Shown here one piece after another: positions 1-49,506 of a stretch of 49,506 nt of DNA (position 1 is the first letter of the stretch; the number at the start of each line of letters is the position of its first letter). Below the pieces are notes generated by a model. That model made no database searches. It saw only the letters and a list, made by a program, of their open reading frames with translations, and was not told the DNA's origin. This DNA is from Spirochaetota bacterium. Lineage in GTDB: Bacteria; Spirochaetota; UBA4802; UBA5368. A program made the position numbers and the translations under genes. The stretch lies in assembly GCA_004297825.1 (NCBI GenBank), contig SCSX01000024.1, positions 1-49,506 of the forward strand, written 5' to 3'.

Positions 1-1
1 C

Positions 2-952
2 AAGCGGCTTATGCCTCTCGATCCTGCCATGTGCCTTGTCGTGACCGCCCGGCGCTACGAGAATGAATCCGGGGAAGAACTTCGTAAGACCGGGATGAAG
101 GGAACGATCCTCTCGGAGCCCATGCCGCGCAATACCGCGGCGGCGGTGCTGTACGCGGCCACGTATCTTTCCAGGGTGTTCGATGACTCGGTCATGATCG
201 TGCTGCCTGCCGACCATTTTATCAAGCGGGACGAGGAGTTCGCCTCCGTGCTGCGGACCGCCGTCGAACAGGCGCAGTCCGGCAAGCTCGTGACGATCGG
301 GATAAAGCCGGAGTATCCCGAGACGGGGTACGGGTATATTAAGGCGCTCAAGGACGGCGGCGCGGTGAAGGGTGTGGACATGTTCGTGGAAAAACCAAAC
401 CTTGAGACCGCGCGGCGTTATGTCATAGAGGGAAACTACTTCTGGAACAGCGGCATATTCGCCTGGAACACATCCATAATACTCGAGGGAATGAAGCGCC
501 TTATGCCGGCGCATTACTTCGCCTTCGATCCGCTCAGGAAAATGACGGCGGAAGAAATCGCCTCGAACGGCGACGAATCGTGGGCGGTCAAGCAGAAGAT
601 ATTTTCGGCGATAGACTCCGTGTCTATCGATTACGGCATAATGGAGAAGGCGGACAACCGGGTGGTAATCCCCGCCGATTTCGGATGGGCCGACCTGGGG
701 AGCTGGAATTCCATCGACGATATCCTGAAGCCGGACGAATCAATGAACAGGGGCCCCGAGGTCGAGCGTATGATTTTTATCGATTCCCGGAATTGCTCGG
801 TGTTCACGGAGAAAAGCAGGGTCGCGCTCGTGGGGTTGTCAAACCTGGTAGTGGTCGAGTCCGGCAACGACATTCTCATCATGGACAAGAACAGCAGTCA
901 AAAGGTGCGCGACGTCGTGGCGATCGCCAGGCAGAGGGATTCAAAGGCATAA
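2..952 (+). CDS. manC: Mannose-1-phosphate guanylyltransferase, 3' part (5' end outside window)
   Basis: The enzyme makes GDP-mannose from mannose-1-phosphate and GTP in the cytoplasm, for surface polysaccharide or glycan synthesis. The reading frame is open to the left edge. The N-terminal nucleotide-binding signature (GxGTRxWPxSR type) is missing, so the gene begins before the window; the ATG at 11 is internal. Visible family features are PRNTAAAVLYAA, LPADHFI, ETGYGYIKA, the sugar-phosphate-binding FVEKP, YFWNSGIFAW and ADLGSWNS. The protein ends at the type II Man-1-P guanylyltransferase core, with no room for the C-terminal phosphomannose isomerase domain of bifunctional ManC/AlgA. The last 12 bases overlap the 3' end of the convergent CxxCC gene. 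The family call is firm. Confidence 0.9.
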   Translation, partial: KRLMPLDPAMCLVVTARRYENESGEELRKTGMKGTILSEPMPRNTAAAVLYAATYLSRVFDDSVMIVLPADHFIKRDEEFASVLRTAVEQAQSGKLVTIGIKPEYPETGYGYIKALKDGGAVKGVDMFVEKPNLETARRYVIEGNYFWNSGIFAWNTSIILEGMKRLMPAHYFAFDPLRKMTAEEIASNGDESWAVKQKIFSAIDSVSIDYGIMEKADNRVVIPADFGWADLGSWNSIDDILKPDESMNRGPEVERMIFIDSRNCSVFTEKSRVALVGLSNLVVVESGNDILIMDKNSSQKVRDVVAIARQRDSKA

Positions 953-1642
953 GCGGGCGCATTCGTCGATTATGCGCGCTTTTTCGTCCCCGGCGGCGTC
1001 GCCCGGCGCGGCAAGGGAGTAAACGCCCCTGTGTGCGAGATATTCCGAGAGCGCGTAATGGAACACCGGAGCGCGCAGCCGGGCCAGATTTTCCGCGTGG
1101 ATCTCGAGGGCACGTATGAGCATCCTCCGGAGAACAGCGATATCGGACCCCCCCAATTTAATCTCTATCTTCCCCACCAGCGTGTCGACCATCCACACGA
1201 ATGATTCCGGATCGATTATCGCAATCGAATAGAGATACCAATCCTCAACATACTCCACCAGTATGCGTGCGTGTTCATCGGTGAAGATGTAATGCGCGGG
1301 GCAGAGGTAATTCGCGCAGATAGTGCTGCCGAAGAGCGAGCGGTTCCGCAGGTCTTCCCCGCGATGCAGCGGATGAAGCAGGCAGCCGGGACGCGCGGGG
1401 TTCCCGTCGAGAAATCCCTGGTAGGGACAGATATGGGAGCCTGTATCGCGCACCGGTTCCCCGCCGGGGAGCGAAACAGACTCATCGTCCGGGCGCGGCG
1501 AATCGAGGCGTCTTTCCGCTCCCATGAGATAGCGCGTGAGCGCGGATCGGGAAAGGTCTCCCAGGTTGAACAATCCGCAGCATGCGCTGCAGCCGCGCCG
1601 CTCGTCCGGCTGGCAAAGAATAACCGAGGTGCGCCGGCCCAT
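941..1642 (-). CDS. YkgJ-like CxxCC cysteine-cluster protein (putative Zn/Fe binding)
   Basis: This 233-residue soluble protein has an N-terminal cysteine cluster GCSACCGLFN (C18, C21, C22, with C10 nearby). A second set follows: C72, RPGCLLHP (C87), C109 and C114. That layout resembles the YkgJ/UPF0153 zinc- or iron-chelating family; the rest of the protein is not recognisable. The open frame extends upstream to 1849, but the start at 1642 is preferred because AAGGAGGAGG lies just upstream of that ATG and the upstream residues read like non-coding sequence. It is divergent from the J-domain gene, with about 80 bases between starts, and overlaps the 3' end of manC by 12 bases. Metal identity and role are unknown. 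Confidence 0.7.
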   Translation of the reverse strand: MGRRTSVILCQPDERRGCSACCGLFNLGDLSRSALTRYLMGAERRLDSPRPDDESVSLPGGEPVRDTGSHICPYQGFLDGNPARPGCLLHPLHRGEDLRNRSLFGSTICANYLCPAHYIFTDEHARILVEYVEDWYLYSIAIIDPESFVWMVDTLVGKIEIKLGGSDIAVLRRMLIRALEIHAENLARLRAPVFHYALSEYLAHRGVYSLAAPGDAAGDEKARIIDECARLCL

Positions 1643-1723
1643 GGCCTCCTCCTTGGAAAAAGTGTTTCCGTATTGCCGCGGATGAGATAGCATTGCAACC
1701 AGTTTTCCGAACAGGGAGGAAGG

Positions 1724-2410
1724 GTGCATAAATCGTCCCATGACGACAGGGGAAACCTTGTAAATTATTATGACATCATGAACGTGCCGCGCGATGCGGA
1801 CAAGGCCGCGATACGTTCCTCTTTCTGCGTCTTGATCAAGCGTTATCATCCCGATAGTTCGGGCGAGAATTCGCTCGATTACAGAAAAAAAGCCGAGCTG
1901 CTCATTAAGGGCTACAAGGTGTTGATCGATGACGCGCTAAGGGAGGAATATGACCGGCTCCTGTTTTCGGTGCAGCGGGAGAGTCCGCATGGATTCGTGT
2001 TCCTTCCGCGAAAGCGCGTGAAATATTCGATTTCCCTGGAGGGCCTTCTCAAGACCCGCCTGCTCAACAAAAGCATCCGCCGCGGCGAGCGGGTGCGTAA
2101 ATTCGGCCAGGATGTGGAGATATTCATAACGGCCGTGGAGGCGAAGAAAGGCATAATCGCCTATGTGGACCTTCCCACACGCGTGCTCTGTCCCCTGTGT
2201 ACAGGGAGCGACCGGGACTGCCATGTATGCCGGGGCGTGGGCCGAATCGCGAGCACCACGATGCTCCAGGTGAGCCTGCCGCCCCCCATAAAAGACGGGG
2301 CGAAGATCGAGTTCGACCTGCTCGCGGCGCGGCCCGACAAGCTGACCTCCTTCACCATGAAAACGCTCAGGGTGAAGGTAACAATGATTGGTGCCCGGGG
2401 AGCGCAGTGA
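1724..2410 (+). CDS. J-domain (DnaJ-like) protein with one pair of CxxC motifs
   Basis: A 228-residue protein with an N-terminal J domain (about residues 14-78) carrying the HPD tripeptide at 42-44, which stimulates Hsp70/DnaK ATPase in this family. The middle has no Gly/Phe-rich linker. Near the C-terminus are CPLC (156-159) and CHVC (166-169), half of the four-CxxC zinc finger of canonical DnaJ, followed by a short beta-rich tail similar to the start of the DnaJ C-terminal substrate domain. The start is GTG at 1724, directly behind GGGAGGAAGG; an in-frame ATG at 1778 would cut into the J domain. Its TGA shares a base with the ATG of the next gene, so the two are translationally coupled. It is a specialised co-chaperone rather than DnaJ itself; the client is unknown. 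Confidence 0.75.
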   Translation: MHKSSHDDRGNLVNYYDIMNVPRDADKAAIRSSFCVLIKRYHPDSSGENSLDYRKKAELLIKGYKVLIDDALREEYDRLLFSVQRESPHGFVFLPRKRVKYSISLEGLLKTRLLNKSIRRGERVRKFGQDVEIFITAVEAKKGIIAYVDLPTRVLCPLCTGSDRDCHVCRGVGRIASTTMLQVSLPPPIKDGAKIEFDLLAARPDKLTSFTMKTLRVKVTMIGARGAQ

Positions 2411-3462
2411 TGGAGCGGGCGGCGGTGATCGGTGGAGGCGTGGTGGGGTGCCACGTGGCGTACGCCCTCGCCCGGAAGGGATATGAAACATACCTGTTCG
2501 AGCGCCATGAGCGGCTGGGCCAGGAGACATCGAGCCGGAACAGCGGGGTGCTCCACGCGGGGATCTATTATAAAAAATATTCCCTGAAGGCCGGCCTGTG
2601 TGTCGAGGGCAATGCCCTTTCAAGGGAATTTTTCCGCGATCACGACGTCGCCTTTCGCGAGACCGGCAAGTATATTATCGCGCGCACCGATTCCGAAATC
2701 ACGGAAATCGAACGGCTTCGTGAATCGGCCGGGGAGAATGGCGCCCCGGTGGAGCCCGCCACGCCGTCGCGTGTGAAACGCGATCTCCCCTACATTGAAT
2801 GCGTTGCCGCGCTCTATTCGCCCAGCACCGCGATCGTCGACGCGGCAGATTACATGGACCGAATGAAGGCCGCCCTCTACCAGGCGGGGGTTTCGGTGAT
2901 TGCCCCGTGTAATGTGCGGGGGATTCGGGGCAACGTGTGTGTTACCGATCGAGGCGAGTTCCTCGCCGACCTGTTCGTCAACAGTGCCGGCCTGTACGCG
3001 GATGAACTTGCGGCCGAATGCGGACTGCATGGCTACGTGGTCAGGCCGCTTAAGGGGGATTACTACTCCACGGTGAGCATCGAATGCCGGGTTCCCGTAT
3101 ATCCGCCGCCGTCCGTCCATACCGGAACGCTGGGCGTTCACCTGACCCCCACGTTTGGCCGCGAGGTGCTGCTTGGCCCGTCGGAAACGCACACGGAGGC
3201 TAAAGACGATTACGAGATCAGGACGCCACGCGAGGAGTTTTCCTCTTCGCTCGCCTCGATGATCGATGCGGCAACCGCGGCGCGCATCGAGCTTAATGAG
3301 GGCTACTCAGGCAACAGGCCAAGGGTATATCTGAACGGGGAGAGGTGCGAGGATTTCGTGGTAGTTCGCCGGCCCTCGAATGTGATACACCTGTTGGGTA
3401 TCGAGTCCCCGGGCCTTACCGCCGCACCGGCGCTGGCGCGCTACGTGCTGTCGATGCTTTGA
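2410..3462 (+). CDS. lhgO: L-2-hydroxyglutarate oxidase-like FAD-dependent oxidoreductase
   Basis: A 350-residue flavoprotein of the DAO/glycerol-3-phosphate dehydrogenase fold. The Rossmann dinucleotide motif GGGVVG is at residues 8-13, an acidic ribose-binding residue sits in LFERHE, and the family signature SSRNSGVLHAGIYY follows, typical of LhgO/YgaF. The C-terminal GIESPGLTAAPALARYV is the second FAD-contact region. LhgO oxidises L-2-hydroxyglutarate to 2-oxoglutarate and passes electrons to the quinone pool at the inner membrane. The ATG at 2410 overlaps the upstream TGA (TGATG); the open frame continues upstream only as a shadow of the J-domain gene. It converges on hisD with a 15-base gap. 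A related 2-hydroxyacid substrate is possible. Confidence 0.85.
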   Translation: MERAAVIGGGVVGCHVAYALARKGYETYLFERHERLGQETSSRNSGVLHAGIYYKKYSLKAGLCVEGNALSREFFRDHDVAFRETGKYIIARTDSEITEIERLRESAGENGAPVEPATPSRVKRDLPYIECVAALYSPSTAIVDAADYMDRMKAALYQAGVSVIAPCNVRGIRGNVCVTDRGEFLADLFVNSAGLYADELAAECGLHGYVVRPLKGDYYSTVSIECRVPVYPPPSVHTGTLGVHLTPTFGREVLLGPSETHTEAKDDYEIRTPREEFSSSLASMIDAATAARIELNEGYSGNRPRVYLNGERCEDFVVVRRPSNVIHLLGIESPGLTAAPALARYVLSML

Positions 3463-3477
3463 TATCCGCGCCCGCGG

Positions 3478-4776
3478 CTATTTCTTGAAACGAATGTCTA
3501 TCGACCCCCCGTGCTTGTCGGCGAATCCCTCTATACCGGACATGATGCCCACCGGACCCTGTGCCGACCGCAACGCCGCGGGCGTGAGGTGCTGGAAGCT
3601 CGTGCGCCGCAAAAATGTTTCGACCGAGACGCCCGAGGAGAATCGCGCGGCTCCGCCCGTGGGAAGGATGTGGTTCGTTCCGGAGAAATAATCGCCCACC
3701 GCGACCGGCGCGTGGTGCCCCAGGAAGAGCGAGCCGACATTCCTTATCCGGCCGAGGTATTCGAGCGGATTGGATACCATGAACTCCATATGCTCGGGTC
3801 CGTAGCGGTTGGAAAACTCGATGGCGTCGTCCAGGGTGGAAACGATGAGCAGCAAGCTCTTCGCGATCGCCTTCTTCTTGATTTCGATCCTGCCGCCGCC
3901 CGTCCGGATATCGTTCGCGACCTCTTCGCGCACGCGCTCCGCGAATTCGGAGGAGGTGGTCACCAGCACCGCGCGCGCCATTTCCTCGTGTTCCGCCTGA
4001 GAGAGAAGGTCGTACGCGACCCACCGGGGATTGGCCGTTTCGTCGGCGATGATGAGCACCTCGCTGGGGCCGGCCATGGAATCGATCTGGATCACGCCCA
4101 GGCTGAAAAGATAGGTCTTGGCCGCGGTAACGTAGACGTTCCCGGGGCCGACAATAATGTCCGATTTTGGCACGGTCCCGGTACCGAACCCGGCCGCCGC
4201 GATTCCCTGGGCGCCCCCGGCCTTGAGTATCCTGGTAAGTCCCAGGATCTTACACACCGCGAGCACCGCGTCGTTCACGGAACCCCGTGCGTCCGGGGGC
4301 GTGATGACCGTGATCTCCCGCGCGCCCGCGATTTTTGCGGGGATGCCCCCCATGAGCACGGAGGACGGGTACGATGCCTTGCCGCCCGGAACGTAGAGCG
4401 CGACACGCTCTATCGCTTCGTACTTCATTCCAAGCGTCGTGCCGTCGGGGCGCGTATAAATAAAGGATTTTTTGCGCTGATACTCATGGAACTCCTCGAT
4501 GTTTTCCCTTGCCCGGGAAAACGCCTCGATCGCGTCCGCGGGGGTGCGCGCATACGCGTCCTCGATTTCCTTTTCCGCGACAAGCAGTGAGTCGAGCCTC
4601 ATACCGTCGAAACGCTCGGTGTATTTCCTCACCGCATCGTCGCCGTTGATGCGTACGTCGTTCACGAGGGGGATGACCGTATCGATCAGGATTTTACTGA
4701 AATCGTCGCCAAATCGGTTGAGTAGAGAGTCGAGCTCGGCGGAGGAAAGGTCCCCCAGGCGTTTTACCGGAATCAT
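3478..4776 (-). CDS. hisD: Histidinol dehydrogenase
   Basis: HisD catalyses the last two steps of histidine synthesis, L-histidinol to L-histidine with two NAD+ and one Zn2+. At 432 residues it has the normal length. Landmarks are the Rossmann segment GPGNVYVTAAK, DSMAGPSE, the Zn-ligand region SQAEHE, NRYGPEHMEF with the catalytic Glu-His pair, and GAARFSSGVSVETFLRR near the C-terminus. All expected catalytic blocks look intact. No other his gene lies in the window, so this copy stands outside a his operon. HisD paralogs in some bacteria act on other amino alcohols, but full motif conservation favours true histidinol dehydrogenase. Confidence 0.93.
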   Translation of the reverse strand: MIPVKRLGDLSSAELDSLLNRFGDDFSKILIDTVIPLVNDVRINGDDAVRKYTERFDGMRLDSLLVAEKEIEDAYARTPADAIEAFSRARENIEEFHEYQRKKSFIYTRPDGTTLGMKYEAIERVALYVPGGKASYPSSVLMGGIPAKIAGAREITVITPPDARGSVNDAVLAVCKILGLTRILKAGGAQGIAAAGFGTGTVPKSDIIVGPGNVYVTAAKTYLFSLGVIQIDSMAGPSEVLIIADETANPRWVAYDLLSQAEHEEMARAVLVTTSSEFAERVREEVANDIRTGGGRIEIKKKAIAKSLLLIVSTLDDAIEFSNRYGPEHMEFMVSNPLEYLGRIRNVGSLFLGHHAPVAVGDYFSGTNHILPTGGAARFSSGVSVETFLRRTSFQHLTPAALRSAQGPVGIMSGIEGFADKHGGSIDIRFKK

Positions 4777-5125
4777 GTTCAGTGCTCCTTGGCGATTCGC
4801 AAAGCGGATGGCTCATTCTGGCCGGTACCGTGGCCGATTTACAAGTAGATTTTTATACCTGTACATGCATCATGGCCGGGAACCGGTTCCCCGGGAAGGC
4901 TCTTCGGGTCTCTACTGCGCGACGAGCGGCGGATTGCCCTTGAAAACCGGTGAAAGGTTTCATAAATGTAAAATAGCGGCCCCGGGCGTGCACGATCCGT
5001 TTTTAATTTTGAAGGGAAAGGTCGCATCGGATACCTTATACTTGAAATAGTATATATCTATCAAAATAAGCGGAAAGGGGATGCCCCCGGGTCCGGGCAC
5101 CAAATAGTTTTTTTGGAGCGAGAAC
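4777..5125. other. 349-base intergenic region between divergent hisD and the KaiC-like regulator
   Basis: No convincing gene is visible. The stretch holds a perfect 14-bp palindrome GGGAACCGGTTCCC at 4878-4891. A short inverted repeat TGCCC/GGGCA at about 5086-5103 is followed by seven T residues just before the ribosome-binding site (TTGGAGCG) of the next gene. The hairpin is too weak and too far from the T run to call a terminator with confidence. Confidence 0.4.
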
Positions 5126-6397
5126 ATGATCAGTACGGGAATCAGGTATCTTGACAAGCTTGTCGGCGGTATCAAGCTGGGCGATAACGTCGTGTGGCAG
5201 ATCGCGAACGCGGTGCCCATCGAATTCTTCATCAAGAGCTTTTTCACGAAAATCAATGATTTTCAGAATTCCATTATCTATGTGAGCTTCAACTATGCGC
5301 CGCATACCGTCTGCAAGCGGTTCGACGAGATTTTCAAAAATTACAACTTTATCCTGATCGATGCCTTTACGCACGGCAAGGGAAACAGCGATCCCGTCTT
5401 CCTGGATTTCTATCATAACGAAGAAGGTTACGACCTTTCGCGCGTCACCTGCATACAGAATCCCCGCGACATGGCGGCGTTTCTCGAGACCATGAACACG
5501 ATACAGTCGGCGAATCGCGACGGGTCGTTCTATATATTCGACAGTCTTACCGGTATGAACGAGCTCTGGAAGGACGAGCGCTCGGTTCTGGACATGTTCG
5601 GGTTTACCTGTCCCAAGCTGTACGAGATGAACACGATCGCGTACTGGATACTCGAGCAGGAGGCCCACTCGAAAGAGTTCATAGCGGGGCTGACCCACAT
5701 CACGCAAATCGTGCTGTCCATGTCCAATATCAGCTCGGACCAGTATGCGCTTAAAATCCATAAGCTTGAAGGCAGACCCTCCACGAATTTATCGACGCCC
5801 TATATGTTCCGGATTATCGATGAGGAGATAGAATTCGAAGAGGTATACGACAATAACGCGTTCAAAATAGGGATCAAGGTGAAGGGGCTTCGCAAGACCA
5901 TGAACATGACCCAGGCGGAACTCGCCTCCAGGCTCGGGATGACGCCCGGGGCGATCTCGCAGATAGAGAACGATCTTATCACGCCCTCCCTCACGACCCT
6001 GGTACACCTGGCGTCGATCTTCAAGAAGCCGGTCGAGTATTTCATCAACGTGGAAACGATCGACAGCCAGGCCGAGGGATTTCGGATATATCGAAAGAAG
6101 GATATACCGCTTGCCATGGTGAGCAATCTCAAGATCGCCCGCATAGCCGATGAAAAAACCCAGGGCCCTATTCCCTACCTGGTAACCATACCCGGAAACG
6201 AGTCGCACGATGGACCGATACTCCTGCACAAGGGAAAAGAGTACATAATCGTGGTGAACGGCACCCTTGGCCTCGTGATAGACGGGGAGGAACACCTCTT
6301 CCGGAAGGGGGATGCGGTTCTCCTCGATCGCTCATTCGCCGGCAGGTGGACGAACCAGGGGAAAAGCGACTGCGAGTTCGTGTATATCCAGCTGTGA
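5126..6397 (+). CDS. KaiC/RecA-like domain fused to XRE helix-turn-helix and cupin domains
   Basis: A 423-residue three-domain protein. Residues 1-235 have the shape of a KaiC/RadA-type RecA fold (STGIRYLDKLVGGIKLGD at the start; Walker-B-like FYIFDSLTGM about 135-144). The expected GxxxxGKT P-loop is absent: the segment after LGDN reads VVWQIANAVPIEFFIKSFF, so ATP binding is probably lost. Residues 248-307 form an XRE helix-turn-helix (MTQAELASRLGMTPGAISQIE). Residues 350-420 form a cupin beta-barrel (HKGKEYIIVVNGTLGLVIDG...GDAVLL), as in XRE-cupin regulators that sense small molecules. The start follows TTGGAGCGAGAAC. The inferred role is a cytoplasmic transcription factor with two sensory modules. 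Target genes are unknown; the next gene is a TPR protein about 100 bases downstream. Confidence 0.8.
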   Translation: MISTGIRYLDKLVGGIKLGDNVVWQIANAVPIEFFIKSFFTKINDFQNSIIYVSFNYAPHTVCKRFDEIFKNYNFILIDAFTHGKGNSDPVFLDFYHNEEGYDLSRVTCIQNPRDMAAFLETMNTIQSANRDGSFYIFDSLTGMNELWKDERSVLDMFGFTCPKLYEMNTIAYWILEQEAHSKEFIAGLTHITQIVLSMSNISSDQYALKIHKLEGRPSTNLSTPYMFRIIDEEIEFEEVYDNNAFKIGIKVKGLRKTMNMTQAELASRLGMTPGAISQIENDLITPSLTTLVHLASIFKKPVEYFINVETIDSQAEGFRIYRKKDIPLAMVSNLKIARIADEKTQGPIPYLVTIPGNESHDGPILLHKGKEYIIVVNGTLGLVIDGEEHLFRKGDAVLLDRSFAGRWTNQGKSDCEFVYIQL

Positions 6398-6494
6398 CGC
6401 GTCTTCATGGCATTTATTTGACTTTATCAGAGTCAGTTCCCTACCGATATTTTCAGAGATGCGACGGTCCCGTGTTCGGAGATTCGGGGCGGGG

Positions 6495-7361
6495 ATGGGG
6501 AGAGTGAGCCTGGATTCCGGAAATTCCAACAAGCAAGCCCTCGCCGCCCGGTTCCTGAAGGCCGTCCAGTTTGAAACGGAGGAAAAATTCGAAATGGCAC
6601 TGGGCGAATATGCCTCGATACTGAAAGAGAATCCAGGGCACAAGGAAAGCTACCTGAACCTTGGATCGCTCTATTCACGAATGAACCGCTACGAAGAGGC
6701 CATGGCCTGCTATGAAAAAGCCCTCCTGGTTCAAGAGGACCACGTCACGTATTTCAATATTGGGAGCATTCACTATAAACGCGGCGAATACAAGAAGGCG
6801 GTCCTCGCGCTGGAGAAATCCAGAAACCTCAATCCGTCATTTCCCATGTCAATGCTGGTCATGGGGCTCTCGTTCAGCCGGCTTAAAAATCTTAACGCCG
6901 CCAAATCCTGCTTCCTGAGGGTGCTGAAAACCTCGCCGTCCAACAGGGTCGCGATGACCGCGCTGGCGATCATCTATTATGAGAAGAAGGATTACGAAAG
7001 GGCGTTAAAGCTCGTCAGCACGCTGCTGTCGGGGGACGAATCGAACGCGGTCATGCGCAAGCTTCGCGCCGATGTGCTCTACCGGCTTAACCGGGTGGAC
7101 GAATCGGCCAGGGAATTCATCGACCTGTCGGCGACGAAAGAGGAATTCCGCCGCTATGACGATTTCGTGAAAGAGGTACCGGTTGACGTCTATACGGACT
7201 GCTACGGCTCTATCGGCGATAAAATCATAGGCCTCGAGGCGAAGGGGGACGCCATCCAGCGGGATGAGCTCATCTCCCTCAGCCTGTGCTACCTGCTGAA
7301 GGGCGACTCGGGGCGCGCGATCGAGTCCCTTTTCGAGGCGCGTAAACGAATGGTCAACTGA
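6495..7361 (+). CDS. TPR-repeat protein
   Basis: About 288 residues, made mainly of four to six tandem tetratricopeptide repeats (for example NPGHKESYLNLGSLYSRM, YEEAMACYEKALLV, HVTYFNIGSIHYKRGEYKKA). A less repetitive helical C-terminus follows. No signal peptide or membrane segment is visible, so it is probably a cytoplasmic protein-protein scaffold. The frame is open from 6312; ATG 6495 is chosen because the TPR region starts shortly after it and the upstream residues look like non-coding sequence. GTG 6504 and ATG 6459 are alternatives and none has an excellent ribosome-binding site. It lies in the same direction as the KaiC-like regulator and may share its transcript. The binding partner is unknown. 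Confidence 0.75.
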   Translation: MGRVSLDSGNSNKQALAARFLKAVQFETEEKFEMALGEYASILKENPGHKESYLNLGSLYSRMNRYEEAMACYEKALLVQEDHVTYFNIGSIHYKRGEYKKAVLALEKSRNLNPSFPMSMLVMGLSFSRLKNLNAAKSCFLRVLKTSPSNRVAMTALAIIYYEKKDYERALKLVSTLLSGDESNAVMRKLRADVLYRLNRVDESAREFIDLSATKEEFRRYDDFVKEVPVDVYTDCYGSIGDKIIGLEAKGDAIQRDELISLSLCYLLKGDSGRAIESLFEARKRMVN

Positions 7362-7382
7362 CGGCCCGGCGGGTATAAATGC

Positions 7383-7410
7383 TTGACATATCCAATGTGC
7401 CTTTCATAAG
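7383..7410 (+). promoter_or_regulatory. Sigma-70-type promoter of tRNA-Val
   Basis: A -35 TTGACA at 7383-7388 and a -10 CATAAG at 7405-7410 are separated by 16 bases. The predicted transcript start near 7417 is about 10 bases before the mature tRNA 5' end. Confidence 0.6.
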
Positions 7411-7427
7411 CTATTTCGCGTTCAAGG

Positions 7428-7501
7428 GGGCGATTAGCTCAGTCGGTTAGAGCGCCTGCCTCACATGCAGGAGGTCACTGGTTCGAGTCCAGTATCGCCC
7501 A
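7428..7501 (+). tRNA. tRNA-Val (anticodon CAC)
   Basis: A 74-base cloverleaf. The acceptor stem GGGCGAT pairs with ATCGCCC, the D arm is GCTC/GAGC, the anticodon stem is CCTGC/GCAGG with loop CTCACAT (anticodon CAC at 7462-7464), a five-base variable loop follows, and the T arm ACTGG/CCAGT has loop TTCGAGT. It reads GUG valine codons. The discriminator is A at 7501. CCA is not encoded (ACAC follows), so it must be added by the tRNA nucleotidyltransferase. Confidence 0.97.
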
Positions 7502-7653
7502 CACGCAATCCCTCTCGTTATCCGATTTCCTGTTACTGTGGTGTAAAAATTCAAGGGTTCCCCCGAAAAATGCTGTTCAGCGCCTCCCGATAGTAAAGAC
7601 TGAGTAATAATTTCTTATACGACGTATTCCGGGCCGCAGGTCCGGGCGGGGGG

Positions 7654-8907
7654 GTGGAAATGGGAGTGACCAGCAGCCGGTTCCAAGAGGTCATGCGTGA
7701 AGGGTCGGTGCGCACCGTTTTCCAGCCCATCATATCGGTCAAGAAAAATTCCATTATCGGCTTCGAGGCCCTGAGCAGGTTTGCCGCGCGGGGCGGTGAA
7801 ACCATCTCTCCCCTTGAGATGTTCGCAGAGGCGGCCGCCGGGGGGCATTCGCTCGAGCTCGACCGCCTGTGCAGATCGAAGGCGCTGGAGCGGTACGCAT
7901 CGCTCAATACCGGCGAGAATGAATATATACTCTCGATCAACCTGGATCCGGCCGCCCTTGCCGAGGGGTCGGGATCGAATCACCTGATGGAGTCGGTCGA
8001 GAAATACGGACTGCCGCCCGGACGCGTCCTTATAGAGCTCACCGAGTCGAATTCGTGCGGGATGGACCTTCTTGAAACATTTGTTACCGCGTATCGATCC
8101 AGGGGATTCCTGATTGCGCTCGATGACGTGGGATCGGGATACTCGAGCCTGGAGCGCATCAGCGTGGTGAAACCCGATGTGCTCAAGATCGATTGTGCGC
8201 TTACCGGGAAGATTAACAGCGGCTACCACAGCCGGGAGATGTTCAAGGCCCTGGTCTCCCTCGCCCACAAGACCGGTTCGCTCGTGGTGGCGGAAGGGGT
8301 GGAAACCGAGGACCAGGTGTTATCGGCCCTCGAACTCGGGGCGGACATGCTGCAGGGTTTCTATTTCGCGCAGGCGGCGGATGACATTGTCGCCGTCAAG
8401 GGCGCCGTGGAGGAAAAAATAGCCGGGATCGGGCTTACGTCCCGGAAGAATATTGTTAATAAGATCAACACGCGCAAGGCCCAGCACAAGAGCTACAGCC
8501 AGATTATCAATGACTTCGTCGCCGAGCTCTCGAAGGTGGACGAGGAGCTGTTCGATCCCACGCTGCACGCCCTCGTAAAACGCTACCCGGAGCTCGAATG
8601 CGCCTACGTGCTCGACAGCGATGGGCAGCAGGCAAGCGCGACCGTGTTCCCGGAAGGCCGGCAAACTTCGCCCCAGGGGTTTTTCTTCCAGCCGGCCCAG
8701 AAGGGAGCCGACCAGTCCTCAAAGGATTATTTTTTTCTCGTCGCGTCGGGCCTTCTCAAGTATACGACCGAGCCCTACATCTCCCTCGCATCGCGGCATA
8801 TCTGCATCACCATCTCGGTCGCATTCCGCGATCATAAATACCTGAAACGCATACTGTGCCTGGATATTGTCCAGGACGAGAGCCAGGCGCTGAGGGGCCC
8901 CGGCTGA
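7654..8907 (+). CDS. EAL-domain cyclic-di-GMP phosphodiesterase with C-terminal sensor-like domain
   Basis: A 417-residue protein. The EAL domain spans about residues 15-250 with the catalytic set present: E38-A-L, N96 (SINLDP), E128 (LIELTES), D157-D158 (ALDDVGSGYSS), K178 (VLKID), E214 and E217 (AEGVE) and Q234 (QGFYF). It should therefore hydrolyse c-di-GMP to pGpG. After a basic linker, residues about 285-405 form a mixed alpha/beta domain reminiscent of the PAS/PDC-like C-terminal domain of YkuI-type EAL proteins, a likely ligand sensor. No signal peptide or membrane segment is seen, so the protein is cytoplasmic. The start is GTG 7654 or ATG 7660, behind a G-rich stretch. It converges with the VWA gene with a 6-base gap. 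Confidence 0.9.
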   Translation: MEMGVTSSRFQEVMREGSVRTVFQPIISVKKNSIIGFEALSRFAARGGETISPLEMFAEAAAGGHSLELDRLCRSKALERYASLNTGENEYILSINLDPAALAEGSGSNHLMESVEKYGLPPGRVLIELTESNSCGMDLLETFVTAYRSRGFLIALDDVGSGYSSLERISVVKPDVLKIDCALTGKINSGYHSREMFKALVSLAHKTGSLVVAEGVETEDQVLSALELGADMLQGFYFAQAADDIVAVKGAVEEKIAGIGLTSRKNIVNKINTRKAQHKSYSQIINDFVAELSKVDEELFDPTLHALVKRYPELECAYVLDSDGQQASATVFPEGRQTSPQGFFFQPAQKGADQSSKDYFFLVASGLLKYTTEPYISLASRHICITISVAFRDHKYLKRILCLDIVQDESQALRGPG

Positions 8908-8913
8908 TCGTTT

Positions 8914-10740
8914 CTATTTCTTTTTCATGAGCTCGTACTGGCTGCTCCTGCCGGATTTCTGCATTCTCTGGTAGTCGTCGGATTCCTCCATTTTATAGCC
9001 TGGCGCGGCCGATTTCGACAACTGGTCGAGGGATTCTTTGTATTCCATGATATTCAGAACCTGGCGCTTGAGCTCCCGGGATTGATATTTTTTAAGGCTG
9101 CCCCGCATGAGGGCCAGGTTGGTATCCAGGTTTTTCTTTGCGTCATCGAGCCTGCCGCTGTCCACCATTTCCATCGTTTTCTGCATCAGGTCGGTGGAGG
9201 CAAACATGTCGACGTCTTTGAGCACCGTCGGGATGTAATTTTTCGATATGAGTTCCTGGTCGGCGGTGGGGGTGATCACCGCGTCCCGGCTTTCGGTCAC
9301 GCGGCCCCTGCCCGTGACCACGTCATCGTAGGTGTAGGTCACCCGAGCGGCGACGGCGCGCGCGCCCTGCGCGGCGCCGGGGATTATCCGGATGAGCGCG
9401 AGCTTCTTTTCCTCCGAAACGAGATCGCCGAGTTTTATCGCGATTCCGCCGGGCGTGGTCTCATATTTGTAACCGGATACCCCCTCGATCGTTCCCCCTT
9501 CAGGGAAACCGATGGTCAGGGTGCAGTTCTGTGCAACGACCGCGAGCAATCCCTTAAGCTCTCTCGAAAAGATGTCGGCGATCTTATCGGGCTTATCGAT
9601 GTAGTAGTAGTTTGCATTGCCGTATTCCGCGATGCCTGTCATGAGGATCTCGTTGAACGACTGTCCCACACCGAACGTGGAGATGGATATCCCCGACTTG
9701 GACTGCCCGCGGGCGATCTGCTGGATCTGGTCGGGTTCCGTGACGCCCACGTTCGCGAGGCCGTCGGAAATGAGCAGGACCCGGTTCACCTGGTTCGCCT
9801 TGAAATTTTTCTTAACCTGTTCGTAACCCTCGAGCATGCCCCCGCTCAGGTTGGTGCTGCCCCCCGTCTCGATTTTGCTAACCTTTTCCGAAAGCGCGTT
9901 CTTGTCGGTCACGGCGGTGGGCGGTATGTACACTTCAACGGCGTCGTCATAGGTTACGAGCGAGAAGATGTCGGATTTCGCGAGGTTTTTTATCACGAAC
10001 GCGATTGATTGCTTCGCGTAGTCCAGCTTTCCCTGTTCGTCCATAGAGCCGCTGCGGTCCAGGACGACGCAGATGTTAAGCGGGACACGCTCCTTTTTCA
10101 TCTTGAGCTCCTTGGCGATAAAGCCCGTTCGAAAATGGTAAGGCTTGTTCGAGCGTGCAAGGTAGTAGGGATTCTCTTGTAATAACTCCATCGACACAAG
10201 GGAGTCGCCGGTAACGGAAATGACCGCCGGTTCGATATCGCGTACTATGCGTGCCGGTTTGCCGGTGAGCCTGGCGAGCACGGTTTCGGAGAGCACGTCC
10301 ACCGAATCGATGATTTCGTTCACCGACGCGCACTGGTGCTTTTCGGAGGCGATAATTTTTCCGGTGGCGACCTCGACGAGACGCACGTCGATGCGCAGCA
10401 CCGTTCCCGCCTTGATGATGCTGCCGGTCAGCAGCTGTTCCGCGGCGAGGATCTTGCCTATTTTCGATTCGTCGCCTTCGGCAAGCCCGCTCATGATGAG
10501 CCCTTTTTCTTTTAGAAGCTTTTCCACCCTGTCGCGCTCAAGCACGGTGATCGCGGGGTTTTGCGCGAGGTTGGTGCTGAACATCTCCGGGATGGCGGCC
10601 TGCAGGTAATTGTTGGCGCTGTCACCGGTCGAGTTGGTGAAGTCGAGGATCGCGACAATCATCCTGTTCTGGGGCGTAAGGGGGGCGGCCGCGAGAACGA
10701 GCGTGATTAACGCCGTGCCGAGCAGTAATGTTTTTTTCAT
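8914..10740 (-). CDS. Exported protein with CsgG-like N-terminal domain and von Willebrand factor A domain
   Basis: A 608-residue protein with a signal peptide (MKKTLLLGTALITLVLAAAP). Residues about 27-150 resemble the CsgG/curli-assembly fold (VAILDFTNSTGDS, ITVLERDRVEKLLKEKGL, QLLTGSIIKAGTVLRIDVRL). Residues about 220-400 are a VWA domain with a complete MIDAS: DRSGSM at 228-233, T296 in GGSTNLSGG and D326 in LLISDG, so divalent-metal-dependent ligand binding is likely. A beta-rich segment and a helical C-terminus (about 500-608) follow. The start is supported by GGAGG upstream of the ATG. It is divergent from a TPR lipoprotein gene. The inferred location is the periplasm or outer membrane surface; the ligand is unknown. 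Confidence 0.85.
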   Translation of the reverse strand: MKKTLLLGTALITLVLAAAPLTPQNRMIVAILDFTNSTGDSANNYLQAAIPEMFSTNLAQNPAITVLERDRVEKLLKEKGLIMSGLAEGDESKIGKILAAEQLLTGSIIKAGTVLRIDVRLVEVATGKIIASEKHQCASVNEIIDSVDVLSETVLARLTGKPARIVRDIEPAVISVTGDSLVSMELLQENPYYLARSNKPYHFRTGFIAKELKMKKERVPLNICVVLDRSGSMDEQGKLDYAKQSIAFVIKNLAKSDIFSLVTYDDAVEVYIPPTAVTDKNALSEKVSKIETGGSTNLSGGMLEGYEQVKKNFKANQVNRVLLISDGLANVGVTEPDQIQQIARGQSKSGISISTFGVGQSFNEILMTGIAEYGNANYYYIDKPDKIADIFSRELKGLLAVVAQNCTLTIGFPEGGTIEGVSGYKYETTPGGIAIKLGDLVSEEKKLALIRIIPGAAQGARAVAARVTYTYDDVVTGRGRVTESRDAVITPTADQELISKNYIPTVLKDVDMFASTDLMQKTMEMVDSGRLDDAKKNLDTNLALMRGSLKKYQSRELKRQVLNIMEYKESLDQLSKSAAPGYKMEESDDYQRMQKSGRSSQYELMKKK

Positions 10741-10862
10741 AAGACCTCCGATATCCCTTGATTGACCCGACCCTTTAAATAACCCTGCGAAAAAGAGAAA
10801 AAATCAAGGACTATAATTTTTTGCTTTTATTTTCACTTTTGCGTCCTATGCTACCTGCGCAT

Positions 10863-11714
10863 ATGAGAAGATATCTGCCTGAAAAGTTACCCGGATTTGC
10901 AATTCTCCTGTGCCTGTTCGTGCCGACGATTCACTGTGCCGCGGGTTGCGCGGGTGCGCGGGTCTCGGGGGACGGCGAATACCGCCGGACGACTGCATCG
11001 GGGATTCCGCTCTCGCTCCAGTTTCCGGAGGCGATGCCGGACATCACGAAGGAGCGGGCCGCCGAAATCGACGCCCGGCCGGGGAAGAGCCTGGCGGAGC
11101 GGTGGATGCTCGCGCGCTTTCATCATATCAATTCGCCCGAGAACGATCACCTCGTAAAATCCGTGGCCGATTACAAGGCCATCCTGGTCGCGGGGCGGGG
11201 CGACGGGCGGGCGCTGAACAACCTGGCGTGCGTCTATGCCGAGATGGAGAAGTACAAGGACGCCGAACAGCTCTTTCAGGAGCTGCTCGCCGGGACCGAT
11301 GCGCCCGCGAACGCCTATTACAATCTCTATATTCTCTATCGCCGTTCGACGCGGCTTGACGACGGCGTCCGGGTGCTTGTGATGCTCAAGGAGAAGCAGC
11401 CGTGCAGCCTCTACGCCTCGATTGAGCTTGGGGATATCTTTTTCGAAAAGCAAGATTACACGATCGCCGAATCCTATTATCGCGCGGTGCTGGGCCCGTG
11501 CGAATCGAATCCGTACCCCATCTATAAATGCGCCAAGGCCCTGGAAGCCCAGGGCAGGCACGGCGAGGCGGAGGAAATGTATACGCGCTGCCTGGCTGAA
11601 TTTCCCTACTTTCACGAGGCGTACCTGGATTATGCCCACATGCTGCTCGTCCTGGAGCGAACCGAGGACGCGAAAAAAATCCTGAACCGGGCCGCGGGGC
11701 TTATAAAAAAATAG
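10863..11714 (+). CDS. Exported TPR protein, probable lipoprotein
   Basis: About 283 residues. The N-terminus MRRYLPEKLPGFAILLCLFV is a signal peptide with a cysteine-rich end (TIHCAAGCAG) that could be a spirochaete-style relaxed lipobox. The mature part contains at least four TPR units (ALNNLACVYAEMEKYKDAEQ, ANAYYNLYILYRRSTRL, YASIELGDIFFEKQDY, EAYLDYAHMLLVLERTEDA). The frame is open from a TTG at 10821; ATG 10863 is preferred because it gives the best signal peptide, though no start has a strong ribosome-binding site. It is followed after 17 bases by the giant TPR/transglutaminase-like gene, so the three genes 10863-19008 probably form one operon. The likely role is a periplasmic scaffold for the two large proteins. 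Confidence 0.75.
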   Translation: MRRYLPEKLPGFAILLCLFVPTIHCAAGCAGARVSGDGEYRRTTASGIPLSLQFPEAMPDITKERAAEIDARPGKSLAERWMLARFHHINSPENDHLVKSVADYKAILVAGRGDGRALNNLACVYAEMEKYKDAEQLFQELLAGTDAPANAYYNLYILYRRSTRLDDGVRVLVMLKEKQPCSLYASIELGDIFFEKQDYTIAESYYRAVLGPCESNPYPIYKCAKALEAQGRHGEAEEMYTRCLAEFPYFHEAYLDYAHMLLVLERTEDAKKILNRAAGLIKK

Positions 11715-11731
11715 GCGGGATCGATACTGCC

Positions 11732-14700
11732 ATGAACTATTTTCGTGCATGCAAGGCAACCGCCGCACTGATTATCCTGCTCGTCATGGCGGAGTCCGGA
11801 CGCGCGGGCGCCCCCCCCGAAGATACGTACCTTTTCCAGAAATCGCGGGGGAATTACATCCAGGCTTTCGATGCGCTGGCTGCGTGGACCGTTTCGCTGG
11901 ACGATTATGCGACCATCGAAATCAACATTCTGCGCGCATCGGAGCTCACGGGATACCCGGAGCTCTATCCCGCGATGCTGGAATGGTGCGACAGGCTCCT
12001 GGGGGAAAACGCGAGGGTCGCCTCGGCCCCCCGGCTCGCGGCGCGCGTTCAGACGCTCAGGAACTTCCTGCTCCTGAAGGCGGGAAGGAGGGACGCGGCG
12101 ATCGCCGCCCTCGACGGGATGGGCTGCGTTCGGGAATTCGATATTATCGGACCCTTCAAAAACGAGGGCGTCTCCGAATTCGAGAGCGTTTTGCCCCCGG
12201 AAAAAGAATTAATCCGGGACGCCGAGTACCAGGGGAAACTGTTCCGGGTCAAATGGTTCCGCGCCGCGACCTCGCTTGCGGGAATACTCGATCTCTCCGA
12301 GCGATCGATGGAGACGGGTAACTGTCTGTATTACCTGTCCCGAACGATAACCGTCGCACGGAAAGGGGCATACCGGCTGTGTTTCGGAAAGTCGGGCTAT
12401 GCGGACATGTGGATTGACGGAACGCGGGTCTTCAACAATCGGAAAAGGCATGGCTTCAACCCCGACCAGTATTGCCTGGAGGTCGGGCTCGACGCCGGAA
12501 CGCATCGCCTGCTCGTCAAGCTGGGCGATTCCCACAGGGCGGGCGTGAGTTTTTCCCTTCGCATAACGGACGAAAAAGGCGCACCGGCGGATGTATCGGA
12601 GCCCGGTGAGAAGGGGGCCGGGAAGGCCGGGTTGCCGGAGATTCGCTCCGTCCTGATGCCAAGCACCCTGTCCGATAGTCAGGCCACGGATGCCCGCGCG
12701 GCATTCCTCAAGGGCTACTATTATTATTTCACGGGGCTTCACAGCGAAGAAGAGAGGGAGGCAATCGCCCTCTTCGAATCGGCGGCGGAGGATTCCCGCT
12801 GGGGGGCGGCGGCCCGGTATTACCAGGCCCTCTGTGAAGACGAGCTCGACCGACGCGATTCCACGGCGCTCAAGGTGCTTTCCCTGGACCCCGGATTCGT
12901 CGAGGCGCTCGGGCTTCGCGCGGGATTCATGCTCGACGGGGGGTTCACGACGGAGGCATTCAGGCTTATCGACGCCATACGGTCCGTGAATCCCGCCGCG
13001 GCCTCGGGCGTGTGGATGCGGGCGAACGCGCTGACCGCGAAGGGATTCGATACCGAGGCCCTCCGCGAAGCAAGGCTGCTGCTTGCCACGGCCTATCCCT
13101 CCTCGGGGCGCGCCTTCCTGGGTGAATTCCACTTTGCGCGGCAGGATTACGGGCGCGCGCTGGAGCAGTATGCCGCCCTTTATCAAATGGACAGGCACTC
13201 AAAAAATCTCATCATGCGGCTGGCCGCGTGCCACAAGGAGCTGGGGAACTTCGACGCGGCGCAGCGGGTTTTGGAATCCGGGATTTCGTCATTCCCCGCC
13301 GACGCGACCATGCGGTATACGCTGGCCGAACTGGTCCGTCATACCGGGGGCGTCACGGAAAGCATTCCGTACCTCGCCTCGGCGCGCCTCGTTTCCCCCT
13401 TCGACAGCCGGGTTCTCTTCGACCTTGGGGTCGCCTACCACAGGGGGGGAAAATCGGCGCTCGCGCTCTATTTTCTCGAGGAAGCCCTCTCCTGTGATCC
13501 CAGCAATTATTACATAAAGCAATATATCGAGACATTGAAGCCCGCGGCGCGCGAGGGTTCCAATCTGCTCTACGCGGGCGAGGTGCAGGAGCTCGAACGG
13601 CTCGCGGCGCCCTACGCGGACGAGCCCGCCGTAATGCTGCTCGATGAAACCATGTACCGCGTGCTCGCGGACGGTTCCTACGAGCGCAGCGTAAGGAAGA
13701 TTTACAAGCTGCAACACGAGAGCATACTGGACGATTTCAGGCAGCAGTATATCGTCTTCGATCCGGCCGTGGACAGGATAACGGACGTGCGCTGCACGGT
13801 GATCAACGACGGGGCCGGCACCGACGCCGCGGAGGGATACACGCATTCGCTCTCGGAGCCCGAGAGCAGGCTCTATTACGACGTGAGCGCCCGGACGGTG
13901 AACCTGCCCTCGATACGCAAGGGAAGCGTCATCGACTTCCGGTACCGGGTGAAAAGCGAAGCGGGCCCCGTCTACCACGGGGCGTTCTCCGAGCGGGTCG
14001 CGACGGGCGGCGAGTATCGCGTGATGCGTTTGAATATCGTGGTGAGCTTTCCCGCCGAAAAAACCATATACTGCCGCCTCAGGGGAATTCCTGCCTCCGC
14101 GCTCCGGGAGATCAGGGCCGACGGGCGACGGGTGTACCGGATCACGAGCGAGAACACGGCGCCCTACCGCGCCGAGTCCTACATGCCCCCGGCGTTCGAT
14201 CTCCAGCCCGCGGCTTTTTTTCTCTCCCACAGGGACTGGGCGGAGGTGCAGCAATGGTACGCGTCGCTGCTCCGCAATCGCGCCGTGGCCGGCGACGAGA
14301 TGAAAAAAAAGCTGAAGGAGATCGTCCTTCCCGCGGACGGGCCCGAGGAAAAGGTGCGGAAAATCTACGAGCACGTGAGCGCGGAGGTCCGCTACGTGGG
14401 CTTCGAACTGGGCATAGGCGGACTTCAGCCGCGCCGCGCGGACCTGGCATATGCCACCAGGATGGGCGACTGCAAGGACATGGCCCTGGTGCTGGCGGCG
14501 TTTTTACAGGAAGCCGGCATCTCGGCGAAAATCGCGCTCCTGAGAACCCGCGACAAAGGGGAGGCCGATTTTTCGATTCCCTCGCTGGGGCAGTTCAACC
14601 ATGCCATTTGCTATGCGGATGTCGCGGGGGGCATCTTCCTGGACGCCACCGCGAAGATGTGCGGCTACAGGGAGCTTCCCGCATCGGACAGGGACGTAAA

Positions 14701-15418
14701 TACCCTGGTGGTCGACGCGCACGGCTACGCGATCGTAAACACGGGCGGGCCCGCCTACGCGAAAAATTTCGACGCCGCGCGCACCGAAATCGAGCTGGGG
14801 GAGGACGGGAGCGCGCGGCTATCCCGAGAGATCGTGAAAATGGGGGACTTCGCCCCGTCGGCGCGCTACGATTTCGCGTTTGACCCGCAGAGCAGGAAGC
14901 AGGACATAGCGGGCTACTGGAACGGCATGTTCCCCGGGGCGCAGATAGGGCCCGTGGAGGTGAAGAGCGCAACGCTCGATGCGCCCGTACGCTATGCCTA
15001 CGAGGTGCGCATTCCCGCGTTCGCGCAAATCTCGTCCCAGGGCGCGTGGTTAAAAGCCTTTTTCATCCCCACGGACTTTTACCGGGAGTATGCGCTCATG
15101 AGGACGCGTGAGCTGCCGCTGATTCTCCCCCGCACGTGGGAAACCTCGACCGAGATTCGGTTCCGCCTGCCGCGCGGGTACTCGCCCGGGTCGGTGCCTC
15201 GAAGCGAAAAATGGACGCACCCGAAATACGGGGCCGAGTTCAGCTACACGGACCTGGGCGGCGGGGTGATCGAGGCGCGTTCCCTGGTCCGCGTAACAGA
15301 GTATCGCCTGTCGAGGGATGATTACCCGAAATTTCGCGAGTTCGCCCTGTTCATCGCCCGCAAGGAAGCGGAGAGGATCATGTTAAGGCGGGACGGGTCG
15401 GGAGGCGATGAAAAATGA
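11732..15418 (+). CDS. Exported TPR/DUF3857/transglutaminase-like protein with intact catalytic triad
   Basis: A 1228-residue protein with a signal peptide (residues about 1-25). Residues about 30-610 are helical with TPR-type repeats, interrupted near 130-280 by a beta-rich region with PA14/galactose-binding character. Residues about 630-850 match DUF3857 (MYRVLADGSYERSVRKIYKL, VIDFRYRVKSEAG). Residues about 870-1000 are a transglutaminase-like fold (EVRYVGFELGIGGLQPRRA) with C914 in GDCKDMA, H957 in FNHAICYA and D971 in IFLDAT, the expected Cys-His-Asp triad. A beta-rich tail completes it. Such domains in bacteria act as peptidases or amide-bond enzymes in the envelope. The next gene is a paralog whose ATG overlaps this stop by four bases. 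Substrate unknown. Confidence 0.85.
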   Translation: MNYFRACKATAALIILLVMAESGRAGAPPEDTYLFQKSRGNYIQAFDALAAWTVSLDDYATIEINILRASELTGYPELYPAMLEWCDRLLGENARVASAPRLAARVQTLRNFLLLKAGRRDAAIAALDGMGCVREFDIIGPFKNEGVSEFESVLPPEKELIRDAEYQGKLFRVKWFRAATSLAGILDLSERSMETGNCLYYLSRTITVARKGAYRLCFGKSGYADMWIDGTRVFNNRKRHGFNPDQYCLEVGLDAGTHRLLVKLGDSHRAGVSFSLRITDEKGAPADVSEPGEKGAGKAGLPEIRSVLMPSTLSDSQATDARAAFLKGYYYYFTGLHSEEEREAIALFESAAEDSRWGAAARYYQALCEDELDRRDSTALKVLSLDPGFVEALGLRAGFMLDGGFTTEAFRLIDAIRSVNPAAASGVWMRANALTAKGFDTEALREARLLLATAYPSSGRAFLGEFHFARQDYGRALEQYAALYQMDRHSKNLIMRLAACHKELGNFDAAQRVLESGISSFPADATMRYTLAELVRHTGGVTESIPYLASARLVSPFDSRVLFDLGVAYHRGGKSALALYFLEEALSCDPSNYYIKQYIETLKPAAREGSNLLYAGEVQELERLAAPYADEPAVMLLDETMYRVLADGSYERSVRKIYKLQHESILDDFRQQYIVFDPAVDRITDVRCTVINDGAGTDAAEGYTHSLSEPESRLYYDVSARTVNLPSIRKGSVIDFRYRVKSEAGPVYHGAFSERVATGGEYRVMRLNIVVSFPAEKTIYCRLRGIPASALREIRADGRRVYRITSENTAPYRAESYMPPAFDLQPAAFFLSHRDWAEVQQWYASLLRNRAVAGDEMKKKLKEIVLPADGPEEKVRKIYEHVSAEVRYVGFELGIGGLQPRRADLAYATRMGDCKDMALVLAAFLQEAGISAKIALLRTRDKGEADFSIPSLGQFNHAICYADVAGGIFLDATAKMCGYRELPASDRDVNTLVVDAHGYAIVNTGGPAYAKNFDAARTEIELGEDGSARLSREIVKMGDFAPSARYDFAFDPQSRKQDIAGYWNGMFPGAQIGPVEVKSATLDAPVRYAYEVRIPAFAQISSQGAWLKAFFIPTDFYREYALMRTRELPLILPRTWETSTEIRFRLPRGYSPGSVPRSEKWTHPKYGAEFSYTDLGGGVIEARSLVRVTEYRLSRDDYPKFREFALFIARKEAERIMLRRDGSGGDEK

Positions 15419-18400
15419 CGAAGACAATGCGGGTATGCACGAATCGAAAACGCCTTTCGGCGGTGCGCGCGGCTGCGATTCTCATGGGCGCCCTTTGCCT
15501 TCATGCGGCTTCAAGTGCTCCTTCATACGCGGGCCCGGCGGAAAAAAGTGCCGCAATTTACGCGGATTTCCGCCGCGGCGATCTCGGCGCGCTTTTCGCG
15601 GACATCGAGAAGTTCCTGGTGGAACACCCGGAGCGCCCCGAGGCCTTCCTGTATATCGGCGACCCGGTGCGCCTTGTGGACGTTGTCGGCCATGAACGCG
15701 TGGACAGGACGCTGCGGGGTCTCCTCGACAGGTCCTCACGCGTCCCCGAATCCCGGCGCAATCTCCTCGTCATGAAGATATCGATGGAGCTCGAAAAGCT
15801 CGCCGCCTTGAAAGATGCCGCGGGGGCGAGAAAAGCCGCCGATGCGCTCGCGCCCGTGCGCGAATGGAGCATTACGGGACCCTACCACCGGTACGGGGCA
15901 TACGATATCCACTATCCCTGGCTTCCCGAGGCAGCGCAGGATATGCGGTCGATCGACCGGCGGGTGCTCCGCCTGGAAAACGCGGACGCGATCCTGGATT
16001 TCGACGAGTTCCTGTTTCCGGAACGCGGGGTCGCCTACGCGCTCACGACCCTGAAGCGCGGGGGGCCGATAAGGCTTCGCTTCCAGTCGCGCGCCTCGTA
16101 CGTCGTGTTCATCAACGGGAGGATCGCGCTTAAAAATATCGTGGGCGAAACGCAACGCTCGCTGCGCGTGCTCGAGGTAGGCGGATTCGGGGCGCTGACC
16201 GTAATGGTAAAGGTATACCGCGGCGATGCCTGGAGCTTTCGTATGCTCACCAGCGATGTCACCGATGTGTCCCTGCCGTGCGAAGCGAACCCGGACGAGA
16301 TCGCGGCTACGCCGCTCGATTCCGCGGAGGTAATGGAATATCCCTGGAGCGAGCTGATGGAATTGCACGCGAAAGGGTCGATCGAAGCGAGCTTCCACCT
16401 TGGAAATTATTTTCACGAACTCGACAGTGACGAATCCCTGGAGTATTACAAGACCGCCTGCACGACCGATCCAACGGGAATACGCAGGTTTTTCATGGCT
16501 TCGGCAATGCGGGAACACAACCATGGCGCACAGGGATCGGCGTTCGCCCTGGAATCCGCGCGCATCATGAACGAGCTTGCGGCGGAGTTCCCGGATTTCG
16601 TGCCGGCGGCGCATATGAAATTCGAGCGGCTGCTGGAACAGAGAAGCCTTTCGGAGGCGTGTATATTCGGTGCCCGGCTCTCGACCGGGGCGGCCTCGTA
16701 CCTCCCGCTCAGGGAGGAATACTCGGGGCTCCTGCGCTCCCTGGAACATGAAAAAGAATTCGAGGAGCACGCGCGCGATTTCCAGACCGGGTTTCCCCAC
16801 GCCGATGCGCCCCTCATGGAGATGGCCGAATATTACCGGGGCAGGGACGTGGTCCGCTGCGAGGAGTTTTGCCGGAAGATACTCGCGCGCGGGTACCGGC
16901 AGGGGGCGTTCGGCCTGCTCCTGGGGCTCCTGCGTGACCAGGGGCACCATAAGGCCGCTATCGAACTGCTGGAACGATTCAACGGCGACGGTGCCCTGAA
17001 CGACACCCTTATCGACGTGCTCATAGAATCGGGCGATTACCGCCGCGCGCGGAATCTGCTCTATAAAAATACCATCCGGCGTAAAAAGCCCGCGGATATC
17101 GTGCGTCTTGGAAGGCTTAGCCGCCTGGAAGGCGGCGATCCCGTCATGGATTGGGAGAAAGCCGCCGGGCTGGATCCGTCCGACTTTGCCACGGCGGATC
17201 TGCTGGATTTTGTAAAGACGGGAAAGATCGAGGAGCCCCTGGAAAGGTACCGGGATGAAAGGGCGGAGGACCATATAGTGCAATGGGCGCTGCGCGGACA
17301 CGGGGAGTATTCCTCCGAGGTGGTGTTCAGAAATTATATTTTTAAAATTAACGCAGATGGAAGCTCCCTGGCCTTGTGTGAGGACGTCCTCTACGTCCAT
17401 GACCAGAAGGGGGTCGAAAAATGGGGCGAATACCGGGTGCCCCTTGCGGGGAAGATCCATCCCCTGCGCGCGAGGGTTTATGACGGGGAGGGACGGTACA
17501 GCGATTCATTCAGGATAGAAGAGGTCAACGGCGCCTATTACATCAATCTTGCAAATCTCAAGGAAAAGTCGACGATCCACGTCGCCTACAGCGTGGATAA
17601 CCCTTTCTCAATCCAGGGGGAATCGGGGTTTACGGCGATTCCGGCGATGATCCTTCAGGATTTCGAAGAGCCGCTGCACGCCCTCTCCCTGAAGATAGTA
17701 GCCCCCGCGAGTGTGCGTTTGACCATGGATCACCGGGCCGATGCCGCCCCCGTCATGACAATCCGCGACGAAAATGCAATCTATTCTCTCAGGCTGCAGA
17801 ATCTTCCATTCATAAAGCACGAGGAAAACGCGGGTGCCGCGGGGAATCACCTGCCCTATTTCGGGGCATCGACAATGATCGATGCGAGCGATATTACCCA
17901 GTGGTACGCGGGGCTTTTAATGAACAAGCCCGGACAGGACGGTCGCTCGATAAAACTTCGCTTTGGCGGGCCGGACGACGAACAAACCGCGATACGCGTT
18001 TATTCGTATGTTGAAAACGATATCGATCTCTCCGGCAATGCGTTGTATTATCCGGACAGCCCGCGGGACGTGGAATATAAGCGCAAGGGAACGGTCGAAG
18101 ACAAGGTGCTGCTCGCGCGTAACATCCTTGCGGGCTGCGGCATAAAGGCGTTTCCCGCGTTCGCGAAGCGGATAGAGCTTCCCGAATCGGGCAGGTTTGT
18201 TTCTCCCGGCGCGTTCTCAGATATCCTGCTGTTCATTCCCGGACTGGGGAGCGAAGGGATATGGCTCGATTTCTCGCGACGCTACGCGGGATTCGGGATG
18301 GTGAGCGCTTCGCTCCGGGGGACGGAAGCGCTCGTGATGGGGGAGAACGGCTACGAGCGGCGCACGGTTCGATCGCGCCGGCCGGATAAGATCACCCGCG

Positions 18401-19008
18401 ACTATCGCTTTGTAATAGACGAAGGCGGAAACGCTGAGTGCACCATACGGGAGACCCTGGAGGGACGTCATGGTACCTACCGCGAATACTTCGCCAACAG
18501 CCTGCACGAGGAGCGTTCCGTAAACCAGTTTTTCAGCGCGCTGCTCCCGTCACTTGCCATTGATCAGTATGAAATCGCGAATCTGGAATCCGTAGACGCC
18601 CCCTTCGTGCTTTCGATTAAGGGAAGATGCTTTTCCGTCACTCCACCCCCCGGTGACCGTGCAGTACTGGGGATGACGTCCAGAACCGACGCGACGCGCT
18701 ACATCCAGTCCGCGGAGCGCGCATTGCCGCTCCTCATCCAGGAGGAAATCAACGAGGTCGAGAGATATTCCTTCATTCTTCCGGAAAGATTTGCGGGCGT
18801 GGAATACGGGTACGAGGAAGATATCGCATGTAAATTTGGGACCGCGGGGATCCGGATAAAGAAGAAAAAGGGGAGCGCGGAGGTGGAGATAATAAAAGAG
18901 GTCCGTGTGCAGGCCGGCTGGATTGCCCCGGAACAGTACAAGGAATTCCTGGATTTTTGCATGAAACTGGACGAGGCGGAAAAACGGGAAGTAATAATCC
19001 CGAAATGA
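15415..19008 (+). CDS. Exported TPR/DUF3857 paralog with degenerate transglutaminase-like domain
   Basis: A 1197-residue protein with the same overall plan as its upstream neighbour: a signal peptide (ending near APSYAGPA), an early beta-rich insert (REWSITGPYHRYGAYD mirrors REFDIIGPFKNEGVSE upstream), repeat-rich helices, a DUF3857-like region (YIFKINADGSSLALCEDVLY, IHVAYSVDNPF) and a C-terminal part aligning with the transglutaminase core. The catalytic residues are gone: the GDCKD position reads GTVED (V894 for Cys), the His position reads FSDILL (D936), and only the Asp survives (D952 in IWLDFS). It is therefore a probable pseudoenzyme. The ATG overlaps the upstream TGA (ATGA), indicating translational coupling and possibly a paired product. 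Confidence 0.8.
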   Translation: MTKTMRVCTNRKRLSAVRAAAILMGALCLHAASSAPSYAGPAEKSAAIYADFRRGDLGALFADIEKFLVEHPERPEAFLYIGDPVRLVDVVGHERVDRTLRGLLDRSSRVPESRRNLLVMKISMELEKLAALKDAAGARKAADALAPVREWSITGPYHRYGAYDIHYPWLPEAAQDMRSIDRRVLRLENADAILDFDEFLFPERGVAYALTTLKRGGPIRLRFQSRASYVVFINGRIALKNIVGETQRSLRVLEVGGFGALTVMVKVYRGDAWSFRMLTSDVTDVSLPCEANPDEIAATPLDSAEVMEYPWSELMELHAKGSIEASFHLGNYFHELDSDESLEYYKTACTTDPTGIRRFFMASAMREHNHGAQGSAFALESARIMNELAAEFPDFVPAAHMKFERLLEQRSLSEACIFGARLSTGAASYLPLREEYSGLLRSLEHEKEFEEHARDFQTGFPHADAPLMEMAEYYRGRDVVRCEEFCRKILARGYRQGAFGLLLGLLRDQGHHKAAIELLERFNGDGALNDTLIDVLIESGDYRRARNLLYKNTIRRKKPADIVRLGRLSRLEGGDPVMDWEKAAGLDPSDFATADLLDFVKTGKIEEPLERYRDERAEDHIVQWALRGHGEYSSEVVFRNYIFKINADGSSLALCEDVLYVHDQKGVEKWGEYRVPLAGKIHPLRARVYDGEGRYSDSFRIEEVNGAYYINLANLKEKSTIHVAYSVDNPFSIQGESGFTAIPAMILQDFEEPLHALSLKIVAPASVRLTMDHRADAAPVMTIRDENAIYSLRLQNLPFIKHEENAGAAGNHLPYFGASTMIDASDITQWYAGLLMNKPGQDGRSIKLRFGGPDDEQTAIRVYSYVENDIDLSGNALYYPDSPRDVEYKRKGTVEDKVLLARNILAGCGIKAFPAFAKRIELPESGRFVSPGAFSDILLFIPGLGSEGIWLDFSRRYAGFGMVSASLRGTEALVMGENGYERRTVRSRRPDKITRDYRFVIDEGGNAECTIRETLEGRHGTYREYFANSLHEERSVNQFFSALLPSLAIDQYEIANLESVDAPFVLSIKGRCFSVTPPPGDRAVLGMTSRTDATRYIQSAERALPLLIQEEINEVERYSFILPERFAGVEYGYEEDIACKFGTAGIRIKKKKGSAEVEIIKEVRVQAGWIAPEQYKEFLDFCMKLDEAEKREVIIPK

Positions 19009-19014
19009 ACGGCC

Positions 19015-19260
19015 TTACTGGGCCTGGACCACGCGCGTCACCACAAACCAGAGAAACATGATTATAATCGACATTCCCCACAGTCCTACAATGGCGATCG
19101 ATACCTCGGGGTGGGTGCTGATCCACCGGTAGAACCGCGATTCCCGGTACTGCATGATGAGGTAAAGAAGCCTGGACGAGGAATTCGATTTCTTAAGTTC
19201 GGATTTTCTGAAATCCGGCGTTGTTTTTCCCTGGGTGCCGGGTGCAGGCGTATCGCTCAT
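19015..19260 (-). CDS. Small membrane protein of unknown function
   Basis: An 81-residue protein with a polar, Lys/Ser-rich N-terminal half (TTPDFRKSELKKSNSSSR) and one strongly hydrophobic segment near the C-terminus (VSIAIVGLWGMSIIIMFLWF). It is predicted as a single-span, tail-anchored inner-membrane protein. The ribosome-binding site is weak. The gene is supported by convergent placement 6 bases from the end of the large operon and by the clean soluble/membrane division. No family is recognised. Confidence 0.5.
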   Translation of the reverse strand: MSDTPAPGTQGKTTPDFRKSELKKSNSSSRLLYLIMQYRESRFYRWISTHPEVSIAIVGLWGMSIIIMFLWFVVTRVVQAQ

Positions 19261-19519
19261 GTCGGGAGTACCTTAGATTACCTTTCGAATTTAGGATTAC
19301 AGGGACAGGTTAAATTTTAAAATCGGACTTGTCAATGACATATGTGACTGATTTCAAATTAATGGCAAAATGCCCGCCGCAGGCCCGGGACCGGAAGCGT
19401 ATCAGCCCGAAAAAAACAAATTGCTCAACTATTGTGTGCACGGTGCCGATAAAAAGATTAAGGGGTAGCCTGCCTTTCTTCAACATACAAACGCCGATAG
19501 GACGATACGGCGGGGAACA

Positions 19520-20446
19520 GTGGGAGTTGTTCTCGTGGCAAGAACAGGGATGTTCATTCAAGCGGCCGTGGTGCTGTGCGCATTTCTATTGCAATGCGCC
19601 CCCGCGCGCACGCAGGTAAGGCAGGACCGCGGCACGGATGCCGTGCGCAGGCCTGCGCCCGCCGTGATCGACGATTACAACCCCCGCAACGAACGGCTGC
19701 AATTCAGCGATTCCAAACTGGCGGAGTTGCAGGGACTGGAGGACCGGGAGACGACGTATTCGGTCGAAAAGCAGTCAGTTCGCGAGGATGCCGTTAAAAC
19801 GCCGGAAACTCACCCTTCGCATGACCCGAAACCCGCGCCGCAGCGAACGACCGTTTCCAGGCCCGTTTCCGTAGAAATTCATACGATAAAGAAAGGCGAC
19901 ACGCTTTCCGGGATCGCCCGGCGGTACGGATGCAGCGTGGAAGAAATCTGCACGCTGAATGGAATCTCGCCCCGTGACAAAATATACAAGGGTCTCCCCC
20001 TGAAGGTGCCGGTGGCAAAACCGGTCGAAAGCGCGCCCGTCGCCGCAAAGGCGCGCGTCCAGAAAAAGAAGGATCACGATGCACCGGCGCCCAGGTTTAA
20101 CTGGCCGATCGGATCCGTGGTGAAGGTCGCGCGCGAGGACGTCAACGGGGTCAAGCCCATAGGTATCGAGATAACGGGAAAATCCGGGCAGGCGGTCGTA
20201 TCAGCCGCCTCGGGGACGGTGAAGAAGGTCGGCGACATGAGGGGTTTCGGTACGTATGTCATCATCTCACATGGGGACCGATACGTGACGGTGTATGCGC
20301 GGCTGAAATCCGTGAGCGTCCGGGAAGGGGACACCGTGGAGTCCGGTACGGCGATCGCGGTACCCGAGGGGGGTTCGATACATTTCGAGATAGGCCACGG
20401 CGGAAAGCCGGTCGATCCGCTCGCATACCTGCCGAAAAAACTTTGA
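19520..20446 (+). CDS. NlpD/EnvC-like protein: LysM plus degenerate M23 (LytM) domain
   Basis: About 308 residues with an N-terminal export signal ending in a possible lipobox (FLLQC), a low-complexity linker, a LysM peptidoglycan-binding domain at about 118-163 (IHTIKKGDTLSGIARRYGCS) and a C-terminal LytM/M23 domain at about 190-305. Zinc ligands are not conserved. The HxxxD block reads KPIGIE, and the final HLH block reads SIHFE with one His. The domain is therefore likely non-catalytic, as in NlpD and EnvC, which activate periplasmic amidases for daughter-cell separation. The start is uncertain: GTG 19520 is used, GTG 19535 gives an equally good signal peptide, and ATG 19550 lacks a basic N-region. 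No amidase gene is in the window. Confidence 0.82.
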   Translation: MGVVLVARTGMFIQAAVVLCAFLLQCAPARTQVRQDRGTDAVRRPAPAVIDDYNPRNERLQFSDSKLAELQGLEDRETTYSVEKQSVREDAVKTPETHPSHDPKPAPQRTTVSRPVSVEIHTIKKGDTLSGIARRYGCSVEEICTLNGISPRDKIYKGLPLKVPVAKPVESAPVAAKARVQKKKDHDAPAPRFNWPIGSVVKVAREDVNGVKPIGIEITGKSGQAVVSAASGTVKKVGDMRGFGTYVIISHGDRYVTVYARLKSVSVREGDTVESGTAIAVPEGGSIHFEIGHGGKPVDPLAYLPKKL

Positions 20447-20448
20447 GC

Positions 20449-20928
20449 CTATCTGCAGCCCATGCCTTCCAGCTTTTCCTGAAGCTCGACGAAACATTTC
20501 GGGGCTGATTCGCGCGCGGGATTGCTGCGAAAGAGTACCGCCTTGGTCGTTCCCTTACGGGTGATGGTTATTTCGTAGGCATAGTGCCTCTCGTCCGGCG
20601 ATGCGCCATACGCGTCCCTTAAAGTGAAAAATCCGCACGCATCCGCAGCACCCAGCAGGGCGCTTAGCTCCTCTTGTGGCATGGAGCGCGTCGAGGTACG
20701 CTGACGGGAAGAGACGGGGATATCGCTCCACGGCTTTTCATAGGTGACGTCTTTTTGCCTTGTACAGAGCATTGTGGACCCTTCGATACGCACGTTCAGG
20801 AAAGGAGCGCTGTAACCGATTATGACGGGATCGCTTTTATTGGGATCATGGATGCCTCCATGCGGGGCCGTAGTGCAGGAAACCAATACTACAAGGCAGA
20901 AAACGCATGCGGCGAACGGGTGTTTCAT
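20449..20928 (-). CDS. Small lipoprotein of unknown function
   Basis: A 159-residue protein with a clear lipoprotein signal, MKHPFAACVFCLVVLVSC, where LVSC is the lipobox. The mature part looks like a compact alpha/beta domain (PFLNVRIEGSTMLCTRQ, YAYEITITRKGTTKAVLFRS) of the type found in many small periplasmic binding or inhibitor-like lipoproteins; no family is recognised. The start at 20928 is fixed by AGGAGG seven bases upstream; the open frame continues further but without initiation signals. It is convergent with the NlpD-like gene (2-base gap) and divergent from the GH42 gene. Confidence 0.7.
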   Translation of the reverse strand: MKHPFAACVFCLVVLVSCTTAPHGGIHDPNKSDPVIIGYSAPFLNVRIEGSTMLCTRQKDVTYEKPWSDIPVSSRQRTSTRSMPQEELSALLGAADACGFFTLRDAYGASPDERHYAYEITITRKGTTKAVLFRSNPARESAPKCFVELQEKLEGMGCR

Positions 20929-21149
20929 GGTTATCCTCCTGCTGTATGGTTCGGCACGCGTCCGGTCTAAACCGCGCATGAGGCCGAATCCCCCGAACCA
21001 GTATATCATCCCGGCGCGATGCCTCAATGTATTTTTCCGGCTGTGTCCCACTGCCGAAATTGAATTTCCACCACATGACCGAAAATAACTGGCAATAATT
21101 CCGGCTACCGGATACTGATTTACAATCATCCTGACAGGAGCGAAACAAG

Positions 21150-23165
21150 ATGGGAAACGAAGGGAAGGGAGTCTTATTCGGCGTCGATTATTACCCGGAA
21201 CAGTGGGACAGGTCGCTCTGGGAATCGGACGCCCGGAGAATGAGGGAGATGGGAATAAAGGCCGCGCGCCTCATGGAATTCGCGTGGGTGCTCCTGGAGC
21301 CCCGCGAAGGAAAATACGATTTCTCGCTCTTCGACGAGGCGATCGACGTCCTTGCCGCGCAGGGAATCGGCATCGTGCTCGGTACGCCCACGGCGACATT
21401 TCCCTACTGGCTCTACGAAAAAGACCCGGCCATGGTGCAGGTGAACCCCAACAGGATGTCCCGGGATTTCGGGGCGCGGCGCGAGGGATGCTATAACGCG
21501 GCGATCTATCGCAAGGCCGCGGGAAGGATAGTGAAAAAGATCGCAAAGCATTACGGGAAAGATTCCCGGGTAATCGGGTGGCAGATCGACAACGAGATCG
21601 GACACGAGGGCTCGGACCGGTGCGTGTGCGACAATTGCGCGCGGCAATGGGGGGGCTGGCTCAGGAAAAAGTATGCAACTATTGACGCGCTCAACAGGGC
21701 CTGGGGGACCGTGTTCTGGGGGACCACGTATTCAAAGTTCGACCAGGTGCCCGTCCCGCGCGACCAGGTTGCGACCATTCAAAACCCTTCCCTCTACCTC
21801 GACTATTACCGCTTCTGTTCTGATTCGGCGACGGCCTTCACCGGGGAGCAGGTCCGAATACTGCGCAAGCATATCGCGAAAGATCAATGGATAACCACGA
21901 ACCTCTACCCCGCACCGCACGCCCCCGTTATCGACATGGAGGAGATGCTGCGTCCCATGGACATCCCCGCCTATGACAACTACCCGGTGTGGGGTGACCA
22001 GGACGAGCCCCTGCCCTATTTTTTCATCTCCTATGCCCTGAGCTATATCCGCGGCCTCAAGGACACGGGCACGTTCGCGATCCTTGAGCAGTTCAGCGGA
22101 TTCCAGGGCCACGTCTGCCTGGGATATCTTCCCCCCGAAAAACAGGCCGTGCTGTGGACGGACCAGGCGATCGCGCGGGGCGCAGATAAAATCTTTTATT
22201 TCAGGTGGCGCACCGCCGCGTTCGCCCAGGAACAGCTCTGCTACGGGATACTCGACTCCGACAATTCCGATACCAGCCGCTACGCCTCGCTACGCGACAA
22301 TATCCGCGAAAAGGGCGCAACCTACGCGCGCTTCGCCGATACGCCCTTCGAATCACAGGCGTGTCTTGTCTATGACAAGGACAACTCAAGGCTGATCAGG
22401 GACCAGTACCTGTCCAAGGGACTTTATTTAAGCCCCGAGCCATACATGCAGGTCGGATACGACCTGGAGTGCGCGCGGCAGTTCGCCCCCACGGTCCTCT
22501 TTAACGTGAACACCGACGTAAAGAGCGCGCAGGGTGTGGACCTTTCACGCTACAAGCTCATCCTGCTGCCGCTCTACCAGATGGCGTCGCCTGTTTTCGT
22601 CAAAAAGCTCGAGGAGTGGGTCCGGCAGGGGGGACACCTTGTGCTGGGCTTCAGGGCCGGGGCGCGCGATGAAAAAAATCACGCGGTCAGCACGGAGCTC
22701 CCGGGTCTCTTCGCCGAAATGGCGGGGATAACGATAAAACGATTCGAATCCCTGAACGAGACGAAGGTGAAGATTCGTGTGGGAATGATTCCCGCGCACG
22801 GCGAGGTGTGGGCCGACCAGATCATCCCCGGAACGGCCAGGCCCATCGCGCGGTATACGGATCGCAAAAAGCATTATCGCGGCATGCCCTGCGCGACCGT
22901 GAATGAGTTCGGAAAGGGAAAGGTCTACTATTTCGGAACGACCCCGGGCCCGCTCGCGACAATCCTGCTATACCGGAAGGTGTTCAAGGCCGCGGGCCTG
23001 AGGCCGAAATTTTACGGGATGGGCATCGAGGCCGTCCGGCGAACCACGACGGACGGGAAAAAGCTGGAGGTCATCTTGAATCATACCGCGCGGACCAGGT
23101 GGGCGGGGCTTTCGCGGCTGCGACCCTACTCAATGATTTCGCGTGAAATCCGCCAGGCGAGGTGA
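21150..23165 (+). CDS. Glycoside hydrolase family 42 beta-galactosidase
   Basis: A 671-residue cytoplasmic enzyme (no signal peptide) with the (beta/alpha)8 GH42 barrel. It begins with FGVDYYPEQW, has the acid/base motif WQIDNEIGHEG with N148-E149, and the nucleophile E313 in AILEQFSGFQ. Cysteines C158, C160 and C163 (RCVCDNC) match part of the structural zinc site of this family. The trimerisation domain (SARLIRDQYLSKG region onward) and a short C-terminal beta domain follow. It hydrolyses terminal beta-galactosides, usually oligosaccharides derived from glycans rather than free lactose. The start is supported by CAGGAGCG. It is followed after 3 bases by the FMN-binding lipoprotein gene, so the two are co-transcribed. 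No sugar transporter is adjacent. Confidence 0.93.
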   Translation: MGNEGKGVLFGVDYYPEQWDRSLWESDARRMREMGIKAARLMEFAWVLLEPREGKYDFSLFDEAIDVLAAQGIGIVLGTPTATFPYWLYEKDPAMVQVNPNRMSRDFGARREGCYNAAIYRKAAGRIVKKIAKHYGKDSRVIGWQIDNEIGHEGSDRCVCDNCARQWGGWLRKKYATIDALNRAWGTVFWGTTYSKFDQVPVPRDQVATIQNPSLYLDYYRFCSDSATAFTGEQVRILRKHIAKDQWITTNLYPAPHAPVIDMEEMLRPMDIPAYDNYPVWGDQDEPLPYFFISYALSYIRGLKDTGTFAILEQFSGFQGHVCLGYLPPEKQAVLWTDQAIARGADKIFYFRWRTAAFAQEQLCYGILDSDNSDTSRYASLRDNIREKGATYARFADTPFESQACLVYDKDNSRLIRDQYLSKGLYLSPEPYMQVGYDLECARQFAPTVLFNVNTDVKSAQGVDLSRYKLILLPLYQMASPVFVKKLEEWVRQGGHLVLGFRAGARDEKNHAVSTELPGLFAEMAGITIKRFESLNETKVKIRVGMIPAHGEVWADQIIPGTARPIARYTDRKKHYRGMPCATVNEFGKGKVYYFGTTPGPLATILLYRKVFKAAGLRPKFYGMGIEAVRRTTTDGKKLEVILNHTARTRWAGLSRLRPYSMISREIRQAR

Positions 23166-23168
23166 AGT

Positions 23169-23558
23169 ATGAAGTTGTATCGGAACACGATTCTTGCCGC
23201 CGTTCTTTGCGCGTGCGTATGCCTGCCCGCCTGCGCGAGTGAGGAAACCCGTGCGATCAGGGCGCTCCGAATCAACGATGTCGACCTTTCCCGGATCCCG
23301 GACGGGGTTTACGAGGGGAGCTTCAGCTACGGATCGTTCAATTACCTGGTGCGCACCACGGTAAAAAAGCATCGCATCGCCAACGTGGAGATTCTGAAAA
23401 ACAGGGATACCGTGTACGCGCGCAAGGCTGAAGGCGTCGTGGGCAGGGTGCTTGAAAAACAAACGCCGAACGTGGATGCGGTGAGCGGGGCGACGACTAC
23501 AAGCAAGGCCCTGTTGAAAGCGATCGAGTATTCACTTGCGGGCGCCGGAGGAAGGTAG
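23169..23558 (+). CDS. FMN-binding-domain lipoprotein with covalent flavinylation motif
   Basis: A 129-residue protein. The signal peptide ends in the lipobox LPAC (C22). The mature region is a single FMN_bind domain (GVYEGSFSYGSFNYLVRTTV, ending with VDAVSGATTTSKALLKAIE). The DAVSGAT block at 103-109 is the sequence recognised by ApbE, which attaches FMN to the threonine of SGAT; T109 is the predicted site. Such proteins carry electrons in the periplasm (NqrC, RnfG and extracellular electron transfer relatives). An ApbE gene is not in the window. The ribosome-binding site GAGGTGAAGT lies over the end of the GH42 gene. The pairing with a cytoplasmic glycosidase has no obvious metabolic logic. 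Confidence 0.85.
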   Translation: MKLYRNTILAAVLCACVCLPACASEETRAIRALRINDVDLSRIPDGVYEGSFSYGSFNYLVRTTVKKHRIANVEILKNRDTVYARKAEGVVGRVLEKQTPNVDAVSGATTTSKALLKAIEYSLAGAGGR

Positions 23559-23589
23559 GGGAAAACTCCCGACGCACAATGCTGAAAAA

Positions 23590-23617
23590 CGAAACGCTCC
23601 CCGGCGGGAGCGTTTCG
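23590..23617 (-). terminator. Intrinsic terminator of the cytidylate-kinase-like gene
   Basis: A perfect 12-bp inverted repeat (CGAAACGCTCCC / GGGAGCGTTTCG) has a four-base loop. On the minus strand it is followed by a T run (TTTTTC), so it ends minus-strand transcription about 20 bases after the stop at 23638. On the plus strand no T run follows, although the hairpin may still stabilise the 3' end of the GH42-FMN transcript. Confidence 0.85.
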
Positions 23618-23637
23618 TGCTAAGGTTCTCGCTATGG

Positions 23638-24354
23638 CTACTCGATGAATCCTTTTTTGACGAGAAGCGACACTACCATCTGCGCGATTTCTTCATTCGA
23701 AACCCGCGCGACATTGATCGTCAGGTCGTATGATGCGGGATTCGTGGCCTCGAACTTGAGGTACTGGGTGAGGAAATCGTGCCGCTCCTTGTCCTTGCGC
23801 TCGACCAGCTTCTCGGCTTCGAGGCGGTCCCGGATTCCCGCTTTCTCCATGATCTTGTGGATGCGGTAGCTCGGGGGGGCGACGAAGCGCAGGTGAAGAC
23901 CGTACTTTAAATTGCGGGTGATCATGACCCCGGCGCGCCCGACGAATATTGCCCGCCCGTGAATGGATAAGCCGCGCACGGTTCTTACGAGCTTCTGGTA
24001 GACGCTCACCTGTGACGGGTAGTCCGTGAGCACGTTTCGCCAGAATTCGTTGATCTCCTCTCGTTTTATCGTATCGATCGTCTCGATGACTTTTTCCGAG
24101 ATGTCGTGGTCTTCGACGATTTTATCTATGAGTTCCCGTTCGTAGGATTGCCAGACGTCGGTTTTTTCGTACGCATTGAGTTCCTGGGCGATAACCGCCG
24201 CGGTGGAGCCCGCATCGCATCCGTATTCCCTGGAAATGGTGATGAATGGACGCGGAATCTCGGCCTTGACCGTTACCGTTTTCGCCGTTTCCCATACCTT
24301 AAGCTGCTTCTGAATCTGTTTTTCCAGCGTGGATCCCTTAACATAGCTGCTCAT
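23638..24354 (-). CDS. Cytidylate kinase-like family protein
   Basis: A 238-residue P-loop-fold protein of the cytidylate-kinase-like family that is distinct from Cmk. The FITISREYGCDAGSTAAVIA segment stands in for the usual nucleotide-binding start of this family. AIFVGRAGVMITRN and LRFVAPPSYRIHKIM follow, and RKDKERHDFLTQYLKFEATNPASYDLTIN is the typical lid and C-terminal block. The start at 24354 is set by AGGAGCG; the extension to 24372 would need GTG without support. The substrate is not established for this family. A candidate sigma-70 promoter is at 24403-24431 and a strong terminator follows, so it is a single-gene transcript. Confidence 0.82.
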   Translation of the reverse strand: MSSYVKGSTLEKQIQKQLKVWETAKTVTVKAEIPRPFITISREYGCDAGSTAAVIAQELNAYEKTDVWQSYERELIDKIVEDHDISEKVIETIDTIKREEINEFWRNVLTDYPSQVSVYQKLVRTVRGLSIHGRAIFVGRAGVMITRNLKYGLHLRFVAPPSYRIHKIMEKAGIRDRLEAEKLVERKDKERHDFLTQYLKFEATNPASYDLTINVARVSNEEIAQMVVSLLVKKGFIE

Positions 24355-24402
24355 GTGACGCTCCTGTCTCACCGAATTGGAACGACGCCCGCCAGGGGTA
24401 GT

Positions 24403-24431
24403 AAAATAAATAATGACGAAGTGTTGACCAA
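24403..24431 (-). promoter_or_regulatory. Candidate sigma-70 promoter of the cytidylate-kinase-like gene
   Basis: On the minus strand, TTGGTC (24426-24431) and TATTTT (24403-24408) are separated by 17 bases. The predicted start is near 24396, about 40 bases before the ATG at 24354. Confidence 0.45.
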
Positions 24432-24487
24432 ACCTTAGTATCTGGGGTTAATTAATCAATGATTTTCTCAACATATGAACCTATTTT

Positions 24488-24625
24488 GTAACTACTCTGC
24501 TATTATGAAATACATAACCAAAAATAATTAAAAGTATGGAATACCCCCGCCGCCAGAGGCGGCGGGGGTATTCCTGGCATTTATTATTTTATGTGCATAT
24601 ATTTGACAAACAGCTGAGTAGTTAC
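24488..24625. mobile_element. MITE-like 138-bp palindromic element
   Basis: Terminal inverted repeats of 14 bases, GTAACTACTCTGCT (24488-24501) and AGCTGAGTAGTTAC (24612-24625), match at 13 positions. They enclose AT-rich arms with partial complementarity and a central perfect hairpin. No open frame inside is credible. Flanking octamers CCTATTTT (left) and CGAATTTT (right) agree at 6 of 8 positions, compatible with a decayed 8-bp target duplication. GTAA ends and 8-bp duplications are known for IS66-family elements, so this may be a non-autonomous relative. A structured regulatory RNA or a recombination site is the alternative. It lies between two minus-strand genes (24354 and 24760). Confidence 0.5.
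24538..24574. repeat. Perfect 17-bp hairpin at the centre of the palindromic element
   Basis: GGAATACCCCCGCCGCC (24538-24554) pairs without mismatch with 24558-24574 around a three-base AGA loop. The GC-rich core sits in otherwise AT-rich sequence. No T run follows on either strand, so it is not a standard intrinsic terminator. Confidence 0.9.
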
Positions 24626-24759
24626 CGAATTTTAATAATGAACTATTTCATTGTGAGTTATACGGTATCGGACAGGATACACACTGAACGGTGCGGACGG
24701 ACATTCAATCGTGGGTGGCGCGATGGCCGACACACATGCGCCGGAGGGGAGGGGCTTTC

Positions 24760-25899
24760 TTAAATAAAATTTTTTAATATCTCGGATACGGCCGCGTCCA
24801 CCGAGCCGTACTCTGCCTTGAGCCGGCCCTTAAGCGCTTCAACCTGGGGATCGCGGGTGAAATCGGAGAGATAGCGATACCGGCCGATCCGCCGGCCGAT
24901 AATGAAGCTCTCCCGGTCGTCCTCGCCCAGGGACAGGTAGGCGTCGATTTTTTCCAGGATACGTTGTTTGCCGTCGGGAAACGTCCCTTCCACATCCTCG
25001 AGCAGGTTCATCATGTGGTCGCTCTGGAGGGTCCCGGTGATATCGTGCAGCGACTCGACGAAGGCGCGGATTTCCCGGACCTTGTCGTCCTCGCCCATGG
25101 GGGTCCATCCTCCCTGTCCCGCGAGATCGTAGAGCGGCGTTCCGGGGAGCGGTACCGTGCTCCGGATCCTGATAAAAGTGGGATTCACCGCATTGATTAC
25201 GCGGGCCGATTCAGCCGCATTTTCACGCCAGCGCTCCCTGCCGCCCAACCCCGGCATATAGTATTCTGAGACGTCGAACCCGGCCGCAACGGCCTTTCTG
25301 CCGGCCTCGATCTGCTCAACGGCAGTCACGCCTTTGTCTACCAGGGAGAGCACCTCGTCGCAGCCGGATTCCATTCCTATATGGATGCGCGAGAGGCCCG
25401 CTGCGCGCAACTCCGAGAGCTCGTCAGGTGATTTTTTCGCGATGGTCTTCGCGCGCGCGTAGCTCGTGATGCGCTCGATTGTTTGAAACCGCTCGCGCAG
25501 ATGCAGGAGTATCCGGACGAGCTCGGTGGTCTTTATGAGCACCGAGTTCGCGTCCTGGAGGAACGCGGTTTTCATCCCGTAATGGAGCCAGAAGGCGACC
25601 TGCTGGTAGAAGGAGACATGCGTTTCCGCGTCTTCGGACCTGGCATGGCGTACGACCTCATCGTTGATGAGCCCGTTGAAGCCGAGTATATGGGAGGATT
25701 CGAGAATCCGCGAGGCGAGTACATGAATGCTGTCGATGTCATGGATCACGTCCGCCGTATCGCGCCGGGAAAACTGCTGATCCTTGTAGGTGGCGCAAAA
25801 GGCACACCTGTTCCACGGACAGTTCCTGGTCACGCGGACAAGGACACTGTACGCCTCGCTCGGGGGACGGATGGGTCCCATTTCAAAGGTATGGCTCAT
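24760..25899 (-). CDS. Radical SAM protein of unknown function
   Basis: A 379-residue protein. The cluster motif reads NCPWNRCAFC, giving C-x4-C-x2-C instead of the common C-x3-C-x2-C; it lies about 20 residues from the chosen start. Barrel features follow: GFNGLINDE, the ITSYARAKTIAKKSPDELSELRAAG strand, LSRIHIGMESGCDEVLSLV (HemN/MiaB-like GxESG), EYYMPGLGG and RIRSTVPLPGTPLYD. No extra iron-sulfur (SPASM) or B12 domain is visible. The start at 25899 has no clear ribosome-binding site; the frame extends to 26025, but those residues look non-coding. The product and partner are unknown. It is divergent from lysS. Confidence 0.8.
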   Translation of the reverse strand: MSHTFEMGPIRPPSEAYSVLVRVTRNCPWNRCAFCATYKDQQFSRRDTADVIHDIDSIHVLASRILESSHILGFNGLINDEVVRHARSEDAETHVSFYQQVAFWLHYGMKTAFLQDANSVLIKTTELVRILLHLRERFQTIERITSYARAKTIAKKSPDELSELRAAGLSRIHIGMESGCDEVLSLVDKGVTAVEQIEAGRKAVAAGFDVSEYYMPGLGGRERWRENAAESARVINAVNPTFIRIRSTVPLPGTPLYDLAGQGGWTPMGEDDKVREIRAFVESLHDITGTLQSDHMMNLLEDVEGTFPDGKQRILEKIDAYLSLGEDDRESFIIGRRIGRYRYLSDFTRDPQVEALKGRLKAEYGSVDAAVSEILKNFI

Positions 25900-26018
25900 A
25901 AATGTATGCCGTGCTTCGTTCCCCGCGGACGGGGATACGCGTATCGGCGCAGGAAGAGAAGATACGGGCGAATGTGAACGAGCGCAATAATAAATCGGGG
26001 TTGAACAATAAAAATAAT

Positions 26019-26049
26019 TTGACACACGCTTTTATGCGCGGTGTATAAC
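26019..26049 (+). promoter_or_regulatory. Candidate sigma-70 promoter of lysS
   Basis: TTGACA (26019-26024) and TATAAC (26044-26049) are near-consensus, with a longer than usual 19-base spacer. The predicted start near 26056 leaves a 25-base leader before the lysS ATG. Confidence 0.5.
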
Positions 26050-26080
26050 ACGCAACCATACCAGAAGCGGGGAGCCGTTC

Positions 26081-27565
26081 ATGAGCGAAGAAATATCGGA
26101 CCTGATCCAACAGCGCATCGAGAAAGTCGAACACCTGAGGGCAAAGGGCGTCAATCCCTATCCAATACGCTATGCCCGCACGCACATGGCGGCGGAGGCA
26201 AGGGAGCTCTTCCGGGAAGACTCCCAGGAAACGGCGAGCATCGCGGGACGGCTCCGTTCGAAGCGTGTCATGGGGAAGGCCTCCTTCGTTCACGTCGAGG
26301 ACGCGAGCGGGAGCATACAGGTCTATGCGCGGCAGGACGACTTGGGCGAGGAAAAATATGAAATTTTCAAGACGCTCGACCTGGGCGACATCATCGGCGT
26401 GAGCGGTTTCCTGTTCAAGACCAGGCAGGGGGAGATAAGCATCCATGCGAAGGACTTCGCCTTCCTCTCGAAGTGCATCCGGCCCCTGCCCTCGGTAAAA
26501 GAAAAGGACGGAGTGGTTTTCGACGAATTTTCGGACGTCGAGCTGCGCTACCGCCAGCGTTACGTCGATCTCATCGTGACCCCCAAGACCAGGCAGGATT
26601 TCGTGCTGCGCAGCAGACTCATCGCGGGGATACGCGATTTTCTCATGAAAAGGGGCTATATCGAGGTTGAGACGCCCATGATGCAGGCCATACCGGGCGG
26701 CGCCGCGGCGAGGCCGTTTACCACGCATCACAATGCGCTCGATATCGACCTTTTCATGCGCATCGCCCCCGAGCTTTACCTGAAGCGCCTCATCGTAGGA
26801 GGCTTCGAGAAGGTCTTCGAGCTGAACCGCAATTTCAGGAACGAGGGCATCTCGACCAAGCACAATCCCGAATTCACGATGCTGGAGCTCTACGAGGCGT
26901 ACGCGGATTACCATGTAATGATGGATATCGCGGAACGAATGATTTCCTCGCTGGCACAGGAGCTCCTGGGGAGCATGGTGATCAGCTACCAGGGGACCGA
27001 TATAGACCTGACCCCTCCCTGGGAGAGGATCACCTTCGTGGAAATAATAAAAAAATTCACCGGTATCGATTTCTCCGCGATAACCCGCGTCGAGGAGGCC
27101 CGGACGGCCGCCGAATCGCTGGGAATGAAGGCGGATGACGACGCTACACTCTGGGAGATCGCGAACGATATCTTCGAGGAAAAGGTCGAGGCGAACCTCA
27201 TCCAGCCAGTGTTCGTCATGGATTACCCCAAAGAGCTCTCCCCACTCGCGAAATCAAGGGACGACAATCCGGAGTTCGTGGAGCGCTTCGAGCCCTATAT
27301 CGTGGGCCGGGAGATAGGCAACGCCTTCAGCGAGCTCAACGATCCATTCGACCAGAGGGCCCGATTCGAGGAACAGGTCCGGATGCGCGAACAGGGCGAC
27401 GACGAGGCCCAGCGCATGGACTATGACTATATCAACGCGCTTGAATACGGCATGCCCCCGGCGGGAGGAATGGGGATCGGCATAGACCGCCTGGTGATGC
27501 TCTTCATCGATTCCGCGTCCATCAAGGACTCGATTCTATTCCCGCTCCTGCGGCCGGAGAAATAA
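26081..27565 (+). CDS. lysS: Lysyl-tRNA synthetase, class II
   Basis: LysRS charges tRNA-Lys with lysine in the cytoplasm. The 494-residue protein has the usual bacterial length. An N-terminal OB-fold anticodon-binding domain (about residues 55-160) is followed by the class II catalytic core: motif 1 around [10 protein letters not shown], motif 2 [18 protein letters not shown], and motif 3 [13 protein letters not shown] near the C-terminus. No internal disruption is seen. The start follows CGGGGAGCC. It is directly followed by a dedA-family gene with no gap between TAA and ATG, so the two are co-transcribed. Confidence 0.97.
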
Positions 27566-28198
27566 ATGGGCATAACCGAGTTTCTCGTCGATTATATCAC
27601 CCGCCTCATCGCCGCCGGCGGGTATCCCGCGATTTTCGTGCTCATGGGGCTCGAAAGCATGGTAGCCCCCGTGCCCAGCGAGGCGATAATGCCGTTCGCG
27701 GGGTTTCTCATAGTGGAGGGCCAGTTCAGCTTTGCCGGGGTGGTGGCGGTAAGCACCCTGGGCAGCATAGCCGGATCCCTCATCTCGTATTACATGGGCG
27801 CCTGGGGGGGCGAGCCGTTCGTGAAACGGTTCGGGAAATACCTGCTCCTGGACGTCCATCACCTTGAAACAACGAAAAGCTTTTTCGCCAGGTACGGGGA
27901 AAAGGCGATCTTTATCAGCCGGTTCATACCCGTGGTACGCCATCTCATTTCGATACCGGCGGGGGTGGGAAAGATGAACGCGCTGAAATTTTCCGCCTAT
28001 ACGATCGCCGGCGCGGGGATGTGGAACGCCTTCCTCGCGTGGGTCGGGTTCGTGCTGAAAGAAAACTGGTCCGAGGTGCGAAAATACAGCGAGGTCGTCG
28101 ATATTGTCGTGGTGGCGGGAATACTCGGCGTTTGTGCATATTTCATCTACAGCCAGGTGAAACGGGTAACGGGGAAGGGGAAAAATGCCGCCCCCTGA
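27566..28198 (+). CDS. DedA-family integral membrane protein
   Basis: A 210-residue inner-membrane protein of the DedA/SNARE-associated (VTT) family. Signature segments are GLESMVAPVPSEAIMPFAGF near the N-terminus, GSIAGSLISYYMGAWGG with its re-entrant glycine pattern, and FISRFIPVVRHLISIPAGV, where the paired arginines are functionally important in relatives. About four to five hydrophobic spans are visible. DedA proteins act as lipid scramblases or undecaprenyl-phosphate translocases and support proton-motive-force homeostasis. The ATG follows the lysS stop codon directly, so expression depends on lysS transcription. Confidence 0.9.
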   Translation: MGITEFLVDYITRLIAAGGYPAIFVLMGLESMVAPVPSEAIMPFAGFLIVEGQFSFAGVVAVSTLGSIAGSLISYYMGAWGGEPFVKRFGKYLLLDVHHLETTKSFFARYGEKAIFISRFIPVVRHLISIPAGVGKMNALKFSAYTIAGAGMWNAFLAWVGFVLKENWSEVRKYSEVVDIVVVAGILGVCAYFIYSQVKRVTGKGKNAAP

Positions 28199-28222
28199 TC
28201 TGCTGGAGTATCGGACCCCCGG

Positions 28223-28870
28223 TCAGGATTTGCCGGATTCGATGCCGGTTCGGGCGATTGAAATCACTTCCTTGCGGGAAACCATATCGAGGATATGCGC
28301 CTTCGCCCGTTCGCTGTATTCGTCGTAATTGAAAGAGTTCTGGTCCAGGACGTACTGGATGATCATGCCCTGCACGACGCTGATTATAATCGCAGAAGCG
28401 TAGTGCACGTCCATTTCGGGAAAAATTCCCAATTGAATTCCCTCGTTCAGAATGCTCGCAATTTCAACGCGGTAGCTTTCATAAAGCTTTGTGTTGGCTT
28501 TTCTGATCCTGTCATTGTGGTTGATCTGCGTCCAGAAATCTATCAGGACATGGAAGTATTCCTTCTCGCGCTGAAGCAGCCTGAACGCCTGGTCCATGAA
28601 AATTTTCAGTTTTTCCCGAGGGTCCTTTGCTGTGGAGAGCTCCTTCACGAGGATTTCCCGGAGGTTGTTGTTCATCATCTTCAGGAGCGTGAAAAGTAAT
28701 TCGTCTTTGTCCTTAAAATAGTAGTGCACGAGCCCGGTCGAAAGCCCCGCCTCCCGGGCGATATCGCGGATCGTGAAGTTGTAGTAGCCCTTTTTGCTTA
28801 CCACTTTATACGTAGCGCTGGTAATCTGCTTTTTACGTTTTTCCAGTATGTCCTGGCTTCTCCGCGGCAT
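28223..28870 (-). CDS. TetR-family transcriptional regulator
   Basis: A 215-residue protein. The N-terminal helix-turn-helix (about residues 25-65) reads NFTIRDIAREAGLSTGLVHYYFKDKDELL, the classic TetR pattern. The helical C-terminal part (about 70-210) is the ligand-binding and dimerisation domain, containing RLLQREKEYFHVLIDFWTQI. The start at 28870 has GAGG five bases upstream; an extension to 28882 lacks support. The regulator is divergent from the 595-residue unknown protein gene, so autoregulation and control of that neighbour are plausible. The intergenic region holds candidate operators. Confidence 0.9.
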   Translation of the reverse strand: MPRRSQDILEKRKKQITSATYKVVSKKGYYNFTIRDIAREAGLSTGLVHYYFKDKDELLFTLLKMMNNNLREILVKELSTAKDPREKLKIFMDQAFRLLQREKEYFHVLIDFWTQINHNDRIRKANTKLYESYRVEIASILNEGIQLGIFPEMDVHYASAIIISVVQGMIIQYVLDQNSFNYDEYSERAKAHILDMVSRKEVISIARTGIESGKS

Positions 28871-28890
28871 GGTACCTCGCAAGCGTGTGC

Positions 28891-28968
28891 GAATAATTGG
28901 TCAACACCTCGATGGATTGTCAATACATAATTGGCTAAATGAACAATGATTGCCTCGATGATGAGGCA
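28891..28968. promoter_or_regulatory. Possible operator region between tetR and the 595-residue protein gene
   Basis: On the minus strand a TTGACA at 28918-28923 could be the tetR -35 box, but no good -10 follows at 17 bases. Short palindromes overlap it: TTGGTCAA and ATTGTCAAT. A separate TGCCTC/GAGGCA pair with a 6-base spacer is at 28951-28968. Any of these could be the TetR operator. No experimental support is available. Confidence 0.3.
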
Positions 28969-29065
28969 TTGGCGGCGCTCCCGTCGGAACGGCGCCGATG
29001 TTCTTGAATTTTGCGGAAAGCGCGGTTAATTAAATATCAGGGGAAGACAGGGACCCGGAGCGCCA

Positions 29066-30853
29066 ATGACGGAAAAAAGCTATATCAAAGAGGTTATCGA
29101 GCGGCCCGTAACGAGGGGCGAGTTGGAGCAGTCGAGGCGCCTGAAATCCCTGGGGGTCGACGCGGGCGATCTCGCGGAGTTGCACTCCAGGCTCGCCAGG
29201 ATGCGCAAAGATTTGAAGGGCGAGGTACAGGCGCTCGAGCAAAAGCAGGAAAAATCTTACGCCCACGAGCCGCCCCGGACGAGAAGGCGAAAATACGATG
29301 AATATTTTTTCCTCACGAGGCCGCTTGGAATTTTCAGGCAGTTGTTCACCTACCGCAAGGCGAAGGGCATGTTTATAAAGAAATACGGGCCCGTGCACGT
29401 GGGCAAGCGTATCTCGTGGAGCATCTGGTACCTGTTCACGGATGGCGTCCTTTTTTTCCCTTCGATCGCCGTGTATAAATTTGTGCAGGAAATAATCCAG
29501 CTCCAGGAGGATCTGCGGGGGCATTTCAGAAAAATGTATTCGGCCGGCTGGCTTACCGACGAGGGGGCCGATGTACTTACGCCCTACGAATTCAATCTAA
29601 TCGCCGAAGCAGAGCGTCTTATGAGCGATCTGACGGTCGTCAATTTTCTTATAAATTTCAAGCATCCCGGCGCCGCGATCGACAAGATGAAGCCGTTTAT
29701 CGGTTATTACCTTTCCATCACACGGGACGAAAGAACGAAGCGGGAGGTACGCGAGGGGGTAGAGAAATCGCTGATGCGCATCCTTTATTCCGAGGGAACT
29801 GAACTGAGGCTGGTTAAGAAAATCCTGGCCGCCCTGGATAGGTTTCTCGACAATTCGATCGACAGGGAGCTTCTCGAGCCCCTGTTCGAATGCGCGTTCT
29901 GCCGAAGCTTCGATACCCCGGAAATCAGGAAGTTCGTCAGGCTCCACCCCGTCGAAATGGAGGTTTTCCGCGCGGATCCCGGCCTGATGGACATGATGAG
30001 CGCGCGCAAAAAGAAATTCCTGGAGCAGATAGAACAAAAGGCAGCCATGATAGAAGATAAAATCATGCTGGTGCTGGACATTTTTGAATCGATCGGAGCG
30101 CGGGAAGAATCGACGGCGACCGGGAAGGCGGATTACCTCGAGGGGATGCTGAATTACGCATACCATTTCAATGCGAAGATCCTGGCGGGAAAGCTGCGCA
30201 ACGTCGCAATCGTGCTCAGCGACCTTTGCGATATCTTTTTTCTTCAATTTGCGTCGTTTCTCTCCGACGAGGTGCGCATCAAGCGCGACAACAACATGGT
30301 CATGGTTCGGATTTTCAAGGGCTCGCTATTTTCGGAAGAAATTTCCAAGCTGGAAATCGAGCGGCACCTCATGGCGGAATTCATGAAAAAAGCCTACGGG
30401 TTCGATATCTTCGCCCGCCAGGGACTCAACAGCCAGGAAACGGCGTTCATGAACGTGGTGAACAGCCTGGTCGACGCGTTTTACTCAATAGGCATCAAAC
30501 TCTACACGGCAATAAAAGGCCACCACGATCAGATTGAAGGTGAACGCATGGAAACGGTAGAGGTACCCATGGACGAAAAGCGCACGGGCAGCGCGCGCAT
30601 TCCTTTCGCAGAGGCAATTTTACAAAGCGGATACAGCGCCCCCGGGCACGCGGCAGTCCTGGCCAACAAGACGGTGCTTGAATCTGCCGCAGAAGTAAAA
30701 AAGTTCTGTTTTTGTCTTGCGTATAAATTCGAGCACGCCCACAGGGACCTGACAGTGGGCGGGCGACGTGAAACCATCGAGGCGATGATCGAGGGTCTCG
30801 AAGGGCTTTACGAAAAACTTCAACAGCTTCAAAAGGGAGAAAACGTGGAATGA
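29066..30853 (+). CDS. Large cytoplasmic protein of unknown function
   Basis: A 595-residue protein without signal peptide. The N-terminal part is charged and coiled-coil-like (about residues 20-75), followed by aromatic-rich stretches RPLGIFRQLFTYRKAKGMF and a helical body with many Glu/Lys pairs. One short hydrophobic patch (SIWYLFTDGVLFFPSIAVY) is too weak to be a confident membrane span. The overall look recalls large DUF-type proteins seen in spirochaetes, but I cannot assign a family. The ribosome-binding site is GGAG six bases before the ATG. It is divergent from a TetR regulator and precedes the SAM riboswitch leader; nothing in the context predicts a function. Confidence 0.7.
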   Translation: MTEKSYIKEVIERPVTRGELEQSRRLKSLGVDAGDLAELHSRLARMRKDLKGEVQALEQKQEKSYAHEPPRTRRRKYDEYFFLTRPLGIFRQLFTYRKAKGMFIKKYGPVHVGKRISWSIWYLFTDGVLFFPSIAVYKFVQEIIQLQEDLRGHFRKMYSAGWLTDEGADVLTPYEFNLIAEAERLMSDLTVVNFLINFKHPGAAIDKMKPFIGYYLSITRDERTKREVREGVEKSLMRILYSEGTELRLVKKILAALDRFLDNSIDRELLEPLFECAFCRSFDTPEIRKFVRLHPVEMEVFRADPGLMDMMSARKKKFLEQIEQKAAMIEDKIMLVLDIFESIGAREESTATGKADYLEGMLNYAYHFNAKILAGKLRNVAIVLSDLCDIFFLQFASFLSDEVRIKRDNNMVMVRIFKGSLFSEEISKLEIERHLMAEFMKKAYGFDIFARQGLNSQETAFMNVVNSLVDAFYSIGIKLYTAIKGHHDQIEGERMETVEVPMDEKRTGSARIPFAEAILQSGYSAPGHAAVLANKTVLESAAEVKKFCFCLAYKFEHAHRDLTVGGRRETIEAMIEGLEGLYEKLQQLQKGENVE

Positions 30854-30930
30854 CGCCGCACCACCGGCGGAAGTCCAAGGCTCGATTGTCGTGGATGAAC
30901 GCGGGACCGGCGGCGAAGAAAAATTTCTAA

Positions 30931-30960
30931 TTGACTTCGCGTTTGCGTTGGATTTATGGT
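30931..30960 (+). promoter_or_regulatory. Candidate promoter of the metX operon
   Basis: TTGACT (30931-30936) and TATGGT (30955-30960) are separated by 18 bases. The predicted start near 30967 lies about 60 bases before the riboswitch. A nearer TTGACA at 31016 would put its -10 inside the aptamer and is therefore less likely. Confidence 0.4.
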
Positions 30961-31028
30961 AATCGCACTTTACGGCGAAAAGACGCCTGCCGGGGAACAT
31001 CGTTCCCAACGATATTTGACATAGTGTT

Positions 31029-31129
31029 ATTCTATCCAGAGTGGCGGAGGGACAGGCCCGATGAAACCACGGCAACCGGCGCGGCGCGCTTGGTGCCAAT
31101 TCCTGCGGATCGTATCCGGTAGATGGGAT
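31029..31129 (+). ncRNA. SAM-I (S-box) riboswitch aptamer
   Basis: The leader matches the S-box consensus: CTATCCAGAGTGGCGGAGGG, then GGCCCGATGAAACCACGGCAA, then GGTGCCAATTCCTGCGG, closed by GATGGGAT. P1 can form 8 bp (31029-31036 with 31122-31129, including G-U pairs). SAM binding should stabilise P1 and allow the downstream terminator to form, reducing methionine-gene expression when SAM is abundant. It lies about 65 bases upstream of metX. Confidence 0.95.
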
Positions 31130-31142
31130 CGTAGTGTGAAAG

Positions 31143-31177
31143 ACCGCTATTCATCGAAACTGGATACGCGGTTTTTT
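31143..31177 (+). terminator. Riboswitch expression-platform terminator
   Basis: ACCGCTAT (31143-31150) pairs with ATACGCGGT (31164-31172, one bulged C) around an 11-13 base loop, followed by six T residues (31172-31177). It ends 17 bases before the metX ATG. The sequence just upstream overlaps the 3' strand of P1, as expected for a SAM-controlled transcription terminator. Confidence 0.85.
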
Positions 31178-31194
31178 GTTTTTGGATATCTGAG

Positions 31195-32355
31195 ATGAGC
31201 ACGGTGAAATTTTCTGAAAATTCAGTAGGCCTGGTCGAGACCCGATCCTATACCTTCGCACGGCCGCCTCGGGAACTCAGGCTGGTGTCGGGGAAGACGC
31301 TGGGCCCGGTGACGCTCGCGTATGAAACCTACGGCGAGCTTGCCCCGGAGGGAAACAACGCGATCCTCGTACTGCACGCGCTCTCCGGATCGGCGCACGC
31401 GGCGGGTTTTCATTCCCCCGATGACCAATACCCCGGATGGTGGGACTATTATATCGGCCCCGGCAAAGCCTTCGATACGGATAAATACTTCGTCATAAGC
31501 TCCAACGTGATCGGCGGGTGCACCGGCTCCACCGGGCCCGCCTCCACAAACCCGGCCACGGACAGGGAATACGGGCTCGAATTTCCCATAGTCACGATCC
31601 AGGACATGGTGAACGCCCAGTGGCACCTGGTCCGCCACCTGGGGATACGCAAACTGCTCGCGGTCACCGGCGGATCCATGGGCGGGATGCAGGCGCTCCA
31701 GTGGGCCATTTCCTACCCGGAGATGGTTCAGTCGGTGATCGCGCTGGCGAGCTCGAGCTCCCTCTCCGCGCAGGGGATCGCGTTTAACGAGGTGGGGCGC
31801 CAGGCCATATTCAGGGACCCGCATTTCAACGGGGGCGATTATTACACGGGGAAGAGGCCCGATGACGGGCTCTCGCTCGCGCGCATGATCGCTCATATCA
31901 CGTACCTGAGCGACAAGCTCATGCATGAAAAATTCGGAAGGAAGCTTCGCAATCACGAGCTTCCCGCGTTCAATTTCAATTCCGAGTTCATGGTGGAATC
32001 GTACCTCCATCACCAGGGGATCAAGTTCGTAAACAGGTTCGACGCGAATTCGTACCTGTATATCAGCAAGGCCATCGACTACTTCGACCTTAAGGCCGAT
32101 TACAACGGAAGCCTGGTCGCCGCGTTCGAGAGCGTGGCCTCGGATTTCCTTATTATCAGCTACACCTCGGACTGGCTTTACCCGAGCGAACAGTCCGTGG
32201 AAATAGTCAAGGCGCTCCGCACCAACGGGAAGAACGTGGTATACACCGAGATCGAGACCGATTTCGGGCACGACACCTTCCTGCTCGACGACGAGCGGAC
32301 GCAGCGCAATATCAGCAATTTCCTGAGAAGCGAATTTGAAAAGACCAGGGCATGA
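31195..32355 (+). CDS. metX: Homoserine O-acetyltransferase
   Basis: MetX acetylates L-homoserine with acetyl-CoA, the committed step of methionine synthesis. The 386-residue protein is an alpha/beta hydrolase: the N-terminal strand block reads GPVTLAYETYGEL, the nucleophile S161 is in TGGSMGGMQALQW, and the acid and base lie in SYTSDWLYPSEQ and TDFGHDTFLLD near the C-terminus. Co-location with metW is the classical arrangement for the acyltransferase. Substrate preference (acetyl or succinyl) cannot be read with certainty from sequence. The ribosome-binding site is weak. Expression is governed by the SAM-I riboswitch and terminator immediately upstream. metW follows almost without gap. Confidence 0.94.
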   Translation: MSTVKFSENSVGLVETRSYTFARPPRELRLVSGKTLGPVTLAYETYGELAPEGNNAILVLHALSGSAHAAGFHSPDDQYPGWWDYYIGPGKAFDTDKYFVISSNVIGGCTGSTGPASTNPATDREYGLEFPIVTIQDMVNAQWHLVRHLGIRKLLAVTGGSMGGMQALQWAISYPEMVQSVIALASSSSLSAQGIAFNEVGRQAIFRDPHFNGGDYYTGKRPDDGLSLARMIAHITYLSDKLMHEKFGRKLRNHELPAFNFNSEFMVESYLHHQGIKFVNRFDANSYLYISKAIDYFDLKADYNGSLVAAFESVASDFLIISYTSDWLYPSEQSVEIVKALRTNGKNVVYTEIETDFGHDTFLLDDERTQRNISNFLRSEFEKTRA

Positions 32356-32356
32356 A

Positions 32357-32989
32357 TTGAACGGTTCCCGCATTGGGTACCAGCAGATCATCGACGAGAT
32401 CCCCGAAGGCGCGCGCGTCCTCGACCTGGGCTGCGGCGACGGGATGCTGCTCGACGTGCTGCGGCAGCGAAAAAACGCGGAAACGTTCGGGGTCGAGATT
32501 TCGCAGGAAGGGGTGAGCCAGTGCCTGGAGAAGGGCCTGTACTGCTACCAGGGCGACATCGACAGCGGGCTCGCCGACTACCGTGACGATTCCTTCGATT
32601 ACGTCATCCTCAACCAGACCCTGCAGGACACCAAGAAGCCGGAATACGTTATCCGTGAAATCATGCGCATCGGTAAAAACGCGATCGTGAGCTTCCCGAA
32701 CTTCGGCTATATCGGCAATCGCCTGAAGCTCCTGACCGGGGGCACCATGCCCAGGAACAGGCTTTTCCCGTTCAGGTGGTACGAGACCCCTAATATTCAC
32801 CTGCTTACCATTCGCGACTTCCAGGATTTCTGCCTGGAATACGGGTACCCCTTCAGGAAGGAGTCGCATTTCTCGATGGCCGGCGGGAAGACCGCTTCCG
32901 TAAAGCGATTTCCCAATTTCCGCGCCGAATACGGATTCTTCGTCCTGGACGGGAGCCTCTATAAGCAGAGGAGGGAAGCCATTGCCTGA
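32357..32989 (+). CDS. metW: MetW methyltransferase-fold protein, partner of MetX
   Basis: A 210-residue class I SAM-methyltransferase-fold protein of the MetW family. Landmarks are [16 protein letters not shown] (motif I), the acidic strand-2 residue in [26 protein letters not shown] and [18 protein letters not shown], all diagnostic of MetW. In other bacteria MetW associates with and supports MetX activity. The start is inferred at TTG 32357, one base after the metX stop, behind AGGG. The frame opens at 32336 inside metX, but no better start exists there. Its end overlaps uvrB by 8 bases. Confidence 0.9.
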
Positions 32990-34988
32990 ATTCAAGGTAG
33001 TCTCCCGCTACAAGCCCTCGGGAGACCAGCAGAAGGCGATCGACCAGCTCGCGAGGGGCTTGCGTGAGGGAATGAAGCACCAGACCCTGCTCGGGGTTAC
33101 CGGTTCCGGAAAAACTTTCACGATGGCGAAGGTCATCGAGCTCGTGCAGAAACCGGTACTGGTGCTCACGCACAACAAGACGCTCGCCGCGCAGCTTTTC
33201 AGTGAGTTCCGGGAGTTCTTCCCGAACAACGCGGTAGAATACTTTGTGTCCTATTACGATTATTATCAGCCCGAGGCGTACGTCGTTTCTCAGGACCTCT
33301 ACATCGAGAAGGACGCATCGATCAACGACGAGATCGACCGGCTGCGATTGAGGGCGACGTCCTCGCTCCTGGAGCGGCGCGATACGATCGTGGTATCGTC
33401 GGTCTCGTGCATTTATGGCCTGGGGAGCCCGGTGCAGTTCGAGCGGATGCACATCCCCCTTAAAAAAGGCGCGAGCCTGGACCGCGACGAGCTCCTCCGA
33501 AAGCTCGTGACGATACACTACGAGCGCAACAATATCTCATTCGTGCGCGGGACCTTCAGGGTGAGGGGGGACACGGTCGAGGTGTACCCGGCCTATTCCG
33601 AGGAGGCGATCCGCATAGAGCTTTTCGGCGACGAGATCGAGGCGCTCTACCGGATCAATCCCCTCACCGGCGCAAAGCTCCAGGCGATGGATAACCTGTA
33701 TCTGTATCCCGCCAAACATTTCGTGTCGCCGCCGGAGGAGATGAAGGAAACGGTTCGTCTCATCGAGGAGGAACTGGCGCAGCGGCTTGCGGAGTTCCAG
33801 AAGGCGGGCAAGCTCGTCGAGGCGCAGAGGCTCGAGAGCCGTACGCGCTATGACATGGAGATGCTCCAGGAGATGGGCTACTGCAATGGCATAGAAAACT
33901 ATTCGCGGATCGTGAGCCGGAGAAAAGCGGGCGAGCGGCCCGCCTGCCTGCTCGATTATTACAAGGGCGATTACTGCATGTTCATCGACGAATCCCACGT
34001 GAGCGTTCCCCAGGTGCGCGGCATGTACGAGGGCGACCGCTCGCGCAAGCTCAACCTTGTCGAGTTCGGATTCCGCCTTCCGTCGGCGCTCGACAACCGG
34101 CCGCTTTACTTCGAGGAATTCGAGCAGATGATCGACCAGGTGGTCCACGTATCGGCCACGCCCGCCGACTACGAGCTCAAGATAAGCGCCCAGATCGTGG
34201 AGCAGGTGATACGGCCGACCGGGCTTATCGACCCCCGAATCGAGGTGCGTCCCGCGAAAAACCAGGTGGACGACCTGATAGGCGAGGTGCGGGAGCGCGT
34301 GAAACGCAAGGAGCGCGTGCTCGTGACCACCCTCACCAAGAAGATGGCCGAGGATCTTTCCCGGTATTTCGAGGAGGTAGGGATCAACGCGCGCTACCTC
34401 CACTCCGAGATCGAGACGATCGAGCGGGTCGAGATCATTCGCGACCTCCGCAAGGGGGTGTTCGACTGCCTGGTGGGGATAAACCTTCTGCGCGAGGGGC
34501 TCGACCTTCCCGAGGTGTCGCTCGTCGCGATCCTTGACGCCGACAAGGAGGGCTTTTTACGGTCGGCACGTTCGCTCATCCAGACGTCGGGGCGCGCCGC
34601 GCGCAACCTGAACGGCATGGTCATCATGTACGCGGACAAGATCACGGACTCGATGAAGCAGGCGATAGACGAGACGAACCGCCGGCGCGTGATCCAGGAT
34701 CGCTACAACACGGACAACAACATTACGCCCATGTCGGTGAGCAAGGACATCCTCGACATCATCGAACGGGAGTACCACACCGACGACAGCCTGGCCGATT
34801 ACGTGGCCGAGTACAAGACCGCCTACCGCACGACAAGCCTCACGAAGCTCGCCGAAATACGCGAAAAGGTAAAAACGGATATGCTCGCGGCGGCCGAAGG
34901 AATGGAATTCGAAAAGGCCGCGGTGCTGCGCGACCAGATGATGGATATAGAACAGAAGATGGCGCTGCTTGAAAAGGCGAAGAAATGA
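32982..34988 (+). CDS. uvrB: Excinuclease ABC subunit B
   Basis: UvrB is the damage-verifying helicase-like subunit of nucleotide excision repair, working with UvrA and UvrC. The 668-residue protein has all landmarks: Walker A GVTGSGKT at 38-45, the beta-hairpin block [11 protein letters not shown], the Walker B-like FIDESHVS, helicase motifs including TSGRAARN, and the C-terminal UVR motif [12 protein letters not shown] that contacts UvrC. The start is TTG 32982 behind GAGGAGGGAAG, inside the end of metW. uvrA and uvrC are not in the window. Transcription through the SAM-I leader is implied unless an internal promoter exists. Confidence 0.97.
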
Positions 34989-35827
34989 GCGAGCTCGAGC
35001 AAAACCCCGGCGTCCTTGCGCTGATAGACGCCGCCGTGAACGAGGACCTGGGCCCCGGAGACGTTACCTCGAACGCGATCTTTGGCGAAGGGGACGCCGC
35101 GCGCGCCCGGATCGTCGCCAAGGCGGCGGGGGTGCTCTGTGGCGCCTGGATCGTGCGCGCGGTATACGGACGGATAGACCCGGCCGTGGGGGTATCGATA
35201 CTCATGGAGGAGGGAGCGCGCCTCGTACCCGGAAACGTGGTCGTCTCGCTCGAGGGCCCGGTGAAATCGATCCTGGGCGGAGAGCGCATCGCCCTGAACT
35301 TTTTCCAGCGCATGTCCGGGATCGCCACGAAAACCGCGTCACTGTGCGCGCTCATCGGGGACGGCGCGCTCCGGGTGCTCGATACGCGCAAGACCCTACC
35401 CGGCTTCCGGCTCCTGGACAAGTATTCGGTGAAAACCGGCGGGGGTACGAACCACCGGATGGGCCTCTACGACATGGTGATGATCAAGGACAACCACATC
35501 CGCGCCGCGGGCGGCATACGGCAGGCGATGGAAAAGGTGCGCGCGGCCTACGGCACCGCGTATCGGACCGAAATCGAGGCGACCACCCTGGACGAGGTTC
35601 AAGAGGCGATGGATTCCGGGGCCGATAGTATCATGCTGGACAACATGGACATCCCCGCGATGAAGCGCGCCGTCGCGCTCGTTGCGGGAAGGGCGAAGAT
35701 CGAAATTTCGGGTAACGTCGACGAAACAAGCATCGTACGGCTGAAGGACGTCGGGGCCGACTTCGTGTCTATCGGCGCCCTCACCCACTCCGTGGCCGCC
35801 TTCGATTTTTCCATGAAATTCGACTGA
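34985..35827 (+). CDS. nadC: Nicotinate-nucleotide pyrophosphorylase (carboxylating)
   Basis: NadC (quinolinate phosphoribosyltransferase) converts quinolinate and PRPP to nicotinate mononucleotide, CO2 and PPi in de novo NAD synthesis. The 280-residue length is typical. Visible blocks are [46 protein letters not shown] with the catalytic Arg/Lys residues, [30 protein letters not shown] and SIMLDNM. The ATG overlaps the uvrB stop (ATGA). nadA and nadB are not present. It ends immediately beside the convergent dehydrogenase gene (TGATCA). Confidence 0.96.
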
Positions 35828-36670
35828 TCAGTACGTGTAAAAGCCCCTTCCCGATTTTCTCCCCAGGTACCCGGCGGCGACATACTGTTTCAGGAGCGGG
35901 CACGGCCTGTATTTCGGGTCCCCAAAGCCGCGGTACAATTCCTCGATGACCGCGAGCACGATATCCAGGCCCACGAGGTCGGCGAGCTCGAGCGCCCCCA
36001 TGGGATGGTTCATGCCCAGCTTCATCACCTTGTCGATCGCCTCGACGCTTCCGGCGTTCTCGTAGAGCGCGTAGATCGCCTCGTTGATCATGGGCATGAG
36101 GATCCGGTTCAGGAGGAAGCCGGGATAGTCGCGCGCTTCCACGTACTCTTTCCCGAGCTTCTTCACCACCTGTTTCGCCGTGGCGAAGGTCTCGCGCGTC
36201 GTCGCCAGGCCGCACACGATTTCCACGAGGCGCATGACGCGTACGGGATTCAGGAAGTGAATGCCGATCACGGATTCCGGCCTGCGGGTCGCGGAGGCGA
36301 TCGCGGTAATCGAGATGGACGAGGTGATCGAGGCGAGGATCACTTCCGGCTTGCAAATCTCGTCGAGCCGCGCGAACAGCGCTTTCTTCGTGGCGAGGTC
36401 CTCGGTCACGCATTCCAGGATGATATCCGCCGCAGCGAGTCCCTCGATTTCCGCTGATATCTGGATGAGACCCATCGCCGCATCGGCCTTGCCGGCGCCT
36501 GTCTTTCCCTCGCGCTCGTGGCGCTCCATGCGCGCGCGCACCCGGGCGAGCGCGACGTCGCGCTGAACGGGGTTATTGTCGTAGAGTATCACCCTTAGGC
36601 CGCGCTCGCTTATATGTTCCGCGAGCTCGAGTCCCATAATCCCCGCGCCGATGATCCCGAAAAGTTCCAT
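35828..36670 (-). CDS. 3-hydroxyacyl-CoA dehydrogenase (3-hydroxybutyryl-CoA type)
   Basis: A 280-residue NAD-dependent enzyme that interconverts 3-hydroxyacyl-CoA and 3-oxoacyl-CoA, as in butyrate metabolism or beta-oxidation. The Rossmann motif GAGIMG is at 8-13. The catalytic Ser is in the SSISI block, the catalytic His in GIHFLNPVRVMRLVEI, with PGFLLNRILMPMINEA and the Asn in GMNHPMGALELADLVGLD following. One deviation is ASITSSIS instead of the usual ASNTSSIS. The length fits the single-domain Hbd/FadB2 type without hydratase fusion. No crotonase or thiolase gene is adjacent, so the pathway is not fixed by context. Confidence 0.9.
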   Translation of the reverse strand: MELFGIIGAGIMGLELAEHISERGLRVILYDNNPVQRDVALARVRARMERHEREGKTGAGKADAAMGLIQISAEIEGLAAADIILECVTEDLATKKALFARLDEICKPEVILASITSSISITAIASATRRPESVIGIHFLNPVRVMRLVEIVCGLATTRETFATAKQVVKKLGKEYVEARDYPGFLLNRILMPMINEAIYALYENAGSVEAIDKVMKLGMNHPMGALELADLVGLDIVLAVIEELYRGFGDPKYRPCPLLKQYVAAGYLGRKSGRGFYTY

Positions 36671-36728
36671 ATCCTGCTCCCGCTGAAATTATATCCGGAC
36701 GTACATGACGCCCGGAACGGCCCCCCGG

Positions 36729-37688
36729 CTATTCCGAATCAATCCTGTGGCGACGGTTTCCCGCGAGGAAAGCGCCTATGTTCTTCGCGATCTCCGCGAC
36801 AAGGCGTTCCCGGGCCTCGCGTCCGGCCCACGCGACGTGGGGCGTGACGATGCACCGCGGAGCGCCCAGGAGCGGGTGATCCGGCGGGGGAGGCTCTTCA
36901 TCGAGAACGTCTATGGCCGCGCCCGCAATGCTTCCCGCGTGCAGGGCCCGTACCAGCGCCGCCGTGTCGACGATCGCACCGCGCGCGGTATTCAGCAGGA
37001 AAGCCGTGGGTTTCATCTTGAAGAGAAATTCCTCCCCTATGAGGAGGCGCGTTTCATTCGTGAGCGGCAGGTGCACACTCACGAAATCCGCACGCGCGGC
37101 GATCCCCTGGAGGTCGCCACGTTCAAAGGCGTCGGTGGCGGCACCCGCGCGCCTGAGCGCCAGGACCTTCATCCCGAACGAGGACGCGAGGTGCGCGACC
37201 CGACTCCCGATCGCGCCCATCCCCAGGATTCCCATTACCTTCCCGTGCAGCTCGAACGAAGGCCAGTTTCCCATCGTAAAGACGGGCGAGCGGCTCCACT
37301 CGCCCCGGCGCGCCGCCTCGTCATAGCGCTGTATGTTCGTCGCGAGCACCAGGACCTGTGTCATCGTGAATTGCGCGACCGAGTCCGTGGAGTACCCGGG
37401 GACGTTGGCCACGGCGATTCCCGCCCGTTCCGCCGCGGGTATGTCTACGTTGTTAAGACCGGTTGCCGCGATGGCTATCATGCGAAGCGACGGGTTCGCG
37501 GCGATCGTCTCCGCGCCAAGGACCACCTTGTTGCTGATCGCGATCTCGATCCCGTGCATGCGCGCGGAAAGCTCCGCGGGAGCGGTATGATCGTAGCGTT
37601 GGAACGCGCCCAGGGCGTGCAGGGACGAAAAGTCGATGTCCCCGTAATCGACCGTGGATGCGTCAAGGAATGCGATTGTGGTTTTCAT
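36729..37688 (-). CDS. D-2-hydroxyacid dehydrogenase (hydroxypyruvate reductase/glycerate dehydrogenase type)
   Basis: A 319-residue NAD(P)-dependent enzyme. The N-terminal substrate domain includes ATGLNNVDIPAAERAGIAV and NVPGYSTDSVAQFTMTQVL. The nucleotide-binding motif is GILGMGAIGSRVAHLASSFG, and catalytic residues are the Arg in NTARGAIVD, Glu in DVLDEEPPP and His in TPHVAWAGREARERLV. After the glycine motif the ribose-binding strand ends in LALRR with no Asp, which could favour NADPH. Family members reduce hydroxypyruvate or glyoxylate or oxidise D-2-hydroxyacids; the substrate is unresolved. It follows the hydroxyacyl-CoA dehydrogenase gene tail-to-head at about 58 bases in the same direction. 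Confidence 0.88.
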   Translation of the reverse strand: MKTTIAFLDASTVDYGDIDFSSLHALGAFQRYDHTAPAELSARMHGIEIAISNKVVLGAETIAANPSLRMIAIAATGLNNVDIPAAERAGIAVANVPGYSTDSVAQFTMTQVLVLATNIQRYDEAARRGEWSRSPVFTMGNWPSFELHGKVMGILGMGAIGSRVAHLASSFGMKVLALRRAGAATDAFERGDLQGIAARADFVSVHLPLTNETRLLIGEEFLFKMKPTAFLLNTARGAIVDTAALVRALHAGSIAGAAIDVLDEEPPPPDHPLLGAPRCIVTPHVAWAGREARERLVAEIAKNIGAFLAGNRRHRIDSE

Positions 37689-37886
37689 GCTTCACGCGCG
37701 ATCGTCTGCACGAATACTAGGACCGGAATCCGGGCTATTTTGCAATAGAATTTTTAGCGGGGGTCATGGCGCCGATGCGCATAGCTCCCGCTCGTGACGC
37801 TGCCTTCATATGAACGCACCAGAGCATCACGGAAGGTACCGGCACCCGCATATCGGGGCCTGCAAGGGGAAGGTATAGCTGAACCG

Positions 37887-38723
37887 CTATGCCCCTGGAA
37901 AAAGAAGCCTCCGGGCGTTGCCGTCGAGCATCGCCTGCTTCATGTTTTCCGAAATCGTCATTGCGCCTATCGCGGCGAGATATTTCGCGGGTCCCAGCAG
38001 CGGATAATCGGTCCCGAACAGGATCCGTTCCGGTCCCGTGATTCCCAGGGCCGCCGCATAGACCTCGTTCGCGTAAATATAGGGCGAGGCGGCGGTATCG
38101 TAATAGACGTTCCCGAACGCGGCGCGCACCTCAGGCATGAGCTCGTAAAAGAGGATGCCGCCCCCCCAGTGGGAGAGGATTATCGTCACATCCGGGAACT
38201 CTTGAATCAGCGCGTAGACGCGCGCGAAGGGGGTCGGATATTTTCCCGGGTAGGGGTGGCCTATCGGCTCGTTCAGGTGAAGGCACACCATCATTCGGTG
38301 TTCGGTCGCGGCGGAAAACACGCGCCGGAGGAATTCCCCGGCGGATGCGGTGAATCCGTCCGCGTAAAACGCGAGCTCGCCCACGCCCCGGAATTCCTGT
38401 CCCGCAAGGTCCTTCATGAAGCCCGCGATATCGGTGCAGCGGCGGGGGACGCAGGCGAAGGGGATAATCTTGCCAGCCGATTCCGCCGCGGCCTCCAGCA
38501 GGTAGCGGTTATGAAGCGCGGCGTGCGGTTCCTCTTCCCAGGGGAAACTCATGGCGACCGCGTGGTCGATCGCGTTATCGGTGAGGGTGCGCACGAGGTC
38601 TTCATGCCCGGCCATGCGCGACGATTCGGAGGAGTAGAGCGCGGCAAAGCCCGGGTCGCTTGCGAACGACGACCGATCCGCGCGCATTTCCGGAGCGAAA
38701 ATATGGGTGTGGAAATCGATCAT
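37887..38723 (-). CDS. Amidohydrolase (Amidohydro_2/ACMSD-like TIM barrel)
   Basis: A 278-residue metal-dependent hydrolase or decarboxylase. The HxH metal motif occurs right at the N-terminus (MIDFHTHIF), further candidate ligands are in VCLHLNEP and ILSHWGGG, and the Asp is in ILFGTDYPLLGPAKYL. This is the Amidohydro_2 pattern shared by ACMSD, 4-oxalomesaconate hydratase and many uncharacterised proteins, so the reaction cannot be named. The start at 38723 has AGGGG nine bases upstream and places the HxH as in the family; an earlier in-frame start at 38741 is possible. It is divergent from the PD40/OmpA gene. Confidence 0.85.
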   Translation of the reverse strand: MIDFHTHIFAPEMRADRSSFASDPGFAALYSSESSRMAGHEDLVRTLTDNAIDHAVAMSFPWEEEPHAALHNRYLLEAAAESAGKIIPFACVPRRCTDIAGFMKDLAGQEFRGVGELAFYADGFTASAGEFLRRVFSAATEHRMMVCLHLNEPIGHPYPGKYPTPFARVYALIQEFPDVTIILSHWGGGILFYELMPEVRAAFGNVYYDTAASPYIYANEVYAAALGITGPERILFGTDYPLLGPAKYLAAIGAMTISENMKQAMLDGNARRLLFPGA

Positions 38724-38810
38724 GTAAGTATCCCCTGTCAAAGGGTGCCCGGAATTCCCGCAATGTGCAATTATTTTATTCCTGGCCGGACAGCCACGTG
38801 CATTTCCTGC

Positions 38811-38839
38811 TTGCCGGGGACGTGGAAATGTCCTATCAT
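38811..38839 (+). promoter_or_regulatory. Candidate sigma-70 promoter of the PD40/OmpA gene
   Basis: TTGCCG (38811-38816) and TATCAT (38834-38839) are spaced by 17 bases. The predicted start near 38846 gives a very short leader before the ATG at 38859, with GGGGATGGAAA as ribosome-binding site. Confidence 0.5.
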
Positions 38840-38858
38840 CGGTTAACGGGGATGGAAA

Positions 38859-40385
38859 ATGAAACTGGCGAAGGTTAGTGCAGGTGTGGTGATTGCTGCT
38901 ACGGTGCTTCTATGCGGCGTTACTGCGCTTCTGCCGCAGATGGTCCGTGTCGAGGGAGTAAGGAATATCGGTCCCCCGATAAACTCGGCCGCGGACGACT
39001 TCTCGCCCTCGTTCTCGGCGGACGGCACGGTCATGATATTCAATTCGAAGCGGGGAGGGGAACGCTACCAGGACATCTACATAAGCCACCTGGAAAACGG
39101 CGCCTGGACCGAGCCGCGCCCCGTTGACGAGATCAATTCCAAATTCAACGACGAGACACCGTACATGACTCCCGACGGCGGATTCATCTTCTTCGCGAGC
39201 GACCGGGACGGGAGCCTTGAAATGCAGGGGGCGCGGGCCGGCGAGGTCCTCGTGTCCTACGATATATACGTCTCGAAAAACCTGGGGGACCGGTGGGCGA
39301 AGCCGATACGGCTTCCCGGCGCGGTGAACTCCCCGCACCACGAGCGCTCGCCCAGCCTGAGTCCGGATCTGCTCACCATCTACTACACGACCTGGCCGTT
39401 CGGAGATGTCACCAAGGCGTTCATCATGAAAGCCGAGTACGTTGACGGCGAATTCGTGAATCCGACCCCCCTCCCCGCCTCCGTGAACGCGCGCGCCGCC
39501 GATACGAGCCCCATGCCCTCGCCCAACGGAAAGGGGCTATATTTTTCGTCGCTTCGTCCCGGCGGGCAGGGGGGATGGGATATCTGGTACGCGCCCGTCG
39601 ACAAGGGGATATTCGGCACCCCCGTGAACCTGGGTCCGGGGATCAATTCGAAGCAGAACGAGGTACAGCCTGCGTTCGCGGGAGCCGTGTTCTATTTCTG
39701 TTCGAACCGCCCCGACGGCCTCGGGCTGTACGACATTTACGCCGCGGGTATCGCGGAGCAGGGGATCGCGGTTACCGTGCGCGATCGAAAGTCGAAGGCG
39801 CCGCTTTCCGTGGAGCTCAGCATCTCCTCGAAAACCAGGAAGAGCGAGGAGGAAACGGTCACGCGGCATCTCAAAAAGCGCACCGACGCGCGCGGCGAAG
39901 CAATGCTGAAACCCGGTCCCGGGGAGGACGAGCTCGAGATCGCCATCACCGAAAAGGGCTACCTGCCCTTCTTCAGGGAAATCGATGTCCCGGCCGTGAA
40001 GGGGGAGCCGCAGTTGATTGAACTGGCGCCCATCGAAAAGAATGCGAGTTTCGACGTGCACGCGATCCACTTCGATTTCGAATCGTCGCGCATAACGCCG
40101 GAGTCGTTCCCCTACCTTGACGCGCTCGCCGAGTTCCTCCGCGCGAACCAGTCCGTGCGCTTCGAGATTATCGGGCACACGGACCTGCACGGCGACGATG
40201 CGCTGAACGATCGCCTGAGCCTCGAGCGGGCACAGGCGGTCAGGGATTATCTGGCCGCCCGCGGGCTGGACGCGCGGCGCTTCGAGGCGCGCGGCGCCGG
40301 TAAACGGGAGCCCCTGGCCCCCGGGATATCGGACGAATCCGACCGCAAGAACCGGCGCACCGAATTCAAGGTGATCGATAAATAG
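38859..40385 (+). CDS. PD40 beta-propeller / OmpA-family outer-membrane-associated protein
   Basis: A 508-residue exported protein. The N-terminal signal (MKLAKVSAGVVIAATVLLCG) could be an uncleaved anchor or a signal peptide. About four to five WD40-like (PD40) repeats follow (SPSFSADGTVMIFNSKRGG, TPYMTPDGGFIFFASDRDG, SPMPSPNGKGLYFSSLRPGG, VFYFCSNRPDGLGLYDIYA), forming a propeller at about residues 35-300. A short beta domain leads to a C-terminal OmpA peptidoglycan-binding domain at about 395-508 (IHFDFESSRITPE, FEIIGHTDLHGDD, LSLERAQAVRDYL). Peptidoglycan-anchored outer-membrane scaffolds with TolB-like propellers have this architecture. It is followed after 7 bases by the methyltransferase gene. 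Confidence 0.9.
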   Translation: MKLAKVSAGVVIAATVLLCGVTALLPQMVRVEGVRNIGPPINSAADDFSPSFSADGTVMIFNSKRGGERYQDIYISHLENGAWTEPRPVDEINSKFNDETPYMTPDGGFIFFASDRDGSLEMQGARAGEVLVSYDIYVSKNLGDRWAKPIRLPGAVNSPHHERSPSLSPDLLTIYYTTWPFGDVTKAFIMKAEYVDGEFVNPTPLPASVNARAADTSPMPSPNGKGLYFSSLRPGGQGGWDIWYAPVDKGIFGTPVNLGPGINSKQNEVQPAFAGAVFYFCSNRPDGLGLYDIYAAGIAEQGIAVTVRDRKSKAPLSVELSISSKTRKSEEETVTRHLKKRTDARGEAMLKPGPGEDELEIAITEKGYLPFFREIDVPAVKGEPQLIELAPIEKNASFDVHAIHFDFESSRITPESFPYLDALAEFLRANQSVRFEIIGHTDLHGDDALNDRLSLERAQAVRDYLAARGLDARRFEARGAGKREPLAPGISDESDRKNRRTEFKVIDK

Positions 40386-40392
40386 GGTTCCC

Positions 40393-41118
40393 GTGGATAC
40401 GCGCGGTCATTACGAAACCCATCTCGCGGCGCACTACAGCTGGATTTACGGCGGCTTCGATGCGCAGTATGCCCGGAATACGGATTTTTTCGCGTCGCGC
40501 GCCATCGTGCCGCGGTCCACGGGCGTCGCGATCGATCTCGGGTGCGGGTCCGGCTTCCAGTCGATACCGCTCGCGGAGGCGGGCTTTCACGTGCTCGCGG
40601 TCGATTTCAGCGCGAAGCTCCTCGGGGAGCTCCGGGAGAGGGCCGGCGGTCTCGCGATTCAAACCATTGAATCGGACCTGCTCGACTTCGAATCCTACAA
40701 GGGAAGGTCTCCTGAGATCATCGTCTGTATGGGGGACACCCTGACGCACCTGGCCTCGATTGACGACGTGGAGGCCCTCTTAGCGCGGGCCCATTCCGAG
40801 CTCGTTCCCGGCGGAAGGCTCCTGCTCACCTTCCGGGACCTTAGCGTCGAGTTGAAGGGGTCCGATAGATTCATCCCGGTTCAAAGCGAGAGGGACCGTA
40901 TCTTCACCTGCGTCCTGGAATACGGGACGATGCATGTCATCGTCAACGACCTGGTGCACGAAAGAACAGACCAGGGGTGGAAAATGTCCGTAAGCTCGTA
41001 CGAGAAACTTCGTACACCGCCGGGACTGGTCCATGACCGCATGACCTCAATGGGCTTCAGGATACTGGAATACGAAAACGAGAAAGGCATGGTCACACTG
41101 ATTGGCGGGAAGGAATAA
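40393..41118 (+). CDS. Class I SAM-dependent methyltransferase
   Basis: A 241-residue cytoplasmic protein with the Rossmann-type methyltransferase core: motif I VAIDLGCGSGFQSIPLAEAG, the acidic strand-2 residue in VLAVDFSAKLL, DLLDFESYKGR, and IIVCMGDTLTHL as motif IV. The substrate cannot be predicted. The start is GTG 40393 behind AGGG. The gene is 7 bases after the PD40/OmpA gene and ends at a strong bidirectional terminator. No functional link to its neighbour is evident. Confidence 0.85.
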   Translation: MDTRGHYETHLAAHYSWIYGGFDAQYARNTDFFASRAIVPRSTGVAIDLGCGSGFQSIPLAEAGFHVLAVDFSAKLLGELRERAGGLAIQTIESDLLDFESYKGRSPEIIVCMGDTLTHLASIDDVEALLARAHSELVPGGRLLLTFRDLSVELKGSDRFIPVQSERDRIFTCVLEYGTMHVIVNDLVHERTDQGWKMSVSSYEKLRTPPGLVHDRMTSMGFRILEYENEKGMVTLIGGKE

Positions 41119-41148
41119 AAAACCCGGGACATGCGCCCCGGGTTTTTT
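41117..41148. terminator. Bidirectional intrinsic terminator
   Basis: A 12-bp inverted repeat AAAAAACCCGGG / CCCGGGTTTTTT has an 8-base loop. A-rich and T-rich flanks on both sides make it functional on both strands. It separates the plus-strand methyltransferase (stop 41118) from the minus-strand hydrogenase large subunit (stop 41167). Confidence 0.93.
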
Positions 41149-41166
41149 GCGTTGCCGATTGACCGT

Positions 41167-42732
41167 TCAGCAGACTTTGAACGTACCGATCTCCCTGTCG
41201 CCCTCGACCACGTGCACCGCACAGGCGATGCAGGGATCGAAGCTGCGCACCACGCGGGCCGCCTCGATGGGATTCTTGTTGTCCGCGATGGGCGTACCGA
41301 TAAGCGCCTGCTCGACGGGGCCGGGGGTTCCCTTGTCGTCGCGCGGACCGCAGAACCATGTCGTGGGAACCACGCACTGGTAATTGGCGATCTTCTTGTT
41401 TTCAACCACGATCCAGTGACCCAGTGCTCCGCGGGCGGCTTCGACAAGCCCCTCGCCCTCGCCTTTTTCGGGGATTTCATAGGTTGACCGCGGGGCTTTC
41501 CCGATCTCGAGCTCGTCCAGCCACACCTTCGCCTCCTGGCAGATAAGCTTGCACTCGATGGCGCGGCTCGTGTGACGGCCGAGCACCGAGAAGACCGCGC
41601 CCAGGTCCGCGTTAAAGAGCTTGAGAAGGCCGTCGACCTCGCCCTTGACGAATGCGTTGCCCGAAAGATAAGAAACCACCACGCGGGCAAGGGGTCCTAC
41701 TTCCATGCCGGCCCCGGCGTACCGGGGCGCCTTGAGCCAGGTGTAGGCGCCGCCCTTGTGGGGGTCCGGCTCGGTCTGGCCCTTGAGCGGGTGCAGGTCG
41801 CTGCCTGAGTTGTAGCGCGCGTACCGGACCTGTTCCTTGATGAGCGAGGTGTCCAGGGCCTTGAGCTTTCCATCCACATACACGCCGCGCTCCATGGTGA
41901 ACTTCATGGCATCCACGTCCTTGTCCCAGAGACCGTAGGACATCATGTTCGTGAATTTGCCGAGCTTGAAGTATTCGGAAAAAGCCTTGGCGACGGCGAT
42001 CACGTCGTTCATGTAAACCTTGTTGACGAACTCCTCAACCTCCTTGAGGTTTTTCCTGTATTCGCGTATCAGGCTCCGCGTCGGGACCTGGGTCACGCCG
42101 CCGGGCACGAGGCCCATCAGGTGCGGTACCCTGCCGCCGAACGCGGTCACCATCTTGTGCGCCTTGAGCCGTATATCCAGCGCCTGCAGGTAATGGGCTA
42201 TGGCGTCGACATTGAGGGTCTGGTCCTTGATGTAAAAGTCCCCCTCGTAGCGCGGGAGAAAGGGCGCCGCCGTGGTGATTTCATCCGGCTGTCCCTTCTT
42301 GGACTTGATCTCGTCGAGAACCCACTCCTTCACCGCGAGGAGCTTCGCGTCGCCGCCCTTGTAGTTCACGATCGCCTTGATGTCGACGAAGTCCAGCGCG
42401 GCGAGATGATAAAAATGCAGGATATGAGACTGCAGGTAATTTGCGCCCAGGACAAGGTTCCGGAGCAGCATGCCGTTCTTGTTGGGCTTGTTCTTGAACG
42501 CGGCGTCAAGGCACTTGCTCGAGGCGATGCCGTGCGACACCGGGCACACCCCGCAGATGCGCTGGGTGATCTGGTTCGCGTCGACGGGGTTTCTGCCCCT
42601 GAGTATTTTTTCATACCCGCGGAACATGTCCCCCTTGCTCTTCGCCTCGACGACCTTTCCGCCCTGTACGTCGAGCTCTATGGAAAGGTGCCCTTCTATC
42701 CGGGTGATCGGGTCTATCAGAACTCTAGCCAT
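41167..42732 (-). CDS. [NiFe] hydrogenase large subunit (group 1 type)
   Basis: A 521-residue catalytic subunit carrying the Ni-Fe site. The L1 motif is RICGVCPVSHG (C60, C63, H67) and the L2 motif is DPCIACAVH (C501, C504, H507). Both Ni-ligand Cys pairs are present, so the site should be functional. The chain ends with a 14-residue extension after H507 that is removed by a maturation protease once the metal centre is inserted; a matching protease gene lies two genes upstream. The arrangement and the Tat-exported small subunit indicate a periplasmic H2-uptake enzyme. The ATG overlaps the small-subunit gene by 8 bases. Symbols such as hyaB or hydB are used for relatives. Confidence 0.96.
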   Translation of the reverse strand: MARVLIDPITRIEGHLSIELDVQGGKVVEAKSKGDMFRGYEKILRGRNPVDANQITQRICGVCPVSHGIASSKCLDAAFKNKPNKNGMLLRNLVLGANYLQSHILHFYHLAALDFVDIKAIVNYKGGDAKLLAVKEWVLDEIKSKKGQPDEITTAAPFLPRYEGDFYIKDQTLNVDAIAHYLQALDIRLKAHKMVTAFGGRVPHLMGLVPGGVTQVPTRSLIREYRKNLKEVEEFVNKVYMNDVIAVAKAFSEYFKLGKFTNMMSYGLWDKDVDAMKFTMERGVYVDGKLKALDTSLIKEQVRYARYNSGSDLHPLKGQTEPDPHKGGAYTWLKAPRYAGAGMEVGPLARVVVSYLSGNAFVKGEVDGLLKLFNADLGAVFSVLGRHTSRAIECKLICQEAKVWLDELEIGKAPRSTYEIPEKGEGEGLVEAARGALGHWIVVENKKIANYQCVVPTTWFCGPRDDKGTPGPVEQALIGTPIADNKNPIEAARVVRSFDPCIACAVHVVEGDREIGTFKVC

Positions 42733-43732
42733 TGATGGTTCCTCCGTTTTTCAGATTGAGCACCGCGGTGCGGATATCCGCGTTCTCGATCTTCATGATC
42801 TCGCCCGCGTCAGCCTTGAGGTGCTTGTATATACCGCGGCTCCCGGTGTCGGGAAATACGGGTTCCGTACAGCCGATGCAGCCCGAGCCGCATCCGGTGC
42901 ACGAATTGACGCCGCCCAGCCATTTGCGCCTGGGGATGTCGCAATTGGAATCCATGCCAAGGCATCCAAGCAGGTAAAGGCAGCCCTTCTCGCCCCACGA
43001 CTTCGCGAAACGGCCGCGTTTGTAGTCGGGAAGGTTTTCGCACTGCTCATGCACGGTTCTCCCGAAGTATTTTTTAGGACGGTTGTATTCGTCCAGGTCG
43101 AGTTTTCCTGTCGTAAGAAAATCCACCAGCGTCCCAATCATCCAGTCCGGATGAGGCGGACAGCCTGGAATGTTCACCACGGTTTTCCCCTTGAAAAGGT
43201 CCTGTGCGCCCTTCGCGCCGGTGGGATTGTCGCCGGTCTCACGTATTTTCGCGCCCGGAATGCCGCCGAATGCCGCGCAGGTTCCGGCGGAGATGATCGC
43301 TTTCGCGTTCTTTCCGAGCTCGCGCACCCATTCGCGCGCACCCACGTATTTGCCGTCGACCTCGCCTATGGTGCAGTATTCGTCGGACTTGGTGGGAATG
43401 GAGCCTTCGACGATCAGGACGAAATCCTTGCGCTGAGTCTTTACCGCGTTCTCAAGCACACTCACCGCGGCATCTCCCGTGCCCCCCACGAGCGTCTGGT
43501 GATAGTTGAGGCTGATGCCCTGGGTAATGACGCTCGCTATGTCGGGATCGATCGCGTTGAGCAGCGAAATCGAGCATCCGGAACAGGCCTGCGCCTGTAG
43601 CCAGATTACGTTGGTTCTCTTCGCGGCCTCCATGAGCGCCTTCTTGCATCCTTCGAGTACCACGCCCGAAACGCCCAGCGCAACGGCGCTTCCTCCCATA
43701 ATCTTTAAGAAATCCCTTCTGTTGAATGACAT
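42725..43732 (-). CDS. [NiFe] hydrogenase small subunit with Tat signal
   Basis: A 335-residue electron-transfer subunit. The Tat signal has SFNRRDFLKIMGG near the start, so the folded heterodimer is exported. Iron-sulfur ligands: the proximal cluster uses C50 and C53 (ACSGCS), the Cys in AGTCAAFGG and the Cys in IPGCPPHPDW. The distal set uses the His and Cys of VHEQC and cysteines in EKGCLYLLGC. The medial set lies in SCTGCGSGCIGCTEP. The C-terminus lacks the hydrophobic anchor of membrane-bound HyaA types. The end of the signal reads VVLEGC (C29), which resembles a lipobox, so lipid anchoring is possible. The ribosome-binding site is GAGGAGG. Confidence 0.95.
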   Translation of the reverse strand: MSFNRRDFLKIMGGSAVALGVSGVVLEGCKKALMEAAKRTNVIWLQAQACSGCSISLLNAIDPDIASVITQGISLNYHQTLVGGTGDAAVSVLENAVKTQRKDFVLIVEGSIPTKSDEYCTIGEVDGKYVGAREWVRELGKNAKAIISAGTCAAFGGIPGAKIRETGDNPTGAKGAQDLFKGKTVVNIPGCPPHPDWMIGTLVDFLTTGKLDLDEYNRPKKYFGRTVHEQCENLPDYKRGRFAKSWGEKGCLYLLGCLGMDSNCDIPRRKWLGGVNSCTGCGSGCIGCTEPVFPDTGSRGIYKHLKADAGEIMKIENADIRTAVLNLKNGGTING

Positions 43733-43750
43733 TAAAAACCTCCTCGCATG

Positions 43751-44206
43751 TTATTGCCGCGCCGCTTCCAGGATCACGTCTATGGCCCGGGGGACGGATT
43801 CAAGGACGGACGCGCTTATGGATATGTCAAATGTTGCGACATCCTCGGGGACTACCCCCACGATCTCGACCTCCGGATCGCAGCCCGAGAGACTCAGGTG
43901 ACGCAGTATCTCGGCGATTCCCACCTCGTGCAGGGACATCCGTGCGGGATCGAAACGTGCATGATCGGCGGGAAAGCGATAGATGCTGCCGGGATCATCT
44001 TCCGCCTTGAGCGCATCGACGATAATGATCCTGTCGTATCCCTGCATATAGGGAACGAGATCGAAGCCGGCCGTTCCCCCGTCGAGAACGTCGACGTTTC
44101 GGGGCAGCGCCACGCCCGTTTCGATGATCCGGTTTACGATATACACGCCGATACCGTCATCGCTCATGAGGGTGTTGCCGATCCCGAGTATGAGTACCGT
44201 CTTCAT
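43751..44206 (-). CDS. Hydrogenase maturation protease (HyaD/HupD family)
   Basis: A 151-residue endopeptidase that removes the C-terminal extension of the hydrogenase large subunit after nickel insertion. The family start ILGIGNTLMSDDGIGVYIV contains the first metal-binding acid. VDVLDGGTAGFDLVPYMQGYDRIIIVDAL holds the second, and the His in SLHEVGIAEIL is the third ligand. The start at 44206 overlaps the cytochrome stop by one base (TAATG) with AGGA upstream; the longer frame to 44254 is an overlap artefact. It precedes both structural genes. Confidence 0.92.
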   Translation of the reverse strand: MKTVLILGIGNTLMSDDGIGVYIVNRIIETGVALPRNVDVLDGGTAGFDLVPYMQGYDRIIIVDALKAEDDPGSIYRFPADHARFDPARMSLHEVGIAEILRHLSLSGCDPEVEIVGVVPEDVATFDISISASVLESVPRAIDVILEAARQ

Positions 44207-44646
44207 TACTTTTCCTGGTGCGGCCCCGGCTCTGCCTTGTGGCAGTCCTGGCACATGGTGGGGGCTTTGCTCGATTTGTCCTTCATGTGACAGCCGATGC
44301 AGAAGTCATGCATGGTGGTATCGCCGCTTTTCCCCTTGTGGCAAACCGCGCACTGTTTGATGCGGTCATCATTGTTCACCTTGTGGTGGCAGAGTTTGCA
44401 CTCTATTCTCTTCGCCTCATGCTTCGAATGTGAAAACAGGACCGACGAAACATAATTGTTGGTCCGCTTCACCCCCGCCTTGAGGTCCGCCTCGGTGATA
44501 AATTTGTTGATATCGGTAATGGTGACGACGTCGGTGGGACTGGGATTGATCGCTTCGATAGGGCCGCTGCATGCGCTAAAAGCGAGGGCGCAGGCGGCCA
44601 GAATCACCGGCACGAAAAATCTGGATCGGCCTGATAAATAGTTCAC
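44206..44646 (-). CDS. Tetrahaem cytochrome c (class III type) lipoprotein
   Basis: A 146-residue periplasmic protein with four CxxCH haem-attachment motifs (CKLCH, CAVCH, CIGCH, CQDCH) and additional His residues (FSHSKHE, KCHHKV region, TTMHDFC) for bis-His ligation, as in cytochrome c3. The signal peptide ends in AFSAC, a lipobox, so membrane anchoring is expected. As first gene of the operon it is the likely electron acceptor of the hydrogenase. Start choice: AAGGAGG ends at the ATG at 44652, leaving no spacing, but lies seven bases before GTG 44646. GTG 44646 is therefore preferred. Confidence 0.92.
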   Translation of the reverse strand: MNYLSGRSRFFVPVILAACALAFSACSGPIEAINPSPTDVVTITDINKFITEADLKAGVKRTNNYVSSVLFSHSKHEAKRIECKLCHHKVNNDDRIKQCAVCHKGKSGDTTMHDFCIGCHMKDKSSKAPTMCQDCHKAEPGPHQEK

Positions 44647-45012
44647 GCACATACCTCCTTGATGGAATGAAATGAGTCAGAAAAATACGTCAGTTCCGGG
44701 GATTGATGAATAAGTTAATAATAATGTTCCCGGACCAAAATTTCAACGTTGATCAAGGTGGCGGAAGGAGATTTGCATGCAGATTTCACCGCACGCGGGT
44801 GCTGTTGTAGCACTGGTGACGCGCGATGTCTTGACCCCTTTCCAAACCACGGGAGGCAGGATAGTTTCCCATCCGGCCTTTCGCCCCTGAATTCATGATT
44901 AAGGGAACCGAAGAATAAAGGGGTCGAGGTACTTACCGATGCTGGCAACCGTGTTAAATTTTGTCAAATATTATTTGAACATATCAGAAATGAGTGTTTA
45001 CTTGAAAAATCC

Positions 45013-45047
45013 CGGTGCAGCGGCTCCCGTTCCGGGAACGCGCACCG
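45013..45047. repeat. Long imperfect hairpin upstream of hypF
   Basis: CGGTGC pairs with GCACCG (outer), GCG with CGC, and TCCCG with CGGGA around a TTC loop, about 14 base pairs with small bulges. No T run follows, so it is not a terminator. It lies upstream of the predicted hypF transcription start, so it would act as DNA (protein site) rather than as leader RNA if that start is right. Confidence 0.5.
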
Positions 45048-45103
45048 TACGGGAGAGGGGCAAATTTATCGGTGCATTCCGCGCTCATGAACAGCCAAAT
45101 TTT

Positions 45104-45118
45104 TGGTTTTTATGTTGC
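45104..45118 (+). promoter_or_regulatory. Candidate sigma-54 (-24/-12) promoter of hypF
   Basis: TTGGTTTTTATGTTGCC contains GG at 45105-45106 and GC at 45117-45118 with exactly 10 bases between, the invariant spacing of RpoN promoters. The TGG and TTGC cores match; the CAC after TGG does not. The predicted start near 45130 fits the ATG at 45156. Confidence 0.35.
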
Positions 45119-45155
45119 CCTCCGCTAGTCTTGTCTCACAATTCGATTGGAGTAT

Positions 45156-47423
45156 ATGATCCGAAAAGAGCTTACCATAACGGGCATTGTGCAGGGGGTC
45201 GGATTCAGGCCGTTTATCTACCGGCTTGCGCACGAACATGGAATACAAGGGAGCGTGCGCAATGACACACGCGGTGTGGTCATCGCTGCGGAGGGTGAAC
45301 CGGGGGATATAGAAGCTTTTATTAAGGATATTCGCGAACAGGCGCCTCCCCTCTCGTTTATAGAAACGATATCGATTTCAGACGCCGCGCCGCGCGGGGC
45401 CGGCGGTTTTTTAATTGAAGCAAGCACGGCAGCCACGGAGCGTTCAGCCTTTATCGCGCCCGACACCATGGTCTGCGCCGACTGTATGCGGGAATTTTCC
45501 GACCCCCATGACCGCAGGCATCACTATCCCTTCATCACCTGTACCAACTGCGGTCCCCGTTTCAGTATTATCGCCGATATACCCTACGATCGGGGAAACA
45601 CCTCGATGTCCCCGTTTACCATGTGCGCGGAATGCGCGAAGGAATACGCGGACCCGGCCGACCGGAGATTCCACACCCAGCCTGACGCGTGCCCCCGCTG
45701 CGGTCCTTCGCTCAAACTGATGAACCGAAAAGGGGAAGTTCTTGCCGCGGATACGGAATCGGTCGCCCGGGAGACGCTCGCGGCGCTGGAACATGGGGCG
45801 ATCGTCGCGATCAAGGGCGTGGGCGGATACCTTCTCGCGTGCGATGCCGGGAACGATGACGCGGTGGGCCTGCTGCGCGCGCGAAAAGGCAGGCCCTTCA
45901 AGCCGTTCGCGCTCATGGCGGGCAGCATCGATTCTATTGAGTCATTTTTATACGTCTCTCCCGCGGAGCGCGCGCTTCTCCTTTCGAAGGAAAGGCCCAT
46001 AGTCGTGCTCAAGACGAGGGAGCCCCGCGTGAGTGGCCTGGTCGCGCCGGGGTTGAGCGATATCGGGATCATGCTTCCGTATGCGCCCTTCCAGCACCTG
46101 CTTTTTGAGTACAATCCGGGCATGGTTCTCGTAATGACGAGCGGCAATGTCAGCGACGAACCGATCGTGTTCAGGGAAGACGATGCGCGGGAAAGGCTTG
46201 GACACATAGCTGACCTGTTTGTCAGCTATAATCGCGATATCGTCGAATTCAGCGACGACAGCGTGCTGTTCGTCCAGGACGAAATCCCGTATTTCATCAG
46301 GCGGTCGCGCGGCTACGTGCCGGTACCGTTCAGGGCGGCGGAATCGAAAAAGAGCATGCTCGCGACCGGCGGGGATTTGAAGAACAGCTTCGCGATCGCG
46401 CGGGGCGGCGTTGTCGTACTTTCGCAATTCGTGGGGGACCTGGCGACGCTCGCGGGCAACGAACTGTACCGCTCGACGATAGCCCACCTGAGCCGCGTAT
46501 ACGCGTTCTCCCCGGACGTGGTGGTATCGGACCTCCACCCCGGTTATTTTACGTCGCAGTTCGCGGATTCGCTGGAAGAAAAAGGGATTCCCCGGCTGAA
46601 AACACAGCACCATCACGCGCATATTGCTTCCGTCCTCGAGGATTCGGGGTCCGATACACCGGTTATCGGAATCGCGTTCGACGGCACGGGATACGGTACC
46701 GACGGCAGGCTCTGGGGAAGCGAATTCATGATCGCCGACAAAGGCACGTTCACGCGCATGGCGCATTTTTCGTATTTTCCGCTGCCGGGCGGAGAATCCG
46801 CGATACGGGACGTGTGGAAGATCGGCGTCGCCCTCGAATACGGGGCGCGGGGAAGGGAATGGACCCTCGGGAAACGCGGCGCGCGTGCGGAAATGGTGAT
46901 CGAGATCATCGACAAAAATATAAACTCACCGCTGGCGTGCAGCATCGGGAGGCTTTTTGACGGCATGGCGTCGATGCTCGGGATAGCGGACCGGATAAGC
47001 ACGGAGGCGGAGGCGGCCCAGCTCATCGAAGAAGCGGCGCTTCGCGGATCGAGGTCCGGAGGCGATGACGGTTACACGGTTCCCATCGCCGAGGGGGAGG
47101 TCATGGAGCTCTCCACGGATGAACTCGTGCGATATTGCGCTACACTTCTGGGACGGGGGATGCATGTCGACGAGATCGCGTACAGGTTTCATGCCGCGAT
47201 AGTGCGCTCCTCCCTTGCCATCGCCGGGCGGCTTCGCGAGAGGACGGGAATATCGACGGCCGCGCTTTCGGGGGGCGCGTTCCAGAACAGGCTCCTCCTC
47301 GGGATGACGATGCGGGGGCTTCGAAAAAATAAATTTGACATTCTCGTCCCGCGAAAAATACCCTTCAACGACGGTTGCCTGGCACTGGGCCAGATAGCGA
47401 TCGCCAGGGAGTCAATCAGGTGA
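45156..47423 (+). CDS. hypF: Carbamoyltransferase HypF
   Basis: HypF makes the carbamoyl group that becomes cyanide on the hydrogenase iron, using carbamoyl phosphate and ATP to load HypE. The 755-residue protein has four parts. An acylphosphatase-like domain is at about residues 1-90 (VQGVGFRPFIYRLA). Two C2-type zinc fingers follow (CADCMREF...CTNCGPRF and CAECAKEY...CPRCGPSL). A YrdC-like domain is next (VAIKGVGGYLLACDA, KGRPFKPFALM). The C-terminal Kae1-like domain includes QHHHAHIASVL, IAFDGTGYGTDG and ALSGGAFQNRLL. The ATG at 45156 is chosen over TTG 45147 because of the TTGGAG site. It leads hypD and hypE. Confidence 0.97.
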   Translation: MIRKELTITGIVQGVGFRPFIYRLAHEHGIQGSVRNDTRGVVIAAEGEPGDIEAFIKDIREQAPPLSFIETISISDAAPRGAGGFLIEASTAATERSAFIAPDTMVCADCMREFSDPHDRRHHYPFITCTNCGPRFSIIADIPYDRGNTSMSPFTMCAECAKEYADPADRRFHTQPDACPRCGPSLKLMNRKGEVLAADTESVARETLAALEHGAIVAIKGVGGYLLACDAGNDDAVGLLRARKGRPFKPFALMAGSIDSIESFLYVSPAERALLLSKERPIVVLKTREPRVSGLVAPGLSDIGIMLPYAPFQHLLFEYNPGMVLVMTSGNVSDEPIVFREDDARERLGHIADLFVSYNRDIVEFSDDSVLFVQDEIPYFIRRSRGYVPVPFRAAESKKSMLATGGDLKNSFAIARGGVVVLSQFVGDLATLAGNELYRSTIAHLSRVYAFSPDVVVSDLHPGYFTSQFADSLEEKGIPRLKTQHHHAHIASVLEDSGSDTPVIGIAFDGTGYGTDGRLWGSEFMIADKGTFTRMAHFSYFPLPGGESAIRDVWKIGVALEYGARGREWTLGKRGARAEMVIEIIDKNINSPLACSIGRLFDGMASMLGIADRISTEAEAAQLIEEAALRGSRSGGDDGYTVPIAEGEVMELSTDELVRYCATLLGRGMHVDEIAYRFHAAIVRSSLAIAGRLRERTGISTAALSGGAFQNRLLLGMTMRGLRKNKFDILVPRKIPFNDGCLALGQIAIARESIR

Positions 47424-48490
47424 CGCATGTGAAAAGCTTGAAAGAAATGGCCGATAATTTTTCCGCCCGCGTGCTGACGCGCGACGTGCGCATCATGGAG
47501 GTGTGCGGAACCCATACGACGGAATTTTTCCGCACGGGAGTGAAAGATATTTTTCCCGAACGGCTTTATCTGGTCGACGGACCGGGCTGTCCCGTGTGCG
47601 TGACGCAGAACGAATACCTTGACCGCGCCATCGAGATCGGCAAGGTGCACGGGGTGGTGATCGCCACGTTCGGCGACATGATCAAGGTCCCGTCTTCATA
47701 CAGCTCCCTTGGCAGGGAAAAGGCCGAGGGGATGAGGGTCGAAGTGGTGTACTCGCCCGTCGACGCGGTCGATATCGCGGCGGAGAATCCCGGGATCCAG
47801 GTCATGTTTCTAAGTGTGGGCTTCGAGACCACGGCGCCCGCCGAGGCGATTGCCGTACAAAATGCGAAAGAGCGCGGTGTCGCCAATTTTTCGATATTGT
47901 GCGGGAACAAGGTTACGGTCCCCGCGGTGCGCGCGCTCCTGGACGCGAAGGAAGTGAATATCGACGGATTCATCCTTCCCGGGCACGTGAGCGCGATCAT
48001 CGGCGTAAACGCCTGGCGTTTCATCGCCGATGAATATGGGAAGCCCTGCGTGGTCGTGGGATTCGAGAACCACGACCTCGTGAAGGGAACCCAGATGCTT
48101 CTCGACCTCATCGAGTCGGGAGAGCCGGCGATATTGAACGAATATACCAGGGTGGTGCGCGACCAGGGAAACCTCAAGGCGCAGGAAATCATGCGTGACG
48201 TATTCCGCGTCGTGGATACGGAATGGCGCGGGATCGGGACCATACCCGGCAGCGGGCTTGTGTTAAAAGACGAGTTCGCGGAATTCGACGCCCTTAAAAA
48301 GTTCCCGGTCACGCCCCCGCCGCCCAGGGAACATCCGGGCTGCCGCTGCGGGGACCTGCTGCGCGGGCTCATCATCCCCACGGACTGCCCGCTCTTTGGA
48401 AAGGCATGCACGCCCGAGCGGGCCGTGGGTCCCTGCATGGTTTCCACCGAGGGGCCCTGTTCCGCGTATTACAAGTACGGGAGAAAATGA
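47420..48490 (+). CDS. hypD: Hydrogenase formation protein HypD
   Basis: HypD is the scaffold on which Fe(CN)2CO is assembled with HypC. The 356-residue protein shows MEVCGTHTTEFFRTG, VDGPGCPVCVT (redox-active Cys pair), GFETTAPAEA and LPGHVSAIIG. The 4Fe-4S ligand region is at the C-terminus, with cysteines in PGCRCGDLL, TDCPLFGKACTP and VGPCMVSTEGPC. The start is GTG 47420, overlapping the hypF stop (GTGA) with AGGGAG upstream; the frame opens earlier inside hypF. It overlaps hypE by four bases. Its partner hypC is not in the window. Confidence 0.96.
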   Translation: MTHVKSLKEMADNFSARVLTRDVRIMEVCGTHTTEFFRTGVKDIFPERLYLVDGPGCPVCVTQNEYLDRAIEIGKVHGVVIATFGDMIKVPSSYSSLGREKAEGMRVEVVYSPVDAVDIAAENPGIQVMFLSVGFETTAPAEAIAVQNAKERGVANFSILCGNKVTVPAVRALLDAKEVNIDGFILPGHVSAIIGVNAWRFIADEYGKPCVVVGFENHDLVKGTQMLLDLIESGEPAILNEYTRVVRDQGNLKAQEIMRDVFRVVDTEWRGIGTIPGSGLVLKDEFAEFDALKKFPVTPPPPREHPGCRCGDLLRGLIIPTDCPLFGKACTPERAVGPCMVSTEGPCSAYYKYGRK

Positions 48491-49491
48491 TGGAAGACAA
48501 GATCCTTCCGGGCCACGGGAGCGGCGGGAAGCTCATGAACGAGATGATCGAAACGCTCATCCGCGAGACCCTGGGCCGGGAAAACGTGCAGCTGGACGAC
48601 GCGGCGATACTCAACGTGGGAACCGGCAGGATCGCCTTCACTACGGACAGCTTCACCGTGTCACCGGTGGTGTTTCCCGGGGGCACCATAGGTTCGCTCG
48701 CGGTGAACGGCACCGTGAACGACCTCGCGGTCATGGGCGCACGGCCCCTGTATCTTTCATGCGCCCTTATACTCGAGGAGAGCCTCGAAATCGCGCTGTT
48801 GAAAGATATTCTCGTTTCCATGCGCAAGGCCGCGGATTACGCCGGGGTGAAGATCGTGACCGGCGACACCAAGGTCGTGCAGAAGGGAAAGGGGGATAAA
48901 ATCTTTATAAATACCGCGGGCATTGGTATATTGGACGGGGATGTCGAGCGACGCCCGATCGAGGGCGGAGACGCGGTGATCATAAACGGGTATATCGGCG
49001 ACCATGGCATCGCCGTAATGGCAGAGCGGAACCGGCTGAGTTTCAGCAGGGGGCTGGTATCGGACTGCGCGCCGCTCAATCACCTGATCGGGAGGGTGTC
49101 GCGGGATTTTCCCGGAAGCATCAAGTTCATGCGCGACCCCACGCGGGGCGGGGTTGCGTCGGTTCTCAATGAGGTCGTGAAGGGACGGGAGTTCGGCATC
49201 AAGCTGGTGGAAGGGGCGCTGCCGATTCACGGCGAGGTGCGCGGGGTGAGCGAGATGCTCGGCATCGATCCCCTTTACGCGGCGAATGAAGGGAAGGTAC
49301 TTATGATAGTCGGCCGCGCAGAAGCGGAGAAGATCGTGAAGGTCATGAAGGAAGTTCCCGAGGGTGCGTATTCAAGGATCATCGGCGAGGTCGGGCCGGA
49401 TCACCCGGGCAAGGCATACCTGGAAACCGCCATCGGGGGCCGGCGGATTTTGCCGCTCCTCACCGAGGAGCAGCTTCCCCGCATCTGTTAA
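48487..49491 (+). CDS. hypE: Hydrogenase maturation protein HypE
   Basis: HypE dehydrates the thiocarbamate made by HypF on its C-terminal cysteine to thiocyanate, the cyanide donor. The 334-residue protein is a PurM-like ATPase: LPGHGSGGKLMNEMIE at the start, FTTDSFTVSPVVFPGG, GSLAVNGTVNDLAVMGA, VTGDTKVV and FMRDPTRGGVASVLNE. It ends with the conserved PRIC, where C334 is the carbamoylated residue. The ATG overlaps the hypD stop (ATGA). The open frame upstream of 48487 is a shadow of hypD. Confidence 0.97.
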   Translation: MMEDKILPGHGSGGKLMNEMIETLIRETLGRENVQLDDAAILNVGTGRIAFTTDSFTVSPVVFPGGTIGSLAVNGTVNDLAVMGARPLYLSCALILEESLEIALLKDILVSMRKAADYAGVKIVTGDTKVVQKGKGDKIFINTAGIGILDGDVERRPIEGGDAVIINGYIGDHGIAVMAERNRLSFSRGLVSDCAPLNHLIGRVSRDFPGSIKFMRDPTRGGVASVLNEVVKGREFGIKLVEGALPIHGEVRGVSEMLGIDPLYAANEGKVLMIVGRAEAEKIVKVMKEVPEGAYSRIIGEVGPDHPGKAYLETAIGGRRILPLLTEEQLPRIC

Positions 49492-49493
49492 CC

Positions 49494-49506
49494 AAGGAGA
49501 GTCATA
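49494..49506 (+). promoter_or_regulatory. Ribosome-binding site of a further gene at the window edge
   Basis: AAGGAGA (49494-49500) follows the hypE stop, and the window ends in CATA, so an ATG could begin at 49506 with normal spacing. The operon therefore probably continues, possibly with another maturation gene. Confidence 0.55.

Follow-up and report, generated by a model that had tools for sequence, protein, structure and literature searches.

What might a bacterial regulator do with a KaiC-like domain that has lost its ATP site? The question is raised by a gene on the forward strand of contig SCSX01000024.1, from an uncultured Spirochaetota bacterium, analysed here over a stretch of 49,506 nucleotides (the window). 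An earlier note, made from the sequence alone, described its product as a RecA/KaiC-shaped N-terminal domain without a P-loop, joined to an XRE helix-turn-helix (residues 248-307) and a C-terminal cupin (350-420). The reading that I favour, with a probability of roughly 0.55 and on sequence evidence, is that this protein, here called KXC, is a transcription factor controlling glutamine/glutamate and ammonium-assimilation genes in an uncultured Spirochaetota order. Glutamine/glutamate metabolism as the controlled process, and a candidate operator with it, go beyond what the earlier note foresaw.

A three-domain protein without a P-loop

The open reading frame starts with ATG, and GGAG at 5115-5118 is a plausible ribosome-binding site. 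Its features are:

5126..6397, forward strand: iKaiC-XRE-cupin regulator (KXC), 423 aa
5126..5845, forward strand: inactivated KaiC/RecA-fold domain, residues 1-240, assigned from an AlphaFold2 model, Foldseek, VIA-align and a weak PF06745 match
5180..5245, forward strand: degenerate Walker A region, residues 19-40, GDNVVWQIANAVPIEFFIKSFF; GxxxxGK[ST] is absent from all 15 homologues
5360..5413, forward strand: KXC-specific motif DAFTHGKGNSDPVFLDFY, residues 79-96, near-invariant in 15 homologues
5528..5554, forward strand: Walker-B-like strand FYIFDSLTG, residues 135-143, with D139 invariant
5762..5776, forward strand: invariant K213...R217, probably where KaiC has its K-x-R finger
5867..6046, forward strand: XRE helix-turn-helix, residues 248-307, with a nearly invariant recognition helix, TPGAxSQIE
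6173..6388, forward strand: cupin domain, residues 350-421, in which only H368 and E372 are left of the usual metal motif

Pfam recovered both C-terminal domains above cut-off and where the earlier note had placed them, HTH_3 at residues 254-306 (E 1.1e-12, 48 bits against a cut-off of 23) and Cupin_2 at 352-421 (E 6.8e-8). HTH_3 is followed by Cupin_2 in all 15 members of the family, the arrangement that defines the XRE-cupin class. Residues 1-240 gave nothing above the Pfam cut-off, and NCBIfam returned only XRE-cupin and XRE models, all sub-threshold, with no model for the N-domain. Compared directly with the Pfam KaiC profile (PF06745), residues 1-242 aligned from 3 to 237 with profile positions 2-226 of 231 at E 0.047, which is under the cut-off, and six of 21 relatives matched the same profile, the best at E 1.5e-4. 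An AlphaFold2 model built from 12 sequences (mean pLDDT 76.5) found KaiC CI, FlaH and PH0284 when searched with Foldseek against the PDB (target TM about 0.64-0.67). VIA-align superposed residues 5-243 of the model on PH0284 over 211 residues (Z 17.9, rmsd 3.0) and returned Z 15-17 for many KaiC entries. A profile of the N-domain run against PDB sequences gave chance matches only and none to KaiC. The predicted structure of residues 1-235 thus has the KaiC/RecA fold that the earlier note had read there, not another one.

Three-domain homologues, 47-77% identical to the window's protein, occur in 15 of the 46 examined genomes of the order; the 52 Spirochaetota genomes searched outside it have none. 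A species-wide scan with patterns so specific that distant relatives could escape found KXC in uncultured Spirochaetota MAGs only. The gene has been lost at least once, as G003 retains a remnant at the syntenic place (L048:6452-6601) with 68% identity over 50 aa and one in-frame TAG. The regulator-less genomes searched contain no close paralogue without the KaiC domain, the best match reaching at most 81 bits as against at least 258 bits for KXC. A match in G031 to profile residues 163-407, with stops, belongs to an ordinary 213-aa XRE-cupin protein and is not a KXC remnant.

None of the 15 full-length homologues has a Walker A motif; the segment in its place begins with GDNVVW or, in a single sequence, GDNVAW. 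All 15 likewise lack the catalytic Glu pair after strand 2, with SFNYAP or INFNYSP there instead, as placed by sequence pattern. The earlier note had stated that homologues with an intact P-loop would make this copy a case of simple decay, and had named homologues sharing all three domains as support for its reading. Since all 15 combine the three domains with the lack of a P-loop, the absence that it reported in one sequence is a property of the family, and neither chance nor the isolated decay of one copy explains it. The motif F(T/K)CPKLY is also kept across the 15 sequences.

Nitrogen genes and a candidate operator

In family f7 of the order, nitrogen-assimilation genes lie within about 6 kb of the regulator in eight of nine loci, and the neighbours are gltB, gltD, gdhA, amt-glnB or an FMN-glutamate-synthase-like gene (examples were confirmed by Pfam; gdhA was named from sequence and found by homology). 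In f1, the window's family, the window included, the regulator does not adjoin nitrogen genes; the genes around it, named from sequence, are hisD, one TPR and one EAL gene, and an L-2-hydroxyglutarate oxidase-like gene. This last gene, at about 2391-3462 of the window, is near the regulator also in L031, L040 and L041, and the TPR and EAL-domain-like genes lie downstream at 6496-8907, syntenic with the regulator in f1.

The palindrome TTACATnnATGTAA was first spotted by eye in the upstream regions of 15 regulator genes and then sought by pattern search genome-wide; its full form is AT-n-TTACATnnATGTAA-n-AT. In the window it lies between hisD and the regulator:

4955..4974, no strand assigned: candidate operator whose core, at 4958-4971, reads TTTCATAAATGTAA, differs from TTACATNNATGTAA at one position and lies 154 bp ahead of the start codon
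Proposed DNA probe for the palindrome: ATTTTACATCCATGTAAAAT

The block that contains this site is conserved with the sister genome in 22 of 26 columns (85%), the hisD-regulator intergenic region being 43% identical overall. A second block in the same region, GATTTACAAGTAGATTTTT at 4834-4856, is conserved with the sister genome as well as the operator is, and is perhaps a control site of hisD; no other block of the region is as well conserved as these two. There is a further palindrome, TATACT-TGAAAT-AGTATA, at about 5037-5055, to which the TTACAT motif was preferred, being shared by several homologues.

Sites with at most one mismatch are found upstream of gltB, gdhA, the FMN-glutamate-synthase-like gene and amt, and also of carA (G017), carB (G000, G001, G002 and G005), pyrG (G002, G005 and G007) and a gene for a GAF-sigma54 activator (G002 and G005). 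The window's own genome has such sites upstream of glnA and of the regulator itself, and KXC probably also controls its own gene. The A-T flanks at -3,-2 and +16,+17 lie outside the searched pattern and are nevertheless conserved in 28-33 of 39 sites, unlike what is expected of chance matches. Another one-mismatch palindrome stands between MCP-like and flagellin genes (L110:3342; C25:21341 in the window's own genome), and may be either chance or part of a wider regulon.

The carB sites abut TTGACA, and several sites at gdhA, carA and amt precede one by some tens of bp, positions that would fit an activator; no fixed spacing from the palindrome to a -10 element was found. Among the palindrome-bearing promoters, sigma-54 promoters of the -24/-12 type occur at amt only, which rules out, as a general explanation, that the palindrome is an enhancer site for a NifA-like sigma-54 activator. 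In L241 and L120, a near-perfect -24/-12 sigma-54 promoter accompanies the palindrome at amt.

What binds the palindrome

Sites with at most one mismatch before gdhA, gltB, carB and pyrG were compared between genomes that bear the regulator and genomes that lack it. They are commoner with the regulator (27 of 50 promoters, against 11 of 80 without it; Fisher 1.4e-6, uncorrected for phylogeny), and the comparison genome by genome agrees (Mann-Whitney 3.6e-6, equally uncorrected). Restricted to genomes at least 80% complete, the figures are 25 of 48 and 7 of 64, and within f7 they are 18 of 33 and 4 of 28 (p 0.0013). For carB and pyrG alone, which played no part in defining the motif, sites precede 12 of 29 promoters with the regulator and 4 of 50 without it (p 8.5e-4, again without correction for phylogeny). 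That KXC binds the palindrome is the best single reading of these figures, though not a proven one.

The main competitor is that another nitrogen regulator, present throughout the order, binds the palindrome, and that KXC is only a member of its regulon, doing something else or fine-tuning the response. This would account for nitrogen-gene sites that persist where KXC is missing: G031 and G036, both 96% complete, have good sites at gltB, gdhA, pyrG or the FMN-glutamate-synthase-like gene, and other regulator-less genomes have exact sites before amt (G009), purF (G040) and the gene for a PPDK_N protein described below (G042). The GAF-sigma54 activator gene has its site both where KXC is present and where it is missing, the promoter of KXC carries one as that of any regulon member would, and the half-site spacing, TTACA-n4-TGTAA, resembles that of CRP/FNR-type sites. 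There are also regulator-bearing genomes in which several of these genes have no site, G013 and the window's own genome (gltB and pyrG) among them. Against a different binder, the association of sites with the regulator is strong and holds also within one family, and the recognition helix of KXC and the palindrome are both nearly invariant. Furthermore, sigma-54 promoters occur nowhere but at amt, and some of the residual sites are in genomes less than 80% complete (such as G006 and G023). I regard a different binder as the less likely reading.

The possible role of the dead KaiC domain

A domain homologous to the N-domain of KXC (about 25-28% identity), also without a P-loop, occurs in proteins of about 865 residues, where it is fused to PPDK_N (PF01326); examples are L042:9626-12205 and L039:5822-8419. 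In five f7 genomes (L037, L039, L040, L042 and L044) the gene immediately follows that of the regulator, and in regulator-less genomes, one of them from another order (L049), it adjoins gdhA; the window's own genome does not contain it. These proteins share with KXC the lost P-loop and the nitrogen-gene neighbourhood, but they have PPDK_N in place of a DNA-binding domain and lack the DAFTHGKGN segment. In KXC this segment belongs to a motif, DAFTxGKGNxDxVFLxFY, that is nearly invariant in the family and missing from the PPDK_N relatives. Residues 1-240 hold most of the invariant columns of the KXC family and are its best conserved part, and the domain is present in every homologue.

Could the N-domain, like KaiC, still sense ATP/ADP, using a non-canonical loop to bind and perhaps hydrolyse the nucleotide? 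The Asp of the Walker-B-like strand and the K...R pair are both invariant, and the invariant DAFTxGKGN motif contains GxK. However, no member of either family, KXC or PPDK_N, has a P-loop, other residues (SFNYAP, INFNYSP) replace the catalytic Glu pair, and the GKGN segment comes after another strand and has no equivalent in the PPDK_N relatives, so that I consider this improbable. A third reading takes KXC for an ordinary XRE-cupin regulator whose N-terminal extension is unimportant and in decay, with which the lost P-loop and the pseudogene remnant of G003 would agree. It is disfavoured, indeed very improbable, for no part of KXC is better conserved than the N-domain, which spans every homologue and is retained in a second protein family.

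If KXC is the nitrogen regulator proposed here, its XRE domain would bind AT-n-TTACATnnATGTAA-n-AT as a dimer, and the cupin, the dead KaiC domain or both would read nitrogen state instead of hydrolysing ATP. The signal might be a small ligand, with glutamine, glutamate and 2-oxoglutarate as candidates, or else a partner protein, for instance PII or the PPDK_N protein. The position of the sites relative to TTGACA suggests activation at many targets. A broader and tentative proposal is that KXC founds a family of nitrogen regulators, and that an ATP-less KaiC domain is a nitrogen sensor used twice, in a transcription factor and in a PEP-synthase-like protein beside gdhA. If this is true, transcription and enzyme level would read one common signal. 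The shared dead domain in any case links KXC to a protein that resembles an enzyme. The literature searched contains no regulator for nitrogen control in this spirochaete order, for which KXC offers a testable 20-bp operator and regulon.

Comparison with known systems

Judged from its sequences, KXC is a conserved, previously undescribed regulator family of uncultured spirochaete relatives. The author of the earlier note did not recognise the combination as a described family, and the literature searched likewise yielded no description of a KaiC, XRE and cupin fusion and no paper that names it, just as Pfam and NCBIfam have no model for the N-domain. Among nitrogen regulators, GlnR/TnrA and NtcA have targets of the same kind (glnA, gltB, amt), but they are of the MerR or CRP family and their motifs differ in orientation from the KXC palindrome. 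Residues 5-243 of KXC have the fold of the RecA-superfamily ATPases KaiC, PH0284 and FlaH (Z about 15-18); unlike them, KXC has neither Walker A nor the catalytic Glu pair. The PuuR-like XRE-cupin regulators (NF007408, with HTH_3 and Cupin_2) resemble its C-terminal part, and their model matches residues 243-419 at E 1e-12. With a score of 48 bits against a curated cut-off of 211, however, KXC is not PuuR, and it differs in its additional 240-residue KaiC-fold domain, in a cupin without most metal ligands and in its nitrogen-gene context.

Closest in design are the inactivated KaiC (iKaiC) domains, which are signalling modules in archaea (PMC5847659, citing Makarova et al. 2017). By the definition given in that paper, KXC has what marks an iKaiC protein, a KaiC-superfamily fold, a lost ATPase site and fusion to signalling or output domains, and like the archaeal members it is a multi-domain protein. 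The archaeal proteins are fused to REC or HalOD1, and the passages of PMC5847659 on them mention no XRE-cupin fusion. A dead KaiC signalling module is thus not in itself new. XRE-cupin regulators and archaeal iKaiC proteins are both known, and the novelty of KXC is the fusion of the two in bacteria, where an inactivated KaiC domain is used within a DNA-binding regulator.
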